This document shows positions 1-64,000 of a DNA stretch of 64,000 bases, one piece after another; within the stretch, counting starts at the first letter, position 1; each line of letters opens with the position of its first letter. A program made the position numbers and the translations under genes. The stretch covers positions 124,001 to 188,000 of the forward strand of contig NZ_JANLNM010000008.1 of NCBI RefSeq assembly GCF_024701975.1, in the 5' to 3' direction. A model generated the notes under the pieces. That model was not told the DNA's origin, made no database searches, and saw only the letters and a list, made by a program, of their open reading frames with translations. This DNA is from Variovorax sp. ZS18.2.2. GTDB taxonomy: Bacteria; Pseudomonadota; Gammaproteobacteria; Burkholderiales; Burkholderiaceae_C.

Positions 1-66
1 GGCACCACCTACCAGCAGGCGCTGACGGACTTCTTCGACACCGCGATGCGTTCACCGACCCCATGA
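1..66 (+). CDS. C-terminal end of an unidentified protein (partial)
   Basis: An open frame enters from the left edge and ends at TGA 64-66. The 21 residues seen (GTTYQQALTDFF, then DTAMRSPTP) are too few to assign a family. The stop overlaps the ATG of the next gene as ATGA, so the two are probably translationally coupled and act in one pathway, perhaps amino-acid or imino-acid metabolism given the neighbour. Confidence 0.5.
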   Translation, partial: GTTYQQALTDFFDTAMRSPTP

Positions 67-998
67 AGCACTTCGACGAAGCCGCCACCCGCGCGCCATT
101 GGGTTTCGAAAAGCTCGTGCCCGCATTGCGCGCAGCCTTCGCGGCCGAGGCGCAGGTGCCGCCGCGCCATGTGCACAGCATCGAAACCGCAGGTGCAGAC
201 AAGGGCACCGTGCTCATCATGCCGGCGTGGAGCGACGCGGGATTTCTCGGCATCAAGACCATCAACATCTTTCCCGGCAACAGCGCGCGCGGCCTGCCCG
301 GCCTGCATGCGACCTATGTGCTGTACGACGCGCGCACCGGTGTGCCGCTGGCGATGATGGACGGCAACGAGATCACCGCGCGGCGCACCGCTGCGGCTTC
401 GGCGCTCGGCGCCTCGTTCCTCGCGCGAAGCGATGCGCGCCGGCTGCTGCTGCTCGGCATCGGCCGCATCGCCCGCATGCTGCCGGCCGCACATGCGAGC
501 GTGCGGCCCATCGACGAAGTGACGGTGTGGAACCACCGGTCCGAAGGCGCCGAGGCCCTGGCCGCGCAACTGCGCGCCGAGGGCTGGAACGCGCAGGCCG
601 CAGTCGATCTGGAAGCGGCCGTGCGCAGCGCCGACATCGTCAGCTGCGCCACGCTGGCCACCGCGCCGCTGGTGCGCGGCGAATGGCTCGCGCCGGGATC
701 GCACCTCGACCTGATCGGCAGCTTCACGCCCGCGATGCGCGAGGCCGACGTGCAGTGCTTCGCAGGCGCGCGCACCTTCATCGACACGAACGAGGCCCTG
801 CAGAAATCGGGCGACCTGCTCGATGCGATCGCCGCCGGCACCCTGCGCGCGCAAGAGGTGCAGGGCACGCTCGCCGACCTGTGCCGTGGCGAACGCGCGG
901 GCCGCGCCGGCGATGCCGAACGCACGGTGTTCAAGGCCGTCGGCAGCGCGCTCGAAGACCTGACTGCTGCCACGCTGGTATGGCAGCACACGGCCTGA
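63..998 (+). CDS. Ornithine cyclodeaminase / mu-crystallin family protein
   Basis: 311 residues, the usual length for this NAD(P)-dependent family, which includes ornithine cyclodeaminase, delta1-pyrroline-2-carboxylate reductase and alanine dehydrogenase. Family marks seen: K(T/V)NIFPGN near residue 80, the LYDARTGVPLAMMDGNEIT block near 98-113 followed by RRTAAASALGA, a Rossmann segment (LLLLGIGRIARM, residues about 138-149) and DLIGSFTPAMREAD. The Rossmann glycine pattern GIGRIA differs somewhat from the common GxGxQA. It overlaps the preceding reading frame by ATGA. Substrate cannot be read from sequence; pyrroline-2-carboxylate reductase is the commonest role for proteobacterial members. 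Confidence 0.9.
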   Translation: MKHFDEAATRAPLGFEKLVPALRAAFAAEAQVPPRHVHSIETAGADKGTVLIMPAWSDAGFLGIKTINIFPGNSARGLPGLHATYVLYDARTGVPLAMMDGNEITARRTAAASALGASFLARSDARRLLLLGIGRIARMLPAAHASVRPIDEVTVWNHRSEGAEALAAQLRAEGWNAQAAVDLEAAVRSADIVSCATLATAPLVRGEWLAPGSHLDLIGSFTPAMREADVQCFAGARTFIDTNEALQKSGDLLDAIAAGTLRAQEVQGTLADLCRGERAGRAGDAERTVFKAVGSALEDLTAATLVWQHTA

Positions 999-1262
999 CT
1001 GAAGACCTGACCGAGCCCTCGGTTCAGGGTAAGTCCCCATCGTTCGGCGGGGCCGGCAACCCATCTAGGGGTCATGCGCAAGAGAAACTCCATGGAACGA
1101 ACGCTCGCCGCCGGAAAGCCGGCCGATCCGTTCATGGCACGAAACTTGAAAGCAGCAACAGAACCCGGTGTTGGACGACAGGCGTATACGTCATACGGCT
1201 GATAGCGCCCGACGCCGAGTAGCACTAACCTGCTAATGCGATGAAATCAGAGAGGCAACCGC

Positions 1263-1535
1263 ATGCTCACGATCCTTCAGAAAGCCAACATCCTCAGCAA
1301 GGTGGGGTTCGATGTACCGGCGCGTCCGGACGACGATCTTTCCACCAACGCCGTGACCGGATCGGCCGTCAAACCCGAAGGCATTTCCCAGAAGGCGCAC
1401 GACTGGGCCAAGGCCATCGAGACCTTGTACGTGGCCTACGTGGCGGCGCGTGCCGCCAAGAGCCTGCGCGACTCCGAGGAAGTGCGGCAGACGGCGATGC
1501 TGCAGAAGCTTTCTTCTTCGAAGGCTTACGCCTGA
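1263..1535 (+). CDS. Small hypothetical protein, 90 aa
   Basis: 90 residues, soluble, no signal peptide or membrane segment. Begins MLTILQKANILSKVGFDVP and has an Ala/Lys-rich helical C-terminal half (AYVAARAAKSLRDSEEVRQ). A purine-rich stretch (AGAGAGGCAACCGC) precedes the ATG. Codon bias matches the surrounding genes, which supports a real gene, but I do not recognise the family. It stands alone, with 264 bp before it and about 340 bp after it. Confidence 0.6.
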   Translation: MLTILQKANILSKVGFDVPARPDDDLSTNAVTGSAVKPEGISQKAHDWAKAIETLYVAYVAARAAKSLRDSEEVRQTAMLQKLSSSKAYA

Positions 1536-1875
1536 GGCACTGAGGCACCGCGCCCTTCGCACCTGCTCCACGAGCGATACAAGAAGGGCTGCGGTTGGCG
1601 ATCGCGAGCGGCATCGTCAGCCGCCCCCGCTCATCCGTATTTCGAGCAAGGCGCACCAGGTGCCGTAGCGTGAAGGACTGCTCGGCCGCAAATGGTCGCC
1701 CACTTAGAGCGGCAGATAAAACGTGGGAACATCGACCCGGTGCTCGACGCGGGTGCGCAGCTTACCGAAGGCCGGCGGCCATGCGCTGATTTCGAAACAC
1801 CAATCCAAACCTCGCCGCCATCTCGCTTGCTGCGATAGAACTCTTTTCAGGCGCGGTTGCGCGCCCCACAGAACC
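1536..1875. other. Intergenic region without a supported gene
   Basis: About 340 bp between the 90-residue gene and the glycosyltransferase-like gene. A reading frame runs through the second half continuous with the downstream gene, but its upstream part lacks the downstream protein's character and the ATG at 1876 is a better start. No convincing promoter or terminator was found. Confidence 0.4.
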
Positions 1876-2571
1876 ATGATCGATATCGTCAGTGCGACAA
1901 GATTGCCTGAAGCCGAGTTTTGGGCCAATTCCGCTCTCGGGCAATCGCTGCGTCGGCTCAGCTTCGATGGCCGCTTGAGGCCGCACGTGAGCTTCGAGAA
2001 CCGGCGGGGGTTGCCCGATGTTTTCAACAGCGCGCTCACAGCCGCCGATGCCAACGACATGCTCGTCTTCATTCATGACGATGTCTGGCTGGAAGACTAC
2101 TTCCTGGTCAATCGCATCTCGGAGGGATTGCGCGCCTATGACGTCATCGGCCTGGCGGGCAATCGGCGCCTGCCAAAGCACCATGTGAGCTGGAATTACA
2201 TCGACACCAACCTGACCTGGGACGATCTGGCGAATCTCTCAGGAATCATTGCCCATGGGCTGCAGCCGTTTGGCCACATCGACTGCATGGGTTCGGTGCC
2301 GGCCGACTGCGAGTTGCTGGACGGCGTTTTTCTGGCAGCGAACCGGCACACCCTGCTGGCGAAATCCGTGCAGTTCGATCCGCGATTCGACTTTCATTTC
2401 TACGACATCGACTTCTGCAGAACCGCGCGTCAGCAAGGGCTGCGATTGGGGACGTGGCCCATTTCCGTGACGCATCAAAGCGATGGCGCTTTCGGAGGCG
2501 CGCACTGGCGCGAACTCTATGAGGTCTATGTGCAAAAGTGGGGCGACCAGGCGCTGGCCCTGCCCGGCTGA
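1876..2571 (+). CDS. Glycosyltransferase-like family protein (Glyco_tranf_2_5 type)
   Basis: 231 residues from the ATG at 1876; the frame stays open upstream to 1723 but those residues look non-coding. It resembles short GT-A fold proteins of the PF13712 kind: an N-terminal beta-alpha unit (IVSATRL), a DMLVFIHDDVWLEDYF segment whose HDD occupies the place of the metal/nucleotide-sugar binding acidic motif, LDGVFLAANRHTLL, and FHFYDIDFCRTARQQGLRLG near the end. This suggests transfer of a sugar to an unknown acceptor. No other surface-polysaccharide gene adjoins it, so the role is open. Confidence 0.7.
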   Translation: MIDIVSATRLPEAEFWANSALGQSLRRLSFDGRLRPHVSFENRRGLPDVFNSALTAADANDMLVFIHDDVWLEDYFLVNRISEGLRAYDVIGLAGNRRLPKHHVSWNYIDTNLTWDDLANLSGIIAHGLQPFGHIDCMGSVPADCELLDGVFLAANRHTLLAKSVQFDPRFDFHFYDIDFCRTARQQGLRLGTWPISVTHQSDGAFGGAHWRELYEVYVQKWGDQALALPG

Positions 2572-2724
2572 CGACGCGCTCAGCGACTTGTCAGCGATGT
2601 CCTGAAGTCCTGGACATCGGGGACTGCGAGCCATCGGCCATCGGCGCCCGCACTCGGTGGCGCGCCGATGACGTCAGGCGGCGAACGGCCGTTCCGACTG
2701 GCCGCTCGCTTGCTGCCTGCCTGC

Positions 2725-3150
2725 TTACTTGCCTTGCGCCGACTGCAGCACCGGGTTCTGCATGGTCGAGACGACCTTGCTGTTCACGCGCGAGCCGCTG
2801 GTCACGTTCTGGTCGGGAGCGGCGGCGGTGGCCATGGCTTCCTGGTAGACCTTGGCCGGGTCGCGTTGCGAGGTGAACGGGTCCGCACCGCGCGAGCCGC
2901 GCGTCACGTTCTGGTTCGGTGCGTGCGCGGTGTCCACGGCTTGCTTGTTCATGGCTTCGACGTCGGCCGACGAAACGAAAGGATCGGCACCGCGCGAGCC
3001 GCGGGTCACGTTCTGGTTCGGTGCGTGGGCGGCGGCGACAGCTTCGGCTTCGACTTCCGCGCGGCTGCGGCCAGCCGATTGCTGGGCCTGGGCGGTGGTC
3101 ACGGCGAGCACCGCGAATGCGGCGGCGAGGGCGAGTTGCGAGGTCTTCAT
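2725..3150 (-). CDS. Small exported protein with three internal repeats
   Basis: 141 residues from ATG at 3150. The first 22 or so residues form a signal peptide (MKTSQLALAAAFAVLAVTTAQA), so the mature protein is periplasmic or secreted. The rest is nearly all repeats: APNQNVTRGSRGADPF occurs twice, separated by about 18 residues, and a third diverged copy reads APDQNVTSGSR. The two best copies are also near-identical in DNA (about 2888-2925 and 2990-3028), indicating recent duplication. It resembles DUF4148-like short secreted proteins common in Burkholderiales, but the family is uncertain. Function unknown. Confidence 0.7.
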   Translation of the reverse strand: MKTSQLALAAAFAVLAVTTAQAQQSAGRSRAEVEAEAVAAAHAPNQNVTRGSRGADPFVSSADVEAMNKQAVDTAHAPNQNVTRGSRGADPFTSQRDPAKVYQEAMATAAAPDQNVTSGSRVNSKVVSTMQNPVLQSAQGK

Positions 3151-3386
3151 GGTTGGTTCTTTGTTGCTGCGAGTTGTTGGAGGGAGTCGTCCCGTGGATG
3201 CGGGAAAACCCTGAAAGAGTCTCGCGGGGGCAAAAGGCAGATCCGTGACGGCCCCAGGCGGCGGTGGGTTGCCAATCCGGGCGCCGACGCGTTGCGTGCG
3301 CTTCTGGTACGGAAGGAAGTTCTCGCACCAGGTCGGCACGGTGCCTGACAATCCGGGCGCACCGCAGCTTCACCACGAAACACCCC

Positions 3387-3758
3387 ATGGAATCACCACT
3401 CGGCACCGTCATCTTCTACGCCAGGGACATGCAGAAATCCGCGGCCTTCTATGCCCGGCATTTCGGCTTTGTCACCAGCGGCGAAGTTGTCGAAGGACTG
3501 ATCGAGCTGACGCATCCGGACGGCGGCGCGGGCATCCTCATCCATCAGGCCGCCAAGTCCGTGAAGCTCGGGCAGGTGGGCGTGAAGCTGAGCTTCCATG
3601 TGAAGGATGTGAAGGCGTTTGCCGCGCAGGCGGCGCTTCAGGGTCTGGTGTTCGGGGCCGTGCATGAGGCCAATGGATATGCATTCGCCAATGCCAAGGA
3701 TCTCGACAAGAACTCGATCAGCATCTCGAGCAGGGCACATCGGGCTGCCACGGTTTGA
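3387..3758 (+). CDS. VOC (glyoxalase/bleomycin-resistance) family protein
   Basis: 123 residues from ATG 3387, the length of a single-module VOC protein. The start matches the family: GTVIFYARDMQKSAAFYARHFGF is the typical beta-alpha opening in which the partner enters, followed by a second strand set (GVKLSFHVKDVKAFAAQA) and the last strand (YAFANAKDLDKNSISIS). VOC proteins include glyoxalases, dioxygenases and antibiotic-binding proteins, usually as metal-binding dimers. The substrate cannot be inferred. It lies 69 bp before polB, but a shared function is unlikely. Confidence 0.8.
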   Translation: MESPLGTVIFYARDMQKSAAFYARHFGFVTSGEVVEGLIELTHPDGGAGILIHQAAKSVKLGQVGVKLSFHVKDVKAFAAQAALQGLVFGAVHEANGYAFANAKDLDKNSISISSRAHRAATV

Positions 3759-3827
3759 TGCGGCCGTGACCGGGCGAAAATCGGTCGCTCCAGCCGCCTC
3801 CTGCTGCACCCGATTCTTCAAGCGCTC

Positions 3828-6218
3828 GTGACATCCACCGACCTCAAGGGCTTCATCCTCACTCGCCACTGGCGGGATGCGCCAGCCGGCACGGAGATCG
3901 AGTACTGGCTCGCAACAGATGCCGGGCCGACCAAAGTGGTCCTGCCCTCCCAGACCTCCGTCGCATTCGTCGCAACCCGGCACAGGGCTCAGGTGGAAGC
4001 GCACCTCGCGGCCATGCCGGGCGTGGAGGTCCGTGAGCTCGCGCTGAAGACCTTCCATCAGGAACCCGTCGTCGGTGTCTATGCGAAGCACTTCCGCCAG
4101 CTCGGCCGGCTGGCGCGTGCCCTCCAGGCGGAGAGCATTCCCCTGCTCGAAGCCGATGTGCGTCCGCACGACCGCTACCTGATGGAACGCTTCATCACCG
4201 CCGGCGTGCTGGTGGAGGGCGGGCAGGCAGACCGCGCCACCATCGTCGACTGCAGGCTCAAGCCCGCGCCCGAATACCGGCCGGTGTTGAAGGTGGTGTC
4301 GCTGGACATCGAGACGAGCCAGCACGAAGCGCTCTATTCCATTGCGCTGGATGGTTTGCCGGACCGCGTCGTCTTCATGCTGGGTGAGCCGCCACGCGAA
4401 TCGAGCGAGCCAAGTGAACCAGCCGAGCCCACGGACTTCTCGCTCGTCTATTGCCCGACCCGCAAGGCCATGATCGAGAGGCTCAACGACTGGTTCGAGC
4501 GGAACGACCCGGACGTTCTCATCGGCTGGAACGTCATCCAGTTCGACCTGCGGGTGCTCCAGAAGACGGCCAACGAATGCGGGGTGCCGCTCCTCCTGGG
4601 GCGGGAGCGACGGCCCATCGAATGGCGCACGCACCCCGGCAAGCAGGGCTACCTGTTCGCGCCCACGCCCGGCCGGGTGATCATCGACGGCATCGACGCG
4701 CTGAAGGCTGCTGTATGGAGCTTTCCTTCCTTCAGCCTGGAGACCGTCTCGCAAGCGCTGCTGAGCGAGGGCAAGGCCATCGGAGACGACTACGACAAGA
4801 TGGCGGAGATCGAGCGGCGCTACCAGGAAGACAAGCCGGCACTCGCGCTCTACAACATCCGCGACTGCGAGCTGGTCCTGCGCATCTTCGACAAGGCGAA
4901 GCTGCTGCAGTTCGTGATGGAGCGCGCCCAGACCACGGGCCTTCCGGCCGACCACTTCGGCGGCTCCATTGCCGCGTTCAGCCATCACTACCTGCCGCGC
5001 ATGCATCGCCTCGGCTACGTGGCGCCGAACGTGGGCGAGATTCCGACCAAGGCCTACCCCGGCGGGTACGTGATGGACTCGAAGCCCGGGTTCTACGACT
5101 CCGTCGTGGTGCTGGACTACAAGAGCCTCTACCCGTCGATCATTCGCACCTTCCTTGTCGACCCCGTGGGCCTCGTGGAAGGCACCCACGCCGCCGACCC
5201 GGCGACGGTCGTCAAGGGGCCGCAAGGAACCGTCTTCTCGCGCGAGAAGCACTGTCTGCCGGAAATCGTGACCACGCTCTGGCGCGCCCGGGACGAAGCC
5301 AAGCGGGACAAGAACGAGCCGCTGTCACAAGCACTGAAGCTGCTCATGAATTCCTTTGCCGGCGTGCTCGGCGCAGCCGACTGCCGCTTCTTCAATCCCA
5401 AGCTCGTGTCCGCCATCACCCTTCGGGGGCACGAGATGATGAAGCTCACGCGCGAATTCGTGGAAGAGCGGGACTACGAGGTCATCTACGGCGACACCGA
5501 CTCCATCTTCATCTGGCTCAAGCGCACCCACACCAACGAAGAAGCGCACGCCATCGCGGCGACCCTGGCGAGAGACATCAACGCGTGGTGGACCCGCTCT
5601 CTCCGCGAAGCGCACGGCCTCGCGAACTTTCTCGAGATCGAGTTCGACACCCACTACAAAAAGTTCTTCATGCCGACCATCCGCGGCTCGGAGGTTGGCA
5701 GCAAGAAGCGGTATGCAGGCTTGAGCGTCGATGCCAAGGGGAAAGAGGAAATGGTCTACCGCGGCCTGGAGATGGCCCGCAGCGACTGGACCCCGCTGGC
5801 GCGCCAGTTTCAGGAAGGGCTGCTCTCGCGCATCTTCCACGACGAGCCCTACAAGGAATTCGTGACCGACTATGCAGAGGCGCTGCTGGCGGGCGAGATG
5901 GACGACCTGCTCGTCTACCGCAAGCGCCTGCGCCACCGCCTCGATGCCTACCAGGTCAACGTACCGCCGCAGGTGCGCGCCGCAAGGGTTGCCGACGACT
6001 ACAACGCGCGGATCAACCGTCCGAAGCAATACCAGAACGGCGGCTGGATCCGGTACGTCATGACCCAGGGCGGGCCCGAGCCCATGGAGATTCGCCAGTC
6101 CCGAATCGATTACGAGCACTACCTGAGCAAGCAGCTCCAGCCGATTGCCGACGCCATCCTCCAGCCAATGGGCGAGAGCTTCATGGCCCTGACGACGGCA
6201 CAGCAAGGTCTTTTCTAG
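3828..6218 (+). CDS. polB: DNA polymerase II (family B)
   Basis: 796 residues from a GTG start, the normal size of bacterial Pol II, which acts in repair, restart and translesion synthesis. The 3'-5' exonuclease is complete: Exo I DIE at 160-162, Exo II GWNVIQFD ending at D240, Exo III YNIRD at 342-346. Polymerase motifs: A, DYKSLYPSIIR from 430; C, YGDTDS at 554-559; B, KLLMNSFAGVLG from 504. In motif B the tyrosine found in nearly all family-B enzymes (N-S-x-Y-G) is Ala511, an unusual change treated as a finding. I saw no LexA-like CTGT-N8-ACAG box just upstream. It is monocistronic. Long minus-strand frames opposite it are codon-bias shadows. Confidence 0.96.
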   Translation: MTSTDLKGFILTRHWRDAPAGTEIEYWLATDAGPTKVVLPSQTSVAFVATRHRAQVEAHLAAMPGVEVRELALKTFHQEPVVGVYAKHFRQLGRLARALQAESIPLLEADVRPHDRYLMERFITAGVLVEGGQADRATIVDCRLKPAPEYRPVLKVVSLDIETSQHEALYSIALDGLPDRVVFMLGEPPRESSEPSEPAEPTDFSLVYCPTRKAMIERLNDWFERNDPDVLIGWNVIQFDLRVLQKTANECGVPLLLGRERRPIEWRTHPGKQGYLFAPTPGRVIIDGIDALKAAVWSFPSFSLETVSQALLSEGKAIGDDYDKMAEIERRYQEDKPALALYNIRDCELVLRIFDKAKLLQFVMERAQTTGLPADHFGGSIAAFSHHYLPRMHRLGYVAPNVGEIPTKAYPGGYVMDSKPGFYDSVVVLDYKSLYPSIIRTFLVDPVGLVEGTHAADPATVVKGPQGTVFSREKHCLPEIVTTLWRARDEAKRDKNEPLSQALKLLMNSFAGVLGAADCRFFNPKLVSAITLRGHEMMKLTREFVEERDYEVIYGDTDSIFIWLKRTHTNEEAHAIAATLARDINAWWTRSLREAHGLANFLEIEFDTHYKKFFMPTIRGSEVGSKKRYAGLSVDAKGKEEMVYRGLEMARSDWTPLARQFQEGLLSRIFHDEPYKEFVTDYAEALLAGEMDDLLVYRKRLRHRLDAYQVNVPPQVRAARVADDYNARINRPKQYQNGGWIRYVMTQGGPEPMEIRQSRIDYEHYLSKQLQPIADAILQPMGESFMALTTAQQGLF

Positions 6219-6390
6219 CCAGGGCGGGGCGTACCGGCTGGCGGCCGGGTTCGGGGCCGTCGGCAACTAAATAGAAGCCCCCTTGCCTTCTTCCACCAGA
6301 TCGACGCCCAATCCGTATCGAGCGCGTCGCAGCCCCGAGCGGGCCGCTTTCGCGTGGAAGATTCCATCGCAAGACATGGAGAAAACCAAG

Positions 6391-6816
6391 ATGTCCGCAG
6401 CCATGTTCGCCGCCCTGTTCTTCACGGTGGCCCTCCTCGTCACCACGGCCTACTTCATCATGGGCTCCATCCCGCTCCTGGTGTTGAAGCACGACACGCC
6501 GCTCGACGCGCGCTTCGTGCGCGGCTTCTTCAACCTCTATTACGTCGGCGCGTTCATCACGGCCACCGCCACGGCGATCAGCTTCGCGCTTGCGGGGCGC
6601 TTGGGCATCGCGGTGGGTGCCGCGGCGCTGGCGGCGATGGCCATCGTCCTGCGCAAGAAGGTCATTCCCAAGATGGACGCGCTCGGGGAGCAGATCAAGT
6701 CCAACTACATGGACGCGATTCCGGGGTTCCGCAAGACGCACATCACCGCCATCCTGATCAACCTCGCTCAGCTCGTGGTGATCGTGTGGACGCTCATTTC
6801 GGTGAGCCGGCAGTAG
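6391..6816 (+). CDS. Small integral membrane protein, about four TM segments
   Basis: 141 residues. I chose ATG 6391 because GGAG lies 9 bases upstream; an in-frame ATG at 6376 would add five residues. Four hydrophobic segments are visible: AAMFAALFFTVALLVTTAYF, a FFNLYYVGAFITATATAISF stretch, GIAVGAAALAAMAIVL and a C-terminal AILINLAQLVVIVWTLI, joined by short charged loops (RKKVIPKMDALGEQIKSNY). I recognise no function. Its last 23 bp overlap the 3' end of the convergent methyltransferase gene. Confidence 0.75.
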   Translation: MSAAMFAALFFTVALLVTTAYFIMGSIPLLVLKHDTPLDARFVRGFFNLYYVGAFITATATAISFALAGRLGIAVGAAALAAMAIVLRKKVIPKMDALGEQIKSNYMDAIPGFRKTHITAILINLAQLVVIVWTLISVSRQ

Positions 6817-7849
6817 CGGCAGCCGCGCCCCGTCGAAGCACCACCGGCGCGCCTCCGGTGGCGCGCGCCCTCAACTGACCGCAGCCGCCGTCGACATCCT
6901 GCCCGGCCGAATCGCGCAGCTTCGTCAGGATGCCCCGCTCGTGCAGCGTGCGCGCGATCTGCTCACAGCGCTCCCACGACGGGCGGCTGAACGCCACGCC
7001 ATCGACCGCATTGAACGGAATCATGTTCAGCACGCCGTACTTGCCCGAGAGCAGCCGGACGATGCCTTCGATCTCGTCTTCTCCATCGTTCACGCCTTCG
7101 AGCAGCGCCCACTGGTACTGGATCGGATAGCCGGTCGCCCGCGCATAGCGCTCGCCCGCATCGACCAGTTCCTCGGGCGTCATGTGCGGCGCGCGCGGCA
7201 GGAGCGTCTTGCGCAGGTCGGCCTTGGTCGTGTGCAGCGAGAGCGCCAGCGCAGGCTTCACGCGTTCCTGTTGCAGCCGCTCGAACGCGCGCGGATCGCC
7301 CACGGTGGAGAACACCAGGTTCTTGTGGCCGATGTTGCCCACCGTGCCGAGCAGCTCGATGGCCTCCATCACGTTGTCCAGGTTGTGGGCCGGCTCGCCC
7401 ATGCCCATGAACACCACCTTGCGCACCGGCCGGCGCATGCGTGCGAGCGCGACCTGGGCAATGATTTCCGCGCTGCCCACCTGGCGAAGCAACCCATCCC
7501 GGCCCGTCATGCAGAACTGGCAGCCCACAGCGCACCCGACCTGCGAGGAGACGCACAAACCATCGCGCGGCAGCAGCACGCTCTCCACGGTCTGGCCGTC
7601 CGCGAGGGCAACCAGCAGCCGCTCGGAGCCATCCGCACCGGGGTGCACCGTGTGAATGCGCGCAAGGCCCGCCAGCTCGGCTTCGATGGCTGGCAGGGCT
7701 TCCATCAGCGACGACGGAAAGAAGCTGTGCGGCAGGCGCCGGCCGCTGTTGCGCGGCAGCGCGTGCGACCACAGCCGCAGGATGCGCTGCTCGTGGCTGG
7801 GGCCCGCGCCGGCTTCGCGGAGTCTTCGTTTCAGTTCGTGGATGCGCAT
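6794..7849 (-). CDS. RlmN/Cfr-family radical SAM 23S rRNA methyltransferase
   Basis: 351 residues. RlmN enzymes methylate C2 of A2503 in 23S rRNA (and some tRNA A37) using two SAM and a [4Fe-4S] cluster. Cluster cysteines C106, C110, C113 (CAVGCQFC) are present, as are the two catalytic cysteines: C99 seven residues before the cluster and C323 in the DVDGGCGQL motif. GMGEPAHNLDNV, STVG and SLHTT motifs also fit. In Burkholderiales the housekeeping rlmN normally sits beside ndk, hisS or ispG, none of which is here, so this is probably a second, accessory copy. No Shine-Dalgarno precedes the ATG: the leader is C-rich (G-tracts on the opposite strand). It is the last gene of a minus-strand group. 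Confidence 0.88.
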   Translation of the reverse strand: MRIHELKRRLREAGAGPSHEQRILRLWSHALPRNSGRRLPHSFFPSSLMEALPAIEAELAGLARIHTVHPGADGSERLLVALADGQTVESVLLPRDGLCVSSQVGCAVGCQFCMTGRDGLLRQVGSAEIIAQVALARMRRPVRKVVFMGMGEPAHNLDNVMEAIELLGTVGNIGHKNLVFSTVGDPRAFERLQQERVKPALALSLHTTKADLRKTLLPRAPHMTPEELVDAGERYARATGYPIQYQWALLEGVNDGEDEIEGIVRLLSGKYGVLNMIPFNAVDGVAFSRPSWERCEQIARTLHERGILTKLRDSAGQDVDGGCGQLRARATGGAPVVLRRGAAAATAGSPK

Positions 7850-7858
7850 GCGCTGTCT

Positions 7859-7890
7859 GGGGGCAAATGGGGCAATGGGGGCAATTGGGG
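7859..7890 (+). repeat. Tandem G-tract repeat, potential G-quadruplex
   Basis: Four G-runs of 5, 4, 5 and 4 bases are separated by CAAAT, CAAT and CAATT, which fits an intramolecular G-quadruplex on the + strand. The block lies between the DUF2185-like gene and the methyltransferase gene, about 10 bp upstream of the latter's start codon, on its template strand. Confidence 0.6.
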
Positions 7891-7909
7891 AAATGGACTT
7901 CGGGACACG

Positions 7910-8257
7910 TCAGCCGCGCGGCTTGAAATCGAACACCTCTTCCCAAGGCACATCCGCGCCGCTGCGCTCCCATGCCGAGCCGACGGGCTTGTCCGTGACT
8001 GCGCTCAACGTGGAGTCCATCTTGAGAAAAGAATTCAGGGGACAGATTTTCGGCGGATTGTCATCGAGCACGCCTTGGCTCTCCCTGCCGCTCAGAAAGA
8101 TCCAACCCGAATCGTGCGGGTTGTTCGGCTTCACCCGATAGGCAAAACACACGGGCAACCGGTTCGGACCCATGACCTGGTCCGACGCCAACACCAGCGG
8201 CGCGAGCGCGGCGAACTTGTCGTCCCACGGCTCCTTCTTCTTTTTGAATGGCCACAT
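7910..8257 (-). CDS. DUF2185 / Imm33-like protein
   Basis: 115 residues. After a basic start (MWPFKKKKEPW) comes the family pattern: a strand with ASDQVMGPNRLPVCFAYR, then HDSGWIFLSGRESQGVLDD, then CPLNSFLKMDSTLSAV, ending in WEEVF. DUF2185 domains overlap the Imm33 immunity family of polymorphic-toxin systems, but many members are orphan genes of unknown role. No toxin is adjacent. It lies 15 bp after the DinB-like gene and 60 bp before the radical SAM gene, all on the minus strand. Confidence 0.72.
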   Translation of the reverse strand: MWPFKKKKEPWDDKFAALAPLVLASDQVMGPNRLPVCFAYRVKPNNPHDSGWIFLSGRESQGVLDDNPPKICPLNSFLKMDSTLSAVTDKPVGSAWERSGADVPWEEVFDFKPRG

Positions 8258-8272
8258 GTCGATCTTTGCTCC

Positions 8273-8830
8273 TCACTGACTTTTCCGCGACGAGGGAGAT
8301 ACCGCATGGAGAAACCGAACCACGCCGATTTCAGCCGCATTCTTCATCAGCTCGACATTCAGCCACGCGGCGATGCTGTCGAACGCGCTGTCGGGAAGGG
8401 GCCAGCTGTTCTCGCGCGTTCGCTGAAAACCCGCCTCATCGGTGCTCTCAAGCAACGCGCGCCAGCGATCGTGCAGGGACTGAATCGTCGAGCGAACCCC
8501 ATCGGCATCCCCTGGCCAAGGCACGTCTTCGGCGTTGATCGATGCGTTCCCTTCCATGTGACCGATCGCCTTGGTCCACCAGAAGCAGATGTGCCAGGTA
8601 GTCCAGGCAATCGAAGGCGGGCCGATTTCGTAGCCCTCGGTGTCGGGCCAATCCGCGCGCCACCTGTCGCCATCCTTGCGGACATGGATGCAGGGCTCGG
8701 CCGGCGCCCAAAGGCACTCCTTCGTCGTCAGCCCCTGCAGGTGGTACTGCGCCAAAGCCCAGGCCATGTCGAACTGCGCCAGCAGCAGTGTTCGCGTCCG
8801 TGAATCTGTCGTCAATTGCATTTCCTTCAT
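8273..8830 (-). CDS. DinB-like superfamily protein
   Basis: 185 residues from ATG 8830, whose ATGA overlaps the TGA of the upstream TPR gene, so translation is likely coupled. Features of the DinB/YfiT four-helix bundle: LLLAQFDMAWALAQYHLQGLT at the N-terminus, WTTWHICFWWTKAIGHM in the centre and a C-terminal helix LNVELMKNAAEIGVVRFLH. Divalent-metal histidines are suggested at WH and GH and near the C-terminus. Members include thiol-dependent transferases and many unknowns; the activity cannot be assigned. Confidence 0.7.
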   Translation of the reverse strand: MKEMQLTTDSRTRTLLLAQFDMAWALAQYHLQGLTTKECLWAPAEPCIHVRKDGDRWRADWPDTEGYEIGPPSIAWTTWHICFWWTKAIGHMEGNASINAEDVPWPGDADGVRSTIQSLHDRWRALLESTDEAGFQRTRENSWPLPDSAFDSIAAWLNVELMKNAAEIGVVRFLHAVSPSSRKSQ

Positions 8831-11577
8831 CGCCCCACACCCTTCACCCGCTCGATCAGCTTGCGCGCAAACCGCCCCAGCGTCATCGGCCCCAGCCGGT
8901 GGCTCAGGCGCGCCTTCTGCGCTTCGGGCATCTGGGTGCCGAAGCGCCGCAGCGTGTCCCTGATCGTCGTGAACTCCTGCTCGTGCAGGCCCAGCTTGCC
9001 CTGCGCCTCCGCGAGCCATTCACTCGCGTTGATGACGCGCTCGCGCAGTTGCGCGTCGCTGCTGTCGCCGAAGCGGGCGATGAGTGTCTTGTAGACCTCC
9101 GCGCGCCCCGCCTGGTCGCCTTGCTGGCCGCGCACGCTCGCCTTGTCGATCATCGCCTTGGCCACCCACACCTGCAGCGTGACGTCCTTCGCGTCTTCTT
9201 CGCGGCCGATGAGCCGCGCGTAGCTTTCCAGCGCGGCGTCTGTGTCGCCGGCCTGCTTGTGGGTCAGGCCCTGGCAATAGAAGGCGCGCGCCACGCGCCG
9301 GCGAAGGTCGATGACGTTGGACGTGCTCCAGCGCGCAATGATGTCGCTGTAGACCGCCTGCTCTTCCTCGTGCCGGCCGAGCTTGTCGAGCGCCGCGCTC
9401 TTGTAGCCCAGGCACAGCGCCACGCGCTCCTGGATCGACATCGACAGCTCTTCGCCGTAGCGCGTGTCCATCTCCTCTGCGCACGCGATCACGCGTTCGA
9501 GCTGGCCCAGCTGCTGCTGCATGTAGGTCTTGTTGGTCAGCGCACGCGAGCACTGGTTGCGCAGCTCGGGGTGGCTGGCTTCGATGTGTTCGGCCAGCAC
9601 CTGGTCGGTCAGCTCGATGCCCTCGCGTTGCTTGCCGACTTCGCCGAGTTCGTAGCCGCGCGAGATCGTCTTGCGTATCTCCTCGAGCTTGTCCACCGGC
9701 AGGTCGGGAAAGTCGCCGCCGAAATCCGCACCCGAAAGTTTGTCGAGCGTGACGAGGCAGGTCTGGCGGCTCGCGGCCGCCTTCGACAAGGTGTCGCGCA
9801 TCGCCTCGGAGGTGATGTTCCGAAAGCGCGCGACGATCTCGTCGTACACCACCAGCGCCTCCGCCGGACGGTCCACGAGCTTGAGCAGCAGGTAGCCCTT
9901 GTTGAGCAGCGCGCTCGCCACGATCTGGAGCACCTGCGCGTCGCTCTCGTCGGCCGTGAGCGCGAGCAGGCGGTCGTACGCCGCAATCGCTTCTTCGAAA
10001 GCCTCGGCCTCGCGCAGTTCGTGGGCGTGGGAATACAGCGCATCGACCACTTGCCTCCGCAAATTCGGCACCGCGTCGCGTCCGAAATCCGCAGCCAGCG
10101 CGTTCAGCATCGGCGCCTGTACATCGGCCGGCTCATTGCGCAGGGCCATGACCTGCAGGCGCGCGTGAACGGCCTCCTCGCGCAGCGCCTGGCTCGCGCT
10201 TGCATCGACGCCCGATGCGGCAGCCTCGTACAGCGCGATCGCTTCGTCGTTGCGGCCGGCCCCGCGCAGCACGCTGGCGCCGGCCATGGCCCCGCGTGCC
10301 GCGGTCAGCAGCAATGCGGCGTCGGTCTCGCCGGTGTGCCTGCCGAAGCGCGCGTGCACCGCCCCGAACGTGGCGGCGGCGTCTTCCGAACGGTCGATGT
10401 CGCGCAGCGCCTGGCCGCGCGCCATGCCGGCGCGCGCCACCCACCGCCGCACCGGCGTGAGCGTCGAATTGCCGAAGCGCGCATCGAATGCATCGCAAAC
10501 GGGCAGCACGTCTTCGGGCTCCTCCGCGTCGTAGGCGGTGCGGCACATCACCTCGGCCATCAGCTCCTCGATGTCGGCGCCGGTGTGATGGCCAAAACGC
10601 GCGATGAGCGCGCTGCGCACCGCGGCGACTTCGTCGTCCCGCTGGAGGCGAAACAGCACATGCGTCTTCAGCGCCATCGCGCGGCAGGCGCGCAGCGCGA
10701 CACCGGGCAACTCGTCGGCCAGGTGCGCGGCCAGCACGTCGTCGCAGGCCGCCAGCGCCAGCGCGTGCTCGCCGGCGTCGTCGAGCATGTCGGCGCGCAG
10801 GAACCCGGCGCGCGCATGCACTTCGCGAAGCGCCTCGCGCGGATCGCCGGCATAGGCGGCAAGCACCTCGTCGAGCATCGGGATGGCTTCTTCGACGCGC
10901 CGGCCGGCTTCGGCCAGGCCCATCGCCTGGTTGATGCGCGCGTGGCCGACGCGTGCGGCCACAGAGGGCTCGGGCGCGTAGGCCAGGTCTTGCCAGATGC
11001 CGTCGAAGGCCTCGCGCGATGAGGCCGGGTAGTCGAGGTCGGCAAGCAGCTCGCCGCGCCAGATGCGGGCGCGCGCGACGATCTCGCGCGTGGCCTCGGG
11101 CGCGTCGTTGGCGTAGTGGCTGACGATGTCTTCGCAGTTGCGCACCATGTCGACCTTGGCGAACGCACCGCCCAGCGAGCCGGCCACCACCGCGCGCTGG
11201 AAGGCGGCGTGGGCCACCCAGGTGCGAACTTCGGGCGTGGTCGCGTCGCCGAAGCGGCGCTCGACTTCTTCGTACGCCCCGATCTCGGAATTGGCCTTGC
11301 CGAGGGCGCGCCATGCCAGGCCCTTGGCGTTGAAGGCCTGCACGATCCAGAGCGCGCGGCCGGCGGGGGCGGCATCGGCATGCGCGATCAACGCATCGCA
11401 AAGCTCGACGCGCTCGCGGTGCCGGCCGAGCTGGGCGAGTGCCTCGCCCTTGCGCAGCCAGGCTTCGTAGAGGTGCTCTTCGAGCAGGGGGTCGTTGGCG
11501 GCGTGCAGGCGGTCGATGACCTGCTCGGCTTCGGCGATGCTGGCCAGTGCTGCGGCTTCGACTGCGGTGGGGGTCAA
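8827..11577 (-). CDS. Large tetratricopeptide-repeat protein, about 916 aa
   Basis: Start chosen at TTG 11577 because a strong AAGGGAAGGA site lies 6-7 bases upstream; the next upstream ATG, at 11733, would add 52 residues of low-complexity sequence (PPQQQHQHARR). The whole protein is helical repeats of about 70-80 residues, each with an (I/L)ARFG turn and A-x-A-x-x-x-G-x-A-L pattern (for example DEVAAVRSALIARFGHHTG, AEVYKTLIARFGDSSDAQL). No signal peptide or enzymatic domain is apparent, so it is a cytoplasmic scaffold or partner protein of unknown role. It overlaps the DinB-like gene by ATGA. Confidence 0.85.
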   Translation of the reverse strand: MTPTAVEAAALASIAEAEQVIDRLHAANDPLLEEHLYEAWLRKGEALAQLGRHRERVELCDALIAHADAAPAGRALWIVQAFNAKGLAWRALGKANSEIGAYEEVERRFGDATTPEVRTWVAHAAFQRAVVAGSLGGAFAKVDMVRNCEDIVSHYANDAPEATREIVARARIWRGELLADLDYPASSREAFDGIWQDLAYAPEPSVAARVGHARINQAMGLAEAGRRVEEAIPMLDEVLAAYAGDPREALREVHARAGFLRADMLDDAGEHALALAACDDVLAAHLADELPGVALRACRAMALKTHVLFRLQRDDEVAAVRSALIARFGHHTGADIEELMAEVMCRTAYDAEEPEDVLPVCDAFDARFGNSTLTPVRRWVARAGMARGQALRDIDRSEDAAATFGAVHARFGRHTGETDAALLLTAARGAMAGASVLRGAGRNDEAIALYEAAASGVDASASQALREEAVHARLQVMALRNEPADVQAPMLNALAADFGRDAVPNLRRQVVDALYSHAHELREAEAFEEAIAAYDRLLALTADESDAQVLQIVASALLNKGYLLLKLVDRPAEALVVYDEIVARFRNITSEAMRDTLSKAAASRQTCLVTLDKLSGADFGGDFPDLPVDKLEEIRKTISRGYELGEVGKQREGIELTDQVLAEHIEASHPELRNQCSRALTNKTYMQQQLGQLERVIACAEEMDTRYGEELSMSIQERVALCLGYKSAALDKLGRHEEEQAVYSDIIARWSTSNVIDLRRRVARAFYCQGLTHKQAGDTDAALESYARLIGREEDAKDVTLQVWVAKAMIDKASVRGQQGDQAGRAEVYKTLIARFGDSSDAQLRERVINASEWLAEAQGKLGLHEQEFTTIRDTLRRFGTQMPEAQKARLSHRLGPMTLGRFARKLIERVKGVGR

Positions 11578-11990
11578 TCGGGGTCCTTCCCTTCTTGCGT
11601 GCTGGTGCTGCTGCTGGGGCGGCACGCTGTGTGCCTGCTTGTTGCGGGCAGGGCGGACTTTAATGGAAGGCGGGTCGAGAGATGGGTAGGACGCTGGCGG
11701 CACTTCGAACTCGCGGGACAAGGGCGGTTCCATGTGCTCGAAACGCGTCAGGGCAAGACGGCCATCACATCCTTTCCCTGACTGACCTCTGGGGACCGGT
11801 CGTAGATGGCTTCCTAGAAAACGTGGGCAAGCGGAATAGCGACCTTCTCACATCGAACTGACCGGTGAGCGCGATCACATTGAAGGGCCGCTTTTGAGTA
11901 AAGGGAAAGTCTTCTTCGGGCCCTTCTGCGACATTCGAGTCCTCGAATCCAGCTCCGAAAAGCGGACCCTCGACCTTTTTTGGCATGGCG
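11578..11990. other. Intergenic region at the left edge of the accessory block
   Basis: About 410 bp. Its right half falls in GC content. It includes a possible 73-codon minus-strand frame (11765-11986) listed separately with low confidence, and nothing else I can support. Confidence 0.35.
11765..11986 (-). CDS. Doubtful small ORF, 73 aa
   Basis: Starts 4 bp after the stop of the HExxH gene on the same strand, a spacing that would suit an operon. However, there is no visible ribosome-binding site, and the sequence (MPKKVEGPLFGAGFEDSN, later RRSLFRLPTFSRKPSTTG) has no recognisable fold or hydrophobic core. Treat as unproven. Confidence 0.2.
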   Translation of the reverse strand: MPKKVEGPLFGAGFEDSNVAEGPEEDFPFTQKRPFNVIALTGQFDVRRSLFRLPTFSRKPSTTGPQRSVRERM

Positions 11991-12773
11991 CTATTGCGCG
12001 GCCTGAAACCATTCCAGTCTTAGGCCGTCCTCCAACAGCGCTCCATCGCCGATCCGTCGAGCGAACGGCATCACGCCAAGACCCTGGAGCCTTTCCCGCA
12101 TCTCCGCAGCATATCTATGGGCAAAGTCTTCCCTCTCAGTTGACGTCACCCCCCGCCACTCTTCTGCAGACCTTCGCGAATAGTCAACATGGTGGCCAAC
12201 TTCATGGAGCAGCGTCCGATAGAGCACCGTGTTTCGGAGACTGTCTGGCGTTGTGGAAATTTCAAACCGACGCCTTGACTTGCGAACCTCATGGCCATCT
12301 GCGCGCAACCGGTCAAGTTCTCGTGTTCGCTCCGGCGAGAGAGAGATCGGCCAAGCCAATGGCTCATCATTCTGTGACTCTAGGACGATGGCGGCGCCAC
12401 TGTAATCGGGGGCATCGAACACAAAGACGGCTCGACCCCAGACTGGGCTGAGCACTCTCTGCTTACGAGTAGGCTGCCGCATGACGATCAAGCTGAAATT
12501 CGCGACGTGCGCTGGCGGAAGATGCGAAAGCGCGCAGCAGACGTCTTCGATCGTGCATGGATAGAACCACCCAGGGCGCGTGGGTTCAATCATGAATGTC
12601 ATGTCGTGGTCGGCAACCCGCCGCTTGACGACAACGTAGGAATCCAAGCGCTCATAGAAGCGTTTGGCCTCACGCCATGACTCTGGAATGACAAGCTTGT
12701 TGTCCGAGCCATGTCCGTGAGCTTTCGTCCCGACGTTCCTGTTTCTAAGTGCCGGGTTCCAACCTGCTCGCAT
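11991..12773 (-). CDS. Hypothetical protein with HExxH zinc-protease-like motif
   Basis: 260 residues; GAAGGGAATGGG precedes the ATG. No signal peptide or TM segment. HEVGHHVDY at residues 190-198 (H190, E191, H194) is a classical zinc-metalloprotease signature placed inside a helix (NTVLYRTLLHEVGHHVDY), and a downstream acidic stretch (STEREDFAHRYAAEM) could supply the third ligand. The N-terminal 180 residues form a mixed domain I do not recognise. It is the 3'-most solid gene of the minus-strand accessory block. Metallopeptidase activity is an inference from the motif alone; an effector, an immunity-related or an ImmA-like regulatory role are all possible. Confidence 0.65.
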   Translation of the reverse strand: MRAGWNPALRNRNVGTKAHGHGSDNKLVIPESWREAKRFYERLDSYVVVKRRVADHDMTFMIEPTRPGWFYPCTIEDVCCALSHLPPAHVANFSLIVMRQPTRKQRVLSPVWGRAVFVFDAPDYSGAAIVLESQNDEPLAWPISLSPERTRELDRLRADGHEVRKSRRRFEISTTPDSLRNTVLYRTLLHEVGHHVDYSRRSAEEWRGVTSTEREDFAHRYAAEMRERLQGLGVMPFARRIGDGALLEDGLRLEWFQAAQ

Positions 12774-12914
12774 TGCCCATTCCCTTCGTGAACCTGGCCC
12801 GAACAGTCGGCGCTGCAGACGCCCGGGTAAGGAGCGTTAACACTTCCTTGTAGGCCGAGTTGCTCGGCCAATGCGTAATCTACCCGGAAGCAGGCATGTT
12901 CGTACGCCCGCTTA

Positions 12915-12929
12915 TGGCCGACTGTAGCC
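12915..12929 (+). repeat. Recurrent accessory-block motif, copy a
   Basis: TGGCCGACTGTAGCC, identical in its 15-bp core to the copy at 14780. It lies upstream of the start of the HExxH gene (reading in gene direction). Confidence 0.6.
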
Positions 12930-13123
12930 CGTCGCCACCTTGGCGCGTTGGGGCCCGAAGGAGTCGGTCAGCCTCGCCGAGAGCAGACGCTCAGGGGTCA
13001 ATTGCTCTGCGGCCCGAATGCAGTCACCAGTGGAGCGCAGACAGGCGCCCCCTTCCGATCACGACGGAGTCGTTCGACAAGCTGAGGTCGAGCGTTCGAT
13101 CAGTTGGGGGCTGAACAAAGCCT

Positions 13124-13139
13124 GTGAAACGCGTTTCAC
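13124..13139. promoter_or_regulatory. 16-bp perfect palindrome, possible operator
   Basis: GTGAAACGCGTTTCAC is perfectly self-complementary with a CG centre, in the style of LacI-family operators. It lies about 35 bp beyond the 3' end of the SUKH gene, so what it would control is unclear. Confidence 0.35.
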
Positions 13140-13174
13140 GCCGGGTCTGACGTCGATGCCGGGGAGCTAGCTTG

Positions 13175-13807
13175 TCAGCGAGGAACCATGTCCAAGGGTC
13201 GTACGCCGCTCGCCCGCGCAGGGTGATCTTCGCGTGTCGCGCCCCCAGGATAGACGGTGAGCCAATAGCCCCCAGACTTATGCGAGCTCAGATCGTTCTC
13301 TTCCATCAGTTGCAGTTCGGCGCTCACCATATCTGCAAACGTGGCTGCCACCGAGGTTGGCTCACGATCCTGCTCGATCCACTGCATCGGTGGGCTATCA
13401 AAGCTGCCGTCTGCTAGAACATAAGTAAAGCAGTAGCCTTGATGAAACAAGAAGACCGCTGCACTTGGGGGCAGGGCTAGAGATGTGTCAGTTTCTCTTA
13501 TCAATTCTTCGGCGCTGACGCGAAACTCTTCAAGTTCCACCAAATTGGCCAGCTCGCTGCCTCTGAACAAACGTCCAGGCGAGCGCCCCATCTGGAGAAG
13601 ATATTCGCGAAAGACAGCAGGGAATCTCCCTCGCAGAAGCAGCTCAGCTTTCAAGATTTCGGCTTCAGTGAATCCGATGAAATCTATCTGGTTCGACTGA
13701 TACTCTTCAATCAAGTTTTGAGGCGTTCGACTGAAAACGTAAGGAGGGTTCTCTGCCATGGCAACCAGTCGGCGCTTCCAATCCGCAACGATCGCTTCTG
13801 CTTCCAC
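13175..13807 (-). CDS. SMI1/KNR4 (SUKH) family immunity-type protein
   Basis: 210 residues from a GTG start with AGGAAAAGG just upstream. SUKH features: an early FTEAEILKAELLLRGRFPAVFREYLLQMG segment (the helix-strand signature in which a short acidic helix is followed by P-x-x-[FY]-x-x-x-L), then GSELANLVELEEFR, VFLFHQGYCFTYVLADG and a C-terminal QDREPTSVAATFADMVSAEL. SUKH proteins neutralise many polymorphic toxin nucleases and deaminases and often occur as orphan arrays. No toxin gene is adjacent here. Lower GC than the flanking core genes. Confidence 0.85.
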   Translation of the reverse strand: MEAEAIVADWKRRLVAMAENPPYVFSRTPQNLIEEYQSNQIDFIGFTEAEILKAELLLRGRFPAVFREYLLQMGRSPGRLFRGSELANLVELEEFRVSAEELIRETDTSLALPPSAAVFLFHQGYCFTYVLADGSFDSPPMQWIEQDREPTSVAATFADMVSAELQLMEENDLSSHKSGGYWLTVYPGGATREDHPARASGVRPLDMVPR

Positions 13808-13862
13808 GGGCCTTTTCCTTTTTCTGTTTCCAACGAAGACCGAACCTGTGAAAGTCGGCTAT

Positions 13863-13876
13863 TGGCCGACTGTAGC
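13863..13876 (+). repeat. Recurrent accessory-block motif, copy b
   Basis: TGGCCGACTGTAGC, 55 bp upstream of the SUKH gene's GTG. It forms a small inverted repeat with the preceding bases (GTCGGC-TATTG-GCCGAC). Confidence 0.6.
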
Positions 13877-13948
13877 TTCTCGCAGTCCAATGCCGAGTGC
13901 CTGACGCGGGTGCTTGCGAGCGCCCTTGGCATTCAAGAACGTCGACGG

Positions 13949-14647
13949 CTACGTTGGCGAGTTTTTTACCGCCCGCAATCTCCTCATCTCTTCGACGGCA
14001 TCCTCACGCTGCACGACTCCGAGGGGCAGTCCAAATATCCCAACATCGACCTCGAAAGTGTGTAGTCGAAGCAGGCAGATTCGCCAAAAGCTGCCGGGCG
14101 GAATGCCCAGCGTGGCCCAGTCCACACCGTCACCCATTTCCTTGCGGACAACGACATGCTTCGACTCATCAAATTTCACTTTCTCGATCGGTATTCCAAG
14201 TACCTCGATATGGTCGGCTTCGTAGTCTGCAATATCGAGCATGAGTTGTGTCTTCATCGCGTGATTGGCTGCAGTCTTCCGGTACTGCTCGGAGCGAATC
14301 GCATCAAACACTTCGTCCGGTCTCAGCCAAAGGCCACCGTTCTTCGGTTTTCCTCTCAGGACGACACGGTCGAGGAGTGCGTCCGAACTGATGACCAAAG
14401 AGTCTGGGGAACTCACGTTGTCAAACACCACGCGACTTAGTGAAACTCCGGCACCGATCTCGAACCGACCTGGGCCGATCTGGCAACGCGAGAAGATCAC
14501 ATCCTCGATCCGGATCTCTTCATCAGCCTTGAGATTGGAACCAACATCGAAGCTCGTAATGTGAGCGTTAACGATCTCAACTTGGCTCAGGGTTTTGCGC
14601 TTTTGATCGAGACTCATCGAAAAACGAAGATCATCAGAGACGCTCAT
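13949..14647 (-). CDS. Hypothetical protein, 232 aa (accessory block)
   Basis: Starts MSVSDDLRFSMSLDQKRKT, with CGGAAACC upstream. Predicted soluble and rich in beta-strand in residues 25-110, with short regular strands (IRIEDVIFSRCQIGPGRFEIG, SLSRVVFDNVSS, LLDRVVLRG) that look like a right-handed beta-helix or pentapeptide-like stack. A mixed C-terminal domain follows (LQ-free, with HVVVRKEMGDGVDWATLG and LHTFEVDVGIFGLPLGV). I do not recognise it. Its place beside a SUKH gene suggests an immunity or cargo protein. Confidence 0.65.
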   Translation of the reverse strand: MSVSDDLRFSMSLDQKRKTLSQVEIVNAHITSFDVGSNLKADEEIRIEDVIFSRCQIGPGRFEIGAGVSLSRVVFDNVSSPDSLVISSDALLDRVVLRGKPKNGGLWLRPDEVFDAIRSEQYRKTAANHAMKTQLMLDIADYEADHIEVLGIPIEKVKFDESKHVVVRKEMGDGVDWATLGIPPGSFWRICLLRLHTFEVDVGIFGLPLGVVQREDAVEEMRRLRAVKNSPT

Positions 14648-14779
14648 GCTGGTTTCCGGAGACTAAGAAAAAAGATTCGAAAGTCACCATCGGCGAGATG
14701 GCCCGAATGTAGAGATCTGTTGGCACCAACGAATGGCCGCTTATAGCCTCATTGTGCTTGTGCAACGAACGACTGGTTG

Positions 14780-14794
14780 TGGCCGACTGTAGCC
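14780..14794 (+). repeat. Recurrent accessory-block motif, copy c
   Basis: TGGCCGACTGTAGCC. Further degenerate relatives lie close by (around 14697 and 14733), so this gap of about 180 bp between two genes may carry several overlapping copies. Confidence 0.6.
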
Positions 14795-14831
14795 GGTTGC
14801 GGCCCTCGCGCTTCTGGCCGTCTGCGGAATA

Positions 14832-15089
14832 TTAAGGCGCACCTTCAAGGTATCCAGCCGCCCGCAGCAAAGGCGCCAAAGCTCCGTCTAGCTCCGCGTC
14901 CGATAGATGCCCGGTGGGTCTGCGCGGCGACTTCCAGTACCAGATGTGCTGCATGGCCACCGAATCAACCTCGCTGAACTCTTCGTAGAACAGCGAGGCG
15001 AGTTGCCTGTTTGTCAGGGCGGGGGCTGTCTCAAGAACCTGCGTGAAGACAGCGGATGGGCTTCTTCCCTGGCGAATCTGGTCAAACAT
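14832..15089 (-). CDS. Small hypothetical protein, 85 aa (accessory block)
   Basis: 85 residues, soluble and mainly helical. Begins MFDQIRQGRSPSAVFTQVL, then NRQLASLFYEEFSEVDSVAMQHIWYW and a C-terminal LDGALAPLLRAAGYL. No known motif, and the ribosome-binding site is weak. A motif copy lies 39 bp upstream. The composition reads as a genuine small folded protein; its function is unknown. Confidence 0.55.
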   Translation of the reverse strand: MFDQIRQGRSPSAVFTQVLETAPALTNRQLASLFYEEFSEVDSVAMQHIWYWKSPRRPTGHLSDAELDGALAPLLRAAGYLEGAP

Positions 15090-15127
15090 TAGCTTCGAGG
15101 TGAAAGGTCACTTGGAACGTCCGCAGT

Positions 15128-15142
15128 TGGCCGAATGTAGCC
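15128..15142 (+). repeat. Recurrent accessory-block motif, copy d
   Basis: TGGCCGAATGTAGCC (one difference from the core), preceded by GAACGTCCGCAGT, which matches the longer left arm seen in copy e. Confidence 0.6.
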
Positions 15143-15194
15143 CCATGCACGGCCGAAGCAAAAGAGGGGGCAAAACGGACATCAGGTTGCGGCG

Positions 15195-15593
15195 TCAAGC
15201 CAGATGGAAGACGCGAGTTCCGACGGGAACGTCCTCTTTAGCTATCTGCGGAGGCAGCACGAATGGGAAGGTGAGAACCTCAGGGCGAGGTCTCGATCCA
15301 TAGTTGAAGTGCGGAATCGAGTGAATCCGTGTGTCGACTACCTCGCCATCGGGCTTCAACAGCCGGATGGAGTCTCCCGCTCGAACTTCGGGGACACCCG
15401 GCCCCGGCGTCACGCCTGGTGCAACTACACACCCGATGTTCGAGATTTGGAATACCTGTTCAACGATGAAGAGCAGAGATGGTTCTATGGATTGAATGTC
15501 CGCTTCTGGCCGACGGCCGTCGCTTGAGCTACTGGTCCCCTGCGATGTGGAAGGTCCACGGTGCAGTGCGGCTATCTCGCACGGCACTACCAC
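15195..15593 (-). CDS. Hypothetical protein, EF-Tu domain-2-like barrel; N-terminus suspect
   Basis: 132 residues if it starts at GTG 15593. The plausible folded part begins at about residue 39: LLFIVEQVFQISNIGCVVAPG, then VRAGDSIRLLKPDGEVVDTRIHSI, the pattern of a translation-factor domain-2 beta-barrel as found in small stand-alone proteins. The preceding residues are low-complexity (STSQGTSSSSDGRRPEA) and read straight through motif copy e. There is no ATG, GTG or TTG between the first codons and the barrel, and the frame overlaps the upstream gene by 65 bp. The native 5' end may have been replaced at the repeat, leaving a truncated gene. Confidence 0.5.
   Translation of the reverse strand: MVVPCEIAALHRGPSTSQGTSSSSDGRRPEADIQSIEPSLLFIVEQVFQISNIGCVVAPGVTPGPGVPEVRAGDSIRLLKPDGEVVDTRIHSIPHFNYGSRPRPEVLTFPFVLPPQIAKEDVPVGTRVFHLA
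15494..15514 (+). repeat. Recurrent accessory-block motif, copy e (long form)
   Basis: GAATGTCCGCTTCTGGCC followed by GAC: the most complete left arm of the motif. It is read through by the N-terminal codons of the EF-Tu domain-2-like gene, right where that protein's recognisable fold begins. Confidence 0.6.
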
Positions 15594-15831
15594 CGGGCTG
15601 AATACCAGCGAGATGCAACAGGGTTGGGTCGCGGTTCACCATGCTCTGTAGCGAAACGATCATCGCATCAGCTTCAGTGACATCACTTCCGGTCAGAAAT
15701 TGCCAGCCTCCGTCGTCCGCGTCTCGGACTGCCACGAGGATCGGCGATCCACTGTCCACGATCGCCCGGACGGTGATGCAGGCTACGTTAGGAGGGCTGT
15801 CAAAGGGCCACTGAGGGTTTGTGTTCGTCAT
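15529..15831 (-). CDS. Small hypothetical protein, 100 aa (accessory block)
   Basis: 100 residues from ATG 15831. Pattern WPFDSPPNVACITVRAIVD, then SPILVAVRDADDGGWQFLTG, then VSLQSMVNRDPTLLHLAGIQPGG. This resembles a widespread family of small proteins with a P-N-x-A-x-I-T opening and a D-D-x-x-W-Q-F-L core that occur singly in many bacterial genomes; the function is unknown and I cannot name the family with confidence. The 3' end overlaps the next gene's annotated start by 65 bp. Confidence 0.65.
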   Translation of the reverse strand: MTNTNPQWPFDSPPNVACITVRAIVDSGSPILVAVRDADDGGWQFLTGSDVTEADAMIVSLQSMVNRDPTLLHLAGIQPGGSAVRDSRTAPWTFHIAGDQ

Positions 15832-15872
15832 GTCAGGATCTTTGGGCGAATGTCTGGTCTTGGCCGAACTCG

Positions 15873-16157
15873 TCAGCGAGCGATGTCGCCAGCATCGAAA
15901 ATTGGAACGGTCAGATGCTCCTCGAGACGCTCCGTTTGCAGATGGCTAGGGCCGTAGGCAATTGCGGTAACTCGAACGGACATCCTCTTTGGCGAATCCC
16001 ATGCGGCTTGTACTTCAAGCAGCAGTTCCTCATCGTCGACGACGATGACTTTCGAGGCTGGCTTTGAGCCAATCAGTTCGACAAGCATGAGCCGAGGTAG
16101 CCGGCGGCATGCCTCCAACTCGCCTGAAAGTGCTGCGTAGGCGCTGGCTCGATTCAC
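15873..16157 (-). CDS. Small hypothetical protein, 94 aa (accessory block)
   Basis: 94 residues from a GTG start with GAGGTATGAA upstream. Short alpha/beta sequence: SAYAALSGELEACRRLP, LMLVELIGSK, VIVVDDEELLLEVQAAWDS, MSVRVTAIAYGPSHLQTERLEEHL. Size, acidity and setting fit an immunity-like protein, but no family is recognised. It sits 41 bp upstream of the 100-residue gene on the same strand. Confidence 0.6.
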   Translation of the reverse strand: MNRASAYAALSGELEACRRLPRLMLVELIGSKPASKVIVVDDEELLLEVQAAWDSPKRMSVRVTAIAYGPSHLQTERLEEHLTVPIFDAGDIAR

Positions 16158-16275
16158 TTCATACCTCGGTTGAATTCCCGCTACGGATTCTTTTTGTCGG
16201 CGCGGTCGACCGGCCGGTCATGGCCGCATTCTGCCTTTCCTGCTGAACCCGCAACGGGCGTCGAGGGCCGACGGG

Positions 16276-16461
16276 CTACTTGGAGCTCCCGCGATCTATC
16301 AGGTCCCACGCAAGGCCTGCAACCCAACCAATACCCACCAACCATGCCCCGGCCTGAACCGTATCGACGTCGCCCGGCGCGGCCCAATGGACCACTACCG
16401 CGAGCGCTAACCCGACAAGGGCGCCAAGACAAGACCATGGTGAGACGAGCGCATCGAGCAT
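16276..16461 (-). CDS. Small membrane protein, 61 aa
   Basis: 61 residues with two hydrophobic segments (LGALVGLALAVVVHWAAPG and AGAWLVGIGWVAGLAWDLI) joined by a short polar turn containing DVDTVQ. No signal-peptidase site. The ribosome-binding site is poor, so the start is uncertain. It is the 5'-most gene of the minus-strand accessory block. Confidence 0.5.
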   Translation of the reverse strand: MLDALVSPWSCLGALVGLALAVVVHWAAPGDVDTVQAGAWLVGIGWVAGLAWDLIDRGSSK

Positions 16462-16568
16462 TTGAGAGGTATGGGCGACTGTTTGATCCTGGCCGCATTC
16501 TGTCGTCGATGCTCACACAGCTTCAAGACTTTCGCGGGTCGTTGCCGAGCCGCACTTGAAGCTCCAAA

Positions 16569-16650
16569 GCGGGCAGGCCCTTGGGCACGGCAATCGCGTT
16601 CCAGCCGATCACCTCGAAGCCCTCGGGGCCGCCCGATTCGGCGACGGTCG
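16569..16650 (-). pseudogene. 82-bp fragment of a tctC/Bug gene
   Basis: Matches 23903-23984, inside the first TctC gene, at 80 of 82 positions and in the same orientation. Read on the minus strand it encodes TVAESGGPEGFEVIGWNAI and then AVPKGLPA, the segment near the C-terminal third of that protein, with one substitution (K to E). Both ends are abrupt, and the surrounding 100 bp on either side are unrelated to tctC. It is a gene remnant, probably left by recombination at the edge of the accessory block. Confidence 0.85.
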
Positions 16651-16721
16651 ATACAGCACATCCGCCTTCAGGCGCCATCGCACGGCATGCGCGCCTGAAT
16701 GGAATGTGGAAGGCGGTCGCT

Positions 16722-18401
16722 CTACCTGCCTGAAGCGTAGTGGCGCACGAAGATGCGCGTTCCCGCGCTCGGCTCGAACTGCTGCCAGGCCAACACCGCG
16801 TTGCCCAGTTCGTCCATGCCGACATCGGGCGTGTTGGCCGCGTCGTCGCTGGTCTCCTGCAGCGCCTGCGCACCCCAGCCTTCGGCCAGCGTGTGGCGCG
16901 ACGTGTAGAGGTCGCCGGGGGCCTGCGTCCACGCGGCGATCGCGTTGCTCGCGTCGTCCATGCCCAGGCCGGGCAGGCTGGTGAGCGCTTGCGAAGCAGC
17001 CGCCCGCACCACTGTGTCCGCGCCGAATGCCGCGCCCGATGCCGCGGTTGCGGCCATGAGCGCGTTGTCTTGCCGCCCCCAGCTCACCACCGCCGCACCG
17101 GCCGCGTTCACGCGCAGCACCGGTGTGCTCAGGAAGGCCTGCGTCGACAGGAACGGTGCGCCCACGCGTGCCGTGCCGCCTTGCCATGCACCACCCGAGA
17201 AGCGCTTGAACCACACGGCGCTTTCCCACTGGTTGCTGCCGCCGGGCAGGTCGACCTGGCCCCAGGCCAGCAGCGCGTTGCCGCCGGCGTCGATCGCCAG
17301 GTCGTGCGCGCCTATCGATTGCGAGGTGCCGGCATCGGGCACCAGCTCCGCCGCCGCGCCCCAGGTGCCGCCAGCGTTGGCGCTGTTGGTCCACAGCGAT
17401 GAGCTGATGCCGGTGGAGCGCTTCCACACCGCCAGCGCTTCGCCCGAGCCCGCGACCACCACGGCCGGATCGCCGTTCACCACGCCCGAGACCTCGTCGG
17501 TCTCGATCAGTTCGGCCGTGCCCCAGCCGCCCGATGGCGTGTAGCGATTGGCATAGATGCTGAAGCGCGTGGCCGGGCCGATCTGCGACCACACCGCCAC
17601 CGCGTTGCCGTTGGCGTCGATGCCCGTGCTCGCGAAGCCGACCGTGCCGGCGCCTGTTTCCAGCAGCGCCGGTGCACCCCAGCCGGTGGCCGGGTCGACC
17701 TGCAGCGCCCACATGTCGTAGGCGCCCGGCGAGCTCAGCTGCGTCCATGCCACCACGGCACGGCCGCTGTTCTTGTCGATGGCCACGCGAATGTCGCGCA
17801 CGCTGCCGCTGTTGGCTTCCAGGCGCTGCGGCGCGCTCCAGCCGTCGCCCGGGCGGTAGAGGCTGCCCCACAGCCTGTCGATCAACTGGCCGGCCTCGAG
17901 CTGGCGCCATACGAGCAGCGCGCGCCCTTGCGCATCGACCACCACCTTCGGCTGGCTCGCGCCGCCGGCGGACAGCGTGAGCGCATCGCCCCAGCCGAGC
18001 ACCGGCGGCGCGGCGACGAACGCGGCCGTCACGGTGCGCGCGGCGTCCATGCGCACGCTGCAGGTGGGCGCGTTGCTGCTGCACGCGCCGCCCCAGCTGC
18101 CCAGCACCTGCCCCGCCGCCGGCGTGGCCGTAAGCGTGACCTGCGTGCCGGCCGCGAAATCCGCGCCGCAGCTGTCAGCGCAATCGATGCCCGCAGGTTG
18201 CGAGGCGACCCGGCCGCCACCGGTGATGGCAACGTCCAGCCGATGCGCCGCACCCGCGGGCGGAGGCAAACCGATGGGCGGGAAAACGCCGCCACCGGAT
18301 CCGCCGCCACCACCGCCGCAGGCCGTCAAAGCCATCAGGGCCACGGTCCACACACAAGCCATCCACCGCCTGCAAGCGCTCTTCTTCGTCATGTCTGCCA
18401 T
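16722..18401 (-). CDS. Large outer lipoprotein, repeat/beta-propeller-like
   Basis: 559 residues. Lipoprotein signal with lipobox LTAC (Cys28) followed by a Gly-rich linker. Residues about 52-133 resemble a divergent InlB B-repeat (GGGRVASQPAGIDC, GTQVTLTATPAAGQVLGSW, RTVTAAF). The rest carries six or more repeats built around a (G/A)NA(V/L)(A/V)W sequence (ALLVWRQ, AVVAWTQ, AVAVWSQ, EALAVW, ALLAWGQ, AIAAWTQ, AVLAWQQ), spaced about 50-60 residues and reminiscent of propeller blades. Surface or periplasmic binding is the likely role; the ligand is unknown. Confidence 0.85.
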   Translation of the reverse strand: MADMTKKSACRRWMACVWTVALMALTACGGGGGGSGGGVFPPIGLPPPAGAAHRLDVAITGGGRVASQPAGIDCADSCGADFAAGTQVTLTATPAAGQVLGSWGGACSSNAPTCSVRMDAARTVTAAFVAAPPVLGWGDALTLSAGGASQPKVVVDAQGRALLVWRQLEAGQLIDRLWGSLYRPGDGWSAPQRLEANSGSVRDIRVAIDKNSGRAVVAWTQLSSPGAYDMWALQVDPATGWGAPALLETGAGTVGFASTGIDANGNAVAVWSQIGPATRFSIYANRYTPSGGWGTAELIETDEVSGVVNGDPAVVVAGSGEALAVWKRSTGISSSLWTNSANAGGTWGAAAELVPDAGTSQSIGAHDLAIDAGGNALLAWGQVDLPGGSNQWESAVWFKRFSGGAWQGGTARVGAPFLSTQAFLSTPVLRVNAAGAAVVSWGRQDNALMAATAASGAAFGADTVVRAAASQALTSLPGLGMDDASNAIAAWTQAPGDLYTSRHTLAEGWGAQALQETSDDAANTPDVGMDELGNAVLAWQQFEPSAGTRIFVRHYASGR

Positions 18402-18605
18402 TCCTCGTTCGCTGACGCCGGGGCCCGGCGCCTTCTGTGCTGCTCAAGAGAGGCGAATCGTAGGAAGGCGCATGGGCGAGGGCCATAGCACCATCGGGCA
18501 TGTCCGCGCACCTGCCCGAAGGTGCTGTTTCGCGGCGGGCGGTGTCTGGCTAGGCTCGGTGTTCGAGCGCGAGTTCGTTCGCACCCCTGAACTTCATACC
18601 GTTGC

Positions 18606-19010
18606 ATGACACATTCACCGCCCCCTCTTCTCCTCGCATTGCTGATGGCCGCTGCGCTTGTCGGCGGGTGCGCCTCGACTGCGGTGACCGACGACGCCAT
18701 CGTCACCAACACCTCGCGCGCACTGGGCCTGCCGCCCACCGCGTTCACCATCTCGAACCGCGCCGACAGCGGCGTGCAGACCACCTTCATCGCCAAGACC
18801 GACGGCGGCCGCACATACAACTGCTACGTGGAGGGCTCGGTGTCGGTCGTGGGCCGCGTGGTCAGCGATGCGATCTGCCAGGAGATGCGCCAGAGCGATG
18901 CGCCCGCGTCCGCGCGCCGCTCCAACGCCAGGCCGGCGAGCGGCACCGCGCCGGCGCCCGCGCCCGCACCGGCTTGCAATGCATTGCTGCGTGCCGCCGG
19001 CCGCTGCTGA
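18606..19010 (+). CDS. Small lipoprotein, 134 aa
   Basis: 134 residues with a signal peptide and lipobox LVGGC (Cys22). The mature part contains TDGGRTYNCYVEGSVSVVGRVVSDAICQEM, an unassigned conserved-looking core with two cysteines that could pair, then a Pro/Ala-rich tail (APAPAPAPA) ending in a third and fourth cysteine. Function unknown. It stands about 100 bp before the two-component genes on the same strand and could share their transcript. Confidence 0.75.
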   Translation: MTHSPPPLLLALLMAAALVGGCASTAVTDDAIVTNTSRALGLPPTAFTISNRADSGVQTTFIAKTDGGRTYNCYVEGSVSVVGRVVSDAICQEMRQSDAPASARRSNARPASGTAPAPAPAPACNALLRAAGRC

Positions 19011-19114
19011 AGGACCCGGCCGATCCTGAGATTCCCGCGCTGCGCCAGCCGGTGTGGACAATGGCGCCCCACGAGGAGATGGCGCGGCCCGCCGGGCCCG
19101 CACCGAGGATCACC

Positions 19115-19723
19115 ATGAAACTCCTGCTTGTCGACGATCACCCGCTGTTCGGTGTCGGCTTTGCGCATGCGCTCACGCACGCACGGCCCGACTTTGAGGT
19201 GGAGACCGCCCTGTCGCTCGGGCAGGGCGTGGAGCGCGCCTCGCAATGCCCGCCGGACATCGTGCTGATCGACTACCGCCTGGGCGGCGAAGACGGCCTG
19301 GAAGGGCTGCGCCTCTTCGGTGTGCGGCATCCCCTGGTCTCCCGCCTGCTGATCTCGGGCGACGAGGAACCGGCCCTGGCCGCGCGCGCACGCGCCGCGG
19401 GCGCGGCCGGCTTCATCGGCAAGTCGCAACCGGTGGCGCGCATCGCCGCCGCGCTGGACGAAGTGGCGGCCGGCGGCGAGGCGTTCGATGTGCTGCAGCC
19501 GCGCGCCGGCCTCGCGGCTTCGGGCCTCACCCCGCGGCAGCTCGAAGTGCTGCTGCTGGTCGCCCAGGGCCGCCAGAACAAGCAGATCGCCGCCGAGCTG
19601 CAGATCGCGGAGCGCACCGTCAAGCTGCACATCACGGCCCTGCTCGATGCGATGGATGCGCGCAACCGCACCCACCTGCTGGTGCAGGCACGGCGCGCGG
19701 GGCTGATGCTGGACGTGCGATGA
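19115..19723 (+). CDS. LuxR/NarL-family response regulator
   Basis: 202 residues from ATG 19115 with GAGGA 4 bases upstream. Receiver domain 1-115: acidic pair D7-D8, phospho-acceptor D53 (LIDYRLGGEDG), and a serine in LLISGDE with lysine in FIGKSQP. C-terminal LuxR-type HTH: LTPRQLEVLLLVAQGRQNKQIAAELQIAERTVKLHITALL. Its stop overlaps the histidine kinase start by ATGA, so the kinase is very likely its partner. Target genes unknown. Confidence 0.92.
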   Translation: MKLLLVDDHPLFGVGFAHALTHARPDFEVETALSLGQGVERASQCPPDIVLIDYRLGGEDGLEGLRLFGVRHPLVSRLLISGDEEPALAARARAAGAAGFIGKSQPVARIAAALDEVAAGGEAFDVLQPRAGLAASGLTPRQLEVLLLVAQGRQNKQIAAELQIAERTVKLHITALLDAMDARNRTHLLVQARRAGLMLDVR

Positions 19724-21552
19724 GCGCCCCCGCGCCCGCGTCTGGGTCGTCTGGGTCTGGCCTACGCGGCTTCATCGCCGCGCGCCTGGCCTTCTCGGAG
19801 CTGCAGTTCCAGCAACTGGAGCAGATGATCCGTTCCACGCCCTGGGTGTGGATCCTGGCCGCGATGGCGGGGTCTCTTTGCTACATCGAATACGCGGACG
19901 GGCCCGACGGCCAGCGCGTGCGCGCGTGGTTCGTCGTCTACTGCGTCATCGTCGCCGTGCGCCTGGGCATCTGGCTCGCGTGGGTGTTGCGGCCGGGGCT
20001 TCGCGCCAACCTGCCGGCCATGATGCTGCCCGTCATCGCCGTCACCCAGCTCATGGCCTTCTCGCTGGGCGCGCTGTGCGTGCTGCTGCAGCACGACGGG
20101 CCGGCGCAGGCCGAGGCCATTCTTCACATCACCATGGTCACGATGTCCCTGGGCGGGGCGATCCGGCTGGCCACCATAGGGCGGGCGGCCGACGTCTATG
20201 TGGCGTTCATCCTCGGCCCCCTGGTGCTGCGCGACATGTGGTTCGGCGGCAGCTACCAGATGGCCCTGGCGTCGATCGTTTCGCTGATCGGCATCTACAC
20301 GCTGCTGAGCGCCAGGCTGTTGTCGTCCGCGCTGCACGAGATCCAGGCGCAGCGCCGGCGCAATGCCGAACTGGTGATTGCGCTGAGTGCCGAAAACGAG
20401 CGCAGCACCTCGGCCCGGCGCACGGCTGAAGAAGCCGTGGCCGCGCGCATGCGCTTCTTCGCCTCGGCCAACCACGACCTTCGCCAGCCGCTCAACGCGA
20501 TGGCACTGCTGGCGCAGACCGTGCACAACGTGAGCACCGAGCGCCATGTGAAAGAGATGTCGGAACAACTGGTGGCCTGTGCCGACGGCATGACCGACGT
20601 GGTGGACGACCTCCTCGACATCACCCGCGCCGACGCCGGCTCGCTCAGCCCGCTGTGGTCGTCCTTCGCCATCGACGAGCTGCTGGCCGAGTGCTGCCGG
20701 CCGCACCAGGCGGTGGCCGCCGCGAAGGGGCTGCGCCTGGAGATTGCTGCCGGCCACGTGGCCGTGCGCAGCGACCGGGCCTTGCTGGCCAGGGTCGTCA
20801 CCAACCTCCTGGCCAACGCCATCCGCTACACGCGCGAAGGGCAGGTGCGCATCGGCAGCCGCATCGCCGGCGGCCGGCTGCGGCTGTCGGTGGAGGACAC
20901 GGGCATCGGCATCGCTGCCGAGCATTTGCCGCAGGTTTTCGAAGAGTTCTTTCAGGTCGACAACCCGGCGCGCGACCGGCGCCTGGGCTACGGCCTGGGG
21001 CTGGCCACCGTCAAGCGCTTGAGCGACCTGCTGGATCTGCGGGTGACGGCGCACTCCGTGCCGGGGCAAGGCAGCGTGTTCGAACTGCAGCTTCCGCTGG
21101 CCGATGCCGACGCGAGCGAACGGCTGGATGAGGCCGAACGCTCCTTTGCCGCCGCATCGTCATCGACCACCGCGCTGGCGATGCGAATCCTGGTGGTCGA
21201 CGACGACCAGAGTTCGCTGCAGGCGCTCGGCGGGCTGCTCGCTTCCTGGGGCATGGATGTGCGCTCCGCGAGCGACGTGCAGGGCGGACTGGGCACGCTG
21301 CAAGCAGGCTTCAGACCGCAAGCGCTGGTGGTGGACTTGCGGCTGGGGCCGCAGGTCAGCGGCATTCAGGCGATCGAGGACATTCGCTCGGCGCTGGGTG
21401 ATGCCGAACTGCCTGCGCTGATCGTCACCGGTGATGTGGGAGGCGACTACCTGGACGCGGCGCGCGCGGCGGGCCTGCCCGTCATCGTGAAGCCTGTGCG
21501 GCCTTCGCACCTTCGGGCGTTTCTGGGGCACGTGCAGGCGCTTGGGCGGTAG
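19720..21552 (+). CDS. Hybrid sensor histidine kinase
   Basis: 610 residues. N-terminal part has about six TM segments (residues 40-205) with no large periplasmic domain, so the signal is probably sensed in the membrane. A short coiled stretch is followed by HisKA (H252 in ANHDLRQPLNAM), HATPase (NLLANAIRYT around 362-371, DTGIGIA around 393, GYGLGLA around 423) and a C-terminal receiver with D539 (LVVDLRLG). The receiver suggests a phosphorelay or self-modulation. Paired with the overlapping LuxR-type regulator. Confidence 0.93.
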   Translation: MSAPAPASGSSGSGLRGFIAARLAFSELQFQQLEQMIRSTPWVWILAAMAGSLCYIEYADGPDGQRVRAWFVVYCVIVAVRLGIWLAWVLRPGLRANLPAMMLPVIAVTQLMAFSLGALCVLLQHDGPAQAEAILHITMVTMSLGGAIRLATIGRAADVYVAFILGPLVLRDMWFGGSYQMALASIVSLIGIYTLLSARLLSSALHEIQAQRRRNAELVIALSAENERSTSARRTAEEAVAARMRFFASANHDLRQPLNAMALLAQTVHNVSTERHVKEMSEQLVACADGMTDVVDDLLDITRADAGSLSPLWSSFAIDELLAECCRPHQAVAAAKGLRLEIAAGHVAVRSDRALLARVVTNLLANAIRYTREGQVRIGSRIAGGRLRLSVEDTGIGIAAEHLPQVFEEFFQVDNPARDRRLGYGLGLATVKRLSDLLDLRVTAHSVPGQGSVFELQLPLADADASERLDEAERSFAAASSSTTALAMRILVVDDDQSSLQALGGLLASWGMDVRSASDVQGGLGTLQAGFRPQALVVDLRLGPQVSGIQAIEDIRSALGDAELPALIVTGDVGGDYLDAARAAGLPVIVKPVRPSHLRAFLGHVQALGR

Positions 21553-21663
21553 GGGCTCAGCGCGCGGTACAGACCGGAGCCGAACGCGCTTGGTTTCGAG
21601 GTGCGTGCATCACAATCTTCCGCACTATCAATATGCGGACACCGCTCGCCGGAGGAACTGAAG

Positions 21664-22101
21664 ATGGCTTACCTGAAAGAACTCAAGGTCACGTTCACGC
21701 GCAAGCGCGTGGACGACGACCTGCTGAACAAACCCGTGGAGAGCCCCGGACAGGTGTTCGCGCTGTTCAAGGACATGCAGGACGAGACCAAGGAGAAGGT
21801 GGTCGTGCTGCATTTGAATCCGCAGTTGGAGATTCTTTCTTATGAGGTAGCGGCGATTGGGTCGGCTACTGCGACGCTGATGGAGCCAGTGGAGATCTAT
21901 CGGAACGCGATGCTTGCGAGGGCGAGTTCATTGATCGTGGTGCACAACCATCCTTCGGGGCACTGCAAGCCTTCTGAGGCGGATATCAGCATTGCGATGA
22001 AGCTGCATGAACTGGTGGAAATTCATGGGATGCCGCTGCAAGATTTCATCATTATTGGGGATGGTATTTACGGCAGCTTTCGGGAAGACGGGCGATTTTG
22101 A
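21664..22101 (+). CDS. RadC-like JAB domain protein without HhH domain
   Basis: 145 residues from ATG 21664 with GGAGGAACTGAAG upstream. It has the JAMM metalloprotease-like site: HNHPSG with H94 and H96, S104, D107, and an upstream glutamate (E74 or E77). Genomic RadC is about 220 residues with an N-terminal helix-hairpin-helix; that part is missing here, as in the short RadC proteins of mobile elements and islands. The role of JAB-only RadC is unsettled; a DNA repair function is doubtful. Base composition drops toward AT in its second half and stays low in the next gene. Confidence 0.85.
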   Translation: MAYLKELKVTFTRKRVDDDLLNKPVESPGQVFALFKDMQDETKEKVVVLHLNPQLEILSYEVAAIGSATATLMEPVEIYRNAMLARASSLIVVHNHPSGHCKPSEADISIAMKLHELVEIHGMPLQDFIIIGDGIYGSFREDGRF

Positions 22102-22139
22102 TGCTTGCTTAAAACGATTTTTGTCGAATTCCTAGAATT

Positions 22140-22156
22140 CTCGCGCGCAACGCGAG
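22140..22156. repeat. Hairpin between RadC-like gene and 491-aa gene
   Basis: CTCGCG-CGCAA-CGCGAG, a perfect 6-bp stem, lies about 20 bp before the next gene; GAATTC also occurs twice just upstream (around 22124-22139). It may act in the leader of the downstream gene. Confidence 0.35.
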
Positions 22157-22175
22157 GTCAAGGCGTCATACACCC

Positions 22176-23651
22176 ATGATCAATAAATCCGAAATCAAAG
22201 ACGCCGTTGATTCGGCTGAAATCGCTTATTTGGAGTGTTGGGATTTTTTAATAAAAATTAAGGAAGGAAATATATTTGACGCAAAGCCTGTTTCGATACA
22301 AACGTTTCAACCAAGATTAGGTGAAGCGCTCGCTCGGCTATCCAGCCTTCATCGGGAAATAGAGAAGGAAAAAGAGAAGAGTATTTTGCGCAATCGATTG
22401 AGAAAAACCAAGCAATCTGTTGTTCGATTGCGCTTCCTTGCAAAGCAGCAAATGGTTCTTGCCCAAGCGATCTCAGTCGGAAAAACGATTGGTGATGGCT
22501 TTGCCTGGTTTTTCTACCGCGAAGACCGTCAATATCTCGCAAAACACCTAACCGAACAAGAGCAGCTTCACGTTCCATCAGGGATCGGCGGTTTCGCCGA
22601 ACTTGAGTTCATGCGAAGTGTTCCCAGTATTGCGGGTTACTTCTGCCTCTATCACAGCATCACATCGATACTGCGACTAGGTGACGTTACGTTGGTTGAC
22701 CTCAAGGAATTGCGAGTAGCTGCGATAGGTGAAATAAAGTCCGGTATACCTCGCGACGGAAAATTAGTTGTATCGCTCTACATTTCCACTCCCAAATTTG
22801 TCGCTCAAGATTTCGAGGCGAATATTCGGCCCAGCGCGGAACCCAAAACCGACGACATCGTTCGTGAGGGGCTTTCTCAGCGTGCTAAGGATCGATTAGG
22901 TAGACAGATGGAGCGTATTTCGGCGTCATATACACAGCTACGGTCAACGCCTGATGGACACCTGGCATTTGAGATGGATGGCCATATTGATTTACTCGAG
23001 CAGGTGGTGATAACAACAATGCGCCGGGGAAGCTCCTTGGAACGCGTGGGCGGCGGACTTTTGGTATTTGGTCTTCGTCAAAGTCATGCCAGCCTATACA
23101 AAAGACTAAGTAGCAGAACAATTCCATCGTTGAACAAAAAACTTGCTGGAATTGAAGCGCAAGTAACTGAGCTATTGGTAGGCAATCGAACTGACAACAG
23201 TCTGACCGTTGCGACAGCAATATACGACTCTGACGGTCGCACACATCACAAGCCGGGGATGACGCATCCAATCTGGTGGCCGATGAGCATGATCAATCTT
23301 CAAAGGCTAGTCTTTGCCGAAGTAAGCGTCTTCACGATTTTCAATCCAGCGCCATTGATGGCCACTCTTGAAACGGAAGGGTTTCAGGTAGAAGAAATTG
23401 CGGAAAGACATTTTCGAGTGACGAAGGAAATTGATGGATATCGGTTTGTAGCTGAAGGAATGAGCCACTATTTCGAAATGATCCAACACTACTTCATGTC
23501 GGAGGGCTCTGTCGTGAACTTACTTAAGGAAGCGGATGCAGAAATCAAACGACAAAGGAAAGGACATTCCACCCCTCAGAGAATTGATCTTTTAATTGAA
23601 CAGAGGTTTGGGAAACTCCAGAAAATTCAATCAGCGCTGCCGGACGCTTAA
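22176..23651 (+). CDS. Hypothetical 491-aa protein, possible PD-(D/E)XK core
   Basis: 491 residues, clearly more AT-rich than its surroundings, so probably acquired. N-terminal 100 residues are helical (EKEKEKSILRNRLRK). The middle has GIGGFAELEFMRSVPSIAGYF, then LRLGDVTLVDLKELRVAAIGEIKSG (D170, D175, E186-x-K188), the acidic-strand plus E-x-K arrangement of PD-(D/E)XK nucleases. The C-terminal half holds an alpha/beta domain with VFAEVSVFTIFNP and FVAEGMSHYFEMIQHYF. No helicase, ATPase or methylase motif is seen. A nuclease or defence role is a hypothesis from the motif and its location; no family name can be given. Confidence 0.7.
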   Translation: MINKSEIKDAVDSAEIAYLECWDFLIKIKEGNIFDAKPVSIQTFQPRLGEALARLSSLHREIEKEKEKSILRNRLRKTKQSVVRLRFLAKQQMVLAQAISVGKTIGDGFAWFFYREDRQYLAKHLTEQEQLHVPSGIGGFAELEFMRSVPSIAGYFCLYHSITSILRLGDVTLVDLKELRVAAIGEIKSGIPRDGKLVVSLYISTPKFVAQDFEANIRPSAEPKTDDIVREGLSQRAKDRLGRQMERISASYTQLRSTPDGHLAFEMDGHIDLLEQVVITTMRRGSSLERVGGGLLVFGLRQSHASLYKRLSSRTIPSLNKKLAGIEAQVTELLVGNRTDNSLTVATAIYDSDGRTHHKPGMTHPIWWPMSMINLQRLVFAEVSVFTIFNPAPLMATLETEGFQVEEIAERHFRVTKEIDGYRFVAEGMSHYFEMIQHYFMSEGSVVNLLKEADAEIKRQRKGHSTPQRIDLLIEQRFGKLQKIQSALPDA

Positions 23652-23669
23652 TAACAAAATACTTCCTGC

Positions 23670-23696
23670 CATGCCGCTCGGCAAACGAGCAGCATG
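23670..23696. terminator. Hairpin between convergent genes
   Basis: CATGCCGCTCG-GCAAA-CGAGCAGCATG: 11-bp arms with one mismatch, between the 491-residue gene and the convergent tctC gene. There is no long T-run on either side, so termination is plausible but unproven. Confidence 0.4.
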
Positions 23697-23715
23697 ACAA
23701 ATAGGATCGCCCCAA

Positions 23716-24726
23716 TCAATCCAGCGAAACATTCGCCTTCTTAATCACATCCCCAAACCGCTGCGTCTCACTCGCCACAAACTGATCGAACTGCGGCCGC
23801 GTCGTCGGGAACGGCTCATAGCCGAAGCTCTTGAACTTCTCCAGCACATCGGGTTCCGCGAGCCCCTTCTCGATGTCGCGCTTGATCTTCTCGGTCACCG
23901 AGGCGGGCAGGCCCTTGGGCACGGCAATCGCGTTCCAGCCGATCACTTCGAAGCCCTTGGGGCCGCCCGATTCGGCGACGGTCGGCACGTCGGGGAAGGC
24001 GGCGTTGCGCTGGGGCGCGGCCACGGCCAGAAAGCGCAGCTTGTTGGCGCGCTGCAGCGGGCCGGCGGTGGCGCTGCTGCCGAGGGCAAAGGCCAGTTCG
24101 CCCGTGGCCACCGAGGTGTAGAGCTGCGTGGTTTCCTTGTAGATGATGTGTTCCATCTGCGTGCCGGTGGCCGACTCGAAGAGCTCCGAGCCCAGGTGCA
24201 CCGGGTTGCCGACCGACCATGAGCCGTAGTCGAGCTTGCCGGGGTTGGCCTTGGCGTCGGCGATGAGGTCGCCCACGGTCTTGTACTTGCTGTTGGTGGC
24301 AACGGTGAAGAAGAAGTAGGTCTTGAAGAGCGGCAGCAGCGTGTCGAAGTCCTTGGCGCTGTCGTAGGGCAGCTTCTTGAAGAGCGCCGGGTACGCGGCC
24401 AGGTGCACGTTGTCGAGCACGATGATGTCGTGGCCGTCTTTGGCGCCGCGCTTGAAGGCGTCGATGGCGATGAAGCCGTTGCCGCCCGGGCGGTTCTCGA
24501 CCACCACCGGCTGGCCCCAGGCGCGCGAGAGCTTGTCGGCCACGAGGCGGGCCACGCCGTCGGGGCCGCCGCCGACCGGGAACGGCGTGATGATGCGCAC
24601 GGGCTTGGTGGGGAAGGCTTGTTGTTGCTGCTGTGCCGATGCGGTGATCGGCGCCAGCGCGGCAGCAATGGCCAGCGCAGCTGCGGCCAGGCCGACACTG
24701 CGGCGTGTTGTCTTTGTGTACGTCAT
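23716..24726 (-). CDS. Bug/TctC-family periplasmic binding protein
   Basis: 336 residues from ATG 24726, with a signal peptide ending near TASAQ. Family marks: FPTKPVRIITPFPVGGGPDGVARLVADKLS, VVENRPGGNGFIAIDAF, PTVAESGGPKGFEVIGWNAI and PKGLP. Bug proteins bind a carboxylate in the periplasm, sometimes for a TctAB transporter and sometimes as orphan sensors; no tctAB is here. The loop LVENRPGG fits this family. It lies at the end of the pca cluster, so an aromatic acid or ketoadipate-type ligand is likely. An 82-bp remnant of a near-identical gene lies at 16569-16650. Confidence 0.92.
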   Translation of the reverse strand: MTYTKTTRRSVGLAAAALAIAAALAPITASAQQQQQAFPTKPVRIITPFPVGGGPDGVARLVADKLSRAWGQPVVVENRPGGNGFIAIDAFKRGAKDGHDIIVLDNVHLAAYPALFKKLPYDSAKDFDTLLPLFKTYFFFTVATNSKYKTVGDLIADAKANPGKLDYGSWSVGNPVHLGSELFESATGTQMEHIIYKETTQLYTSVATGELAFALGSSATAGPLQRANKLRFLAVAAPQRNAAFPDVPTVAESGGPKGFEVIGWNAIAVPKGLPASVTEKIKRDIEKGLAEPDVLEKFKSFGYEPFPTTRPQFDQFVASETQRFGDVIKKANVSLD

Positions 24727-24800
24727 CCTCTGATCCTCTTCTTTCGGTTCTCTTGGTTTGAAAAACTCTTTCGGACCGCCCTGCGGACTCGGGGCGGCTG

Positions 24801-25781
24801 CTACTGCGCCGTCGCGCCTGAGATGCGGACGATCCCCGCCCACTTCTCGCTCTCCCGCGAGATGAGCGCTGCGTACTCGGCGGGCCCGCCGAGCAAGGGC
24901 ACGGCGCCTTCCACGTCGAGGCGCGACTGGAATTCCTTGTCCCCCGCCACCTTGAGCATCTGCGCCGCCAGCTCCTTGACGAGCGCATCGGGCGTGCCGC
25001 GCGGCGCGAGGAGGCCGTAGGTGAGCGTGCTCTCGAAGCCCGCGAGTTCGCGCAGGCCCGATTCGGCCACGGTGGGCACGTCGGGCAGTGATGGCAGGCG
25101 CTTGTCGCCGGTGACGGCAATGGCGCGCAGCCGTCCGCTTTTGACGAGCGCGAGCGCTGGCGGGATGACGCTGAACATCATCTGCACCTGCCCGCCCGCC
25201 AAGTCGGTGAGCGCGGGGTTGGTGCCCTTGTAGGGAATGTGGTTGAGCTTGGTGCCGGTGCGCTGCGCGAAGAGTTCGCCGGTCAGGTGGCCGCCGGTGC
25301 CGCTGCCGCTCGATGCGTAGTCGAGCAGGCCCGGCCGCGCCTTGGCTTCGGCCACGAGGTCGGCCACGCTGCGCACCTTCGATGCGGCGGGCACCACGAG
25401 CACGAGCGCGGACGAGGCGAACATCGCGACGGGCACGAGGTCTTTGCGCGCATCGAACTTCAGGCCCTTGTAGAGCGCGGGGTTGATCGACACGGTGCCC
25501 GTGTGGCCGAGCAGGAGCGTGCTGCCGTCGGGCGCGCTGCGCACGACCTGCTCGGTGCCGAGGTTGCCGCCCGCGCCGGGCTTGTTGTCGACGATGACGC
25601 CGGACTTGCGCAGCTCGCCGAGGCCCTTGGCCATCTGGCGCGCGAACACGTCGTTGCCGCCGCCGGCCGCGAAGGGCACGACGATGCGGATGGGCTTGGC
25701 CGCATCGCTCTGCTGCGCATGCGCGGGCAAGCCCGCAGCTGCGAGCAGGCCCAGCAGCAGCTCGCGTCGCGCGAGACCCAT
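24801..25781 (-). CDS. Bug/TctC-family periplasmic binding protein
   Basis: 326 residues with a short signal peptide (LLLGLLAAAGLPAHAQ). Motifs: KPIRIVVPFAAGGGNDVFARQMAK, VDNKPGAGGNLGTEQV, HIPYKGTNPALTDLAGGQVQMMF and LPDVPTVAESG. It begins 1 bp after the pcaF stop (TGAGATG junction), so it is part of the pca operon, and 74 bp before the other TctC gene. It probably binds an aromatic acid or dicarboxylate whose degradation ends in beta-ketoadipate. It is only modestly similar to its downstream neighbour, so the pair are not a recent duplication. Confidence 0.92.
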   Translation of the reverse strand: MGLARRELLLGLLAAAGLPAHAQQSDAAKPIRIVVPFAAGGGNDVFARQMAKGLGELRKSGVIVDNKPGAGGNLGTEQVVRSAPDGSTLLLGHTGTVSINPALYKGLKFDARKDLVPVAMFASSALVLVVPAASKVRSVADLVAEAKARPGLLDYASSGSGTGGHLTGELFAQRTGTKLNHIPYKGTNPALTDLAGGQVQMMFSVIPPALALVKSGRLRAIAVTGDKRLPSLPDVPTVAESGLRELAGFESTLTYGLLAPRGTPDALVKELAAQMLKVAGDKEFQSRLDVEGAVPLLGGPAEYAALISRESEKWAGIVRISGATAQ

Positions 25782-25782
25782 C

Positions 25783-26988
25783 TCAGACGCGTTCCAGGAT
25801 CACGGCAATGCCCTGCCCCACGCCGATGCACATGGTGCACAGCGCATAGCGGCCGCCGCCCTTGTGCAGCTGGTTCACCGCGGTGGTGGCCAGGCGTGCG
25901 CCGCTGGCGCCGAGCGGATGGCCGAGCGCGATGGCGCCGCCGTTGATGTTCACGCGCGCGTCGTCGTCCTTCAGGCCCAGGAGGCGCAGCACGGCGAGGC
26001 CTTGCGCCGCGAAGGCTTCGTTGAGTTCGATGACGTCGATCTGGTCGATGGTGAGGCCGGTGAGCGCCAGCACCTTCTGCGTGGCGGGCGCGGGGCCGAT
26101 GCCCATGACGCGCGGCGCAACGCCGGCGGTGGCCATGCCGACGACGCGGGCGCGGGGCGTGAGGCCATGTTTTGCGGCGCTGGCTTCGTCGGCCAGCAGC
26201 AGCGCGCAGGCGCCGTCGTTCACGCCGCTGGCATTGCCCGCGGTCACGGTGCCGTCGGGGCGCACGATGGGCTTGAGCTTGGCCAGCGCCTCCAGCGTGG
26301 TGTCACGCGGGTGCTCGTCCTTGTTGACGATGAGGGCGTCGCCCTTTTTCTGGGGCACGCTCACGGGCACGATCTCGGCATCGAAGAAGCCGGACTTCTG
26401 CGAGGCCACGGCGCGCAGCTGCGAGTTCAGCGCCATCAGGTCTTGCGCTTCGCGCTCGATCTTGTAGTCGGTGGCGACGTTCTCTGCCGTCTCGGGCATC
26501 GAGTCGACGCCGTACTGCGCCTTCATGAGCTTGTTGACGAAGCGCCAGCCGATGGTGGTGTCGTACACCGCGTTGTTGCGGCTGAAGGCGCTCTCGGCCT
26601 TGGGCATGACGAAGGGCGCGCGGCTCATGCTCTCGACGCCGCCGGCGATCATCAGGCCGGCTTCACCGGCGCGAATGGCGCGGGCTGCGGTGCCCACGGC
26701 ATCGAGGCCCGAGCCGCACAGGCGGTTGATGGTGCCGCCGCCGATTTCGAGCGGCAGGCCCGCGAGCAGCGCCGACATGCGCGCGACGTTGCGGTTGTCT
26801 TCGCCGGCCTGGTTGGCGCAGCCGTAGAGCACGTCGCTCACGGCCTGCCAGTCGACGTTCTTGTTGCGTTCCATCAGCGCCTTGAGCGGCACGGCGCCCA
26901 GGTCGTCGGTGCGCACGCTGCTGAGCGAGCCGCCGTAGCGGCCGAAGGGGGTGCGAACGGCGTCGCAGATGAAGGCTTGGTTGGTCAT
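25783..26988 (-). CDS. pcaF: 3-oxoadipyl-CoA thiolase
   Basis: 401 residues from ATG 26988. It cleaves 3-oxoadipyl-CoA with CoA to succinyl-CoA and acetyl-CoA, the last step of the beta-ketoadipate pathway. Thiolase residues: acylated C91 (INRLCGSGLDAV), H357 (ALGHPLGASGAR) and C387 (LCTMCIGVGQG). DAVRTPFGRYGGSLS at the start and GGVESMSRAPFVMPKA fit the PcaF/PaaJ branch; the pcaIJ genes immediately upstream support PcaF. Spacing to pcaJ is 28 bp, indicating one transcript. Confidence 0.95.
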   Translation of the reverse strand: MTNQAFICDAVRTPFGRYGGSLSSVRTDDLGAVPLKALMERNKNVDWQAVSDVLYGCANQAGEDNRNVARMSALLAGLPLEIGGGTINRLCGSGLDAVGTAARAIRAGEAGLMIAGGVESMSRAPFVMPKAESAFSRNNAVYDTTIGWRFVNKLMKAQYGVDSMPETAENVATDYKIEREAQDLMALNSQLRAVASQKSGFFDAEIVPVSVPQKKGDALIVNKDEHPRDTTLEALAKLKPIVRPDGTVTAGNASGVNDGACALLLADEASAAKHGLTPRARVVGMATAGVAPRVMGIGPAPATQKVLALTGLTIDQIDVIELNEAFAAQGLAVLRLLGLKDDDARVNINGGAIALGHPLGASGARLATTAVNQLHKGGGRYALCTMCIGVGQGIAVILERV

Positions 26989-27016
26989 GTGATCTGTCTC
27001 TGATTGATTGAACGGG

Positions 27017-27673
27017 TCAGGCTGCCGCATTCGAGATGGGCAGGCCGACGAGCTTCTCGAGTTCTTCGCGCGTGAGGCCTTCGACGAGGTCGACGAGCTT
27101 CAAGCCTTGCGGCGTGCATTCGAGCGTGGCGAGGTCAGAGTACACGCGCTTGACGCAGCCGATGCCGGTCAGCGGATAGGTGCATGCCTGCACCAGCTTG
27201 CTCGTGCCCTGCTTGGTGAGCAGATCCATCATCACCCAGGTCTGCTTCGCGCCGATGGCCAGGTCCATCGCGCCGCCGACGGCGGGAATGGCGTCTTTCT
27301 CGCCGGTGTGCCAGTTGGCGAGGTCACCGGTGGCCGACACCTGGAACGCGCCGAGCACGCAGATGTCCAGGTGACCGCCGCGCATCATCGCGAAGCTGTC
27401 GGCATGGTGAAAGAACGAGCCGCCCGGCAGCAGCGTGACGGGTTGCTTGCCGGCGTTGATGAGGTCGTAGTCTTCTTCGCCGGCCTCGGGCGCGGGGCCC
27501 ATGCCGAGGATGCCGTTCTCGCTTTGCAGGATGACTTCGCGGCCCTGCGGCAGGTGGTTGGCCACGAGCGTGGGCTGGCCGATGCCGAGGTTGACGACTG
27601 CGCCGTCGAAGATGTCCTGTGCGACGCGGGCTGCGAGCTGGTCCTTGGTGCGACGTGTGTATGCCATGTTCAT
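27017..27673 (-). CDS. pcaJ: 3-oxoadipate CoA-transferase, subunit B
   Basis: 218 residues. With subunit A it moves CoA from succinyl-CoA to 3-oxoadipate. The covalent-intermediate glutamate is E52 in the SENG motif (VILQSENGILGMGP). GGSFFHHADSFAMMRGGHLD and VMMDLLTK are standard for the B subunit. ATG 27673 overlaps the pcaI stop as ATGA, so the subunits are coupled. The family also includes acetoacetate transferases, but the adjoining pcaF makes 3-oxoadipate the best substrate. Confidence 0.93.
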   Translation of the reverse strand: MNMAYTRRTKDQLAARVAQDIFDGAVVNLGIGQPTLVANHLPQGREVILQSENGILGMGPAPEAGEEDYDLINAGKQPVTLLPGGSFFHHADSFAMMRGGHLDICVLGAFQVSATGDLANWHTGEKDAIPAVGGAMDLAIGAKQTWVMMDLLTKQGTSKLVQACTYPLTGIGCVKRVYSDLATLECTPQGLKLVDLVEGLTREELEKLVGLPISNAAA

Positions 27674-28371
27674 GCCGCCTTCTTGAAACCGCCGGCTTGC
27701 GTCGCCACGCGTTCGATGCGCACCACCTGGTGCACGAAGATGCCCGGGGTCACGACGGTCTCGGGATCGAGGGTGCCGAGCTCGGCGATGTCGTGCACGG
27801 TGGCCACCGTCTTCTTCGAGGCCATGGCCATCACCGGACCGAAGTTGCGCGCGGCCTTGCGATAGACCAGGTTGCCCCAGCGGTCGCCGCGCTCGGCCTT
27901 GATGAGCGCCACGTCGCCGTGGATCGGGTACTCCAGCACGTACTGCTTGCCGTCGATCTCGCGGGTCTCGCGGTTGCCCGCGAGCTGCGTGCCGTAGCCG
28001 GTCGGGCAGAAGAAGGCGCCGATGCCTGCGCCCGCGGCGCGGATGCGCTCGGCGAGGTTGCCCTGGGGCACGAGTTCGAGTTCGAGCTTGCCGCTGCGGT
28101 AGAGCCCGTCGAACACCTGGCTGTCGGCCTGGCGCGGGAAGCTGCAGATGATCTTGCGCACGCGGCCGGCTTTGAGCAGTGCAGCCAAGCCGGTCTCGCC
28201 GTTGCCGGCGTTGTTGTTGACGACGGTGAGGTCCTTGGCGCCCTGCTCGACGAGGCCGTCGATGAGCTCGCCGGGAATGCCGGCGGTGCCGAAGCCGCCG
28301 ATGAGAACCGTGGCGCCGTCTTGGATGCCCGCAAGGGCATCGGCGACCGAGCGCGCGATCTTGTTGATCAT
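27670..28371 (-). CDS. pcaI: 3-oxoadipate CoA-transferase, subunit A
   Basis: 233 residues from ATG 28371. Family marks: GGFGTAGIPGELIDGL near the N-terminus (CoA-binding loop), NNNAGNGETGLAALL, SFPRQADSQVF and GRETREIDGKQYVLEYPIHGDVALI-type segment. First gene of the pca operon; its promoter region is shared with the divergent IclR-type regulator and contains a PcaU-like operator. The frame remains open for 23 codons upstream, but those cover the operator and are not protein-like. Confidence 0.93.
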   Translation of the reverse strand: MINKIARSVADALAGIQDGATVLIGGFGTAGIPGELIDGLVEQGAKDLTVVNNNAGNGETGLAALLKAGRVRKIICSFPRQADSQVFDGLYRSGKLELELVPQGNLAERIRAAGAGIGAFFCPTGYGTQLAGNRETREIDGKQYVLEYPIHGDVALIKAERGDRWGNLVYRKAARNFGPVMAMASKKTVATVHDIAELGTLDPETVVTPGIFVHQVVRIERVATQAGGFKKAA

Positions 28372-28420
28372 GAAGCTTGTCTCCGGGGTGAAGAATTCAG
28401 AACACAAAAACAAAGAACAG

Positions 28421-28451
28421 AATGTTCGTCTAAAGAACATTTGTTCGTATA
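28421..28451. promoter_or_regulatory. PcaU-like operator between pcaI and the IclR gene
   Basis: AATGTTC-N7-GAACATT (28421-28441) is a perfect inverted repeat, and a third half-site TTTGTTCGTA follows directly (28441-28450), matching the first arm AATGTTCGTC. Acinetobacter PcaU, as I recall, binds three 10-bp repeats arranged exactly as one palindrome plus one direct repeat. A TATAAT (28448-28453), facing the regulator gene, overlaps the third half-site, so self-repression is likely. Confidence 0.7.
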
Positions 28452-28477
28452 ATGAATTCTAAAGACGATCGCGCACC

Positions 28478-29263
28478 ATGGCAACCCAGACCCAACCCTC
28501 CGAAACTCCCGCCCCCGGCGACAGCTATGTGCAGTCGTTCGCGCGCGGCCTGCAGGTGATCCGCTCGTTCAGCGAGAGCGCGCCGCGCCAGACACTGAGC
28601 GAGGTCGCCGCGGTCAGCGGCCTCACGCGGGCGGGCGCGCGGCGCATCCTGCTCACGCTGCAGGCGCTGGGCTATGTGGTGACCGACGGCAAGCTCTTCA
28701 CGCTCACGCCGCGCATCCTGGACCTGGGGTTTGCGTATCTCTCGTCGATGCCGATCTGGAACCGCGCCGAGCCGGTGATGGAAGCGCTGGTGCAAGAGGT
28801 GCAGGAGTCGTGCTCGGCCGCGGTGCTCGATGCGACCGACATCGTTTATGTGCTGCGCGTGCCGACCAAGAAGATCATGCACATCAGCCTGGGCGTGGGC
28901 TCGCGGCTGCCGGCCTACTGCACCTCGCTCGGCCGGCTGCTGCTGGCCGACCTCGAAGACGACGAGGTGCGCGCGCGGCTCGAAGCCTCGAACATCGAAG
29001 CGCTCACCAAGCACACGGTGACCGACATCGATGCGCTCATGGCCAAGGTCGCGCAGGCACGCAAACAGCAGTGGTGCCTGGTGAACCAGGAGCTCGAAGA
29101 GGGCCTCATCTCGGTGGCCGCGCCCATCGTCAACAAGCAGGGCCACATGGTGGCGGCGCTCAACATCAGCGGGCAGGCGAACCGCACCAGTGCAAAGGTG
29201 ATGCAGGAGACGATGCTGCCGGCGCTGATCGATGCGGCGAGGCAGGTCTCGCGGCTGCTCTGA
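28478..29263 (+). CDS. IclR-family regulator of the pca genes (PcaU/PcaR-like)
   Basis: 261 residues. N-terminal winged HTH (VQSFARGLQVIRSFSESAPRQTLSEVAAVSGLTRAGARRILLTLQALGYV) and C-terminal IclR effector domain (RLPAYCTSLGRLLLADL, LVNQELEEGLISVAAPI). These features and the length match the PcaU/PcaR/PobR branch that responds to protocatechuate or beta-ketoadipate. Divergent from pcaIJF and separated by 106 bp that hold the operator described separately. Usually an activator of pca genes and a repressor of itself. Confidence 0.9.
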   Translation: MATQTQPSETPAPGDSYVQSFARGLQVIRSFSESAPRQTLSEVAAVSGLTRAGARRILLTLQALGYVVTDGKLFTLTPRILDLGFAYLSSMPIWNRAEPVMEALVQEVQESCSAAVLDATDIVYVLRVPTKKIMHISLGVGSRLPAYCTSLGRLLLADLEDDEVRARLEASNIEALTKHTVTDIDALMAKVAQARKQQWCLVNQELEEGLISVAAPIVNKQGHMVAALNISGQANRTSAKVMQETMLPALIDAARQVSRLL

Positions 29264-29275
29264 TTTCTTCCGGCC

Positions 29276-30256
29276 TCAGCGGCGCGCGGCGCGCTGCATC
29301 TCGCGTGCGGTCTTGCCCACCGCGGCCCGGAGCGACTGCACCATCGGGTGCCCCTCCAGGTCCTTCGAGGTGAAGAAGCTCACCGGCGGCAGGCTCCAGC
29401 TCAGGCGATAGGGCAGCGCGGCCCAGTGCCCTGCCCGCTCCATCTCGGCCACCACGTCGCGCGCCAGGATGGCGATGGCGTTCGGCTCGGTGCGCAGCAC
29501 CATCTCCATGCTGCGGATCGACGTGGTCTCCAGCATCGGCACCGGCGGCTGCACGCCCGCGCCCACGAAGATGGCGTTGTAGGTGCGGCGCATGGGCGTG
29601 TTGGGCGGCGGCAGTATCCAGTCGAGCTGCGCGAGGCGCGCCCAATCGAGCGGCCCGCGCGAGAGCCGCTTGACGCTCTTCGCGGCGACCACGAGGCAGG
29701 GCTCCTGCTGATAGATCGCCTCCTGCACCAGCCCCGTCGCGTCGCCGTCGTACGAGCGACCGATCGCGCAATCGAGCTCGCGTGCGACCAGGCTCGCGAC
29801 GAGTTCGTCCGTGGTGCCCTCGCGCGTCATCACCGCCATGCGCGGCGTGCGGTCCAGCAGGTGCGTGAGCGCCGCGGACAGCAACTGCTGCGGCACTTGC
29901 TGCGTGAGGCCCAGCCGCAGGCGCCCGCTGCGCCCCGCCTCCAATGACGTGAGCACGCGCGTGGTCGCCTCCAGTTCCGCGAGCCAGCGCTGCGCATAGT
30001 GCAGCACCGCCTCGCCGGACGGCGTGGGCACAAGGCCGCGGCTGGTGCGCTCGAAGAGCCGGCTGCCGAAGATGTCCTCGGCCTCGCGCAGTGCCTTGGT
30101 GATGGCGGGCTGGCTCACCCGCATTTCGGCGGCCACGCGGCCGAGCGTGCGGTGGCGGTCGATGGCCTGCAGGAGCGAGAGCTGGCGCAGCTTCAGGCGT
30201 GAGAGCAGCGCATGTTGCAGGTCGGCGGCGGGGTCGCGGGCGGTCGGCAAGGTCAT
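29276..30256 (-). CDS. LysR-family transcriptional regulator
   Basis: 326 residues. N-terminal HTH (LKLRQLSLLQAIDRHRTLGRVAAEMRVSQPAITKALREAEDIFG) and a periplasmic-binding-like effector domain (RLGLTQQVPQQLL, DCAIGRSYD, HPMVQSLRAAVG). The early LRQLSLLQAI form is that of the GbpR/CbbR-like aromatic and sugar regulators. It stands divergent from the GAF-monooxygenase-ABC operon with only 68 bp between, so it most likely controls that operon. Effector unknown. Confidence 0.9.
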   Translation of the reverse strand: MTLPTARDPAADLQHALLSRLKLRQLSLLQAIDRHRTLGRVAAEMRVSQPAITKALREAEDIFGSRLFERTSRGLVPTPSGEAVLHYAQRWLAELEATTRVLTSLEAGRSGRLRLGLTQQVPQQLLSAALTHLLDRTPRMAVMTREGTTDELVASLVARELDCAIGRSYDGDATGLVQEAIYQQEPCLVVAAKSVKRLSRGPLDWARLAQLDWILPPPNTPMRRTYNAIFVGAGVQPPVPMLETTSIRSMEMVLRTEPNAIAILARDVVAEMERAGHWAALPYRLSWSLPPVSFFTSKDLEGHPMVQSLRAAVGKTAREMQRAARR

Positions 30257-30292
30257 AACTCCCGGGTTATCGAGTCATCAGAATTTAATGCA

Positions 30293-30310
30293 CTTCGGGC
30301 AATTGCGAAG
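30293..30310. promoter_or_regulatory. Candidate LysR binding site
   Basis: CTTCGGGCAATTGCGAAG is an inverted repeat (CTTCG...CGAAG) midway in the 68-bp gap between the LysR gene and the divergent operon, 15 bp before the GAF gene start. LysR sites are commonly interrupted dyads with A+T between the arms. Confidence 0.45.
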
Positions 30311-30324
30311 CCTAGACTTTCTTC

Positions 30325-30906
30325 ATGCCCATCGCCACCGCATCGAAGCCCATGGCCCTCACCAATGAGTTGCTGAACGAGTTGCTTGATGTGCTCGCCG
30401 AAGCCCGCACTGCCGATGCGGCGCTGCGCGAGGTGGACCGCATGCGAAGCCTCGTCGCGGGTGAAAGCATCTTCAGCATCCAGCAGAACGTGACGACCGC
30501 GCACGACCCGGCCGGCGAGATCCGGCTGCGGCGTTTCTATTCGTCCGAGGCGGATCGCCATCCGGTGGGCGGCGGCAAGCGCAAGACGCTCACACCGTGG
30601 ACCGAGTGCCTTTTCCTGCAAGGCCGCGTGTTCGTCGGCGAGGGCGCGCAGACCCTGGCGCTGCATTTCGATGACTTCGAGCAGATGCACGCGCATGGCC
30701 TGCAGAGCGTGATCAACGTGCCGCTGCTGCGCGGCGACGTCTGCTACGCCACCTTCAACGTCTTCGGTACACGCCCCCAGTGGCAGCCGCACGAAGTGCT
30801 GGGCATCCGCCTGCTCGCACTCGCCGCGGCGCGCTGGGTGCCGGCCGCGCCGGGGCTCGCGTACCGCTTCACCGATATGTCTTTCACTTCGCCGATGGAG
30901 AGCTGA
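30325..30906 (+). CDS. GAF-domain protein
   Basis: 193 residues (ATG 30355 is an alternative start). Single GAF fold: an N-terminal helix (ELLNELLDVLAEARTADAALREV), core strands with TPWTECLFLQGRVFVGEG, and the diagnostic C-terminal GLQSVINVPLLRGDVCYATFNVFG followed by HEVLGIRLLALAAARW. No output domain is fused, so it may bind a small molecule and act as a sensor or partner. First gene of an operon with a flavin monooxygenase 2 bp downstream. Confidence 0.8.
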   Translation: MPIATASKPMALTNELLNELLDVLAEARTADAALREVDRMRSLVAGESIFSIQQNVTTAHDPAGEIRLRRFYSSEADRHPVGGGKRKTLTPWTECLFLQGRVFVGEGAQTLALHFDDFEQMHAHGLQSVINVPLLRGDVCYATFNVFGTRPQWQPHEVLGIRLLALAAARWVPAAPGLAYRFTDMSFTSPMES

Positions 30907-30908
30907 CC

Positions 30909-32510
30909 ATGCCCGCAAAGATTCCTGTCGTGATCGTCGGAGGCGGCCCCGTGGGGCTGTCGATGGCGATCCTCCTGCAGCGCTTCGGCATCGAGTTCGT
31001 GTTGCTCGAGCGCAGCCCGACGACGACCGACCACCCCAAGGCGCGCGGCACCTACACGCGCACCATGGAAATCTTCCGGCAGTGGGGCATCGACGAACTG
31101 ATGAAGCGGCACGCGCTGCCCGACGGCTCCGATTTCTTCGCGTTCTGCGAATCGATGACCGGCCACGAGTGGGGCCGCACCACCCCCGAGCCCAACGTGG
31201 GCCACTCGCCGTGCTGGAAGATCATCCAGTCGCAGGACACGGTCGAGGTCGAGCTGCTGGACCATGCGCGCAAGAGCAAGGTCGGCCAGTTCCTCTTCGG
31301 CCACGAGTTCGAGCAATACGAGGAAGGCGCCGATGGCATCGCGGTGAGCGCCCGCAAGGTGGGCACGGGCGAGGCGCTCACCTGGCAGGCCCAGTACCTG
31401 ATCGCCGCGGACGGCGCCACCAGCGCGGTGCGCCGGCAGGCCGGCATCGAGATGCGCGGGCCGGCCACGATCGCGGTGATGGCCAACGAGTTCTGGCAGG
31501 CCGACCTCTCGCAGGTGCGCGACGCGAAGACCTGCGCGGGCTGGCGCGTCTATGCCAAGGAGTCGCCCTACCCGATCACCACCGTGCTCAACACGAACGG
31601 CAAGGACCGGTGGCTCAACCTGCTGCCCGTGGGCCGCGAGGTGGACGAGCGCGTCGGCGAGCGCAACGACGACGAAGTGGTGCAGCTCGCGCGCACCGTC
31701 TCGGGCGTCGCGAACCTCGACGTGAAGGTCATCAACCGCTCGGTGTGGCGCATGAGCCGCCAGGTGGCCGCGAACTTCCGCAAGGGCCGCGTGCTGCTGG
31801 TGGGCGACTCGGCGCACCGCTTTCCGCCCAACGGCGGCTACGGCATGAACTCCGGCATCCAGGACGCGCACAACCTCGCGTGGAAGCTGGCCTTCGTGCT
31901 CACCGGCCGCGCCGGCCCGCGGCTGCTGGACAGCTACGAGCAGGAGCGCCGCCCCGTCGCCGAATCGAACGCCGACTTCAGCCTGCACAACGCGACGCGC
32001 TTCACCCGCTGCGACGAGGCGCTGCGCTCGGGCAACAAGGACCGCATCGACTTCTGGATTCGCGACAGCGACAACCACATCCACAGCATTGGCCAGTCGC
32101 TGGGCTTCTGCTACGACGAGGGCGCGGTCGTGCCCGACGGCACCGGCAAGCATCTGCTGCGCCCGCGCTGGTACGAACCCACCGACCGGCCGGGCGCGCG
32201 CTTTCCGCACCTGTGGCTGGACCTCGCGCGGCGCCGCACCACGCTCGACTGGTTCGACCGCGAGTTCGTGCTGGTCGCCGGGCCGAAGGCCGATGCGTGG
32301 ATGGACGCGGCGCGCGCCGTGTCGGGCAAGAACGGCCGCATGGTGCAGGCGCACCAGCTCGACGATGCGCACGAAAAAGACGGCCTGCTGCTCGGTCCGC
32401 GCGGCGCGGTGCTCGTGCGGCCGGATGGGCACGTCGCGTTCCGCATGCCTTGGACGCCGTCGGATCCGGCCGCCGAACTCTCGGCCGTGCTCGCGCGACT
32501 GCTGGACTGA
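30909..32510 (+). CDS. Group A FAD-dependent aromatic monooxygenase
   Basis: 533 residues. FAD-binding GxGxxG at 11-16 (VVIVGGGPVGLS), DG motif at 168-169 (AADGATSAVR), GD motif at 299-300 (VLLVGDSAHRFPPNGGYGMNSG), and a C-terminal thioredoxin-like domain of the phenol hydroxylase/MhpA/PheA class. It would add oxygen to an aromatic ring using NAD(P)H. Substrate unknown; the VOC protein, hydrolase and importer around it suggest a complete upper pathway for a carboxylated or substituted aromatic. Confidence 0.92.
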   Translation: MPAKIPVVIVGGGPVGLSMAILLQRFGIEFVLLERSPTTTDHPKARGTYTRTMEIFRQWGIDELMKRHALPDGSDFFAFCESMTGHEWGRTTPEPNVGHSPCWKIIQSQDTVEVELLDHARKSKVGQFLFGHEFEQYEEGADGIAVSARKVGTGEALTWQAQYLIAADGATSAVRRQAGIEMRGPATIAVMANEFWQADLSQVRDAKTCAGWRVYAKESPYPITTVLNTNGKDRWLNLLPVGREVDERVGERNDDEVVQLARTVSGVANLDVKVINRSVWRMSRQVAANFRKGRVLLVGDSAHRFPPNGGYGMNSGIQDAHNLAWKLAFVLTGRAGPRLLDSYEQERRPVAESNADFSLHNATRFTRCDEALRSGNKDRIDFWIRDSDNHIHSIGQSLGFCYDEGAVVPDGTGKHLLRPRWYEPTDRPGARFPHLWLDLARRRTTLDWFDREFVLVAGPKADAWMDAARAVSGKNGRMVQAHQLDDAHEKDGLLLGPRGAVLVRPDGHVAFRMPWTPSDPAAELSAVLARLLD

Positions 32511-32514
32511 TGCC

Positions 32515-32928
32515 ATGCCCGTCACCGCACTGCACCACTACACGATCCGCTGCACGCCGGACGAGCTGCCCGCGCTGGTCGATTTCTACACACGCGTGAT
32601 GCGCCTCGAAGTCGGAGCCCGGCCGGAGATTCCCGCGCCCGGCGCCTGGCTCTATGCGGAGGGGCAGCCGATCGTTCATCTGTTCGCGCACCTCGCGACG
32701 CCGGACGAACCGAGGCAACCGGTCACGGGCCATGTCGACCACATCTCGTTCCGCTCGCGCGGATTGAAGGAGATGCGCGCGCACCTCGACGCACAGGGCG
32801 TGCCGTACCTCGAGGCGCCGATTCCCGGATGGGATATCCATCAGCTGTTCCTGAACGACCCGCGCGGACTGAAGATCGAGATGACCTTCTGGCTCGACCA
32901 GGAAGCGCAAGAAGGAGGTGCGGCATGA
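32515..32928 (+). CDS. VOC family protein, possible ring-cleavage enzyme
   Basis: 137 residues from ATG 32515. Opening VTALHHYTIRCTPDELPALVDFYTRVMRLEVG, metal-ligand-like H in IVHLFAHL, then a second module: HVDHISFRSRGLKEMRAHLDAQGVPYLEAPIPGW and LFLNDPRGLKIEMTF. The H in HHYT, H in HVDHISF and E in KIEMTF are positioned like the metal ligands of glyoxalases and extradiol dioxygenases. Its position between a hydroxylase and a hydrolase makes isomerase or dioxygenase action on the monooxygenase product plausible. It ends 1 codon into the next gene (ATGA overlap). Confidence 0.8.
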   Translation: MPVTALHHYTIRCTPDELPALVDFYTRVMRLEVGARPEIPAPGAWLYAEGQPIVHLFAHLATPDEPRQPVTGHVDHISFRSRGLKEMRAHLDAQGVPYLEAPIPGWDIHQLFLNDPRGLKIEMTFWLDQEAQEGGAA

Positions 32929-33716
32929 CCGACTTCGTGCAGGCCGGCGAGGTGCGCATCGCCTTCGAGCGCGAAGGCCAGGGCCCGGCCCTCGTGCTGA
33001 TGCACGGCGCGGAAGCAACGCGCGGCATGTTCGCTGCGCTGGTGCCGCACCTGTCGAAGCACTTCACCGTGATCGCGTACGACCAGCGCGATTGCGGCGA
33101 CACCGAAGGCCCCGAGCGCGCAGCCACGCTGGCGGACCTGGCCGGCGATGCGCACCAGTTCATCAAGGCGCTCGGGTTCAAGCGCGCGCATGTGTTCGGC
33201 TCGTCGTTCGGTGGCCGCGTCGCGCAGGCGCTGGCGCTGCTGCATCCGCGCGCGGTCGATCACCTGGTGCTCGCCAGCACCTGGCCGCTGCCGCGGCCCT
33301 ACGAAGAGCTGTGCCCGGAGGCGCGGCGCCTTGTCGAACTGCGCGAAGGGCTGCCCGGCACGGCCGACGAGCTGGCGACGTGGTTCTTCCCCGAGGCTTA
33401 TCTGCAGCAGCGGCCCGAACTGCGGCGCGTGTTCGCGAACGCGAGGCCGACATCTGCACGCTCGCGGCGGCGAACGGCCACCGTGGCAACCGCCTTGGAG
33501 AACGGCGTGGCAGACATCGTCGCGCCGACGCTGGTGCTCGCCGGCGAGCTCGACCGCGTGGTGCCGCCTGCGGTGACGCTGGCGATGGCCGGGCGCATCC
33601 ACGGCGCCGATGCGGTGCTGCTGCCGGCCATCGGGCATGTGGCGGCATTGCAGGCGCCGGAGGTGCTGGCACATCACCTCATCCGCTTCCTCAAGCCCGA
33701 AGGAGCCAAGGCATGA
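32925..33716 (+). CDS. Alpha/beta-fold hydrolase
   Basis: 263 residues from ATG 32925. Nucleophile elbow FGSSFGGRVAQ (S94), oxyanion-hole region LVLMHGAEATRG, acid in AGELDRVVPP and histidine in LPAIGHVAAL. The region of residues 150-190 (TWFFPEAYLQQRPELRRVFAN) is a lid or cap. In this context it could be a C-C hydrolase or a lactone/ester hydrolase acting on the ring-cleavage product. Both ends overlap neighbours by ATGA, so the operon is tightly coupled. Confidence 0.88.
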   Translation: MTDFVQAGEVRIAFEREGQGPALVLMHGAEATRGMFAALVPHLSKHFTVIAYDQRDCGDTEGPERAATLADLAGDAHQFIKALGFKRAHVFGSSFGGRVAQALALLHPRAVDHLVLASTWPLPRPYEELCPEARRLVELREGLPGTADELATWFFPEAYLQQRPELRRVFANARPTSARSRRRTATVATALENGVADIVAPTLVLAGELDRVVPPAVTLAMAGRIHGADAVLLPAIGHVAALQAPEVLAHHLIRFLKPEGAKA

Positions 33717-34531
33717 ACACCGCGCTTCTGCAAGCCGTTCCGAAGGCAAAGACCGAAGGCAGCGCCGACTACATCCGCATCGAGGGGCTCTCCAAGCACT
33801 TCGGCGCGGGCCGCGAGGGCGTGCTCGCGCTCAGCGGCATCGACTGCGCGATCCGCCAGGGCAGCTTCGTCACGATCGTCGGGCCCAGCGGCTGCGGCAA
33901 GAGCACGCTGCTGCGCATCCTGGCGGGCCTGCTCGACTACGAGGTGGGCCAGGTCGTGCTCGATGGTCAGCCGATCCACGGCACGCGGCGCGACATCGGC
34001 GTGGTGTTCCAAAGCTCGATCCTGCTGCCCTGGCGCACCATCCTCGAGAACGTGATGCTGCCGGCCGAAGTACTCGGACTGGACATGACGCAGGCGCGCG
34101 AGCGCGCCATGCAGCTGCTGCACATGGTGCGGCTCGACGGCTTCGAGAACAAGCTGCCGCGCCAGCTGAGCGGCGGCATGCAGCAGCGCGCCTCGATCGC
34201 GCGGGCGCTGCTGCACGACCCCAAGATCCTCCTGATGGACGAGCCCTTCGGCGCGCTCGATGCGATGACGCGCGAGCGCATGAACCTGGAGCTGCAGCGC
34301 ATCTGGATGGAAAGCGGCAAGACCGTGGTGCTGATCACGCACTCCATTCCCGAAGCGGTGTTCCTCGGCGACAAGGTGTTCGTGATGTCGCCGCGCCCCG
34401 GCACGCTGGAGCGCGTGCTGCCCATCGACCTGCCGCGGCCGCGCACGATGGAGGTGATGTCCGACCCGGTCTTCGCCTCGGCCACTGCGAGCATCCGCGA
34501 GCGCTTCTCGCATGCAGCCTCCTTCGACTGA
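33713..34531 (+). CDS. ABC transporter ATP-binding protein (SsuB/TauB/NrtD type)
   Basis: 272 residues from ATG 33713, overlapping the hydrolase stop. Walker A GPSGCGKST, Q-loop VVFQSSILLPWRTILENVMLP, signature LSGGMQQRASIARAL, Walker B ILLMDEPFGALD and switch His in VVLITHSIPEAVF. The EAVFLGDKVFVMSPRPG ending is typical of taurine/nitrate/sulfonate importers. Works with the permease and binding protein just downstream. Confidence 0.94.
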   Translation: MNTALLQAVPKAKTEGSADYIRIEGLSKHFGAGREGVLALSGIDCAIRQGSFVTIVGPSGCGKSTLLRILAGLLDYEVGQVVLDGQPIHGTRRDIGVVFQSSILLPWRTILENVMLPAEVLGLDMTQARERAMQLLHMVRLDGFENKLPRQLSGGMQQRASIARALLHDPKILLMDEPFGALDAMTRERMNLELQRIWMESGKTVVLITHSIPEAVFLGDKVFVMSPRPGTLERVLPIDLPRPRTMEVMSDPVFASATASIRERFSHAASFD

Positions 34532-34544
34532 GAGGAACCTCACC

Positions 34545-35441
34545 ATGAAGACCGCCATGCTTGCCGCGCCGCTGTCGGCGTCCGACGGAACCATTGCCCC
34601 GCCCACGGAGAAATCGGCCGATGCGCCACAAAGGAGACGCGCCAATCCGCTCGCCTCCACACGCGTGCAATCGATGCTGCTGCTGATCGCGCTGCTTGGT
34701 TCGTGGGAAGGCGCGGTGCGGTGGTTCAACGTGCCCAAACACCTGGTGCCGCCGTTCAGCGATGTCGCCGTGGCGCTCTGGCGAGGCCTGGCAACCGGGC
34801 CGATGGCCAAGGACGGCTTCTGGTACCACGGGGGCGTGACGCTCGCGGAGATCCTGCTCGGCTTCGGCATCGGCAGCGGGGTCGGCCTGGCCATCGGCAT
34901 CGTGGTCTCGCAGATGCCGCGGCTGGAGGCACTGCTGGAGCCTTACGTGGCCGCGCTGCAGAGCATGCCGAAGGTGGCGGTGGCGCCGATCATCGTGGTG
35001 TGGCTGGGCTTCGGCATCAGCTCCAAGGTGGTGATCATCTGCATGCTCACCTTCTTTCCGGTGCTGGTCACCAGCATCGCGGGCTTCAAGGCGGTGGACA
35101 CGGACCGCATCGACCTCTTGCGTTCGCTCTCGGCCACGCGCTGGCAGATCTTTCGCAAGGCGAAGTTTCCGAGCGCCCTGCCCTTCATCTTCGCGGGGCT
35201 GAACATGGCCGCCGCCTTCAGCGTGGTGGGCGCGGTGGTGGGCGAATTCGTCGGCGCGCAGGCGGGGCTCGGTGTGCTGATCCTGCAGATGGAGGCGCAG
35301 GCCGACAGCGGCGGCAGCTTCGCGGTGTGCATCGTGCTCTCGGTGATCGGCATTGCGCTCTCGGCGCTGCTGCGGCGCCTGCAGCGGCGGGCGCTGCACT
35401 GGATGCCCGCCGATACGTCCCAGCGCACGGTGAGTGTCTGA
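34545..35441 (+). CDS. ABC transporter permease (SsuC/NrtB type)
   Basis: 298 residues from ATG 34545 (the frame is open 11 codons earlier, but GAGAGGAACC sits before this ATG). About six TM segments; the EAA loop reads ALQSMPKVAVAPIIVVWLGFGISSKVVII further along with DRIDLLRSLSATRWQIFRKAKFPSALPFIFAGLN. BPD_transp_1 fold. It forms the membrane channel for the neighbouring ATPase and binding protein. Confidence 0.93.
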   Translation: MKTAMLAAPLSASDGTIAPPTEKSADAPQRRRANPLASTRVQSMLLLIALLGSWEGAVRWFNVPKHLVPPFSDVAVALWRGLATGPMAKDGFWYHGGVTLAEILLGFGIGSGVGLAIGIVVSQMPRLEALLEPYVAALQSMPKVAVAPIIVVWLGFGISSKVVIICMLTFFPVLVTSIAGFKAVDTDRIDLLRSLSATRWQIFRKAKFPSALPFIFAGLNMAAAFSVVGAVVGEFVGAQAGLGVLILQMEAQADSGGSFAVCIVLSVIGIALSALLRRLQRRALHWMPADTSQRTVSV

Positions 35442-35502
35442 ACCTTGTCCGCCCGCGTGCGGCGGGCGTTTTCAGCCGCGCATCCCAATCGAGGAGTGAG
35501 CC

Positions 35503-36600
35503 ATGTTGAGACGACGTGATTTCGGCCTGGGCATCGGTGCCCTGGGCCTGACAGTTGGACTGCCGGCCCTGGCGCAGAAGCTGCGCATCATGAAAGTGGC
35601 GAACACCGCGGCGGTGAACGATCCGCAGCAGTGCTTCACCACCGCGGGCCAGCACCCGAAGCTGAACTTCTACAAGCCGGGCGGCGTGGACATCGAGTAC
35701 GTCAACATGTCCAGCATGACGCAGGCGATGCAGAGCCTGCGCGCGGGCCACGTGGACTTCGGCCCCGCGATACCGGGCATCCTCTTGCCCGCGATGGCCA
35801 AGGACCCGACGCTGGACCTGGTGAGCGTCTACAAGTGGCTGCCGCGCAATGCCAACGTGATCGTGGTGAAGCCCGCGAGCGGCATCAGGTCACCAGCGGA
35901 CCTGGCGGGCAAGCGCATCGGCGTGCGCAGCCTGGGGGATACGGGCATTACCGTCACCAAGACCATGCTCGCCGAGCTGGGCCTGAAAGACGACAAGTGC
36001 GAGTACATCGCCATCGGCGACGGCGCGCCGGCAGGTGCGGCGATCGACAACGACCGCGTCGATGCGATGGTGGCCTTCGACACGGCCGCGGCCCGCATCG
36101 AGCTGGTGGGCACCAGGCTGCGCTACGTGCCGCTCACGCCGAAATTCGCGCAACTGGGGGGCGGCTGGATCTGCGTGCCGCGCAAGCTGCTGAAGGAGGA
36201 TCGCGCGGCGCTGGTGGCCCTGTTCCGCGGCATCGCCAAGTCGACGATCTTCTCGCACCACAACCTGGACGCCGGCATCGACCTGCACTGGGCCGTGTAC
36301 CCCGAGAGCCGGCCCAAGGGCCGCACCGAAGACGAGGCGCGCAAGGAGCTGGCCTTCATCTTGAAGGACCGCAAGAACAGCTGGATGCCCCGCCCCGACG
36401 ACCCCGACCAGCGCATGGGCGCCTCGTCGCTCGCCGAGTGGACGGCCAACATCGCGATGGCCGCCGACAGCAGCAAGAACCCGAAGCTGGCGGAAGAGCT
36501 GGGCGATGCGAACCGCCTGTTCACCAACGAACTGATCGACGAGATCAACGCGTTCGACAAGCAGGCGGTGGTGGAGATGGCGAAGGCCTTCAAGGCGTAG
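35503..36600 (+). CDS. ABC transporter substrate-binding protein (NMT1/SsuA-like)
   Basis: 365 residues. Tat-like start MLRRRDFGLGIGALGLTVGLPALA, an RR pair before a hydrophobic stretch, so it may export folded. Body like NMT1/THI5 and nitrate/sulfonate binders: VDIEYVNMSSMTQAMQSLRAGHVDFGPAIPG, GIRSPADLAGKRIGVRSLGDTG, VDAMVAFDTAAARIELVG. Last gene of the monooxygenase operon; the operon's enzymes suggest an aromatic ligand, but that is inference. Confidence 0.9.
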   Translation: MLRRRDFGLGIGALGLTVGLPALAQKLRIMKVANTAAVNDPQQCFTTAGQHPKLNFYKPGGVDIEYVNMSSMTQAMQSLRAGHVDFGPAIPGILLPAMAKDPTLDLVSVYKWLPRNANVIVVKPASGIRSPADLAGKRIGVRSLGDTGITVTKTMLAELGLKDDKCEYIAIGDGAPAGAAIDNDRVDAMVAFDTAAARIELVGTRLRYVPLTPKFAQLGGGWICVPRKLLKEDRAALVALFRGIAKSTIFSHHNLDAGIDLHWAVYPESRPKGRTEDEARKELAFILKDRKNSWMPRPDDPDQRMGASSLAEWTANIAMAADSSKNPKLAEELGDANRLFTNELIDEINAFDKQAVVEMAKAFKA

Positions 36601-36633
36601 AACAACGCCCGGGCGAAGGGCCGGCGCAGCCCG

Positions 36634-37641
36634 TCAGGCTTCCGAGTGGATGCCCTTCATGATGATCACGCCGCCCAGCCGCGCGGTGTCCGCGCGCATG
36701 CGTCGCGCCAGCGCCTCGGGCGTTCCGGGCTGCGCCTGCCAGCCGGTTTTCAGCAGCGCCTGGGCCACGTCGGGCATGCTGGTCACTTCGACCAGCGCCG
36801 CGTTGAGCTTGATGACGGCGTTCTTGTTCATGCTCGCGGGCGCGGCCAATGCGGTCCAGATTTCGAGGTCGGCGCCGCGCACATCCGCATCGCGGATCGT
36901 GGGCAGCTCGCTCGCCAGCGGGCTGCGCTCGGGCGAGGTCACGCCGATCGCCTTGAGCTTGCCCGAGGCCAGGTGCGGCAGGGCCAGGCCCGGCGGCAGC
37001 AAGGCCAACTGGATTTCGCCCGCCAGCAGCCCGGCGATCACCTGCGGGTTGCCGGTGTAGGGCTTGTGCTGCGCGGTGATGGCGGCGCGGCTCTTGAGGA
37101 GTTCCATGCCCAGGTGCCCCACGGTGCCCACGCCGGGCGTGCCGTACTTGCCTCCGGTGCCCAGGTTGCGCGCCCACAGCAAGAGGTCGGCCGGCGTCTT
37201 GCCAGGGGCGTTGCCCGACACCGCGAGCACCAGCGGCGCGGTGCCGACCATGCCGACGGGCGCGAAGTCTTTCTCGGGGTCGAACGGGATCGCGGGGTTG
37301 AGCAGCTTGGCGATGGTGAGGTTGCCGTTGATCAGCGCGCCGATGGTGTGGTCGTCGGTCGCCTTGGCCACCTGGTCGGCCACGAGGTTGCCGCTGGAGC
37401 CGGGCTTGTTCTCGACCGTGACCGGCTGGCGCAGGATCCTGGCGAGCGGCTCGGCGATGGCGCGGGCCGCGAGGTCGGGCGAGGCGCCGGCGGGAAAGCC
37501 CACGAGGATGCGCACGGGCTTGGTCGGCCACGCCGCTTCGCCGGCCGCCGGCTTCTGCTGGGACCACGCGCCGGGCGCGAACAACGAGGTGGCAACGGCC
37601 GCGGCGCCGCCTTCGAGCAAGCGGCGTTTGGTGATCATCAA
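36634..37641 (-). CDS. Bug/TctC-family periplasmic binding protein
   Basis: 335 residues. Signal peptide ends near GAWSQ. Motifs: WPTKPVRILVGFPAGASPDLAARAIAEPL, VENKPGSSGNLVADQVAKA, QHKPYTGNPQVIAGLLAGEIQ and LPTIRDADVRG in place of the usual PTVAESG. It is not adjacent to a TctAB transporter. Convergent with the preceding operon, so independently expressed. Ligand unknown. Confidence 0.9.
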   Translation of the reverse strand: MMITKRRLLEGGAAAVATSLFAPGAWSQQKPAAGEAAWPTKPVRILVGFPAGASPDLAARAIAEPLARILRQPVTVENKPGSSGNLVADQVAKATDDHTIGALINGNLTIAKLLNPAIPFDPEKDFAPVGMVGTAPLVLAVSGNAPGKTPADLLLWARNLGTGGKYGTPGVGTVGHLGMELLKSRAAITAQHKPYTGNPQVIAGLLAGEIQLALLPPGLALPHLASGKLKAIGVTSPERSPLASELPTIRDADVRGADLEIWTALAAPASMNKNAVIKLNAALVEVTSMPDVAQALLKTGWQAQPGTPEALARRMRADTARLGGVIIMKGIHSEA

Positions 37642-37817
37642 GGGAGACTCCAGAGCGGTGAAAGAAGTGATGAAATGTCACCACATTGTTTCAAACGTTA
37701 CCGGATCATGCTGCGCTGCGCAAGTCCGAAGGAGGTTCACGCCGGGCCATTAGCATGCGTGCGATCGCGCGCCGCACTTGGCGCCGCCGCGCAGCCACCA
37801 GAGGGAATTCAGCACCG

Positions 37818-38318
37818 ATGATCGAGTTTTTTCATACCAAGCAACGCCTTCGTTTTCTGTTGTTCGTGGGCGCCATTGCGACGCCGATCCTGCTCATCGC
37901 GGCCTGGGTCGTGAGCAGCATGGAATCATCGGCCGCCGCCAAGGGCGAGCCCAACGACAAGGGCGGGCTGCACTACCGCATCCAGGAAAAAAGCGGCGCC
38001 AAGGAACTGCCGCCCGCGTTGGCCGCGCTGGTCGCAGTACCGCCGAACACTGCGATGACCGACGTGAGCGTCGACACCGACGGCGCGGGCCGCGTGACGA
38101 GCGCGGCGATCAAGGCCTTCAGCACCGCCGACTTCAAGACGGTCGCGGCCTTCCACAAGCCCACGCTCGCACCGGTGACCACCGACAGCGCCGCATCGCT
38201 CGAGGGCGTGCGCGACGGCTACGAGATCCGCATCTCGCACGAGACGAAGTTCTTCGACAACGACCCCTACAAGGACCGCACGAAGATCGAGTACACGATC
38301 AATCCCGTGAAGAAGTAG
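37818..38318 (+). CDS. Membrane-anchored hypothetical protein, 166 aa
   Basis: 166 residues from ATG 37818 (GAGGGAATTC upstream). One TM segment (LRFLLFVGAIATPILLIAAWVVSS) and a periplasmic domain of alternating strands (GLHYRIQEKSGAKELPPALAALV, TDVSVDTDGAGRVTSAAIKAF, GYEIRISHETKFFDNDPYKDRTKIEYTI). Family not recognised. The last 20 bp overlap the 3' end of livM. Confidence 0.65.
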   Translation: MIEFFHTKQRLRFLLFVGAIATPILLIAAWVVSSMESSAAAKGEPNDKGGLHYRIQEKSGAKELPPALAALVAVPPNTAMTDVSVDTDGAGRVTSAAIKAFSTADFKTVAAFHKPTLAPVTTDSAASLEGVRDGYEIRISHETKFFDNDPYKDRTKIEYTINPVKK

Positions 38319-39333
38319 CTGCCGCCGGCGCGCGCAGCAGCCTGCGCTGCGTCGGAAAAAGCGACCAGCCCCAGCGCTGCTGGGCGTAGCCCCACAGCCC
38401 CTGCTTGAAGAACAGCGTGACGAGGATCGCGAGCAGTCCGAGCCCGAGCAGATACCAGGTGCCGTAGTCGCTCAGGAACTTGTTGAGCGCCCAGAAAATG
38501 AGCGCCCCCACCAGCGGCCCTTCGATGCGCCCGATGCCGCCGATGACCACCATGAAGATGGCGAAGGCCGTCCAGTTGACGCTGAAGGCCGCATCGGGGC
38601 TGATGCGCAGGTTGCCCACGAAGTAGAGCGCACCCGCGAGCCCCGCTCCGAAGGCCGCGACCACGTACACCGCGAGCTTCATGCGTGCCACCGGAATGCC
38701 CTGCGACTCGGCCGCCACTTCGTTGTCGCGAATCGCCAGCAGCGCGAGACCGCGTTTGCTGCGCAGGAACAGGTACACGAGCGCGACGGCCGCGACCACG
38801 CAGGCCAGCGCCATCCAGTAGGTGGTGCGTTCGCGCGTGGCCTTCTCGATGCCGCGCAACGCGGTGAGCGTGGTGCCCGAGCCGCCGCCGACTGCCGACA
38901 CATTGGCAAAGCTCAGGCGGAACACTTCGGCGATGACCCAGGTGCCGATGGCGAAGTAGCCGCCCGACAAACGGAACGCGACGAAGGACACGGGCACCGC
39001 GATGAGCCCCGCAGCCAGCGCGCCCAGCGGAATCGCCACGAACGGGTTGAGGCCCGCGAAGTTGCCGAGCATCAGCATCACGTAGCCGCCGAAGCCGAAG
39101 AAGGCCTGCTGCCCGATGCTCACCATGCCGCCGTAGCCCGCGAGCAGGTTCCACATCATCGCGAAGATGAAGTAGCAGGCGATCTCGACGAACTCGCGCA
39201 TCCAGCTCGACTCGCCCCAGAACGGCAGGCTCGCGGCGATGAGCACGAGGGCGATGCCGACGATGAGCGCGGTGCGGCTCGCGGCGGTGGCGCGCTCCAC
39301 GGCGATGAGTTTGTCTGGGGGCATGGTCGTCAT
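38299..39333 (-). CDS. livM: Branched-chain-type ABC transporter permease (LivM-like)
   Basis: 344 residues from ATG 39333, which overlaps the livH stop as ATGA. About eight to ten TM segments; hallmarks NLLAGYGGMVSIGQQAFFGFGGY, RSKRGLALLAIRDNEVAAESQGIPVARMKLAVYV, GGIGRIEGPLVGALIF. With livH, livF, livG and the binding protein it forms a complete importer. Its neighbours encode hydroquinone catabolism, so aromatic rather than amino-acid uptake is likely; Liv-like importers for benzoate and hydroxybenzoates are known. Confidence 0.93.
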   Translation of the reverse strand: MTTMPPDKLIAVERATAASRTALIVGIALVLIAASLPFWGESSWMREFVEIACYFIFAMMWNLLAGYGGMVSIGQQAFFGFGGYVMLMLGNFAGLNPFVAIPLGALAAGLIAVPVSFVAFRLSGGYFAIGTWVIAEVFRLSFANVSAVGGGSGTTLTALRGIEKATRERTTYWMALACVVAAVALVYLFLRSKRGLALLAIRDNEVAAESQGIPVARMKLAVYVVAAFGAGLAGALYFVGNLRISPDAAFSVNWTAFAIFMVVIGGIGRIEGPLVGALIFWALNKFLSDYGTWYLLGLGLLAILVTLFFKQGLWGYAQQRWGWSLFPTQRRLLRAPAAATSSRD

Positions 39334-40193
39334 CCGCGTGTCTTTGGAAAGAGCCCCTGCGGCCGCAGCACCAGCACGACCAGGAACACGATGTGCCCGA
39401 ACCAGATGCCCCATCCCGGATCGAGCCGAAAGCCGATCTGCTGCGTGATGCCCAGGATCATCGCGCCGGCCAGCGTGCCCCAGAACGAGCCCATGCCGCC
39501 GATGATCACAGCCTCGAAGGCGAAGAGGAGCAGCAGCGGGCCGTCCGAGGGTGACACCGTCGTGCGCATGCCCTGCAGCGCACCCGCGATGGCGATCAGC
39601 ACGAAGGCGATGGCGGTCGCGAAGGCGTAGACCTTCTTCGCATCGAGCCCCATGAGCTCGGCGATCTCGCGGTCGTCGGACACCGCCCGGAACGACCGGC
39701 CCAGCGCCGTGCGCGCGAAGAGCCATTGCAGCGCGCCGGTCGCGACGACCGCGATGGACAGCACGATCAGCGGCAGCGCGCCGAGCGAGAGCGAGTCTCC
39801 GAGCGCCAGGCCTTGCGTGTTGAGCCCGTTCGTCTCGATGGCGCGCGGGTCGGCCGAGAACAGCTCGAGCAGCAGGTTCTGGATGACGATCGACAGGCCG
39901 AAGGTGACGACGAGCGAAGGCAGCGGGTCCTTGCCCAGCGTGCCGTTGAGCACGTAGCGCTGCAGCGCATAGCCGAACGCGAAGGCGATGGGCAGCACCG
40001 CGAGTGCGACGAGCCATGGCACCGCATCACCCGTCAGAGACAAGCCCGCGATGACGGCGAACGCACCGAGGATGATGAAGTCGCCCTGCGCCGTGTTCGT
40101 GAGCCGCATGACGCCGAACATCAGCGACTGGCCGAGCGCGAACAGCGTGTAGAGGCCGCCGAGCAGCACGCCCTGAACGAGGGTTTCAAGCAT
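39330..40193 (-). CDS. livH: Branched-chain-type ABC transporter permease (LivH-like)
   Basis: 287 residues, about eight TM segments. Marks: VQGVLLGGLYTLFALGQSLMFGVMRLTNTAQGDFIILGAF at the N-terminus and GRSFRAVSDDREIAELMGLDAKKVYAFATAIAFVLIAIAG with GMGSFWGTLAGAMILG. Its start overlaps the end of livF by 8 bp. Confidence 0.93.
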   Translation of the reverse strand: MLETLVQGVLLGGLYTLFALGQSLMFGVMRLTNTAQGDFIILGAFAVIAGLSLTGDAVPWLVALAVLPIAFAFGYALQRYVLNGTLGKDPLPSLVVTFGLSIVIQNLLLELFSADPRAIETNGLNTQGLALGDSLSLGALPLIVLSIAVVATGALQWLFARTALGRSFRAVSDDREIAELMGLDAKKVYAFATAIAFVLIAIAGALQGMRTTVSPSDGPLLLLFAFEAVIIGGMGSFWGTLAGAMILGITQQIGFRLDPGWGIWFGHIVFLVVLVLRPQGLFPKTRG

Positions 40194-40911
40194 GGGCCGC
40201 CTCCATGCCGAAGTAGGCCTGCGAGATCTGCTCGCGCGTGAGGTCGGCGGACCGGCCTTCGAGCGACACGCGGCCCTCCTGGAAGCAGTAGATGCGCTGC
40301 GACACCTGGCGCGCCATCGTCACGTCCTGCTCGACGATGACCACCGTCATGCCCTCGCCGGTGATGGTGGGCATGGCCGCGTAGATCTCGCGGATGACGA
40401 TGGGCGCGAGGCCGAGCGAAAGCTCGTCGCACAGCAGCACCTCGGGGTTGCTCATGAGCGCACGGCCGAGCGCGACCATCTGCTGCTGGCCGCCCGAGAG
40501 CGAGGTGCCGGGCTGGTGGCGCTTCTCGGCGAGGATGGGGAACAGGGTGTAGAGGCGCTGCAGGTTCCAGGGGCCCTTGCGGTTGGCGGTGGCGCCCATG
40601 AGCAGGTTCTCTTCGACACTGAGGCTGGGGAAGAGACGGCGGCCTTCGGGGACCATGGCGAGGCCGCGGCGGACGATCTCGCCGGGTGGGAGGCTGCCGA
40701 TGGGCTCGCCCTTGAAGTGGATCGCTTCACGAGGTGCGCGTACGAGGCCGGTGAGGCTCTTGAGGAAGGTGGATTTGCCCGCGCCGTTGGCGCCGATGAT
40801 GGCGACGAGTTCGCCGGCGGCGAGCGCGAAGTCGATGCCGAAGAGCGCTTGTGCGTCGCCGTAAAAGGCCTTCAGGGCGTGGGTGGTGAGCAGCGGCGAA
40901 TTCATCTCCAC
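40186..40911 (-). CDS. livF: Branched-chain-type ABC transporter ATP-binding protein (LivF-like)
   Basis: 241 residues. Walker A GANGAGKST, signature SGGQQQMVALGRALM, Walker B LLCDELSLGLAP, H-loop replaced by VVIVEQDVTMA as usual in LivF. N-terminus MEMNSPLLTTHALKAFYGDAQALFGIDF. Overlaps livH by 8 bp. Separated from livG by a double-hairpin REP-like element. Confidence 0.93.
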   Translation of the reverse strand: MEMNSPLLTTHALKAFYGDAQALFGIDFALAAGELVAIIGANGAGKSTFLKSLTGLVRAPREAIHFKGEPIGSLPPGEIVRRGLAMVPEGRRLFPSLSVEENLLMGATANRKGPWNLQRLYTLFPILAEKRHQPGTSLSGGQQQMVALGRALMSNPEVLLCDELSLGLAPIVIREIYAAMPTITGEGMTVVIVEQDVTMARQVSQRIYCFQEGRVSLEGRSADLTREQISQAYFGMEAAHA

Positions 40912-40930
40912 GGCCCTTCCCCTCTTGCCC

Positions 40931-41042
40931 CCTCTCCCCTTGGGGAGAGGGTTGGGGTGAGGGCTGGCGGCGGTGGCAAGGCACGCGATGATTCGAACGC
41001 CGCCGCCCTCACCCTAGCCCTCTCCCGCAAGCGGGAGAGGGG
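40931..41042. repeat. REP/MITE-like double hairpin element (livG-livF gap)
   Basis: Two perfect hairpins, CCTCTCCCC-TT-GGGGAGAGG (40931-40950) and CCCTCTCCCGC-AA-GCGGGAGAGGG (41019-41042), flank about 68 bp; their inner edges are also inverted (GGTTGGGGTGAGGGC versus GCCCTCACCCTAGCC). The architecture is the same as the element at 44589-44684. Confidence 0.8.
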
Positions 41043-41068
41043 ACAAATCCGAAGACGAGACGGCACGC

Positions 41069-41788
41069 TCATGCTTCCATCCCCATGTACACGCGCCGCA
41101 CCTCGGGGTCATTTATCACCGCACGCGGCTCGCCCTCCGCCAGCTTCTGCCCGAAGTTGATGACGAACAGCCGGTCCGCGAGCGACAGCAGCGCATGCAC
41201 CACATGCTCGATCCAGATCATCGTCACGCCGCGCGCCTTGATGCGCTTGAGCTCGTCGACCAGCACCGCGGCCTCGGGCTCGGTGAGCCCACCCGCAATT
41301 TCGTCGAGCAGCAGCAACTGCGGCTTCGTCGCCAACGCACGCGCGAGTTCGAGGCGCTTGCGGTCCAGCAGCGTGAGCCCGCCTGCGGGCTTGTTCGCAT
41401 GCGGCATCAGTCCCGTCTGCTCCAGCACTTCATGCGCCGTGCGCCACGCCTCCCGCTCGGTCTGCTGCCCGCCGAAACAGGCGGCCGTCACGAGGTTCTC
41501 GAACACGCTCATGTTCCCGAACGGCTGCGGCACCTGGTAGCTGCGGCCGATGCCCGCATGGCAGCGCTGGTGCGGCTTGAGCCGCGTCACATCGCGGCCC
41601 GCGTATTCGACGCGCCCCGCATCAACGCGCACGTCGCCCGAGATCAGATTGAACAGCGTGGTCTTGCCCGCGCCGTTCGGCCCGAGGATGCCCAGCGTCT
41701 CGCCCTCGGTCACCGCGAGCGAAATGCCGTCGGTGACCTTGAGCGCGCCATACGCCTTGCTCACGGCATGCAGTGCCAGCAGCGCCAT
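41069..41788 (-). CDS. livG: Branched-chain-type ABC transporter ATP-binding protein (LivG-like)
   Basis: 239 residues. Walker A GPNGAGKTTLFNLISG, LivG-type KPHQRCHAGIGRSYQVPQPFGNMSVFENLV, signature region LTLLDRKRLELARALATKPQ, Walker B LLLLDEIAGGL and IEHVVHALLSLADRL. It starts 4 bp after the binding-protein stop. Nucleotide-binding partner of LivF for the LivHM permease. Confidence 0.93.
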   Translation of the reverse strand: MALLALHAVSKAYGALKVTDGISLAVTEGETLGILGPNGAGKTTLFNLISGDVRVDAGRVEYAGRDVTRLKPHQRCHAGIGRSYQVPQPFGNMSVFENLVTAACFGGQQTEREAWRTAHEVLEQTGLMPHANKPAGGLTLLDRKRLELARALATKPQLLLLDEIAGGLTEPEAAVLVDELKRIKARGVTMIWIEHVVHALLSLADRLFVINFGQKLAEGEPRAVINDPEVRRVYMGMEA

Positions 41789-41792
41789 GGCG

Positions 41793-43046
41793 TCAGAGCA
41801 GCCGCAGCGTGCCGCCGGTCGGAATGCCCTTGGCCGCGTCGTTGTTCACGATGGTGAGCTCGACCTTGTACTTCTTGCCCTTGCCCCACTGACCGAGCAC
41901 GAGCGGCGTCTTGCTCACGTTCTTGAACGGCCCCTGCCCACCCCACTTCACCGGGCCGACCACCGAGTTGATCGACGTCGACGCGACCGCATCGCGCACG
42001 TCGCCGGCCTTCAGCGACTTCGCACGCGACAGCGCATTCGCCGCCACTTCGAACAGCGCATGCGCAAAGCCGATGGGCTGCGTCCACTGCTTCTTCGCAC
42101 CGGCTTCATAAGCCTCTGCCAAGGCCTTCGCGCTCTGCTGCGTGAGGCTCGAGGTGAACGGATGCGACGGGCTCCACCACACCTCGGTCGAGAGGCCGTC
42201 GCCCAGGTCGCCGAGCGCTTCGATCGCGCCGGGGAACAGGAGCGCCTTGCCCAGCGTGATGACCTTGGGCTTGAAGCCCTGCTGCCGCGCCTGCGTGAGG
42301 AAGGTCTTGGCATCGGGCGGAATCACCACGCCGGTGACGATCTCCACGCCCTCCTTCTTGAACGCGGCGATCTGCGCGCTGAAGTCCTGCGTGCCGTTCT
42401 GGAAGCGGCCGGGGTCGGTGAGCGTGAAGCCCATCTGCGCGAGCGGCTTGGGAAAGCCCAGCTCCTTGTCGCCCCAGGCATTGCCGTCGCCGTCGTTCGG
42501 GAACAGGCCGCCGACCTTCTTGTTGGTGGCGAGCGTCTTCCAGCCGTTGGTGTAGTTGGCGATGACGTCTTCCAGCCCCCAGAACACGTGGTACGTCCAG
42601 TTGAAGCCCTTGGCCGGGTCGCCCTTGCGGCCGAAGAACCACGGCTGCCACGGCACCACGCTGGAGATGCACGGTACCTCATTGAGCTCGCAGGCATCGC
42701 TCACCGGGTTGGCGGTTTCGGGCGTGCCTGCCGTGAGCACCAGCGCGACCTTGTCTTTCAGGATCAGGTCGTTCGCCACTTCGCCCGCGCGGTTGGGGTT
42801 CGACTGGCTGTCCTTCAGCACGATCTGCACCGCGTACTTCTTTCCGCCGACGCTGATGCCGTTCTTGAACGCGGTCTTCATCTGCTCGATGACCCACTTG
42901 TCGGCCTCGCCGAAGGGCGCGAGCGGGCCGGTCTGCGGCGAGACGTAGCCGATCTTGAGCGTGTCGGCCGCGAACACCAGCGGTGCCGCGCCCGAGGCCA
43001 CGAGCGCGGCGGTGGCCTGCGTGAATTGCCTGCGATTGAATGTCAT
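41793..43046 (-). CDS. ABC transporter substrate-binding protein (LivK-like)
   Basis: 417 residues. Signal peptide ends near PLVFAA. Periplasmic binding fold type I: TLKIGYVSPQTGPLAPFGEADKWV, VQIVLKDSQSNPNRAGEVANDLI, VALVLTAGTPETANPVSDACE, VSSVVPWQPWFFGR, LSTEVWWSPSHPFTSSLT. The VPWQPWFFGR region differs from amino-acid binders, in keeping with an aromatic ligand. Lies between the hap genes and livGFHM on one strand. Confidence 0.92.
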   Translation of the reverse strand: MTFNRRQFTQATAALVASGAAPLVFAADTLKIGYVSPQTGPLAPFGEADKWVIEQMKTAFKNGISVGGKKYAVQIVLKDSQSNPNRAGEVANDLILKDKVALVLTAGTPETANPVSDACELNEVPCISSVVPWQPWFFGRKGDPAKGFNWTYHVFWGLEDVIANYTNGWKTLATNKKVGGLFPNDGDGNAWGDKELGFPKPLAQMGFTLTDPGRFQNGTQDFSAQIAAFKKEGVEIVTGVVIPPDAKTFLTQARQQGFKPKVITLGKALLFPGAIEALGDLGDGLSTEVWWSPSHPFTSSLTQQSAKALAEAYEAGAKKQWTQPIGFAHALFEVAANALSRAKSLKAGDVRDAVASTSINSVVGPVKWGGQGPFKNVSKTPLVLGQWGKGKKYKVELTIVNNDAAKGIPTGGTLRLL

Positions 43047-43097
43047 GGTTGTCTCCGTCTTTTGTATGTATGTCTGTCGTTGCTGCGGGGCCGGGGA

Positions 43098-44576
43098 TCA
43101 GCGCGCGAAGTGCGGCGGTATCTGCGCGTCGACGTTCACCCACACGCTTTTCACCTGCGTGTATTCGCGCATCGCATCGAACCCCATCTCGCGGCCGTAG
43201 CCGCTCTGGCCGACGCCGCCGAAGGGCGAGCCGGGGTTCACGCGCTTGTAGCTGTTGATCCACACCATGCCGGCGTGCAGGTCGCGCGCCACCTTGTGGG
43301 CGCGTTGCAGGTTGTTGGTCCAGAGACCACTGCCCAGGCCGTAGTCGGTGCCGTTGGCGATCTGCATCGCCTCTTCGTCGTTCTTGAAGGTGAGCACGGT
43401 GACGAAGGGGCCGAAGACTTCTTCCTGCGCGACACGGTCCTTGTATGACTTCGCGCGCATCACGGTGGGCTCGACGTAGCAGCCCTTCGCGAGATCGCCG
43501 CCGGGCGACCTGCCGCCCGCGAGCAGTTCGCCGCCCTCGCCTTGCGCGACTTCGACGTAACTCAGCACGCGCTCGCGGTGCTGTGCGCTCGTGAGCGGCC
43601 CCATCTCGGTGTTCTCGTCGAGCGGGTTGCCAAGGCGTATGGATTTCGCGAGCGGAATGAACTGCTCGAGAAACGCATCGGCGATCTTCTCGTGCAGCAT
43701 CAGCCGCGAGCCCGCGATGCAGGCCTGCCCCTGGTTGTGGAAGATGGCCCACGCGCTGCCGTTGACGGCGGCCTGCAGGTTCGCATCCTCGAACACGATG
43801 TTGGGGCCCTTGCCGCCGAGTTCGAGCTGCACCTTCTTCAGGTTGCCCGCGCTGGCCTGCACGATGCGCCGGCCCGTCGCAGTGCTGCCGGTGAAGGCGA
43901 TCTTGGCGATCTCCGGATGCTCGGCGATGTACTGGCCCGCGACGCTGCCCAGGCCCGGCAACATGTTGACCACGCCGGGCGGCAGGCCCGCCTCGGCCAT
44001 CAGTTCGGCGATGCGGAGCGAACTGAGCGGCGTGATCTCGGCCGGCTTCATCACGATGCAGTTGCCGGCCGCGAGCGCGGGCGCCATCTTCCAGCTGGTG
44101 AACATCAGCGGAAAATTCCACGGCACCACCTGGCCGACGATGCCGACGGGTTCACGCAGCGTGTAGTTGAGAAAGCCTTCTTCGACCGGAATGGTCTCGC
44201 CCTGGAACTTGTCGGCCATGCCGCCGAAGTACCGGAAGCACGCCGCGGTGCGCGGCACATCGAGACGGCGCGAGTCGCGGATGGGGTGGCCGGTGTCCAG
44301 CGATTCGAGGCGGGCGAGTTCTTCGCCGTTGGCTTCGATGAGGTCGGCGAGCTTCAGCAGGATGCGGCCGCGGTCGGCGGCGGCCATGCGGCTCCATTTG
44401 GGGAACGCGCGCTTGGCGGCGGCCACGGCCTTGTCGACGTCGGCCTTGCCGGCCAACGCAACATCGACGATGGGCGTGTTGTCGTGCGGGTTGAGCGTGG
44501 CGAGGGTCTCGCCGGATTCGGCGTCGACGAAGCGGCCGTCGATGAAGAGTTGGTGGCGGATGGGCGAAGCAGGCAT
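43098..44576 (-). CDS. hapE: Aldehyde dehydrogenase, likely 4-hydroxymuconic semialdehyde dehydrogenase
   Basis: 492 residues from ATG 44576. Catalytic residues: N154 (PWNFPL), E252 (LELGGKGPN), C286 (NQGQACIAGS), and FTGSTATG at 228-235. Placement right after hydroquinone dioxygenase subunits gives the role: NAD-dependent oxidation of 4-hydroxymuconic semialdehyde to maleylacetate. ALDH specificity cannot be read from motifs, so the symbol rests on context. The frame extends 18 codons upstream over the REP-like repeat; those are not protein-like. Confidence 0.82.
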   Translation of the reverse strand: MPASPIRHQLFIDGRFVDAESGETLATLNPHDNTPIVDVALAGKADVDKAVAAAKRAFPKWSRMAAADRGRILLKLADLIEANGEELARLESLDTGHPIRDSRRLDVPRTAACFRYFGGMADKFQGETIPVEEGFLNYTLREPVGIVGQVVPWNFPLMFTSWKMAPALAAGNCIVMKPAEITPLSSLRIAELMAEAGLPPGVVNMLPGLGSVAGQYIAEHPEIAKIAFTGSTATGRRIVQASAGNLKKVQLELGGKGPNIVFEDANLQAAVNGSAWAIFHNQGQACIAGSRLMLHEKIADAFLEQFIPLAKSIRLGNPLDENTEMGPLTSAQHRERVLSYVEVAQGEGGELLAGGRSPGGDLAKGCYVEPTVMRAKSYKDRVAQEEVFGPFVTVLTFKNDEEAMQIANGTDYGLGSGLWTNNLQRAHKVARDLHAGMVWINSYKRVNPGSPFGGVGQSGYGREMGFDAMREYTQVKSVWVNVDAQIPPHFAR

Positions 44577-44588
44577 GGGCGTTCCTCT

Positions 44589-44684
44589 CCCTCCCCCGCT
44601 GGGGGAGGGTTGGGGTGGGGGCATCTTCAAAGAGGGCGCGGACTTGGAGAGCCCCCACCCCGGCCCTCCCCCGGAAGGGGAGGG
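44589..44684. repeat. REP/MITE-like double hairpin element (hapD-hapE gap)
   Basis: Hairpins CCCTCCCCC-GCT-GGGGGAGGG (44589-44609) and CCCTCCCC-CGGAA-GGGGAGGG (44664-44684) with inverted inner edges (TTGGGGTGGGGGC versus GCCCCCACCCCGG). Same plan as the element at 40931-41042, only G-richer. It occupies almost the whole gap between hapD and hapE. Confidence 0.8.
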
Positions 44685-44695
44685 AGTAAGACAGT

Positions 44696-45703
44696 TCAGA
44701 ACTGCACGGGAATCTCGGGCGACTCGCCCTTCTGGATCTCGAAGACCAGGCTAGGCGACCCGTTCTCCCACACCAGCAGCATCGAGCGCTTCGGGCTGAA
44801 GCCCTGGTGGCGGCAGTACGCAGGCATCGCGGCCATGTCGCCGGCCTTCATGATCACGCGGGCCATCGGCCGGCCGGTGTTCTTGTCGCCGCAGTCCCAA
44901 TGGATCTCGTCGGTCATCTGGAAGAACCACTCGACGCGGTCGTTGCCGTGAATGATCGGCAGGATGTGCTCCTCGGTCGTCGGGCACATGTAGCTGTGCT
45001 TCACCACCGAGGTGAAGCTCGGGTTCCACGTGACCTGCGAACGGCTCAAGAAACCGAAGAGATTGAAGGCGTGCACCTCGTTCTCGAAGCCGGGCTCGGG
45101 GTGCAGTTCGGGCTCGCCTTGCGGCACGTCGGCGAAGGCGCGGTTGATGGGCGCGCCGCGCGCGTCGCTACGCAGATCGAGGTCGCCCTTCAGGCCCACG
45201 CAGCGCTTGGCGAGCTCGCGCGCCCGGGTGATCTTGGCGGTGTTGTTGCCATTCTTGCGGCCGTAGGGCGAGCCGGTTTCCTGCGGCGCGGAGAAGGGAT
45301 CGAAGCTCTCGTTGGTCCAGTCGTCGAGCATCGCTTCGAAGGTCGCCCGGATCTGCGCGGTCGGGAAGTTCTCGAGCAGGTCGATGCCCGCGTCCTTCAT
45401 CGTGCCGTTGAAGCTGCCGGCGTAGAGGTCGACCGAGTCGTAGTGGTTGACGGTGCCGAACACGTCGTCGAAATTCACCCAGCCGTAGAAGAAGCCCCAG
45501 GCCACGTCGCGCATCAGCGCGCGCAGGTAGTTGCCGGCGTCCAGCGTGTGGCTCATGGGGCGGCCATCGCGGGTCTTCCAGCCGATGTGAACGAAATATT
45601 CGTCGCGGCGGAAGCTGAAGCTGCCGAGCGAAAAGTCCTTGTAGCCGAGCGTGGCGTCGGGCTGCGATGCGATCACGCGGGCGAGTTCTGCGGGGGCGTT
45701 CAT
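44696..45703 (-). CDS. hapD: Hydroquinone 1,2-dioxygenase large subunit (HapD/PnpD-like)
   Basis: 335 residues, the size of the about 38 kDa subunit of two-subunit hydroquinone dioxygenases. The iron site is recognisable: H252-x-N254-x-x-x-E258 (IIHGNDRVEWFF) and H299 (AYCRHQGFS). As I recall, the ligands in the PnpCD structure are His256, Asn258, Glu262 and His303, each exactly four residues further on, which is a strong match. Function: Fe(II)-dependent cleavage of hydroquinone between C1 and C2 to 4-hydroxymuconic semialdehyde. The small subunit gene is 13 bp upstream. Confidence 0.85.
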   Translation of the reverse strand: MNAPAELARVIASQPDATLGYKDFSLGSFSFRRDEYFVHIGWKTRDGRPMSHTLDAGNYLRALMRDVAWGFFYGWVNFDDVFGTVNHYDSVDLYAGSFNGTMKDAGIDLLENFPTAQIRATFEAMLDDWTNESFDPFSAPQETGSPYGRKNGNNTAKITRARELAKRCVGLKGDLDLRSDARGAPINRAFADVPQGEPELHPEPGFENEVHAFNLFGFLSRSQVTWNPSFTSVVKHSYMCPTTEEHILPIIHGNDRVEWFFQMTDEIHWDCGDKNTGRPMARVIMKAGDMAAMPAYCRHQGFSPKRSMLLVWENGSPSLVFEIQKGESPEIPVQF

Positions 45704-45716
45704 GGTGCGGTTCCTC

Positions 45717-46238
45717 TCAATGCGATTGGCAGATGTCGGCCCACTTCTCGACCGAGAGTTCGCCCTTGCAGCTCTGCAAGACGATCACGCCCGGGTCGCC
45801 GGCGGTGCGGAACTGGTAGGCGGCGTTCTTCGGCAGCAAGCCCTGGTGGCCGCGCGAGAGCTTCATCCAGCCCATCTTCTTGCCCTGGGGTTCGCCCTTC
45901 ACGAGCACGGCGCCGTTCTTCTCGGTGTCGGCGACGGCTTGGCTCGCGTCGAGCTGCACGAGGTGCACTTCGACATCGCCATCCATCACGAGCGCGAACT
46001 CGTCGTGCGCACAGGTGAACCAGGGCGAGGTGCCTTCGGCGCGCAGCGTCTCGAGCACGTAGATCTGGTTCTGGCCGAACACGACCTTCTCGTACGGTTT
46101 GCTGATGCTCGCGATCTCGAAGCAGTTGGAGAACGCGTAGTGGCGCACATCGTCGTCGATCGGCTCGACGTGACCTTTCTCGAAATGCTTGAGCGATCCG
46201 AAGCGGGTCTTGTAGGCGGTGGAAGCGGTGGCTGGCAT
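45717..46238 (-). CDS. hapC: Hydroquinone 1,2-dioxygenase small subunit (HapC/PnpC-like)
   Basis: 173 residues, matching the about 19 kDa partner subunit. Cupin-like core: YEKVVFGQNQIYVLETLRAEGTSPWFTCAHDEFALVMDGDVEVHLVQLD, and a C-terminal LSRGHQGLLPKNAAYQFRTAGDPGVIVLQSC. The catalytic iron is in the large subunit; this one stabilises the heterotetramer. First structural gene after the LysR regulator, 127 bp away. Confidence 0.8.
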   Translation of the reverse strand: MPATASTAYKTRFGSLKHFEKGHVEPIDDDVRHYAFSNCFEIASISKPYEKVVFGQNQIYVLETLRAEGTSPWFTCAHDEFALVMDGDVEVHLVQLDASQAVADTEKNGAVLVKGEPQGKKMGWMKLSRGHQGLLPKNAAYQFRTAGDPGVIVLQSCKGELSVEKWADICQSH

Positions 46239-46364
46239 GGCTTGTCTCCTTGGATGAGCGAACTCTAGGAGCCATGCGGCCGCGCCGGTAGGGAGCAGTT
46301 TGGAAGAGGATTATTCGGAGTCTCCGAACAATCGGCCGGGTTTACCCGGGATCGCTATCCGCCT

Positions 46365-47327
46365 CTATCCGCTCGACCGACTGAATTCGATGAGTTCCGC
46401 CGGGATCATTCCGCGCTCGATCAGCGTGGCATCCCAGGGCGGCACGCGGGTGAATCGCGTGGCGATGTGCTCGATGAACAGGCGCAGCTTCAGCGCATTG
46501 CGCGAGGTGCCCGCGTACACCGCGCTCAGCGAAAACGACGACAGCTGGTGCTCCGCCAGCACGACACGCAGCTCGCCGCTCGCTATCGCATCGCCCGCCA
46601 CCAGCGTCGGCAGGCAGACGATGCCCGCGTGCTCCAGCGCGTATTCGCGCAGCAGGTGCACGCTGTTGGTCAGGAGCGCCGCGGCGAGGTAGATGGTGGT
46701 CTGCTCGCCCTTGTGATGAAAGGTCCAGCGGTCGCGCGTGGGGTAGCCCGAGTACAGGCCCAGCTTGTGACGATGCAGTTCGCGCGGCGTGGCCGGCGTG
46801 CCGTGCGCCTCGAGGTAAGCGGGCGTGGCGCACAGCAGTCGCCGCACCGGGAAGAGCGGGCGCGACACCAGTTCCTGCGAGGCCGCGGGGAAGATCTGCA
46901 ACGCGCAATCGACGCCGGCCTTGACCGGATCGACCACCGCATCGCTCACGATCAGCTCCAGGCGGATGTCGGGGTAGGTGGTGTGGAACTCGTGCAGCAG
47001 CGAGGCGAAGCGGCCGAGCACCATGCCGGTCAGCGCATGGACGCGCAGCGTGCCCGAGGGCGTGCCGCGCGCGTCGCGCATCTGGTCGACGATGTCGTTC
47101 GCGCGGCCGACCAGCTCGGTGCAGTCGCGCAAAAACGCCTGGCCCATGTCGCTGAGCCGGACCACCCGCGTGCTGCGGTGGAACAGCGGCGCGCCGAGGA
47201 ACTCCTCGAGCTGCTTCACACGGGTGGTGACCACCGAATTGGCCACCCGCAACTGGCGCGCGGCCTCCGCAAAACTCTGGGTCTGCGCGACGCGAACGAA
47301 AGTTTCAATGCTTTGGAGGCGGTCCAC
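46365..47327 (-). CDS. LysR-family regulator upstream of hap genes
   Basis: 320 residues from GTG 47327; the frame extends 37 codons upstream, but the HTH begins right at this GTG (VDRLQSIETFVRVAQTQSFAEAARQLRVANSVVTTRVKQLEEFLG). C-terminal effector domain: GTLRVHALTGMVLGRFASLL, IRLELIVSDAVVDPVKAGVDCALQI. It is in the same direction as hapCDE, 126 bp before hapC, rather than divergent. Likely regulates the hap/liv cluster, but this is inferred from position. Confidence 0.85.
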   Translation of the reverse strand: MDRLQSIETFVRVAQTQSFAEAARQLRVANSVVTTRVKQLEEFLGAPLFHRSTRVVRLSDMGQAFLRDCTELVGRANDIVDQMRDARGTPSGTLRVHALTGMVLGRFASLLHEFHTTYPDIRLELIVSDAVVDPVKAGVDCALQIFPAASQELVSRPLFPVRRLLCATPAYLEAHGTPATPRELHRHKLGLYSGYPTRDRWTFHHKGEQTTIYLAAALLTNSVHLLREYALEHAGIVCLPTLVAGDAIASGELRVVLAEHQLSSFSLSAVYAGTSRNALKLRLFIEHIATRFTRVPPWDATLIERGMIPAELIEFSRSSG

Positions 47328-47523
47328 GGCGGCACTGTACTGCGCAGGCCTGCTTTTTGCGTCCGGGAACGGGGCGCCTCGCCCCCCATGGGGGTAAGCC
47401 CGGAGCCGGGCGTTGCAGGCAAGACGAAAGACCGTCATCGCTGTTTCGGAAGGTTACCCGCCCCACTTACAATCCCTGCCGCCACTCCGCAGCGTTTTCC
47501 ACCCCTACGAGGTCTTGTCCGCA

Positions 47524-48618
47524 ATGCCCAAGAGCCCCCGGCCTCGCGCCCGCTTTCCTTTCTCTCCCACCGTGCGCGCACTGTTGCTGGCCATTGCCAC
47601 CTGCGGCGCGGCGCTCCCGGCCCTGGCCGCCATCGAGCATGAAGACGTCGACCGCCTCATGCAGGCCGGCAAGCTCGACGAGGCGATGACAAAGGCCGAT
47701 GCATTCCTCAAGGACAAGCCGCGCGATCCGCAGATGCGCTTTCTGAAGGGCGTGATCCAGCTGGACACCGGCAAGCGCGCCGAGGCCATCGCCGCCTTCA
47801 CCCAGCTCACGCTGGATGCGCCCGAACTGCCCGAGCCGTACAACAACCTCGCGGTGATCTACGCGAGCCAGAACCAGTTCGACAAGGCCCGCAGCGCCCT
47901 GGAAAGCGCCATTCGCACCAACCCCAGCTACGCCACCGCCCAGGAGAACCTGGGCGACGTGTACGCGCGGCTCGCGAGCCAGGCCTACAGCAAGGCGCTG
48001 CAGCTGGACCAGACCAACACCGCGGTGCAGCCCAAGCTGGCCGTGATCCGCACGCTCTTCACGCCAACGCCGCCGGGCGCCAAGCCCACGACGCTGGTGG
48101 CTGCTGCGGCGCCCGAAGCCGCGCGGCCCGCGCCGGCCCCGGCGGCAAAACCGCCTGCACCGGCTCCCGCTCCTGCCAAGGTGGCTGCTGCGCCCGCCCC
48201 GGCTGCAGCACCGGCCAAGGCGCCCGAAGCGGCGCCCGCGCCCGCACCGGCACCTGCTGCGGCTGCTGCCGCACCGGCCTCCGCTGCCGAAGTCGAATCC
48301 GCCGTTCGCGGCTGGGCTTCCGCCTGGGCCGGCCAGGACATGGACCGCTACTTCGCCGCCTACGGCTCGGACTTCACTCCCGGCGGCGGCCAGAGCCGCA
48401 AGGGTTGGGAAGAAGATCGCCGCGCCCGCATCGTCGGCAAGTCGAGCATCAGCGTGAACATCGAGAACCTCGTGATCAAGGTCGACGGACAGAACGCCAC
48501 GGCGAAGTTCCGCCAGATCTACCGCGCGGACAATCTCAACATCTCGAGCCGGAAGACGCTGGACATGCAGCGCTCGGGCAATCAATGGCACATTCGCAAG
48601 GAAAGCGTCGGCGGCTAG
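47524..48618 (+). CDS. Exported TPR protein with NTF2-like C-terminal domain
   Basis: 364 residues from ATG 47524. Signal peptide (LLLAIATCGAALPALA), then about four TPR units (residues 40-170, for example AYNNLAVIYASQNQFDKARSAL-type), an Ala/Pro linker (residues about 185-260) and a C-terminal SnoaL/NTF2-like domain (AVRGWASAWAGQDMDRYFAAYGSDFTP, GQNATAKFRQIYRADNLNISSRKTLDM). A very similar C-terminal domain ends the next protein. Its stop overlaps the next gene's GTG. Probably an envelope partner of the L,D-transpeptidase. Confidence 0.85.
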   Translation: MPKSPRPRARFPFSPTVRALLLAIATCGAALPALAAIEHEDVDRLMQAGKLDEAMTKADAFLKDKPRDPQMRFLKGVIQLDTGKRAEAIAAFTQLTLDAPELPEPYNNLAVIYASQNQFDKARSALESAIRTNPSYATAQENLGDVYARLASQAYSKALQLDQTNTAVQPKLAVIRTLFTPTPPGAKPTTLVAAAAPEAARPAPAPAAKPPAPAPAPAKVAAAPAPAAAPAKAPEAAPAPAPAPAAAAAAPASAAEVESAVRGWASAWAGQDMDRYFAAYGSDFTPGGGQSRKGWEEDRRARIVGKSSISVNIENLVIKVDGQNATAKFRQIYRADNLNISSRKTLDMQRSGNQWHIRKESVGG

Positions 48619-50084
48619 TGACAGACATCGTCCGGCACGGCCGGCTTCAGAATCCTCCGTTCCCGCGCCGCGGGAACCTGCTCGCAGCGCTGATGACCGC
48701 ATCGGCGCTGATGCTGGCGGCACCCGGTGCCGCCTTCGCATCGAACAAGACGGGCAGCGCAAAAACCAGCAGCAGCGCCAAGGCGAGCAGCAAGAGCGCC
48801 GGTAGCCGCGGCGCTGCGCACGCATCGTCCGGCAGCCGTGCTTCCGCCAGGGAAGCCCGGGGCAGCGCCGGCAAGTCCGTCCAGGCCAAGGGCAAGAAAG
48901 CCGCACTGGCAGAGACCCGGACCGCTTCCGCAGCCAGACCCGCCCGCAGGTCCGCGGCCGCCGCCTCCATCCAGGAAGCCAGCAGCGCCGAAGCCCGCCT
49001 GATCTCCGTCTACGAAATGTTCGGCCGCGGCCAGGCCCGCCCTGCGCTGGCCAAGGCCCGCGACCTGGTGCGGGACTATCCGAACTTCCAGCTCGCGCAG
49101 CTCGTCTACGGCGACCTGCTGGCGGCGCAAGTGCCGCCCACGAACGCCCTTCCGGACACGGCCGGCATCGCACGCCTGCGCGGCAACCCGGCCATGTCCG
49201 AGCTGCATGAGGAATCGCGCCGCCGCCTGCAGGCCCTGCGCGAGCGGCCGCCGGCCGGCACCGTGCCCTCGCAGTTCCTGTCGCTCTCGACCAAGAGCCG
49301 CTACGCCATTGCGGTCGATGCCTCGCGCTCGCGCCTGTACCTGCTGGAGAACTCCGACAAGGGGCTCAAGCTGGTGGCCGACTACTACATCTCGGTCGGC
49401 AAGTCGGGCACCGACAAGCTCACCGAGGGCGATGCCCGCACCCCGCTGGGCGTGTACTACATCACCAGCAGCCTCGACCCGAAGTCGCTGAAGGACTTCT
49501 ACGGCGCGGGCGCCCTGCCCATCAACTACCCGAACCCGTACGACATGCGGCGCGGCCGGACCGGCGGCGGCATCTGGCTGCACGGCACCCCGCCCCAGCA
49601 GTTCGCCCGGGCGCCGCTCGCAAGCGACGGCTGCGTGGTCATGGCCAACCCCGACCTGAAGCAGTTGCTGCGCAAGGTGCAGATCGGCGCCACGCCGGTG
49701 GTCACGGCCCGCAGCCTGCAATGGATTTCGCCGCCGCAGGCCGAAAAAGAAGCCCAGACATTTACCAGCGCAATTACCGCCTGGAAAGATACGCGGGCGA
49801 GCGGAAATGAAGCGCAATTGAAGAAATTCTATTTGCCGGATTTCCAGCGCAGCAATAAGAAAACAACCGAAGGTATTTCGGTCCACGACGAAGTGGAATA
49901 TGCGCAAGGCAAGCGTGTCCAGTTCAAGGACATGTCGTATCTGCACTGGCGCGACAGCGACGACACCATGGTCGCCACCTTCGGCGAAGTCTTCGAAGGC
50001 GAAAAGAGCGGGCGCACCCGCCGCCAGTACTGGCTGCGCCAAGGCAGCGAGTGGAAGCTCTTTCACGAAGAAATCCTGGGCTGA
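48618..50084 (+). CDS. L,D-transpeptidase (YkuD) with NTF2-like C-terminal domain
   Basis: 488 residues from GTG 48618 (TAGTG overlap with the upstream stop). Signal/anchor LLAALMTASALMLAAPGAAFA, then a 100-residue Ser/Ala/Lys-rich basic linker, a helical region, the YkuD domain (YAIAVDASRSRLYLLENSD to VTARSL) with H322 (IWLHGTPP) and S336-x-G-C339 (LASDGCVVM), and a C-terminal NTF2-like domain (WKDTRASGNEAQLKKFYLPDF, WRDSDDTMVATFGEVFE). Catalyses 3-3 peptidoglycan cross-links or links proteins to murein. The paired domains suggest it works with the upstream TPR protein. Confidence 0.92.
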   Translation: MTDIVRHGRLQNPPFPRRGNLLAALMTASALMLAAPGAAFASNKTGSAKTSSSAKASSKSAGSRGAAHASSGSRASAREARGSAGKSVQAKGKKAALAETRTASAARPARRSAAAASIQEASSAEARLISVYEMFGRGQARPALAKARDLVRDYPNFQLAQLVYGDLLAAQVPPTNALPDTAGIARLRGNPAMSELHEESRRRLQALRERPPAGTVPSQFLSLSTKSRYAIAVDASRSRLYLLENSDKGLKLVADYYISVGKSGTDKLTEGDARTPLGVYYITSSLDPKSLKDFYGAGALPINYPNPYDMRRGRTGGGIWLHGTPPQQFARAPLASDGCVVMANPDLKQLLRKVQIGATPVVTARSLQWISPPQAEKEAQTFTSAITAWKDTRASGNEAQLKKFYLPDFQRSNKKTTEGISVHDEVEYAQGKRVQFKDMSYLHWRDSDDTMVATFGEVFEGEKSGRTRRQYWLRQGSEWKLFHEEILG

Positions 50085-50166
50085 ACCCCGCCCGAAGCCC
50101 TGTCGGTGACGGGGTCACCCCCTCCAATCTGTGATTTTTTGCGCAGCCGTAGCACCTATTTTGGGT

Positions 50167-50258
50167 GTTACATCTCGGCCTTCGCGACCCCGTGCTACGT
50201 AACACGTAACGCCTTTGTTCCCGTAACACCGCCCTCCCGCGCGTTCCCGGCACGTAAC
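50167..50258. promoter_or_regulatory. Cluster of GTAAC repeats upstream of flp
   Basis: GTAAC occurs at 50199, 50206, 50223 and 50254, and its complement GTTAC at 50167. Several are in the longer form CGTAACRC (CGTAACAC, CGTAACGC). Five copies in 92 bp suggest cooperative binding sites for a regulator of the pilus operon. Confidence 0.4.
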
Positions 50259-50357
50259 GCGCCCTCCCATCTTCATGGGAGTTTCGATGCGGTTTACAGA
50301 GGGAAAAATACGTCTCTAGATTGTTAACGAACCTGACCAGGAGCTCCTGGGACCGGG

Positions 50358-50373
50358 TGGCAGGAGGCTGGCC
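50358..50373 (+). promoter_or_regulatory. Candidate sigma-54 (-24/-12) promoter for flp/tad
   Basis: TGGCAGG-N4-TGGC has the GG-N10-GC spacing of the sigma-54 consensus (TGGCACG-N4-TTGCW) with three mismatches. It would start transcription near 50383, about 125 bp before flp. A sigma-54 activator gene closes the same locus. Alternative sigma-70-like sequences are present closer to flp. Confidence 0.4.
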
Positions 50374-50508
50374 GCCATCCTGCTATGTACTTCCCCAATA
50401 TCACACGAAGGACCTCATCTCCTCGGGTTTGTCATGTTGATACACGGAGTTACGCTGTATAACATCCGCATCGTCAGTCGTTGTTCAACTCTCCTCAAGG
50501 GGTAAATC

Positions 50509-50694
50509 ATGCTTAGTTCTATTACTCGTTTTCTGCGCGATGAAGAAGGTGCTACCGCAATTGAATATGGAATTATTGCGGGGATGATGGCCGTTATTCT
50601 GGTCGTCGTATTCAGCCCTACAGGGACTCTGGGTGGCGCAATCAACGGTGTTTTCGCCAGAATTTCCACCGCACTTGGCGGTGCCGCCGAATAA
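50509..50694 (+). CDS. flp: Flp-family type IVb pilin
   Basis: 61 residues. Short leader with a prepilin site G14-A15 (EEGATAIEYG; Glu19 is the +5 residue), then a hydrophobic helix (YGIIAGMMAVILVVVF). A strong AGGGG-type site (CTCAAGGGGTAAATC) precedes the ATG. Major subunit of the Tad pilus; the leader is cut by the prepilin peptidase encoded 12 bp downstream. Confidence 0.96.
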   Translation: MLSSITRFLRDEEGATAIEYGIIAGMMAVILVVVFSPTGTLGGAINGVFARISTALGGAAE

Positions 50695-50706
50695 GCGCTA
50701 TTCGGT

Positions 50707-51210
50707 TTGAAAGCCAACGTCGCCCTGCTGCTCTGGCTACTTTTCGTCAGCGTCTATGACTTCCGACAACGCCGCGTCCCGAATTGGCTGGTGCTCGCCG
50801 GAGCCGTTGTGGCTCTCGCGGCACTCGCCCTCGGGATGCAGCCGTTCGGAATCGACTGGACCCAGGCGCTCCTGGGCGCAGGCGTGGGCTTCGGCGCACT
50901 GCTGCTTTTCTATGCATTCGGTCTCATGGGAGCAGGCGACGTGAAATTCGCAGGCGCTCTCGGACTCTGGGTCGGCCTCACCGCCCTGGCCCCCATCTGG
51001 ATCGTCGCCAGCCTCCTGGCCGGCGCACACGGCGCGTTGTGGTACGTCCTGCAACGCTGGCCCCTTTCTCCGCGGCTCGCACTCATCCTGTCGGGCCCGA
51101 CCTCCGCAGCCAACGGCAGCGCCACGCCGCGCCGGGCTCGCTTCATTCCCTATGCGGCCTATCTGGCCATGGCCACGGTGGCATGGATGGTCTGGGGGCG
51201 ACAGAGTTAG
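50707..51210 (+). CDS. cpaA: A24 prepilin peptidase (CpaA/TadV)
   Basis: 167 residues from TTG 50707. Active-site aspartates D18 (SVYDFRQRRVPN) and D78 (GLMGAGDVKFAG, the GxGD motif). Four to five TM segments. Cleaves the Flp leader and probably the TadE/F pseudopilins. The TTG start and the 12-bp gap from flp would keep its level well below that of the pilin. Confidence 0.93.
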   Translation: MKANVALLLWLLFVSVYDFRQRRVPNWLVLAGAVVALAALALGMQPFGIDWTQALLGAGVGFGALLLFYAFGLMGAGDVKFAGALGLWVGLTALAPIWIVASLLAGAHGALWYVLQRWPLSPRLALILSGPTSAANGSATPRRARFIPYAAYLAMATVAWMVWGRQS

Positions 51211-51291
51211 CAGCTTCCTGCCTCTGTCACCGCAGGCCTTTCATCCTCTCTTTCTCATGATTGCTTGCCCTCATTTCTCAGTCCGCCGCAC

Positions 51292-52284
51292 ATGATCAAT
51301 CTCACCAAAATCCTTGCCGCCATCCTGGTGCTCCTGGCCATCGCACTGGGCGGCTATGCCTGGATGCTGAGTCGCAAGGCGCCCGTACCGCCTCCTGCGG
51401 CAACCGGTGCTGCGGCGGCGCCCGCCAAGGCGCAGCAGACACTCGCCTATCCGGTCGTGGTCGCGGCCAAACCCCTTCCCGCGGGCCAGGCGATTCCCGC
51501 CGATGCCTTGCGCGTGGAACGGCTGACGATCAATCCGGCCGGTGCTTTCCAGGACGTGACCGTCGCCGCCGGCCGCGTCCCCGTGCTGGATCTCGCCGAG
51601 GGCACGCCGGTGATGGAAAACCAGCTGGTCTCGGGCCTCGCCCTGCGCATTGCCGAAGGCGAGCGCGCCGTCGCCGTCAAGGCCGACGAGGTGATGGGCG
51701 TGGGCAACAAGCTGCAGCCTGGCGATTACGTCGACGTCTTCCTCACGCTCAAGTCCGACGGCAAGGATGTGGACCGCAGCCAGGCCCGCCTGCTGCTGTC
51801 GCGCAAGCGCGTGCTGGCATTCGGCAACGCCTCGGTCGACGGCCTGCCGTCCAAGTCGGCGGACAAGGCCGCGCAGCAAGCCCAGCGCGCCGAGCCGGCC
51901 CGCACCGCGGTGCTCGCTGTGCCGGTCGATGAAGTGAACCGCCTGACCATCGGCGACGCCAGCGGCAGGCTGCTGCTGGCCCTGCGCAACCCGACTGACC
52001 TGTCGGAGCCGGACCCCAAACTCTTCGCCGAACTGCCGACGGCCCTGCAGCCCCCGCCGCCCAAGGCGGGCGAGCCGCGCCGCGCGCCGCTCGAAGGTCT
52101 GGACCGCGCCCAGGCCGGCCTGACCGCCGCCGACCTGGTCACCGGCGGCAAGGGCCCTGCCCTCCGGCCGCAAGTCACCGAAGTGCGAGTCCCCAGCGGC
52201 GCCCCGCGCGCCGCCGGCCCCGCCCGCACAGGCCTGCAGGTCGAGGTGATTCGCGGCGAGCGCAGCGAAACCGTGAACTACTGA
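51292..52284 (+). CDS. cpaB: Flp pilus assembly protein CpaB/RcpC
   Basis: 330 residues from ATG 51292. N-terminal membrane anchor (ILAAILVLLAIALGGYAWML), SAF-like domain (YPVVVAAKPLPAGQAIPADALRVERL, GTPVMENQLV), then VMGVGNKLQPGDYVDVFLTL and VDEVNRLTIGDASGRLLLALRNP. A Pro-rich C-terminal tail. Periplasmic partner of the CpaC secretin. Confidence 0.93.
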   Translation: MINLTKILAAILVLLAIALGGYAWMLSRKAPVPPPAATGAAAAPAKAQQTLAYPVVVAAKPLPAGQAIPADALRVERLTINPAGAFQDVTVAAGRVPVLDLAEGTPVMENQLVSGLALRIAEGERAVAVKADEVMGVGNKLQPGDYVDVFLTLKSDGKDVDRSQARLLLSRKRVLAFGNASVDGLPSKSADKAAQQAQRAEPARTAVLAVPVDEVNRLTIGDASGRLLLALRNPTDLSEPDPKLFAELPTALQPPPPKAGEPRRAPLEGLDRAQAGLTAADLVTGGKGPALRPQVTEVRVPSGAPRAAGPARTGLQVEVIRGERSETVNY

Positions 52285-52314
52285 TTGCCGACACCCGTCA
52301 TCCAGGAAAAACAA

Positions 52315-53730
52315 ATGCACAACACGTCCAGCGAGCAGTCGACCAGCGCCACTCGCAGCCCCGGGGAAGTTTCATCGCGGCTGCTGCAGCCGTCCCTGAT
52401 CGCCCTGTGCGCGATGGCACAAGCCGTCTGGCCGCTGGCATCCACCGCCGCCGACGCGCAGTCGGGGCGTCCGCAGCAACCGCAACAGCCGCAGCAATTG
52501 CAAGCGCCGCGCACACTGACTCTCGGTGCCGGGACGCAGCAGGAGCTGGTCATCGAGAAGGGTATAGACCGGATGGCGATTGGCGACGAGGCGGTGGCCG
52601 CCGTCACCATCACGCGCAAGACGCCCAGTTCGCCGGCCGCCCGGCTGATCGTGACCGGCAAGGCCGCCGGACGTACCACACTCATGGTCTGGGAAAAGGG
52701 CAACAGCGCCGCCACGACCTACACGCTCGAAGTGCGCCGCCGGTCCTCCACGCTCGCCGGCACGATGGACAGCATGGTTACGCACCAGCAGGCGCGCGAC
52801 GCCGCGCTGGCCGGCACGGCCGACAAGGCCGAGCTGATCGACCGCTCCGCGGTGAACGTGCGAAGCAACACGGTCCAGGTCGAAGTGAAGGTGGTGGAGT
52901 TCAACCGCAGCGTGCTCAAACAGGCGGGGCTGAACATCTTCAGCACCCGTGCCAACTCGAACGGTTTCAGCTTCGGCGTCTTCACGCCCTCCTCGCTCAA
53001 GTCTGCGACCTTTGCGTCCAACGGAAGCATCACCACCGAGCAAAACAACCCGCTGGCAGAAGCATTCAACCTCCTGTTCAACTTCAGCAAGGCCGGTATC
53101 GGACTGAACGTCGGCTTTCTCGAAGGCAACGGCATGGCACGCGTTCTCGCCGAGCCGACGCTCGTCGCCATGTCCGGGCAAAGCGCGAGCTTCCTCTCCG
53201 GCGGCGAGCTGCCGGTGCCGGTTCCACAGGGCCTGGGCACCACCAGCATCGAATACAAGCCCTTCGGCATCGGCCTCACGCTGACGCCCACCGTGCTGTC
53301 GAACGATCGCATCGTGCTCAAGGTGGCACCCGAGGCCAGTGATCTCGACTACACGAACTCGCTGAGCATCAACGGCATCGCCGTGCCGGCCATCAGCACG
53401 CGGCGCGCGGACACCACGGTGGAGCTGGGCGATGGGGAGAGTTTCATCATCGGCGGCCTGGTGAGCCGCACCACCACGTCCAATGCCGACAAGGTGCCGC
53501 TGCTGGGCGACCTGCCGATCCTCGGCGCGTTCTTCAAGCAGAACAAGTACCAGATGAACGAGAAGGAACTCGTGATTCTCGTGACGCCGCACCTGGTCAA
53601 GCCCATTGCCCGCGGCACCGACCTGACGCCCTATCTGCCCGGCACCGCCGAGCAGCGCGACGGCGCCGTGTGGCGTTCGTATTTCCTCGGCGGCGCGGCC
53701 GATACAGCGGTTCCTGGCTTCTCCCGTTGA
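52315..53730 (+). CDS. cpaC: Outer-membrane secretin CpaC/RcpA
   Basis: 471 residues from ATG 52315 with AGGAAA upstream. Signal peptide, N-terminal pilus-assembly domain (PRTLTLGAGTQQELVIEKGIDRMAIGDEAVA), BON-like region and secretin domain (VKVVEFNRSVLKQAGLNIFS, RVLAEPTLVAMSGQSASFLSGGELPVPVPQG, GDGESFIIGGLVSR, VPLLGDLPILGAFFK, ELVILVTPHLVKP). Forms the outer-membrane channel for the pilus. Confidence 0.95.
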   Translation: MHNTSSEQSTSATRSPGEVSSRLLQPSLIALCAMAQAVWPLASTAADAQSGRPQQPQQPQQLQAPRTLTLGAGTQQELVIEKGIDRMAIGDEAVAAVTITRKTPSSPAARLIVTGKAAGRTTLMVWEKGNSAATTYTLEVRRRSSTLAGTMDSMVTHQQARDAALAGTADKAELIDRSAVNVRSNTVQVEVKVVEFNRSVLKQAGLNIFSTRANSNGFSFGVFTPSSLKSATFASNGSITTEQNNPLAEAFNLLFNFSKAGIGLNVGFLEGNGMARVLAEPTLVAMSGQSASFLSGGELPVPVPQGLGTTSIEYKPFGIGLTLTPTVLSNDRIVLKVAPEASDLDYTNSLSINGIAVPAISTRRADTTVELGDGESFIIGGLVSRTTTSNADKVPLLGDLPILGAFFKQNKYQMNEKELVILVTPHLVKPIARGTDLTPYLPGTAEQRDGAVWRSYFLGGAADTAVPGFSR

Positions 53731-53762
53731 CAACGACGATCCCATCCTCGCCGAGCAGCACC

Positions 53763-55055
53763 ATGAACGCTCCACGTGACAGCATTCCGGAAGTGGGCGC
53801 AGAAACCTATCTGTTCGCATCGAGCAACGGCGGCCACATCACGTGGCTGACCGATGCGCTCTCCCGCCTGGGTTCCGTGGTGGTGCTTGAGCCGGGCACC
53901 AAATCGATCGACGAGCGCATCGCGCTGCTCGGTCCGGTGGCCGTGTTCATCGACTTTTCGATCGACCAAAGCGAGGTCGCCGGCCCGCTCCATCAGCGAC
54001 TGAAACGCGACTGGCCCGCGTTGCCCGTGCTCGCCACCGGCGTGTCGGCCGAGCCTGCCGCCATGCTCGCCGCACTGCGCGCGGGCGTGGACGACTTCAT
54101 CGACATCTCTGCCACTCCCGCAGATGCCGTAAGCACGCTGCGAACGCTGATCGAGCGGCGCAGTTCCCTGCAGGTGGGCACGCGCGGGCGCACCCTGGCG
54201 CTGCTGGGCGCCCGTGCGGGCCTGGGCGTCACCACGCTGGCCACCAGCCTCGCGCTGACGCTGAACGACCTGCTCGCGCAAGCACAAGCACAGACACAAG
54301 CGGCCGTGCGCGTCCCGGCACGCGCCGCACGCCACGGCGTGGCGTTGCTCGACCTGGGTCTCCCGGCGCGCGACGGCCTGCTCTATCTCGACACGCAAAG
54401 CGGCTTCAGCTTTGTCGACGGCGTGCGCAACCTGCGCCGGCTCGACCAGACCCTGCTGCACACGGCGCTGGCGCATCACAGCAGCGGCGTCGCGGTGCTG
54501 CCGCTGCCGGCGAGCCTGTCGCAGGTGCGCGAGATCTCGCATGCCGACTCGGTGGCGCTCATCAAGCGACTGACCGATTTCTTCGATTTCCAGATCGCCG
54601 ACCTGGGCGGCTTCTCCACCATCGACTTCGTGGCGCAGACCGTGCGCGAAGCACAGCGCACCTGGGTGGTCTGCGACCAGAGCATCGGCGCCATCGTGTC
54701 CACCGCCAACCTCCTCAAGGACCTGCGCACGCGCGAGGTCGACATGACGCATCTCTCGCTGGTGGTCAACAAGTTCGACAGCCACGTGGACCTGACCGCC
54801 AAGGACATCTCCGAGCGCCTGGAGCTGCCGCTGCATCACGTGATTCCCGCGCGCAGCGCGCCCTTGCTATCGGCCGCGAGCCGCGGCGAGATGCTGGTGC
54901 GCACCGCGCGCAACGACCCCTATTCGCAGGCCGTCGCGGGACTGACCCGAGGCCTGCATCAGGAATTCATGTCTCCCACGGGCCAACCGCCGGCCAAAGA
55001 TCCTCGCTGGAGTGCGTTGATTTCGCGCTTCCGCAAGAGCCCAAGTGAAGGTTGA
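53763..55055 (+). CDS. cpaE: Pilus assembly protein CpaE/TadZ (atypical MinD-like)
   Basis: 430 residues from ATG 53763. N-terminal pseudo-receiver domain (TYLFASSNGGHITWLTDALSRLG, FIDFSIDQS) and C-terminal MinD/ParA fold (LALLGARAGLGVTTLATSLALTL, VALLDLGLP, IADLGGFSTIDFVAQ, VVCDQSIGAIV). In the P-loop the usual K of GKT is Val (GLGVTT), so ATP hydrolysis is doubtful; this fits TadZ proteins, known for atypical Walker A. Likely positions the Tad machine at the pole. Confidence 0.9.
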   Translation: MNAPRDSIPEVGAETYLFASSNGGHITWLTDALSRLGSVVVLEPGTKSIDERIALLGPVAVFIDFSIDQSEVAGPLHQRLKRDWPALPVLATGVSAEPAAMLAALRAGVDDFIDISATPADAVSTLRTLIERRSSLQVGTRGRTLALLGARAGLGVTTLATSLALTLNDLLAQAQAQTQAAVRVPARAARHGVALLDLGLPARDGLLYLDTQSGFSFVDGVRNLRRLDQTLLHTALAHHSSGVAVLPLPASLSQVREISHADSVALIKRLTDFFDFQIADLGGFSTIDFVAQTVREAQRTWVVCDQSIGAIVSTANLLKDLRTREVDMTHLSLVVNKFDSHVDLTAKDISERLELPLHHVIPARSAPLLSAASRGEMLVRTARNDPYSQAVAGLTRGLHQEFMSPTGQPPAKDPRWSALISRFRKSPSEG

Positions 55056-55059
55056 GCCC

Positions 55060-56376
55060 ATGTCCACCGATATCGAATTCGCCGACGACGACCAGACGTT
55101 CATCAACTCGCAGCAGTTCCAGGACATCAAGAGCTGGACGCACGACCATCTGTTGAACCGCATCGAAGAGTTGGGTGCGGAGTTCGGCCGCTGGTCGCGC
55201 GCCTCGATCCAGCAGTTCGTCGAGCTCGAGGTCGATAGCTTCGTGCGCCTGCGCCGCGTGCCGATCAACGACCGCGAGATGCAGCTCATCTCGGACGCGC
55301 TGACGAAAGAGCTTGCGGGCTTCGGGCCGCTGGAAGACCTGCTCAACGACCCGGCTGTCGAAGACATCCTGATCAACGGCTACCAGAACGTGTACGTGTC
55401 GCGCCACGGCATGCTGGAGCGCGAGACGGTGCGCTTCGCCGACGCAGAGCACGTGATGCGCATCGTGCGCCGCATCCTCGCGCCGCTGGGACGCCGGCTG
55501 GACGAGTCCAATCCCATGGTCGATGCGCGCTTGCCGGACGGCGGCCGCATCAACGTGATCATCGAGCCGCTGGCCATCGACGGACTTTCGGTCTCGATCC
55601 GAAAGTTCCGAAAGGAACCTCTCACGCCGGCCGACCTGGTGAAGCTCGGCACCTTCGATGCGGGCATGGCGCAGTTGCTCGAAATTGCGGTGCGTGCGCG
55701 CTGCAACATCCTCGTGAGCGGCGGCACCAGCTCGGGCAAGACCTCCCTGCTCAATGCGCTCGCCAGCTTCATCCCCGGGCGCGAGCGCGTCATCACCATC
55801 GAAGACACGGCCGAACTGTCGCTGGGCACCAGCCACGTGGTGCGGCTCGAAAGCCGCCCAGGCGGCTTCGACGGCACTGGCGTGGTGTCGATCCGCGACC
55901 TGCTGCGCAACAGCCTGCGCATGCGGCCCGACCGGATCATCGTGGGTGAGGTGCGCGGCGCCGAAGTGATCGAGATGATGCAAGCCATGAACACCGGCCA
56001 CGAAGGCTCGATGGGCACCATCCATGCGAGTTCGCCGCGCGAATGTCTCTATCGCCTGGAAATGCTGGCGGGCTTCGCCGGCTACCAGGGCAGTGAGGTG
56101 AGCCTGCGCCGGCAAATTGCCAACGCCATCGATTTCATCGTGCAGATCGGACGGCTCTCAGGCGGGCAGCGGCGCATCATTTCGCTGAGCGAAGTCACCG
56201 GCGTCAACGACAACATCGTCGCGATGCAGGAGCTGTACCGCTACGAGCCGATCGTCTCGCCCGACGGCGAGGAGCGCGACCGCTGGGTGTCGCTGGGCAT
56301 TGCGCCGCATTCGCCGAAGATCACGCGCTTTCGCCAATCGATGACGCGTGCAGCGCAGGGAGATACCCGTGCGTGA
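55060..56376 (+). CDS. cpaF: Tad secretion ATPase CpaF/TadA
   Basis: 438 residues from ATG 55060. N-terminal NTD (IQQFVELEVDSFVRLRRVPINDREMQ, GPLEDLLNDPAVEDILINGYQNVYVSRHG), Walker A (GGTSSGKTSLLNAL), Asp box (TIEDTAELSLGTSHVVRLESR), Walker B (RIIVGEVRGAEVIEMMQAMNTGHEGSMGTIHAS) with the His box. Cytoplasmic hexameric motor for pilus assembly. Its end overlaps tadB by 8 bp. Confidence 0.96.
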   Translation: MSTDIEFADDDQTFINSQQFQDIKSWTHDHLLNRIEELGAEFGRWSRASIQQFVELEVDSFVRLRRVPINDREMQLISDALTKELAGFGPLEDLLNDPAVEDILINGYQNVYVSRHGMLERETVRFADAEHVMRIVRRILAPLGRRLDESNPMVDARLPDGGRINVIIEPLAIDGLSVSIRKFRKEPLTPADLVKLGTFDAGMAQLLEIAVRARCNILVSGGTSSGKTSLLNALASFIPGRERVITIEDTAELSLGTSHVVRLESRPGGFDGTGVVSIRDLLRNSLRMRPDRIIVGEVRGAEVIEMMQAMNTGHEGSMGTIHASSPRECLYRLEMLAGFAGYQGSEVSLRRQIANAIDFIVQIGRLSGGQRRIISLSEVTGVNDNIVAMQELYRYEPIVSPDGEERDRWVSLGIAPHSPKITRFRQSMTRAAQGDTRA

Positions 56377-57361
56377 AGGCCTGCTCGTCATTGCGGTCAT
56401 CGCGCTGCTGGCGGCAGCCGCGGGATTGCTGCTGTGGCAGTGGGCGAAGAAGCGGCAGGTGCGGCAGGCCGCAGAGCGGCACCTGCACCAGCAGATCCTT
56501 GCCAGCAGTTCTCCGGCCACGCCGGTACCGATGCCCGTGCGGGACATACCCGTCAGCGAATTACCGTCGGGCCTCACCACGGACCCCTGGCTGGAAACCG
56601 AGGCAACGTCGAAGGCCACGGTACACACCGGCGTGCTCGACAAGGTCTTGCCCGGCTGGCTCGTGGGTGTCGTCGAGCCGCGCGCCGTCGTGCTGGGCTT
56701 GGCCGGCATCGTGGTGCTCAGCGTGGTGGCCGGGGTCATCGGCGGCTGGATCACCGCCTTGGGCGTGGCGCTTCTGCTGCTGCTCGTCGCGACCTTCGTG
56801 CTCTGGCTCCAGTTGCAGAAATTCCGCCGCAAGCTGGTGAGCCAGCTGCCAGCCTACATTGACTCGATGGTCCGCCTGATCACCATCGGCAACTCCACGC
56901 AGGCCGCGTTTCAGCTGGCAATTTCCACCACGGAAGCGCCGCTGCGCGGACACCTGGAACGCTCGGCCGCACTGGTGCGTGCAGGCGTGGACCTGGACCG
57001 CGCGCTGCACCAGACAGCCACCAACGTGCGCGTCGACGAGCTGTTCTTGCTGGCCTCCATCCTGGGCCTGGGCGTGCGCTACGGCGGCCGTGCCGACCTG
57101 CTTCTGGAGCGCGTGGCCAACTTCATGCGCGACCGGGAACAGGCGGAGCATGAACTCGTCGCGATGTCCGCGGAGACGAGGCTCTCGGCCTGGATTCTCG
57201 GCCTGCTGCCGGTGGGCGTCGGGGCCTTCCTCATCATGACCAACCCGAGCTACTTCATCGGCATGTGGAACGACGGCACGGGCCGCACCCTCATCTTTTC
57301 CGCGCTGGGCCTGCAGTTGGCGGGTGCCGCGCTTCTCTACCGCCTGGCGAGGCTGGCATGA
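56369..57361 (+). CDS. tadB: Tad inner-membrane platform protein TadB
   Basis: 330 residues from GTG 56369 with GGGAG upstream, overlapping cpaF by 8 bp. N-terminal TM (GLLVIAVIALLAAAAGLLLWQW), two central TMs, the T2SSF domain (QLPAYIDSMVRLITIGNSTQAAFQLAI, LERSAALVRAGVDLDRALHQ) and C-terminal TMs (ILGLLPVGVGAFLIM, LIFSALGLQLAGAALLYRL). Pairs with TadC to form the platform driven by TadA. Confidence 0.93.
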   Translation: MREGLLVIAVIALLAAAAGLLLWQWAKKRQVRQAAERHLHQQILASSSPATPVPMPVRDIPVSELPSGLTTDPWLETEATSKATVHTGVLDKVLPGWLVGVVEPRAVVLGLAGIVVLSVVAGVIGGWITALGVALLLLLVATFVLWLQLQKFRRKLVSQLPAYIDSMVRLITIGNSTQAAFQLAISTTEAPLRGHLERSAALVRAGVDLDRALHQTATNVRVDELFLLASILGLGVRYGGRADLLLERVANFMRDREQAEHELVAMSAETRLSAWILGLLPVGVGAFLIMTNPSYFIGMWNDGTGRTLIFSALGLQLAGAALLYRLARLA

Positions 57362-58332
57362 CGTTCACGCCCAATCAACTGGCCATCTTCGCCCTGGTGC
57401 TGTTGGCAGTCGGCCTGATGGTCGGCGCCGGCGCTCTTCTTGCGGCTGAATTGCGGCGCACGCGCAGCGGTCAGGTCATCGGCCGCGCCATCCGCCAGGC
57501 CGGCACCCCGCCGCCGACGGCGGAGTCGCGGTCCGGCCCCGAGACCGTGCCCGATGCCGACGCGCTGGCGCACGCCGATGTCGAGCTGCCCTTCCACTGG
57601 CTCGATTCACGGCTGGGCCGGGCACTGGTGGCCGACGAAGACAGGAACCTCATCGACCAGTGCGGCCTGCCCTCCAAGCGCACGCAACTGGTCTTCCTGG
57701 TCACGCGCATCCTGCTCGCGCTGGTGCTTCCGTTCCTGGCCTATGTAGTCTGGGGCGAAGGGCAAGCGCAGCAGCGCACGGTGGTCCTCGTGCTGACGGC
57801 CTCCTTCGTGATCGGCTTCATGGTGCCCAAGTGGGTGCTCGGTCGCATCGCCGCCGGGCGGCGCGAACGGGCGGCGCAGGAACTGCCGCTTTTCATCGAC
57901 CTGCTGCGGCTTTTGCAGGGCGTGGGTCTCAGTCTGGACCAGAGCCTGCAGATCATGGCCACCGACTTCCAGCATGTGCTGCGGGTGCTCGGCCACGAAC
58001 TGACGCTGGCCAACAACCAGTACAGCCGCGGCCGCACGCGCGAGCATTCACTGCAACGCCTGGCGACCCTGCACAAGAACGAAAACCTGCGCGGCCTCGT
58101 GTCGCTGTTGGTGCAGGTCGACCGGCACGGCGGCGCGGTGCAGGAACCCTTGCGCATCTTCAGCGACCGGCTGCGCGAGCACCGGCGCTCGGAGATGAAG
58201 GAGCGCATCGGCAAGATCACCGTGAAGATGACCGGCGTCATGGTGACCACGCTACTGCCGGCACTGGTCATCGTGACCGCGGGGCCGGGGTTCATCGCGA
58301 TATTCCGTTCACTGGGAGTCGTCGTCAAATGA
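57358..58332 (+). CDS. tadC: Tad inner-membrane platform protein TadC
   Basis: 324 residues from ATG 57358 (ATGA overlap with tadB). N-terminal TM, a 60-residue cytoplasmic loop, two TMs (LVTRILLALVLPFLAYVVWG, VVLVLTASFVIGFMVPKWVLG), T2SSF domain (AAQELPLFIDLLRLLQGVGLSLDQSLQIMA, VDRHGGAVQEPLRIFSDRLREHR) and a final TM (VTTLLPALVIVTAGPGFIAIF). Partner of TadB. Confidence 0.93.
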   Translation: MTFTPNQLAIFALVLLAVGLMVGAGALLAAELRRTRSGQVIGRAIRQAGTPPPTAESRSGPETVPDADALAHADVELPFHWLDSRLGRALVADEDRNLIDQCGLPSKRTQLVFLVTRILLALVLPFLAYVVWGEGQAQQRTVVLVLTASFVIGFMVPKWVLGRIAAGRRERAAQELPLFIDLLRLLQGVGLSLDQSLQIMATDFQHVLRVLGHELTLANNQYSRGRTREHSLQRLATLHKNENLRGLVSLLVQVDRHGGAVQEPLRIFSDRLREHRRSEMKERIGKITVKMTGVMVTTLLPALVIVTAGPGFIAIFRSLGVVVK

Positions 58333-59300
58333 AAACCCTCGCTATTTCCATGCGGTCCTGGCACGCCGGCCGCCTGCCAGCCTGCACCGCCGCGGCGCTC
58401 GCGGCCCTTGTCACCGTTGTGGCCCTCGCGATCGGCGGGTGCGGCACCGTCAAGGACCAGTACGCGGCCAGCGCCGATGCGCAGCAGCGCGCGGCCTTCG
58501 AATCGGCCGCCGACGCGAAGGCCGGCGCCGCCATCGACACCAAGGCCACCTACCTCCGGCTGGTCGAGCAGATGCAGAACGAAGGCCTGTGGTTCGCATC
58601 GCTGGCCCACATCGATGCGCTGGAGCAGCGTTGGGGCGTGTCGCCCGAATCCACGCGCGCTCGCGCCGATGCGTTGCGCCAGACCGGCCAGGCCGCCTTG
58701 AGCGAAGCTGCCTACAAGCGCTTGATGGGCACGCCGCTGGAGGGTGCGGGCCACCGCGGCTTGGGCCTCCTGGCGGGTGCGCGCGGCAGCTACCCCGAAG
58801 CCGTGCAACTGCTCAAGCAGGCCCAGCGCCAGAGCCCGACCGATGCCCTGCTGCTCAGCGACCTGGGTTATGCGAGCCTGCGCGCGGGAGAGATCGCCGA
58901 TGCCCGGATGCCGCTGATGCAGGCGCTGCAACTGAGCCCCAACAACACCCAGGCCCAGGCCAACCTCGCGCTCTACCTCGAAGCCACCGATCAGAGCGAG
59001 CAGGCGAACAAACTGATGGAAGCCAACCGCATGCCTGCGGCCACCCGCGCCGCCGTGCGAGCGGCCGCGCAGCAACTGCGCACCGGCGCGCCGCTTGCGG
59101 CAACCGACGCGGTGCCCTTGGCCGTTCGCCCGCTGTCGAGCGGCACGACGCTGGAGCGAGACGACGTGGCGCCCCCGCCCCTGGCACTCAAGGCATCGCG
59201 CTGGGCCGGCATGGGCGGCGTGCGCACCGCCAGCCAGCTGAACCCATCCACCGCGGATTCCGCGGCGTCCCCCAACCCGACCGCACGAGGTACCCCATGA
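58329..59300 (+). CDS. tadD: Tad pilus lipoprotein TadD (TPR)
   Basis: 323 residues from ATG 58329 (ATGA overlap with tadC). Lipoprotein with lipobox IGGC (Cys38); TPR units around residues 100-240 (GHRGLGLLAGARGSYPEAVQLLKQAQRQSPTDALLLSDLGYASLRAG, LSPNNTQAQANLALYLEATDQSEQA). A Ser/Ala-rich C-terminal tail follows. TadD is thought to help secretin assembly. Confidence 0.9.
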   Translation: MKTLAISMRSWHAGRLPACTAAALAALVTVVALAIGGCGTVKDQYAASADAQQRAAFESAADAKAGAAIDTKATYLRLVEQMQNEGLWFASLAHIDALEQRWGVSPESTRARADALRQTGQAALSEAAYKRLMGTPLEGAGHRGLGLLAGARGSYPEAVQLLKQAQRQSPTDALLLSDLGYASLRAGEIADARMPLMQALQLSPNNTQAQANLALYLEATDQSEQANKLMEANRMPAATRAAVRAAAQQLRTGAPLAATDAVPLAVRPLSSGTTLERDDVAPPPLALKASRWAGMGGVRTASQLNPSTADSAASPNPTARGTP

Positions 59301-59731
59301 AAAAAGAACACGCCCCCCGCCTCGCCGCACTGTCGTCCGCCTTCGGCATGGGCATCGCGCTGATGGTTGGCGCGCCCGCAGTGCTGGCGCAACAGGCGCA
59401 GCCTGCGCCGAACGCCGCGAGTGCGCAGGTGCCTGCGGCCGTGCCCCCGCCAGCACAGGGCGCGATACAAGACACCGCGCCGGACACGGCCGAAATGGTC
59501 GAGGCCGAAGAGCTTGTGTATGAACCCTTGCAGGTGGGCGATGCCACGCAGGGTCTGCTTGCATGGCAGCGCAGTGGCGAGATTGCCTCGCCCACGCCGC
59601 GCCCCATTGCCGGCAATGTCGCGAACCGCAGCTACGAGCGGTACCTCAAGAGCTTCGAGTTTCCGATTCCGGAGCGCATGAGTTCGTCGGTGAAGTCGTC
59701 TTCGGGTTCGGGCACTACCGCCGCCAAGTAG
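59297..59731 (+). CDS. DUF3613-like Tad-associated protein
   Basis: 144 residues from ATG 59297 (ATGA overlap with tadD). Signal peptide (GMGIALMVGAPAVLAQ), Ala/Pro spacer, then the conserved part PLQVGDATQGLLAWQRSGEIASPTPRPIAGNVANRSYERYLKSFEFPIPE, which matches the DUF3613 proteins found in Burkholderiales tad loci. A periplasmic component of unknown role. Confidence 0.85.
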   Translation: MKKEHAPRLAALSSAFGMGIALMVGAPAVLAQQAQPAPNAASAQVPAAVPPPAQGAIQDTAPDTAEMVEAEELVYEPLQVGDATQGLLAWQRSGEIASPTPRPIAGNVANRSYERYLKSFEFPIPERMSSSVKSSSGSGTTAAK

Positions 59732-59765
59732 CTGGACGCCTGAGCCGACCCGAACGCACATTGCC

Positions 59766-60239
59766 ATGAAAGCGTCAGGCACCCACCCTGCAGCACGCCT
59801 CCAGCGCGGCACGTACGCGATCGAGTTTGCGTTTGTGTTCCTGATCTTCTTTGCGGTGCTCTACGGGATCATTTGTTACGGGCTGCTGTTCGCGTTCAGG
59901 CTTGGGGTACAGAACGCGGCGGAGGATGGGGCACGTGCGGCGCTGCGGTATCAGCCTACGCTTGCGGCCCGGGAAGCCCATGCGGAAGCCGTCGCGGAAC
60001 AGGCCATTGGATGGCTGCCGACAGTAGTGACGCGCAATGTGGATGCCACTGTGTGCGGCGTGGTCAGCAACGTTTGCGGATCGCCGCCCTGCGGCCCGGC
60101 TTGGGACGACCGCTGCCAGATGGTGATTACCGTCACCGCGTCGAACATGCACGGCCTGTTGCCGCCCTTGCCCGATTTCGCGCTGCCGAACAGCATCGTC
60201 GGCAAGGCCAGCATGCTGCTGGACGGAAAGTCGCCATGA
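59766..60239 (+). CDS. tadE: TadE-like pseudopilin
   Basis: 157 residues. N-terminal basic segment, then RGTYAIEFAFVFLIFFAVLYGIICYGLLFAF, a TadE motif with G-T-Y-A-I-E-F at the prepilin-like cleavage region. The remainder is periplasmic with four cysteines (VCGVVSNVCGSPPCGPAWDDRC) that may form disulfides. Minor pseudopilin of the Tad system. Confidence 0.88.
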   Translation: MKASGTHPAARLQRGTYAIEFAFVFLIFFAVLYGIICYGLLFAFRLGVQNAAEDGARAALRYQPTLAAREAHAEAVAEQAIGWLPTVVTRNVDATVCGVVSNVCGSPPCGPAWDDRCQMVITVTASNMHGLLPPLPDFALPNSIVGKASMLLDGKSP

Positions 60240-60709
60240 ACGCCGGCCGCATGAAAAGCAGGGAGCGCGGAGTGGCTGCAATCGAGTTCGCACTCGTCTT
60301 TGTCTTGCTTTTCAGCGTTCTGTACGCGGTCGCGACATTCGGTGCCGTCTTCTATATGCAGCAGGCGGTCACCCGCGCGGCGGAAGAGGGCGCACGGGCC
60401 GCGGGTCTGGTCACCGCCCCCGCCAACAACGACCAGCGAGTGAAGGATGCCGTGTACGCCGCGTTGGCCAACTCGCTCGTGGTTCCTGCTGCATCGAATG
60501 CCAGTGTGGCGACCCGGCGCAGCTGGATCGAATCCAAGGTGGTGGTGACGGCAATGCCGGCGGGCGCCGGCGCCACGGCGAGCTATGTGGTGACCGTGAG
60601 TTATCCGTACAGCGAGAACCGCCTGCTGCCGACGATGCCGTTGCTGGACCTGAGCACTTGGGTACCCAACCAACTACGAAGCCGATCGACCATCGCACTT
60701 CGGTCCTGA
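60236..60709 (+). CDS. TadE/TadF-like pseudopilin
   Basis: 157 residues from ATG 60236 (ATGA overlap). RERGVAAIEFALVFVLLFSVLYAVATFGAVFYMQQAVTRAAEEGARAAG is the standard TadE signature with E at +5 from the GVAAIE cut site. Periplasmic remainder with strands (VVVTAMPAGAGATASYVVTVSYPY). Second minor pseudopilin; I cannot say whether it is TadE or TadF. Confidence 0.88.
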   Translation: MNAGRMKSRERGVAAIEFALVFVLLFSVLYAVATFGAVFYMQQAVTRAAEEGARAAGLVTAPANNDQRVKDAVYAALANSLVVPAASNASVATRRSWIESKVVVTAMPAGAGATASYVVTVSYPYSENRLLPTMPLLDLSTWVPNQLRSRSTIALRS

Positions 60710-60725
60710 AGGAGGGTTCATCGCC

Positions 60726-62825
60726 ATGGACACAGCACACCAAAATTCGCTTCACCGCTCTGCCGGACAAGCACCCGGGGCGCGTCGGCGCGCACGCGGC
60801 TCCATCGTCGTCAACACGGTCATTGCGCTGAGTCTGGTCGTCATTACGCTTCTCGGAACTCAGATCGGTTACCTGATGCTGATGAAGCGGGAACTTCAGA
60901 AAACCGCGGATCTGGCGGCACTTTCCGGAGCTCAGTCTTTGCTACCGCTCAGTTGCGTCGACGCCAGGACCGCCGCAGTCGCGAATGCCGCGCAGAACAT
61001 GCCACCGATGCTGCCGCCTCTCGCGGCGGCGGATGTCGAATGCGGGAACTGGGATCCCCAGACCCGAGAAGCGCCCCAGCATTTCGGAGCACCTAACGCG
61101 GGCCAGTTCTTCAACGCCGTGCGCGTGAGGCTTTCAAGAACACCAGCCTTGCTCATCCCGAATCTTTCGGGCGGTCAGTCTTTCACGATCACGGTCCAGG
61201 CGCTGGCCGCACAACGACAGCCGCTCGCCTCCCTGAGCATTCGCAGCACGCTGCTGACCATCGACACCAAACAGTCGGACTTGCTGAATGCCGTCTTCGG
61301 CGGCTTGCTGGGCGGTTCGCTCACCGTTCGGGCCGGCGGATGGCAAGGTCTGCTCAACACCAATATCCAGTTGCTCAGCTTCCTCGATCAGCTCAAGCTG
61401 GACCTCAACATCAGCGCAGTCAACTACGATCAGGTGCTCAACACCGAGGTGGACGCCGGTGTCCTGTTGCAGGCCATGATCACAGTCATGGAGCGCGGTG
61501 GAAACACAGCCAATATCGCGTTGTTGGCTTTGCGCGATGTACTGGTGAGCGTTCAAGCCTCACCGTTCACTCTCAAGCTCGGCGATCTGCTGGGCGTTGC
61601 CACCGGAACGGACGCGGCGGGCCTGAGCACCGACCTCCAGCTCTTCCAACTCGTACAGGGCATGATCCAAGTTGCGAACGGCAAGAACGGACTCGCGGCC
61701 ACCGTGCCGATCACCGTTCCAGGTGTCGCAAGCGTCACGACCAAGCTCCAGGTCATCGAGCCGCCGCAGGTTTCGGCGGTCGGAAATCCTTCGCTGATCA
61801 ACGCGAACCTGGGCGTCAGCGACCCCAACAAGATCTATGTGCGCACGGCGCAGATTCGGTTGTTGATGACAGTGGACCTCGGGGGCGTCGCGAACCTGCT
61901 GACAGACGTGCTTTCCGCGGTGACAGGGGCGATCTCGCCGCTCATCAGCTTTCTCGACAGTGTTGTGACCTTGAATCTGGGAACGATCGTGACCGATCTG
62001 GTCGGTCTGGTCGGCTGCGGCGGACTGCTCCCCGCCTGTCAACCACAGAAGGTCATCTACGCGGCAACGCTTCCATCTCCTATCGACATCGGTATTAGTT
62101 CGGGCAACGGTTCAGCGATCGTTACGGGCCATGCTTGCAATGCCACCGAGAGCAAGTCGCTGAACGTTCAGGCCAACACCAGCGTGGCCCGGCTCAACAT
62201 CGGCAAGGTTTCGAACATCTTCTCGTCCTCGTTGCCTGCAACAGCCGAACCGGTAGGAATCGTCGAGATCGGGTACCGTGAAGCCAAGTTCGACAGCTGT
62301 CTCCTTCTCTCTCTGTTTTGCAGCGGCAAGAAGTGGAGAGCTGCGAACGGCAGCTTCGTGCCCGACATGAACAACGCCAAGAAGACAGTCATCTCGGGTC
62401 TGGGGCTTGTCGTCAATTCGGACATCGGAGGCAGCGTGAATGGCACTCCGCTGACCTACGTTGCGCCGGGCGCGGCGAACCTGCCCGAGATCGATGCGGC
62501 GCCTTACGATGGCGTCGGAGCGGATCCGTCGTTCAAGGCGATCAGTGCCACATCGATTGTCCAGAGCCTGGGATCTACCTTGGGCGGGATCCAGATCAAG
62601 CCGTATTCGAGCGATACGAGTGGCATCCTCGGAGGGCTGCTCAACGGCACCTTCACTCTGGTCAGCAACCTCCTGAACACCCTGCAAACGATCGTTACGA
62701 ACGCGCTGGGTCCCTTGCTCGACCCTACGGTCAATGCACTTCTCGATTTGCTGGGCATCGATCTCGCGCAAGCGGAAGTCGGCGCCCGCATGTCCTGCAA
62801 TCGAGGTGCCGAGCTGGTCTATTGA
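60726..62825 (+). CDS. TadG-like pilus assembly protein
   Basis: 699 residues. N-terminal RGSIVVNTVIALSLVVITLLGTQIGYLMLMKRELQKTADLAALSGAQSL is the TadG/flp-associated signature (A-D-x-A-A-L-x-G). The large periplasmic part has many strands and a few cysteines (SCVDARTAA, VGCGGLLPACQP, HACNATESK, FDSCLLLSLFCSGKKW) without a vWA MIDAS motif that I can see. Likely a tip- or outer-component of the pilus. AAATGCGCATTT follows its stop (62825-62836) with five T, a weak terminator. Confidence 0.88.
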   Translation: MDTAHQNSLHRSAGQAPGARRRARGSIVVNTVIALSLVVITLLGTQIGYLMLMKRELQKTADLAALSGAQSLLPLSCVDARTAAVANAAQNMPPMLPPLAAADVECGNWDPQTREAPQHFGAPNAGQFFNAVRVRLSRTPALLIPNLSGGQSFTITVQALAAQRQPLASLSIRSTLLTIDTKQSDLLNAVFGGLLGGSLTVRAGGWQGLLNTNIQLLSFLDQLKLDLNISAVNYDQVLNTEVDAGVLLQAMITVMERGGNTANIALLALRDVLVSVQASPFTLKLGDLLGVATGTDAAGLSTDLQLFQLVQGMIQVANGKNGLAATVPITVPGVASVTTKLQVIEPPQVSAVGNPSLINANLGVSDPNKIYVRTAQIRLLMTVDLGGVANLLTDVLSAVTGAISPLISFLDSVVTLNLGTIVTDLVGLVGCGGLLPACQPQKVIYAATLPSPIDIGISSGNGSAIVTGHACNATESKSLNVQANTSVARLNIGKVSNIFSSSLPATAEPVGIVEIGYREAKFDSCLLLSLFCSGKKWRAANGSFVPDMNNAKKTVISGLGLVVNSDIGGSVNGTPLTYVAPGAANLPEIDAAPYDGVGADPSFKAISATSIVQSLGSTLGGIQIKPYSSDTSGILGGLLNGTFTLVSNLLNTLQTIVTNALGPLLDPTVNALLDLLGIDLAQAEVGARMSCNRGAELVY

Positions 62826-62843
62826 AATGCGCATTTTTCCTAC

Positions 62844-64000
62844 ATGAGTTCCCCCTCCAACTTCGACGAACTCGACCTCTTTGTCTGGGAAGGCAAAGCC
62901 GACATCCTCGACCGCATCGCGCGGTGCATGGCGAGCTTCGACGTGGAAGTCACCCGGGCCGACGGACTGCCCCCGCCCCAACAGGAACGCGGCGTGGCGA
63001 TGCGTCCTTCCGTCGCAATCATCAGCGTCACCGTCATCGACACCGGCGGTCTCGCGCACGCTACGGAGTTTCTTCAAGGCATGCCGGTGATCTGGGTCGC
63101 CGCAGGTTCGCGCGAGCGCGATTCGCGGACCTATCCGCCCGAGTACCTGCACGTCCTGCCCTACGACTTCACCTGCGCCGAGCTGCGCACGCTGGTCGCG
63201 AAGCTGGTGCGGCAGTTGCGCGCGCGCGAAATTGCGCCGCAGCCGCCGGACGTGCTGGTGGCGCATTCCGAAGCGATGAAGGCGCTGCTCGCCGAAGTGG
63301 GCGCCTTTGCCGACTGCAACCACCCGGTGCTGGTGCGCGGCGAAACCGGCGTGGGCAAGGAGCGCATCGCGCAGCAGTTGCACCTCGGGCACGGGTCGTA
63401 CAGCAAGGGCGCGTTCGTGGCGGTGAACTGCGGCGCGATTCCCGACGGTCTTTTCGAGTCGCTGTTCTTCGGCCATACCAAGGGCTCGTTCACCGGCGCC
63501 GTGCATGCGCACCGCGGCTATTTCGAGCAGGCCACGGGCGGCACGCTGTTCCTCGACGAAATCGGCGACCTGCCGCGCTACCAGCAGGTCAAGCTGCTGC
63601 GCGTGCTCGAAGACAACGCGGTCACGCGGCTCGGGGCCACGTCGCCGATCCGTGTCGATTTCCGGCTCGTGGCGGCGACCAACCGCAACCTGCGCGAGAT
63701 GGTGGCGAGCGGCGAGTTTCGCGCCGACCTGTTCTATCGGCTCGCGGTGATCGAGCTGCATGTGCCGAGCCTCGAAGAGCGCGGCGAGGTCGACAAGATC
63801 GCGATCTTCAAGGCGCTGCTGGGCAACGTGCTCGGCGCCGAACTCGAGACGCTCGGCGAAACGCCGCACTGGCTCAGCGATGCGGTGGCCGAAACCTATT
63901 TCCCCGGCAATGTGCGGCAGCTGCGCAACCTCGCGGAGCGCGTGGGCGTGATCGCGCGGCAGCTGCGGGGCTGGGACCAGAACCTGATCCAGCGCGCCAT
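62844..64000 (+). CDS. Sigma-54-dependent activator closing the tad locus (partial)
   Basis: Runs off the right edge after 385 codons. Residues 1-135 form a receiver-like domain that lacks a clear phospho-aspartate ([32 protein letters not shown]), so it may not be phosphorylated. The AAA+ domain has Walker A GETGVGKE (166-173), loop 1 GSFTGA (214-219), the usual GAFTGA with Ala to Ser, and Walker [13 protein letters not shown]. It would activate sigma-54 promoters; the candidate upstream of flp is the obvious target. The HTH lies beyond the window. Confidence 0.93.

Follow-up and report, generated by a model that had tools for sequence, protein, structure and literature searches.

A DNA polymerase II clade with a small residue in place of the motif-B tyrosine in Variovorax and related bacteria

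The polB gene and its surroundings

The window analysed here, a stretch of 64,000 nucleotides from Variovorax sp. ZS18.2.2, carries on its + strand a polB gene (positions 3828 to 6218) that begins with a GTG start codon and encodes a protein of 796 residues, with no stops within the frame. The initial annotation had assigned it to DNA polymerase II (Pol II), and this assignment is borne out by profile matches, as the protein scores 1316.8 bits against the NCBIfam equivalog NF004422 (curated cut-off 1103) and contains the Pfam domains PF00136 and PF03104 along with the Pol II N-terminal domain PF21474 (E 2.1e-20) and the insertion domain PF22587 (E 1.2e-17). By its length and domain content, the open reading frame is a genuine full-length Variovorax Pol II, and it is the sole match to PF00136 in the 7.2 Mb host genome. 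Variovorax sp. Root473 encodes an identical protein, and the closest named row in the 159-row tree set described below is that of V. beijingensis (88%). The best of five AlphaFold2 models (built from 30 aligned sequences) reached a mean pLDDT of 84.9 and a pTM of 0.79, the five models spanning 54.0 to 84.9, and a Foldseek search with the predicted model returned E. coli Pol II entries as its first 11 PDB matches, the best fold match being 3k5l (TM 0.92 by query length, 56% identity). Like the window protein, E. coli Pol II (polB; 1q8i, 3k57) is a full-length, equivalog-level enzyme with the N-terminal and insertion domains, the exonuclease and polymerase motifs and a C-terminal LF. In the window protein the latter belongs to Q792xxL795F796 (6201 to 6215, + strand), which we take to be a sliding-clamp binding motif and whose L and F are kept in 53/53 rows of the clade defined below.

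Alignment placed the catalytic motifs, all on the + strand. Motif A (DYKSLYPS, D430-S437; 5115 to 5138) has Leu434 and Tyr435 unchanged in the places of RB69 Leu415 and Tyr416, motif C (YGDTD, Y554-D558; 5487 to 5501) has its catalytic Asp and Thr557 (RB69 Thr622) intact, and D430, D556, D558, K504 and N508 align with RB69 D411, D621, D623, K560 and N564. All three exonuclease motifs are intact, as had been claimed: Exo I (D160-I-E162-T; 4305 to 4316), Exo II (G233-W-N to D240; 4524 to 4547) and Exo III (Y342 to D346; 4851 to 4865) supply D160, E162, D240 and D346, which align with D114, E116, D222 and D327, the four exonuclease carboxylates of RB69 named in PMC4142720. The window protein also has the GWN of Exo II (G233, W234, N235) that is described in PMC7544198 as a mark of the PolII-like clade.

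A small gene of the glyoxalase superfamily (3387 to 3758, + strand) precedes polB in the same orientation, with 69 bases between the two; it is not matched in more than one of 38 related loci. More generally, polB and overlapping frames aside, no open reading frame in the first 12 kb of the window was matched (E 1e-10, half the frame's length) in at least two of these 38 loci (L066-L103). Antisense to polB runs an open frame of 619 codons (3393 to 5252, - strand), as expected of a GC-rich shadow frame, and similar antisense frames cover polB in 26 of the 38 loci. A phage origin of polB was considered and rejected: 2,004 phage records match, none of them reaching 60% identity among the 30 matches listed, and a narrow scan of viral contigs returned a single contig, which breaks off within the first 60 residues of a polB 93% identical to that of the window. 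This IMG/VR contig (IMGVR_UViG_3300048924_000390, 40 kb; L250, 1001-1180) may thus represent a prophage, or a misassigned piece of chromosome, upstream of polB in a relative.

Residue 511 across related polymerases

Motif B spans K504-G515 (KLLMNSFAGVLG; 5337 to 5372, + strand), as read from the translation and the alignment to E. coli Pol II. Its codon 511 (GCC, 5358 to 5360, + strand) specifies the Ala that the initial annotation had reported in place of the motif-B Tyr, and both reference alignments confirm this: in the phmmer alignment Ala511 stands opposite the Tyr of MNAFYGVLG in E. coli Pol II 1q8i (Tyr500 when counted from the printed alignment coordinates), and with RB69 gp43, using the sequence from its record, it pairs with Tyr567. 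Lacking the Tyr that marks canonical Tyr-type Pol II, the window enzyme is a Pol II but not of the Tyr type. Window residues 434, 435, 505, 509 and 511 (L, Y, L, S and A) align with RB69 L415, Y416, L561, S565 and Y567, such that the pocket letters, as aligned, are those of the laboratory construct RB69 Y567A, with the same residue changed to Ala and the other four letters in agreement. The Ala is man-made there, wild-type gp43 having Tyr, and gp43 is a phage replicase, whereas Pol II has N-terminal and insertion domains of its own. An artefact of sequencing or alignment has a negligible probability and is refuted by the gapless alignment of motif B to both references and by the recurrence of the same residue class in independent assemblies from several genera. 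Moreover, all four Ala codons occur at this position among 35 rows with Ala (GCC 26, GCG 5, GCT 3, GCA 1), which together with the stop-free frame places Ala511 beyond chance or sequencing error.

These rows were drawn from overlapping whole-genome samples of the window's own family (200 genomes), order (399), class (369) and phylum (398), from 97 genomes of the family that holds Duganella (that of G206) and from 80 named loci. Matches from the phylum sample were added by fetching 40 places (G1230, G1177 and fragments were left out), and of 27 plasmid places with a full-length gene that of E. coli (H14) alone was taken in, a Diaphorobacter plasmid place (H4) being the contig and place of row L005. 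With two short extracted pieces excluded (L063 and L133, both Tyr), 221 PolB rows were aligned, L001 and L002 being the window's own gene. Residue 511 is Tyr in 166 rows, Ala in 35, Cys in 15, Val in four and Ser in one, and 54 of the 55 non-Tyr rows (51 distinct proteins, as three pairs are one sequence from two collections) fall into one well-supported clade. Outside it Tyr occupies this position in 166 of 167 rows. Among the 80 named loci alone, the counts were Tyr 42, Ala 23, Cys 11, Val 3 and Ser 1.

The clade comprises Comamonadaceae (Variovorax, Acidovorax, Comamonas, Curvibacter, Pseudorhodoferax, Rhodoferax and Diaphorobacter), which have Ala in 35 of 36 rows and Ser in one, the Oxalobacteraceae Duganella and Rugamonas with Cys or Val, Luteibacter with Val and a genome of another class with Cys; Rugamonas fusca (L115) is of the Tyr type. 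The small-residue Pol II is, on these alignments, a clade-wide variant and not the oddity of one genome. An Ala common to all Burkholderiales, which the initial annotation had proposed to look for by alignment, is rejected, as the rows examined from Paraburkholderia, Caballeronia, Cupriavidus, Massilia, Janthinobacterium and Herbaspirillum have Tyr. Full-length polB was found in 13 of the 200 genomes of the own-family sample, the window's included, with Ala in 12 and Tyr in one divergent row (L014, 53% identity). Eleven of the 12 Ala genomes have one polB match each, while the twelfth (G079) has two short pieces (L018, L019) beside its full gene; no genome with both a Tyr-type and a small-residue Pol II was seen in the samples examined. 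In three further genomes of the 200, tblastn located polB fragments alone (L015 in G120, L016 in G136 and L017 in G190), from which it seems that polB has been lost repeatedly in the window's family; these pieces and those of G079 are 56-76% identical to the window gene.

To place the change, trees were inferred without the columns concerned. A FastTree of 159 rows (motif-B columns removed) gathers 53 non-Tyr rows into a single starred group (99), with one other Cys row, L020, inside the Tyr rows, while a quick tree of 66 selected rows under a mixture model (trait columns removed) recovers a starred 24-row small-residue group (99) that includes L187, and needs two changes between Tyr and a small residue in all. 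Rows L102 and L187 sit on long branches of the latter tree and their exact place is less sure. Judged from these topologies, the Tyr-to-Cys change of L020 is an independent loss outside the clade. The trees themselves give no direction of change, but Tyr is also present in 27 more distant Pol II rows and is kept in three more distant (presumably archaeal) family-B sequences aligned with the window protein, which makes it likely that Tyr was lost and that the small residue is derived. Row L187, the Cys row from another class (genome G1044), has Leu505, Ile562 and His376 (see below) and keeps His715; the other 16 of the 17 genomes in its order lack a match, which suggests that its polB was acquired by lateral transfer.

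Linked substitutions, constraint and the upstream region

Comparison of the conserved positions revealed how narrowly the clade departs from the Tyr rows. At 160 positions a residue is conserved in at least 95% of 105 Tyr rows, and 53 clade rows depart (under 10% of them with the Tyr-row residue) at only five: Arg376 to His, Ile505 to Leu, Tyr511 to a small residue, Val562 to Ile and His715 to Gln. Leu505 (RB69 Leu561; 5340 to 5342, + strand) is found in 51/51 distinct clade proteins and 0/166 Tyr rows, all 166 of which have Ile; His376 (4953 to 4955, + strand) replaces an Arg present in 163/166 Tyr rows, with His or Gln in 50/51 clade proteins and 1/166 Tyr rows; and Ile562 (5511 to 5513, + strand), just after motif C, replaces a Val present in 165/166 Tyr rows, with Ile in 47/51 clade proteins and 1/166 Tyr rows. 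As Gln715 is found in 16 Tyr rows too, position 715 was left out of the linked set. At 376, 505, 562 and 715 E. coli Pol II has Arg, Ile, Val and His, where the window protein has His, Leu, Ile and Gln, and its Tyr500 stands against Ala511. Burkholderiales enzymes of the Tyr type (Paraburkholderia, Massilia, Cupriavidus and Herbaspirillum), of the same family and 54-60% identical to the window protein, combine Tyr511 with Ile505 in the rows examined, and L020, which falls among them, combines Cys with Ile505, whereas the window protein combines Ala511 with Leu505. L020 shares none of the clade residues at 376, 505, 562 and 715; this lone Tyr-to-Cys row, without Leu505 or Ile562, offers a natural control.

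The main rival to a loosened active site follows from this linkage: Leu505, together with Ile562 and His376, might refill or re-form the pocket, such that Tyr was exchanged within an equivalent packing and selectivity stayed near that of an ordinary Pol II. The linkage of Leu505 to the small residue is perfect, the independent loss in L020 came without Leu505 or Ile562, and the linked residues, shared by almost every clade row and even by the deep-branching L102 and L187, therefore date to the base of the clade or near it. The change at 511 is thus old and may be compensated. On the other hand, Ile-to-Leu and Val-to-Ile exchanges gain little volume, and wild-type RB69 polymerase itself has Leu at the position of Leu505 next to Tyr567, yet is reported to be loosened by Y567A (PMC3377560), making Leu505 alone no obvious substitute for the Tyr. 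On balance we regard compensation to near-ordinary selectivity as unlikely, though it deserves to be taken seriously.

A second rival holds that Pol II is dispensable and the gene relaxed or decaying, Tyr having drifted away without functional gain. The scarcity of full-length polB in the family, the three genomes with only fragments and the variation of residue 511 among A, C, V and S would fit such a history. The rest of the gene argues against it: changes are confined to five of 160 highly conserved positions, Comamonadaceae maintain Ala in 35/36 rows although all four Ala codons are used, and D160, E162, D240, D430, D556, D558, K504 and N508 are kept in 53/53 clade rows (at 346 one row has E and the other 52 have D, and at 235 seven rows have S against 46 with N). 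Pairwise omega also resembles that of the Tyr rows, with a median of 0.239 and a maximum of 0.531 in the clade (1118 pairs with 0.1 < dS < 1.2) compared to a median of 0.227 in Tyr rows (3048 pairs), where the highest value (1.084) is between very distant rows; these pairs are non-independent and dS is rough in GC-rich genes. By this measure, constraint on the clade Pol II is similar to that on Tyr-type Pol II, and we consider decay improbable.

We also searched the upstream regions for CTGT-N8-ACAG, which we take to be a LexA-type box, in up to 300 bases upstream of polB (fewer in L097 and L122). In 13/13 named Oxalobacteraceae loci of the clade an exact box precedes the polB match start by 28-57 bases, compared to one of 24 named Ala/Ser loci (L073, at -219), none in Luteibacter and 0/42 Tyr loci. 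A matrix scan (score 14 or more) adds the Ala/Ser loci L080 and L081 and five Enterobacterales Tyr loci, but as the matrix was partly built from boxes that it finds, only the exact-pattern count is independent. No exact LexA-type box was found in the window, and the best matrix score upstream of its polB (-1.9) was reached by 121 of 200 shuffles, leaving no convincing box; the close upstream box that marks an SOS-induced Pol II is absent here. The host genome has 17 exact sites versus 13 for a reversed control pattern, indicating that across the genome the pattern by itself hardly exceeds chance and that the case for the Oxalobacteraceae boxes lies in their fixed place beside polB. These sequence patterns support SOS control of polB in the Oxalobacteraceae branch of the clade, with no site in the window.

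A proposed role for the small-residue polymerase

Tyr567 of RB69 polymerase is one residue through which family-B base selectivity has been studied by mutation. In the wild-type enzyme, ordered waters are described as linking Y416, Y567 and T622 to the minor groove (PMC3799440). For Y567A, published accounts report lower discrimination with better extension of mismatched ends (PMC3377560) and, opposite guanidinohydantoin, an insertion efficiency raised more than 100-fold with extension past the lesion blocked (PMC3978516). That block, and the statement that the mutation does not alter the catalytic parameters of RB69 polymerase (PMC3792054), weigh against a relaxed, bypass-competent enzyme. 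As chemistry, the analogy to Y567A drawn in the initial annotation is sound, the mutant being less discriminating, better at mismatch extension and over 100-fold more efficient at lesion insertion. According to PMC11253446, E. coli Pol II is an auxiliary polymerase that combines high fidelity with a proficient exonuclease; its inserted domain is reported to tip the balance towards polymerisation and away from proofreading (PMC4142720).

In the window enzyme, removal of the Tyr would open space in the pocket and take away the water-linked contact to the minor groove. The opened pocket would tolerate distorted pairs, such as damaged templates and mispairs, and extend them more readily, while the retained exonuclease would remove part of the resulting errors. 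The likely job of such an enzyme would be damage bypass or the extension of stalled ends, with base choice more relaxed than that of a Tyr-type Pol II. Taking together the clade-wide loss of Tyr, the intact exonuclease and the behaviour of RB69 Y567A, we favour, with a probability of roughly 0.55 for the whole, the reading that the window protein is a working, proofreading polymerase that serves in bypass or extension with relaxed base choice, the low selectivity being carried over from RB69. The first interpretation thus holds for the gene, the substitution, the equivalent RB69 residue and the exonuclease motifs, whereas its picture of the enzyme is altered by the sharing of the substitution across a clade and by the linked Leu505.

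As PF00817, the domain of Y-family polymerases, is matched twice in the window's genome, bypass need not depend on polB, and the rarity of polB in the family, with its occasional fragments, indicates that its contribution to fitness may be modest. Pol II itself is a known enzyme; the small-residue clade is real and apparently new, having no description that we found in the open-licence literature, where such silence is weak evidence. The portion of a broad PolB survey at hand (PMC7544198) describes a Pol II group G1 without mention of it.

A broader proposal, which we advance tentatively and rate at somewhat under even odds, is that a Pol II subfamily that still proofreads gave up its motif-B Tyr under selection, permanently loosening the minor-groove check in favour of bypass and mismatch extension and placing the gene under SOS control in one branch. 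The Ala, Cys, Val and Ser members of the clade with their linked Leu505, set beside the L020 loss without it, form a ready comparison set that could ask whether selectivity was given up with proofreading kept, what compensates, and whether oxidised guanine is bypassed. If the proposal is true, laboratory fidelity mutants have a natural counterpart with compensating changes of its own, and an error-tolerant polymerase like the one engineered in the laboratory may already have arisen in nature.
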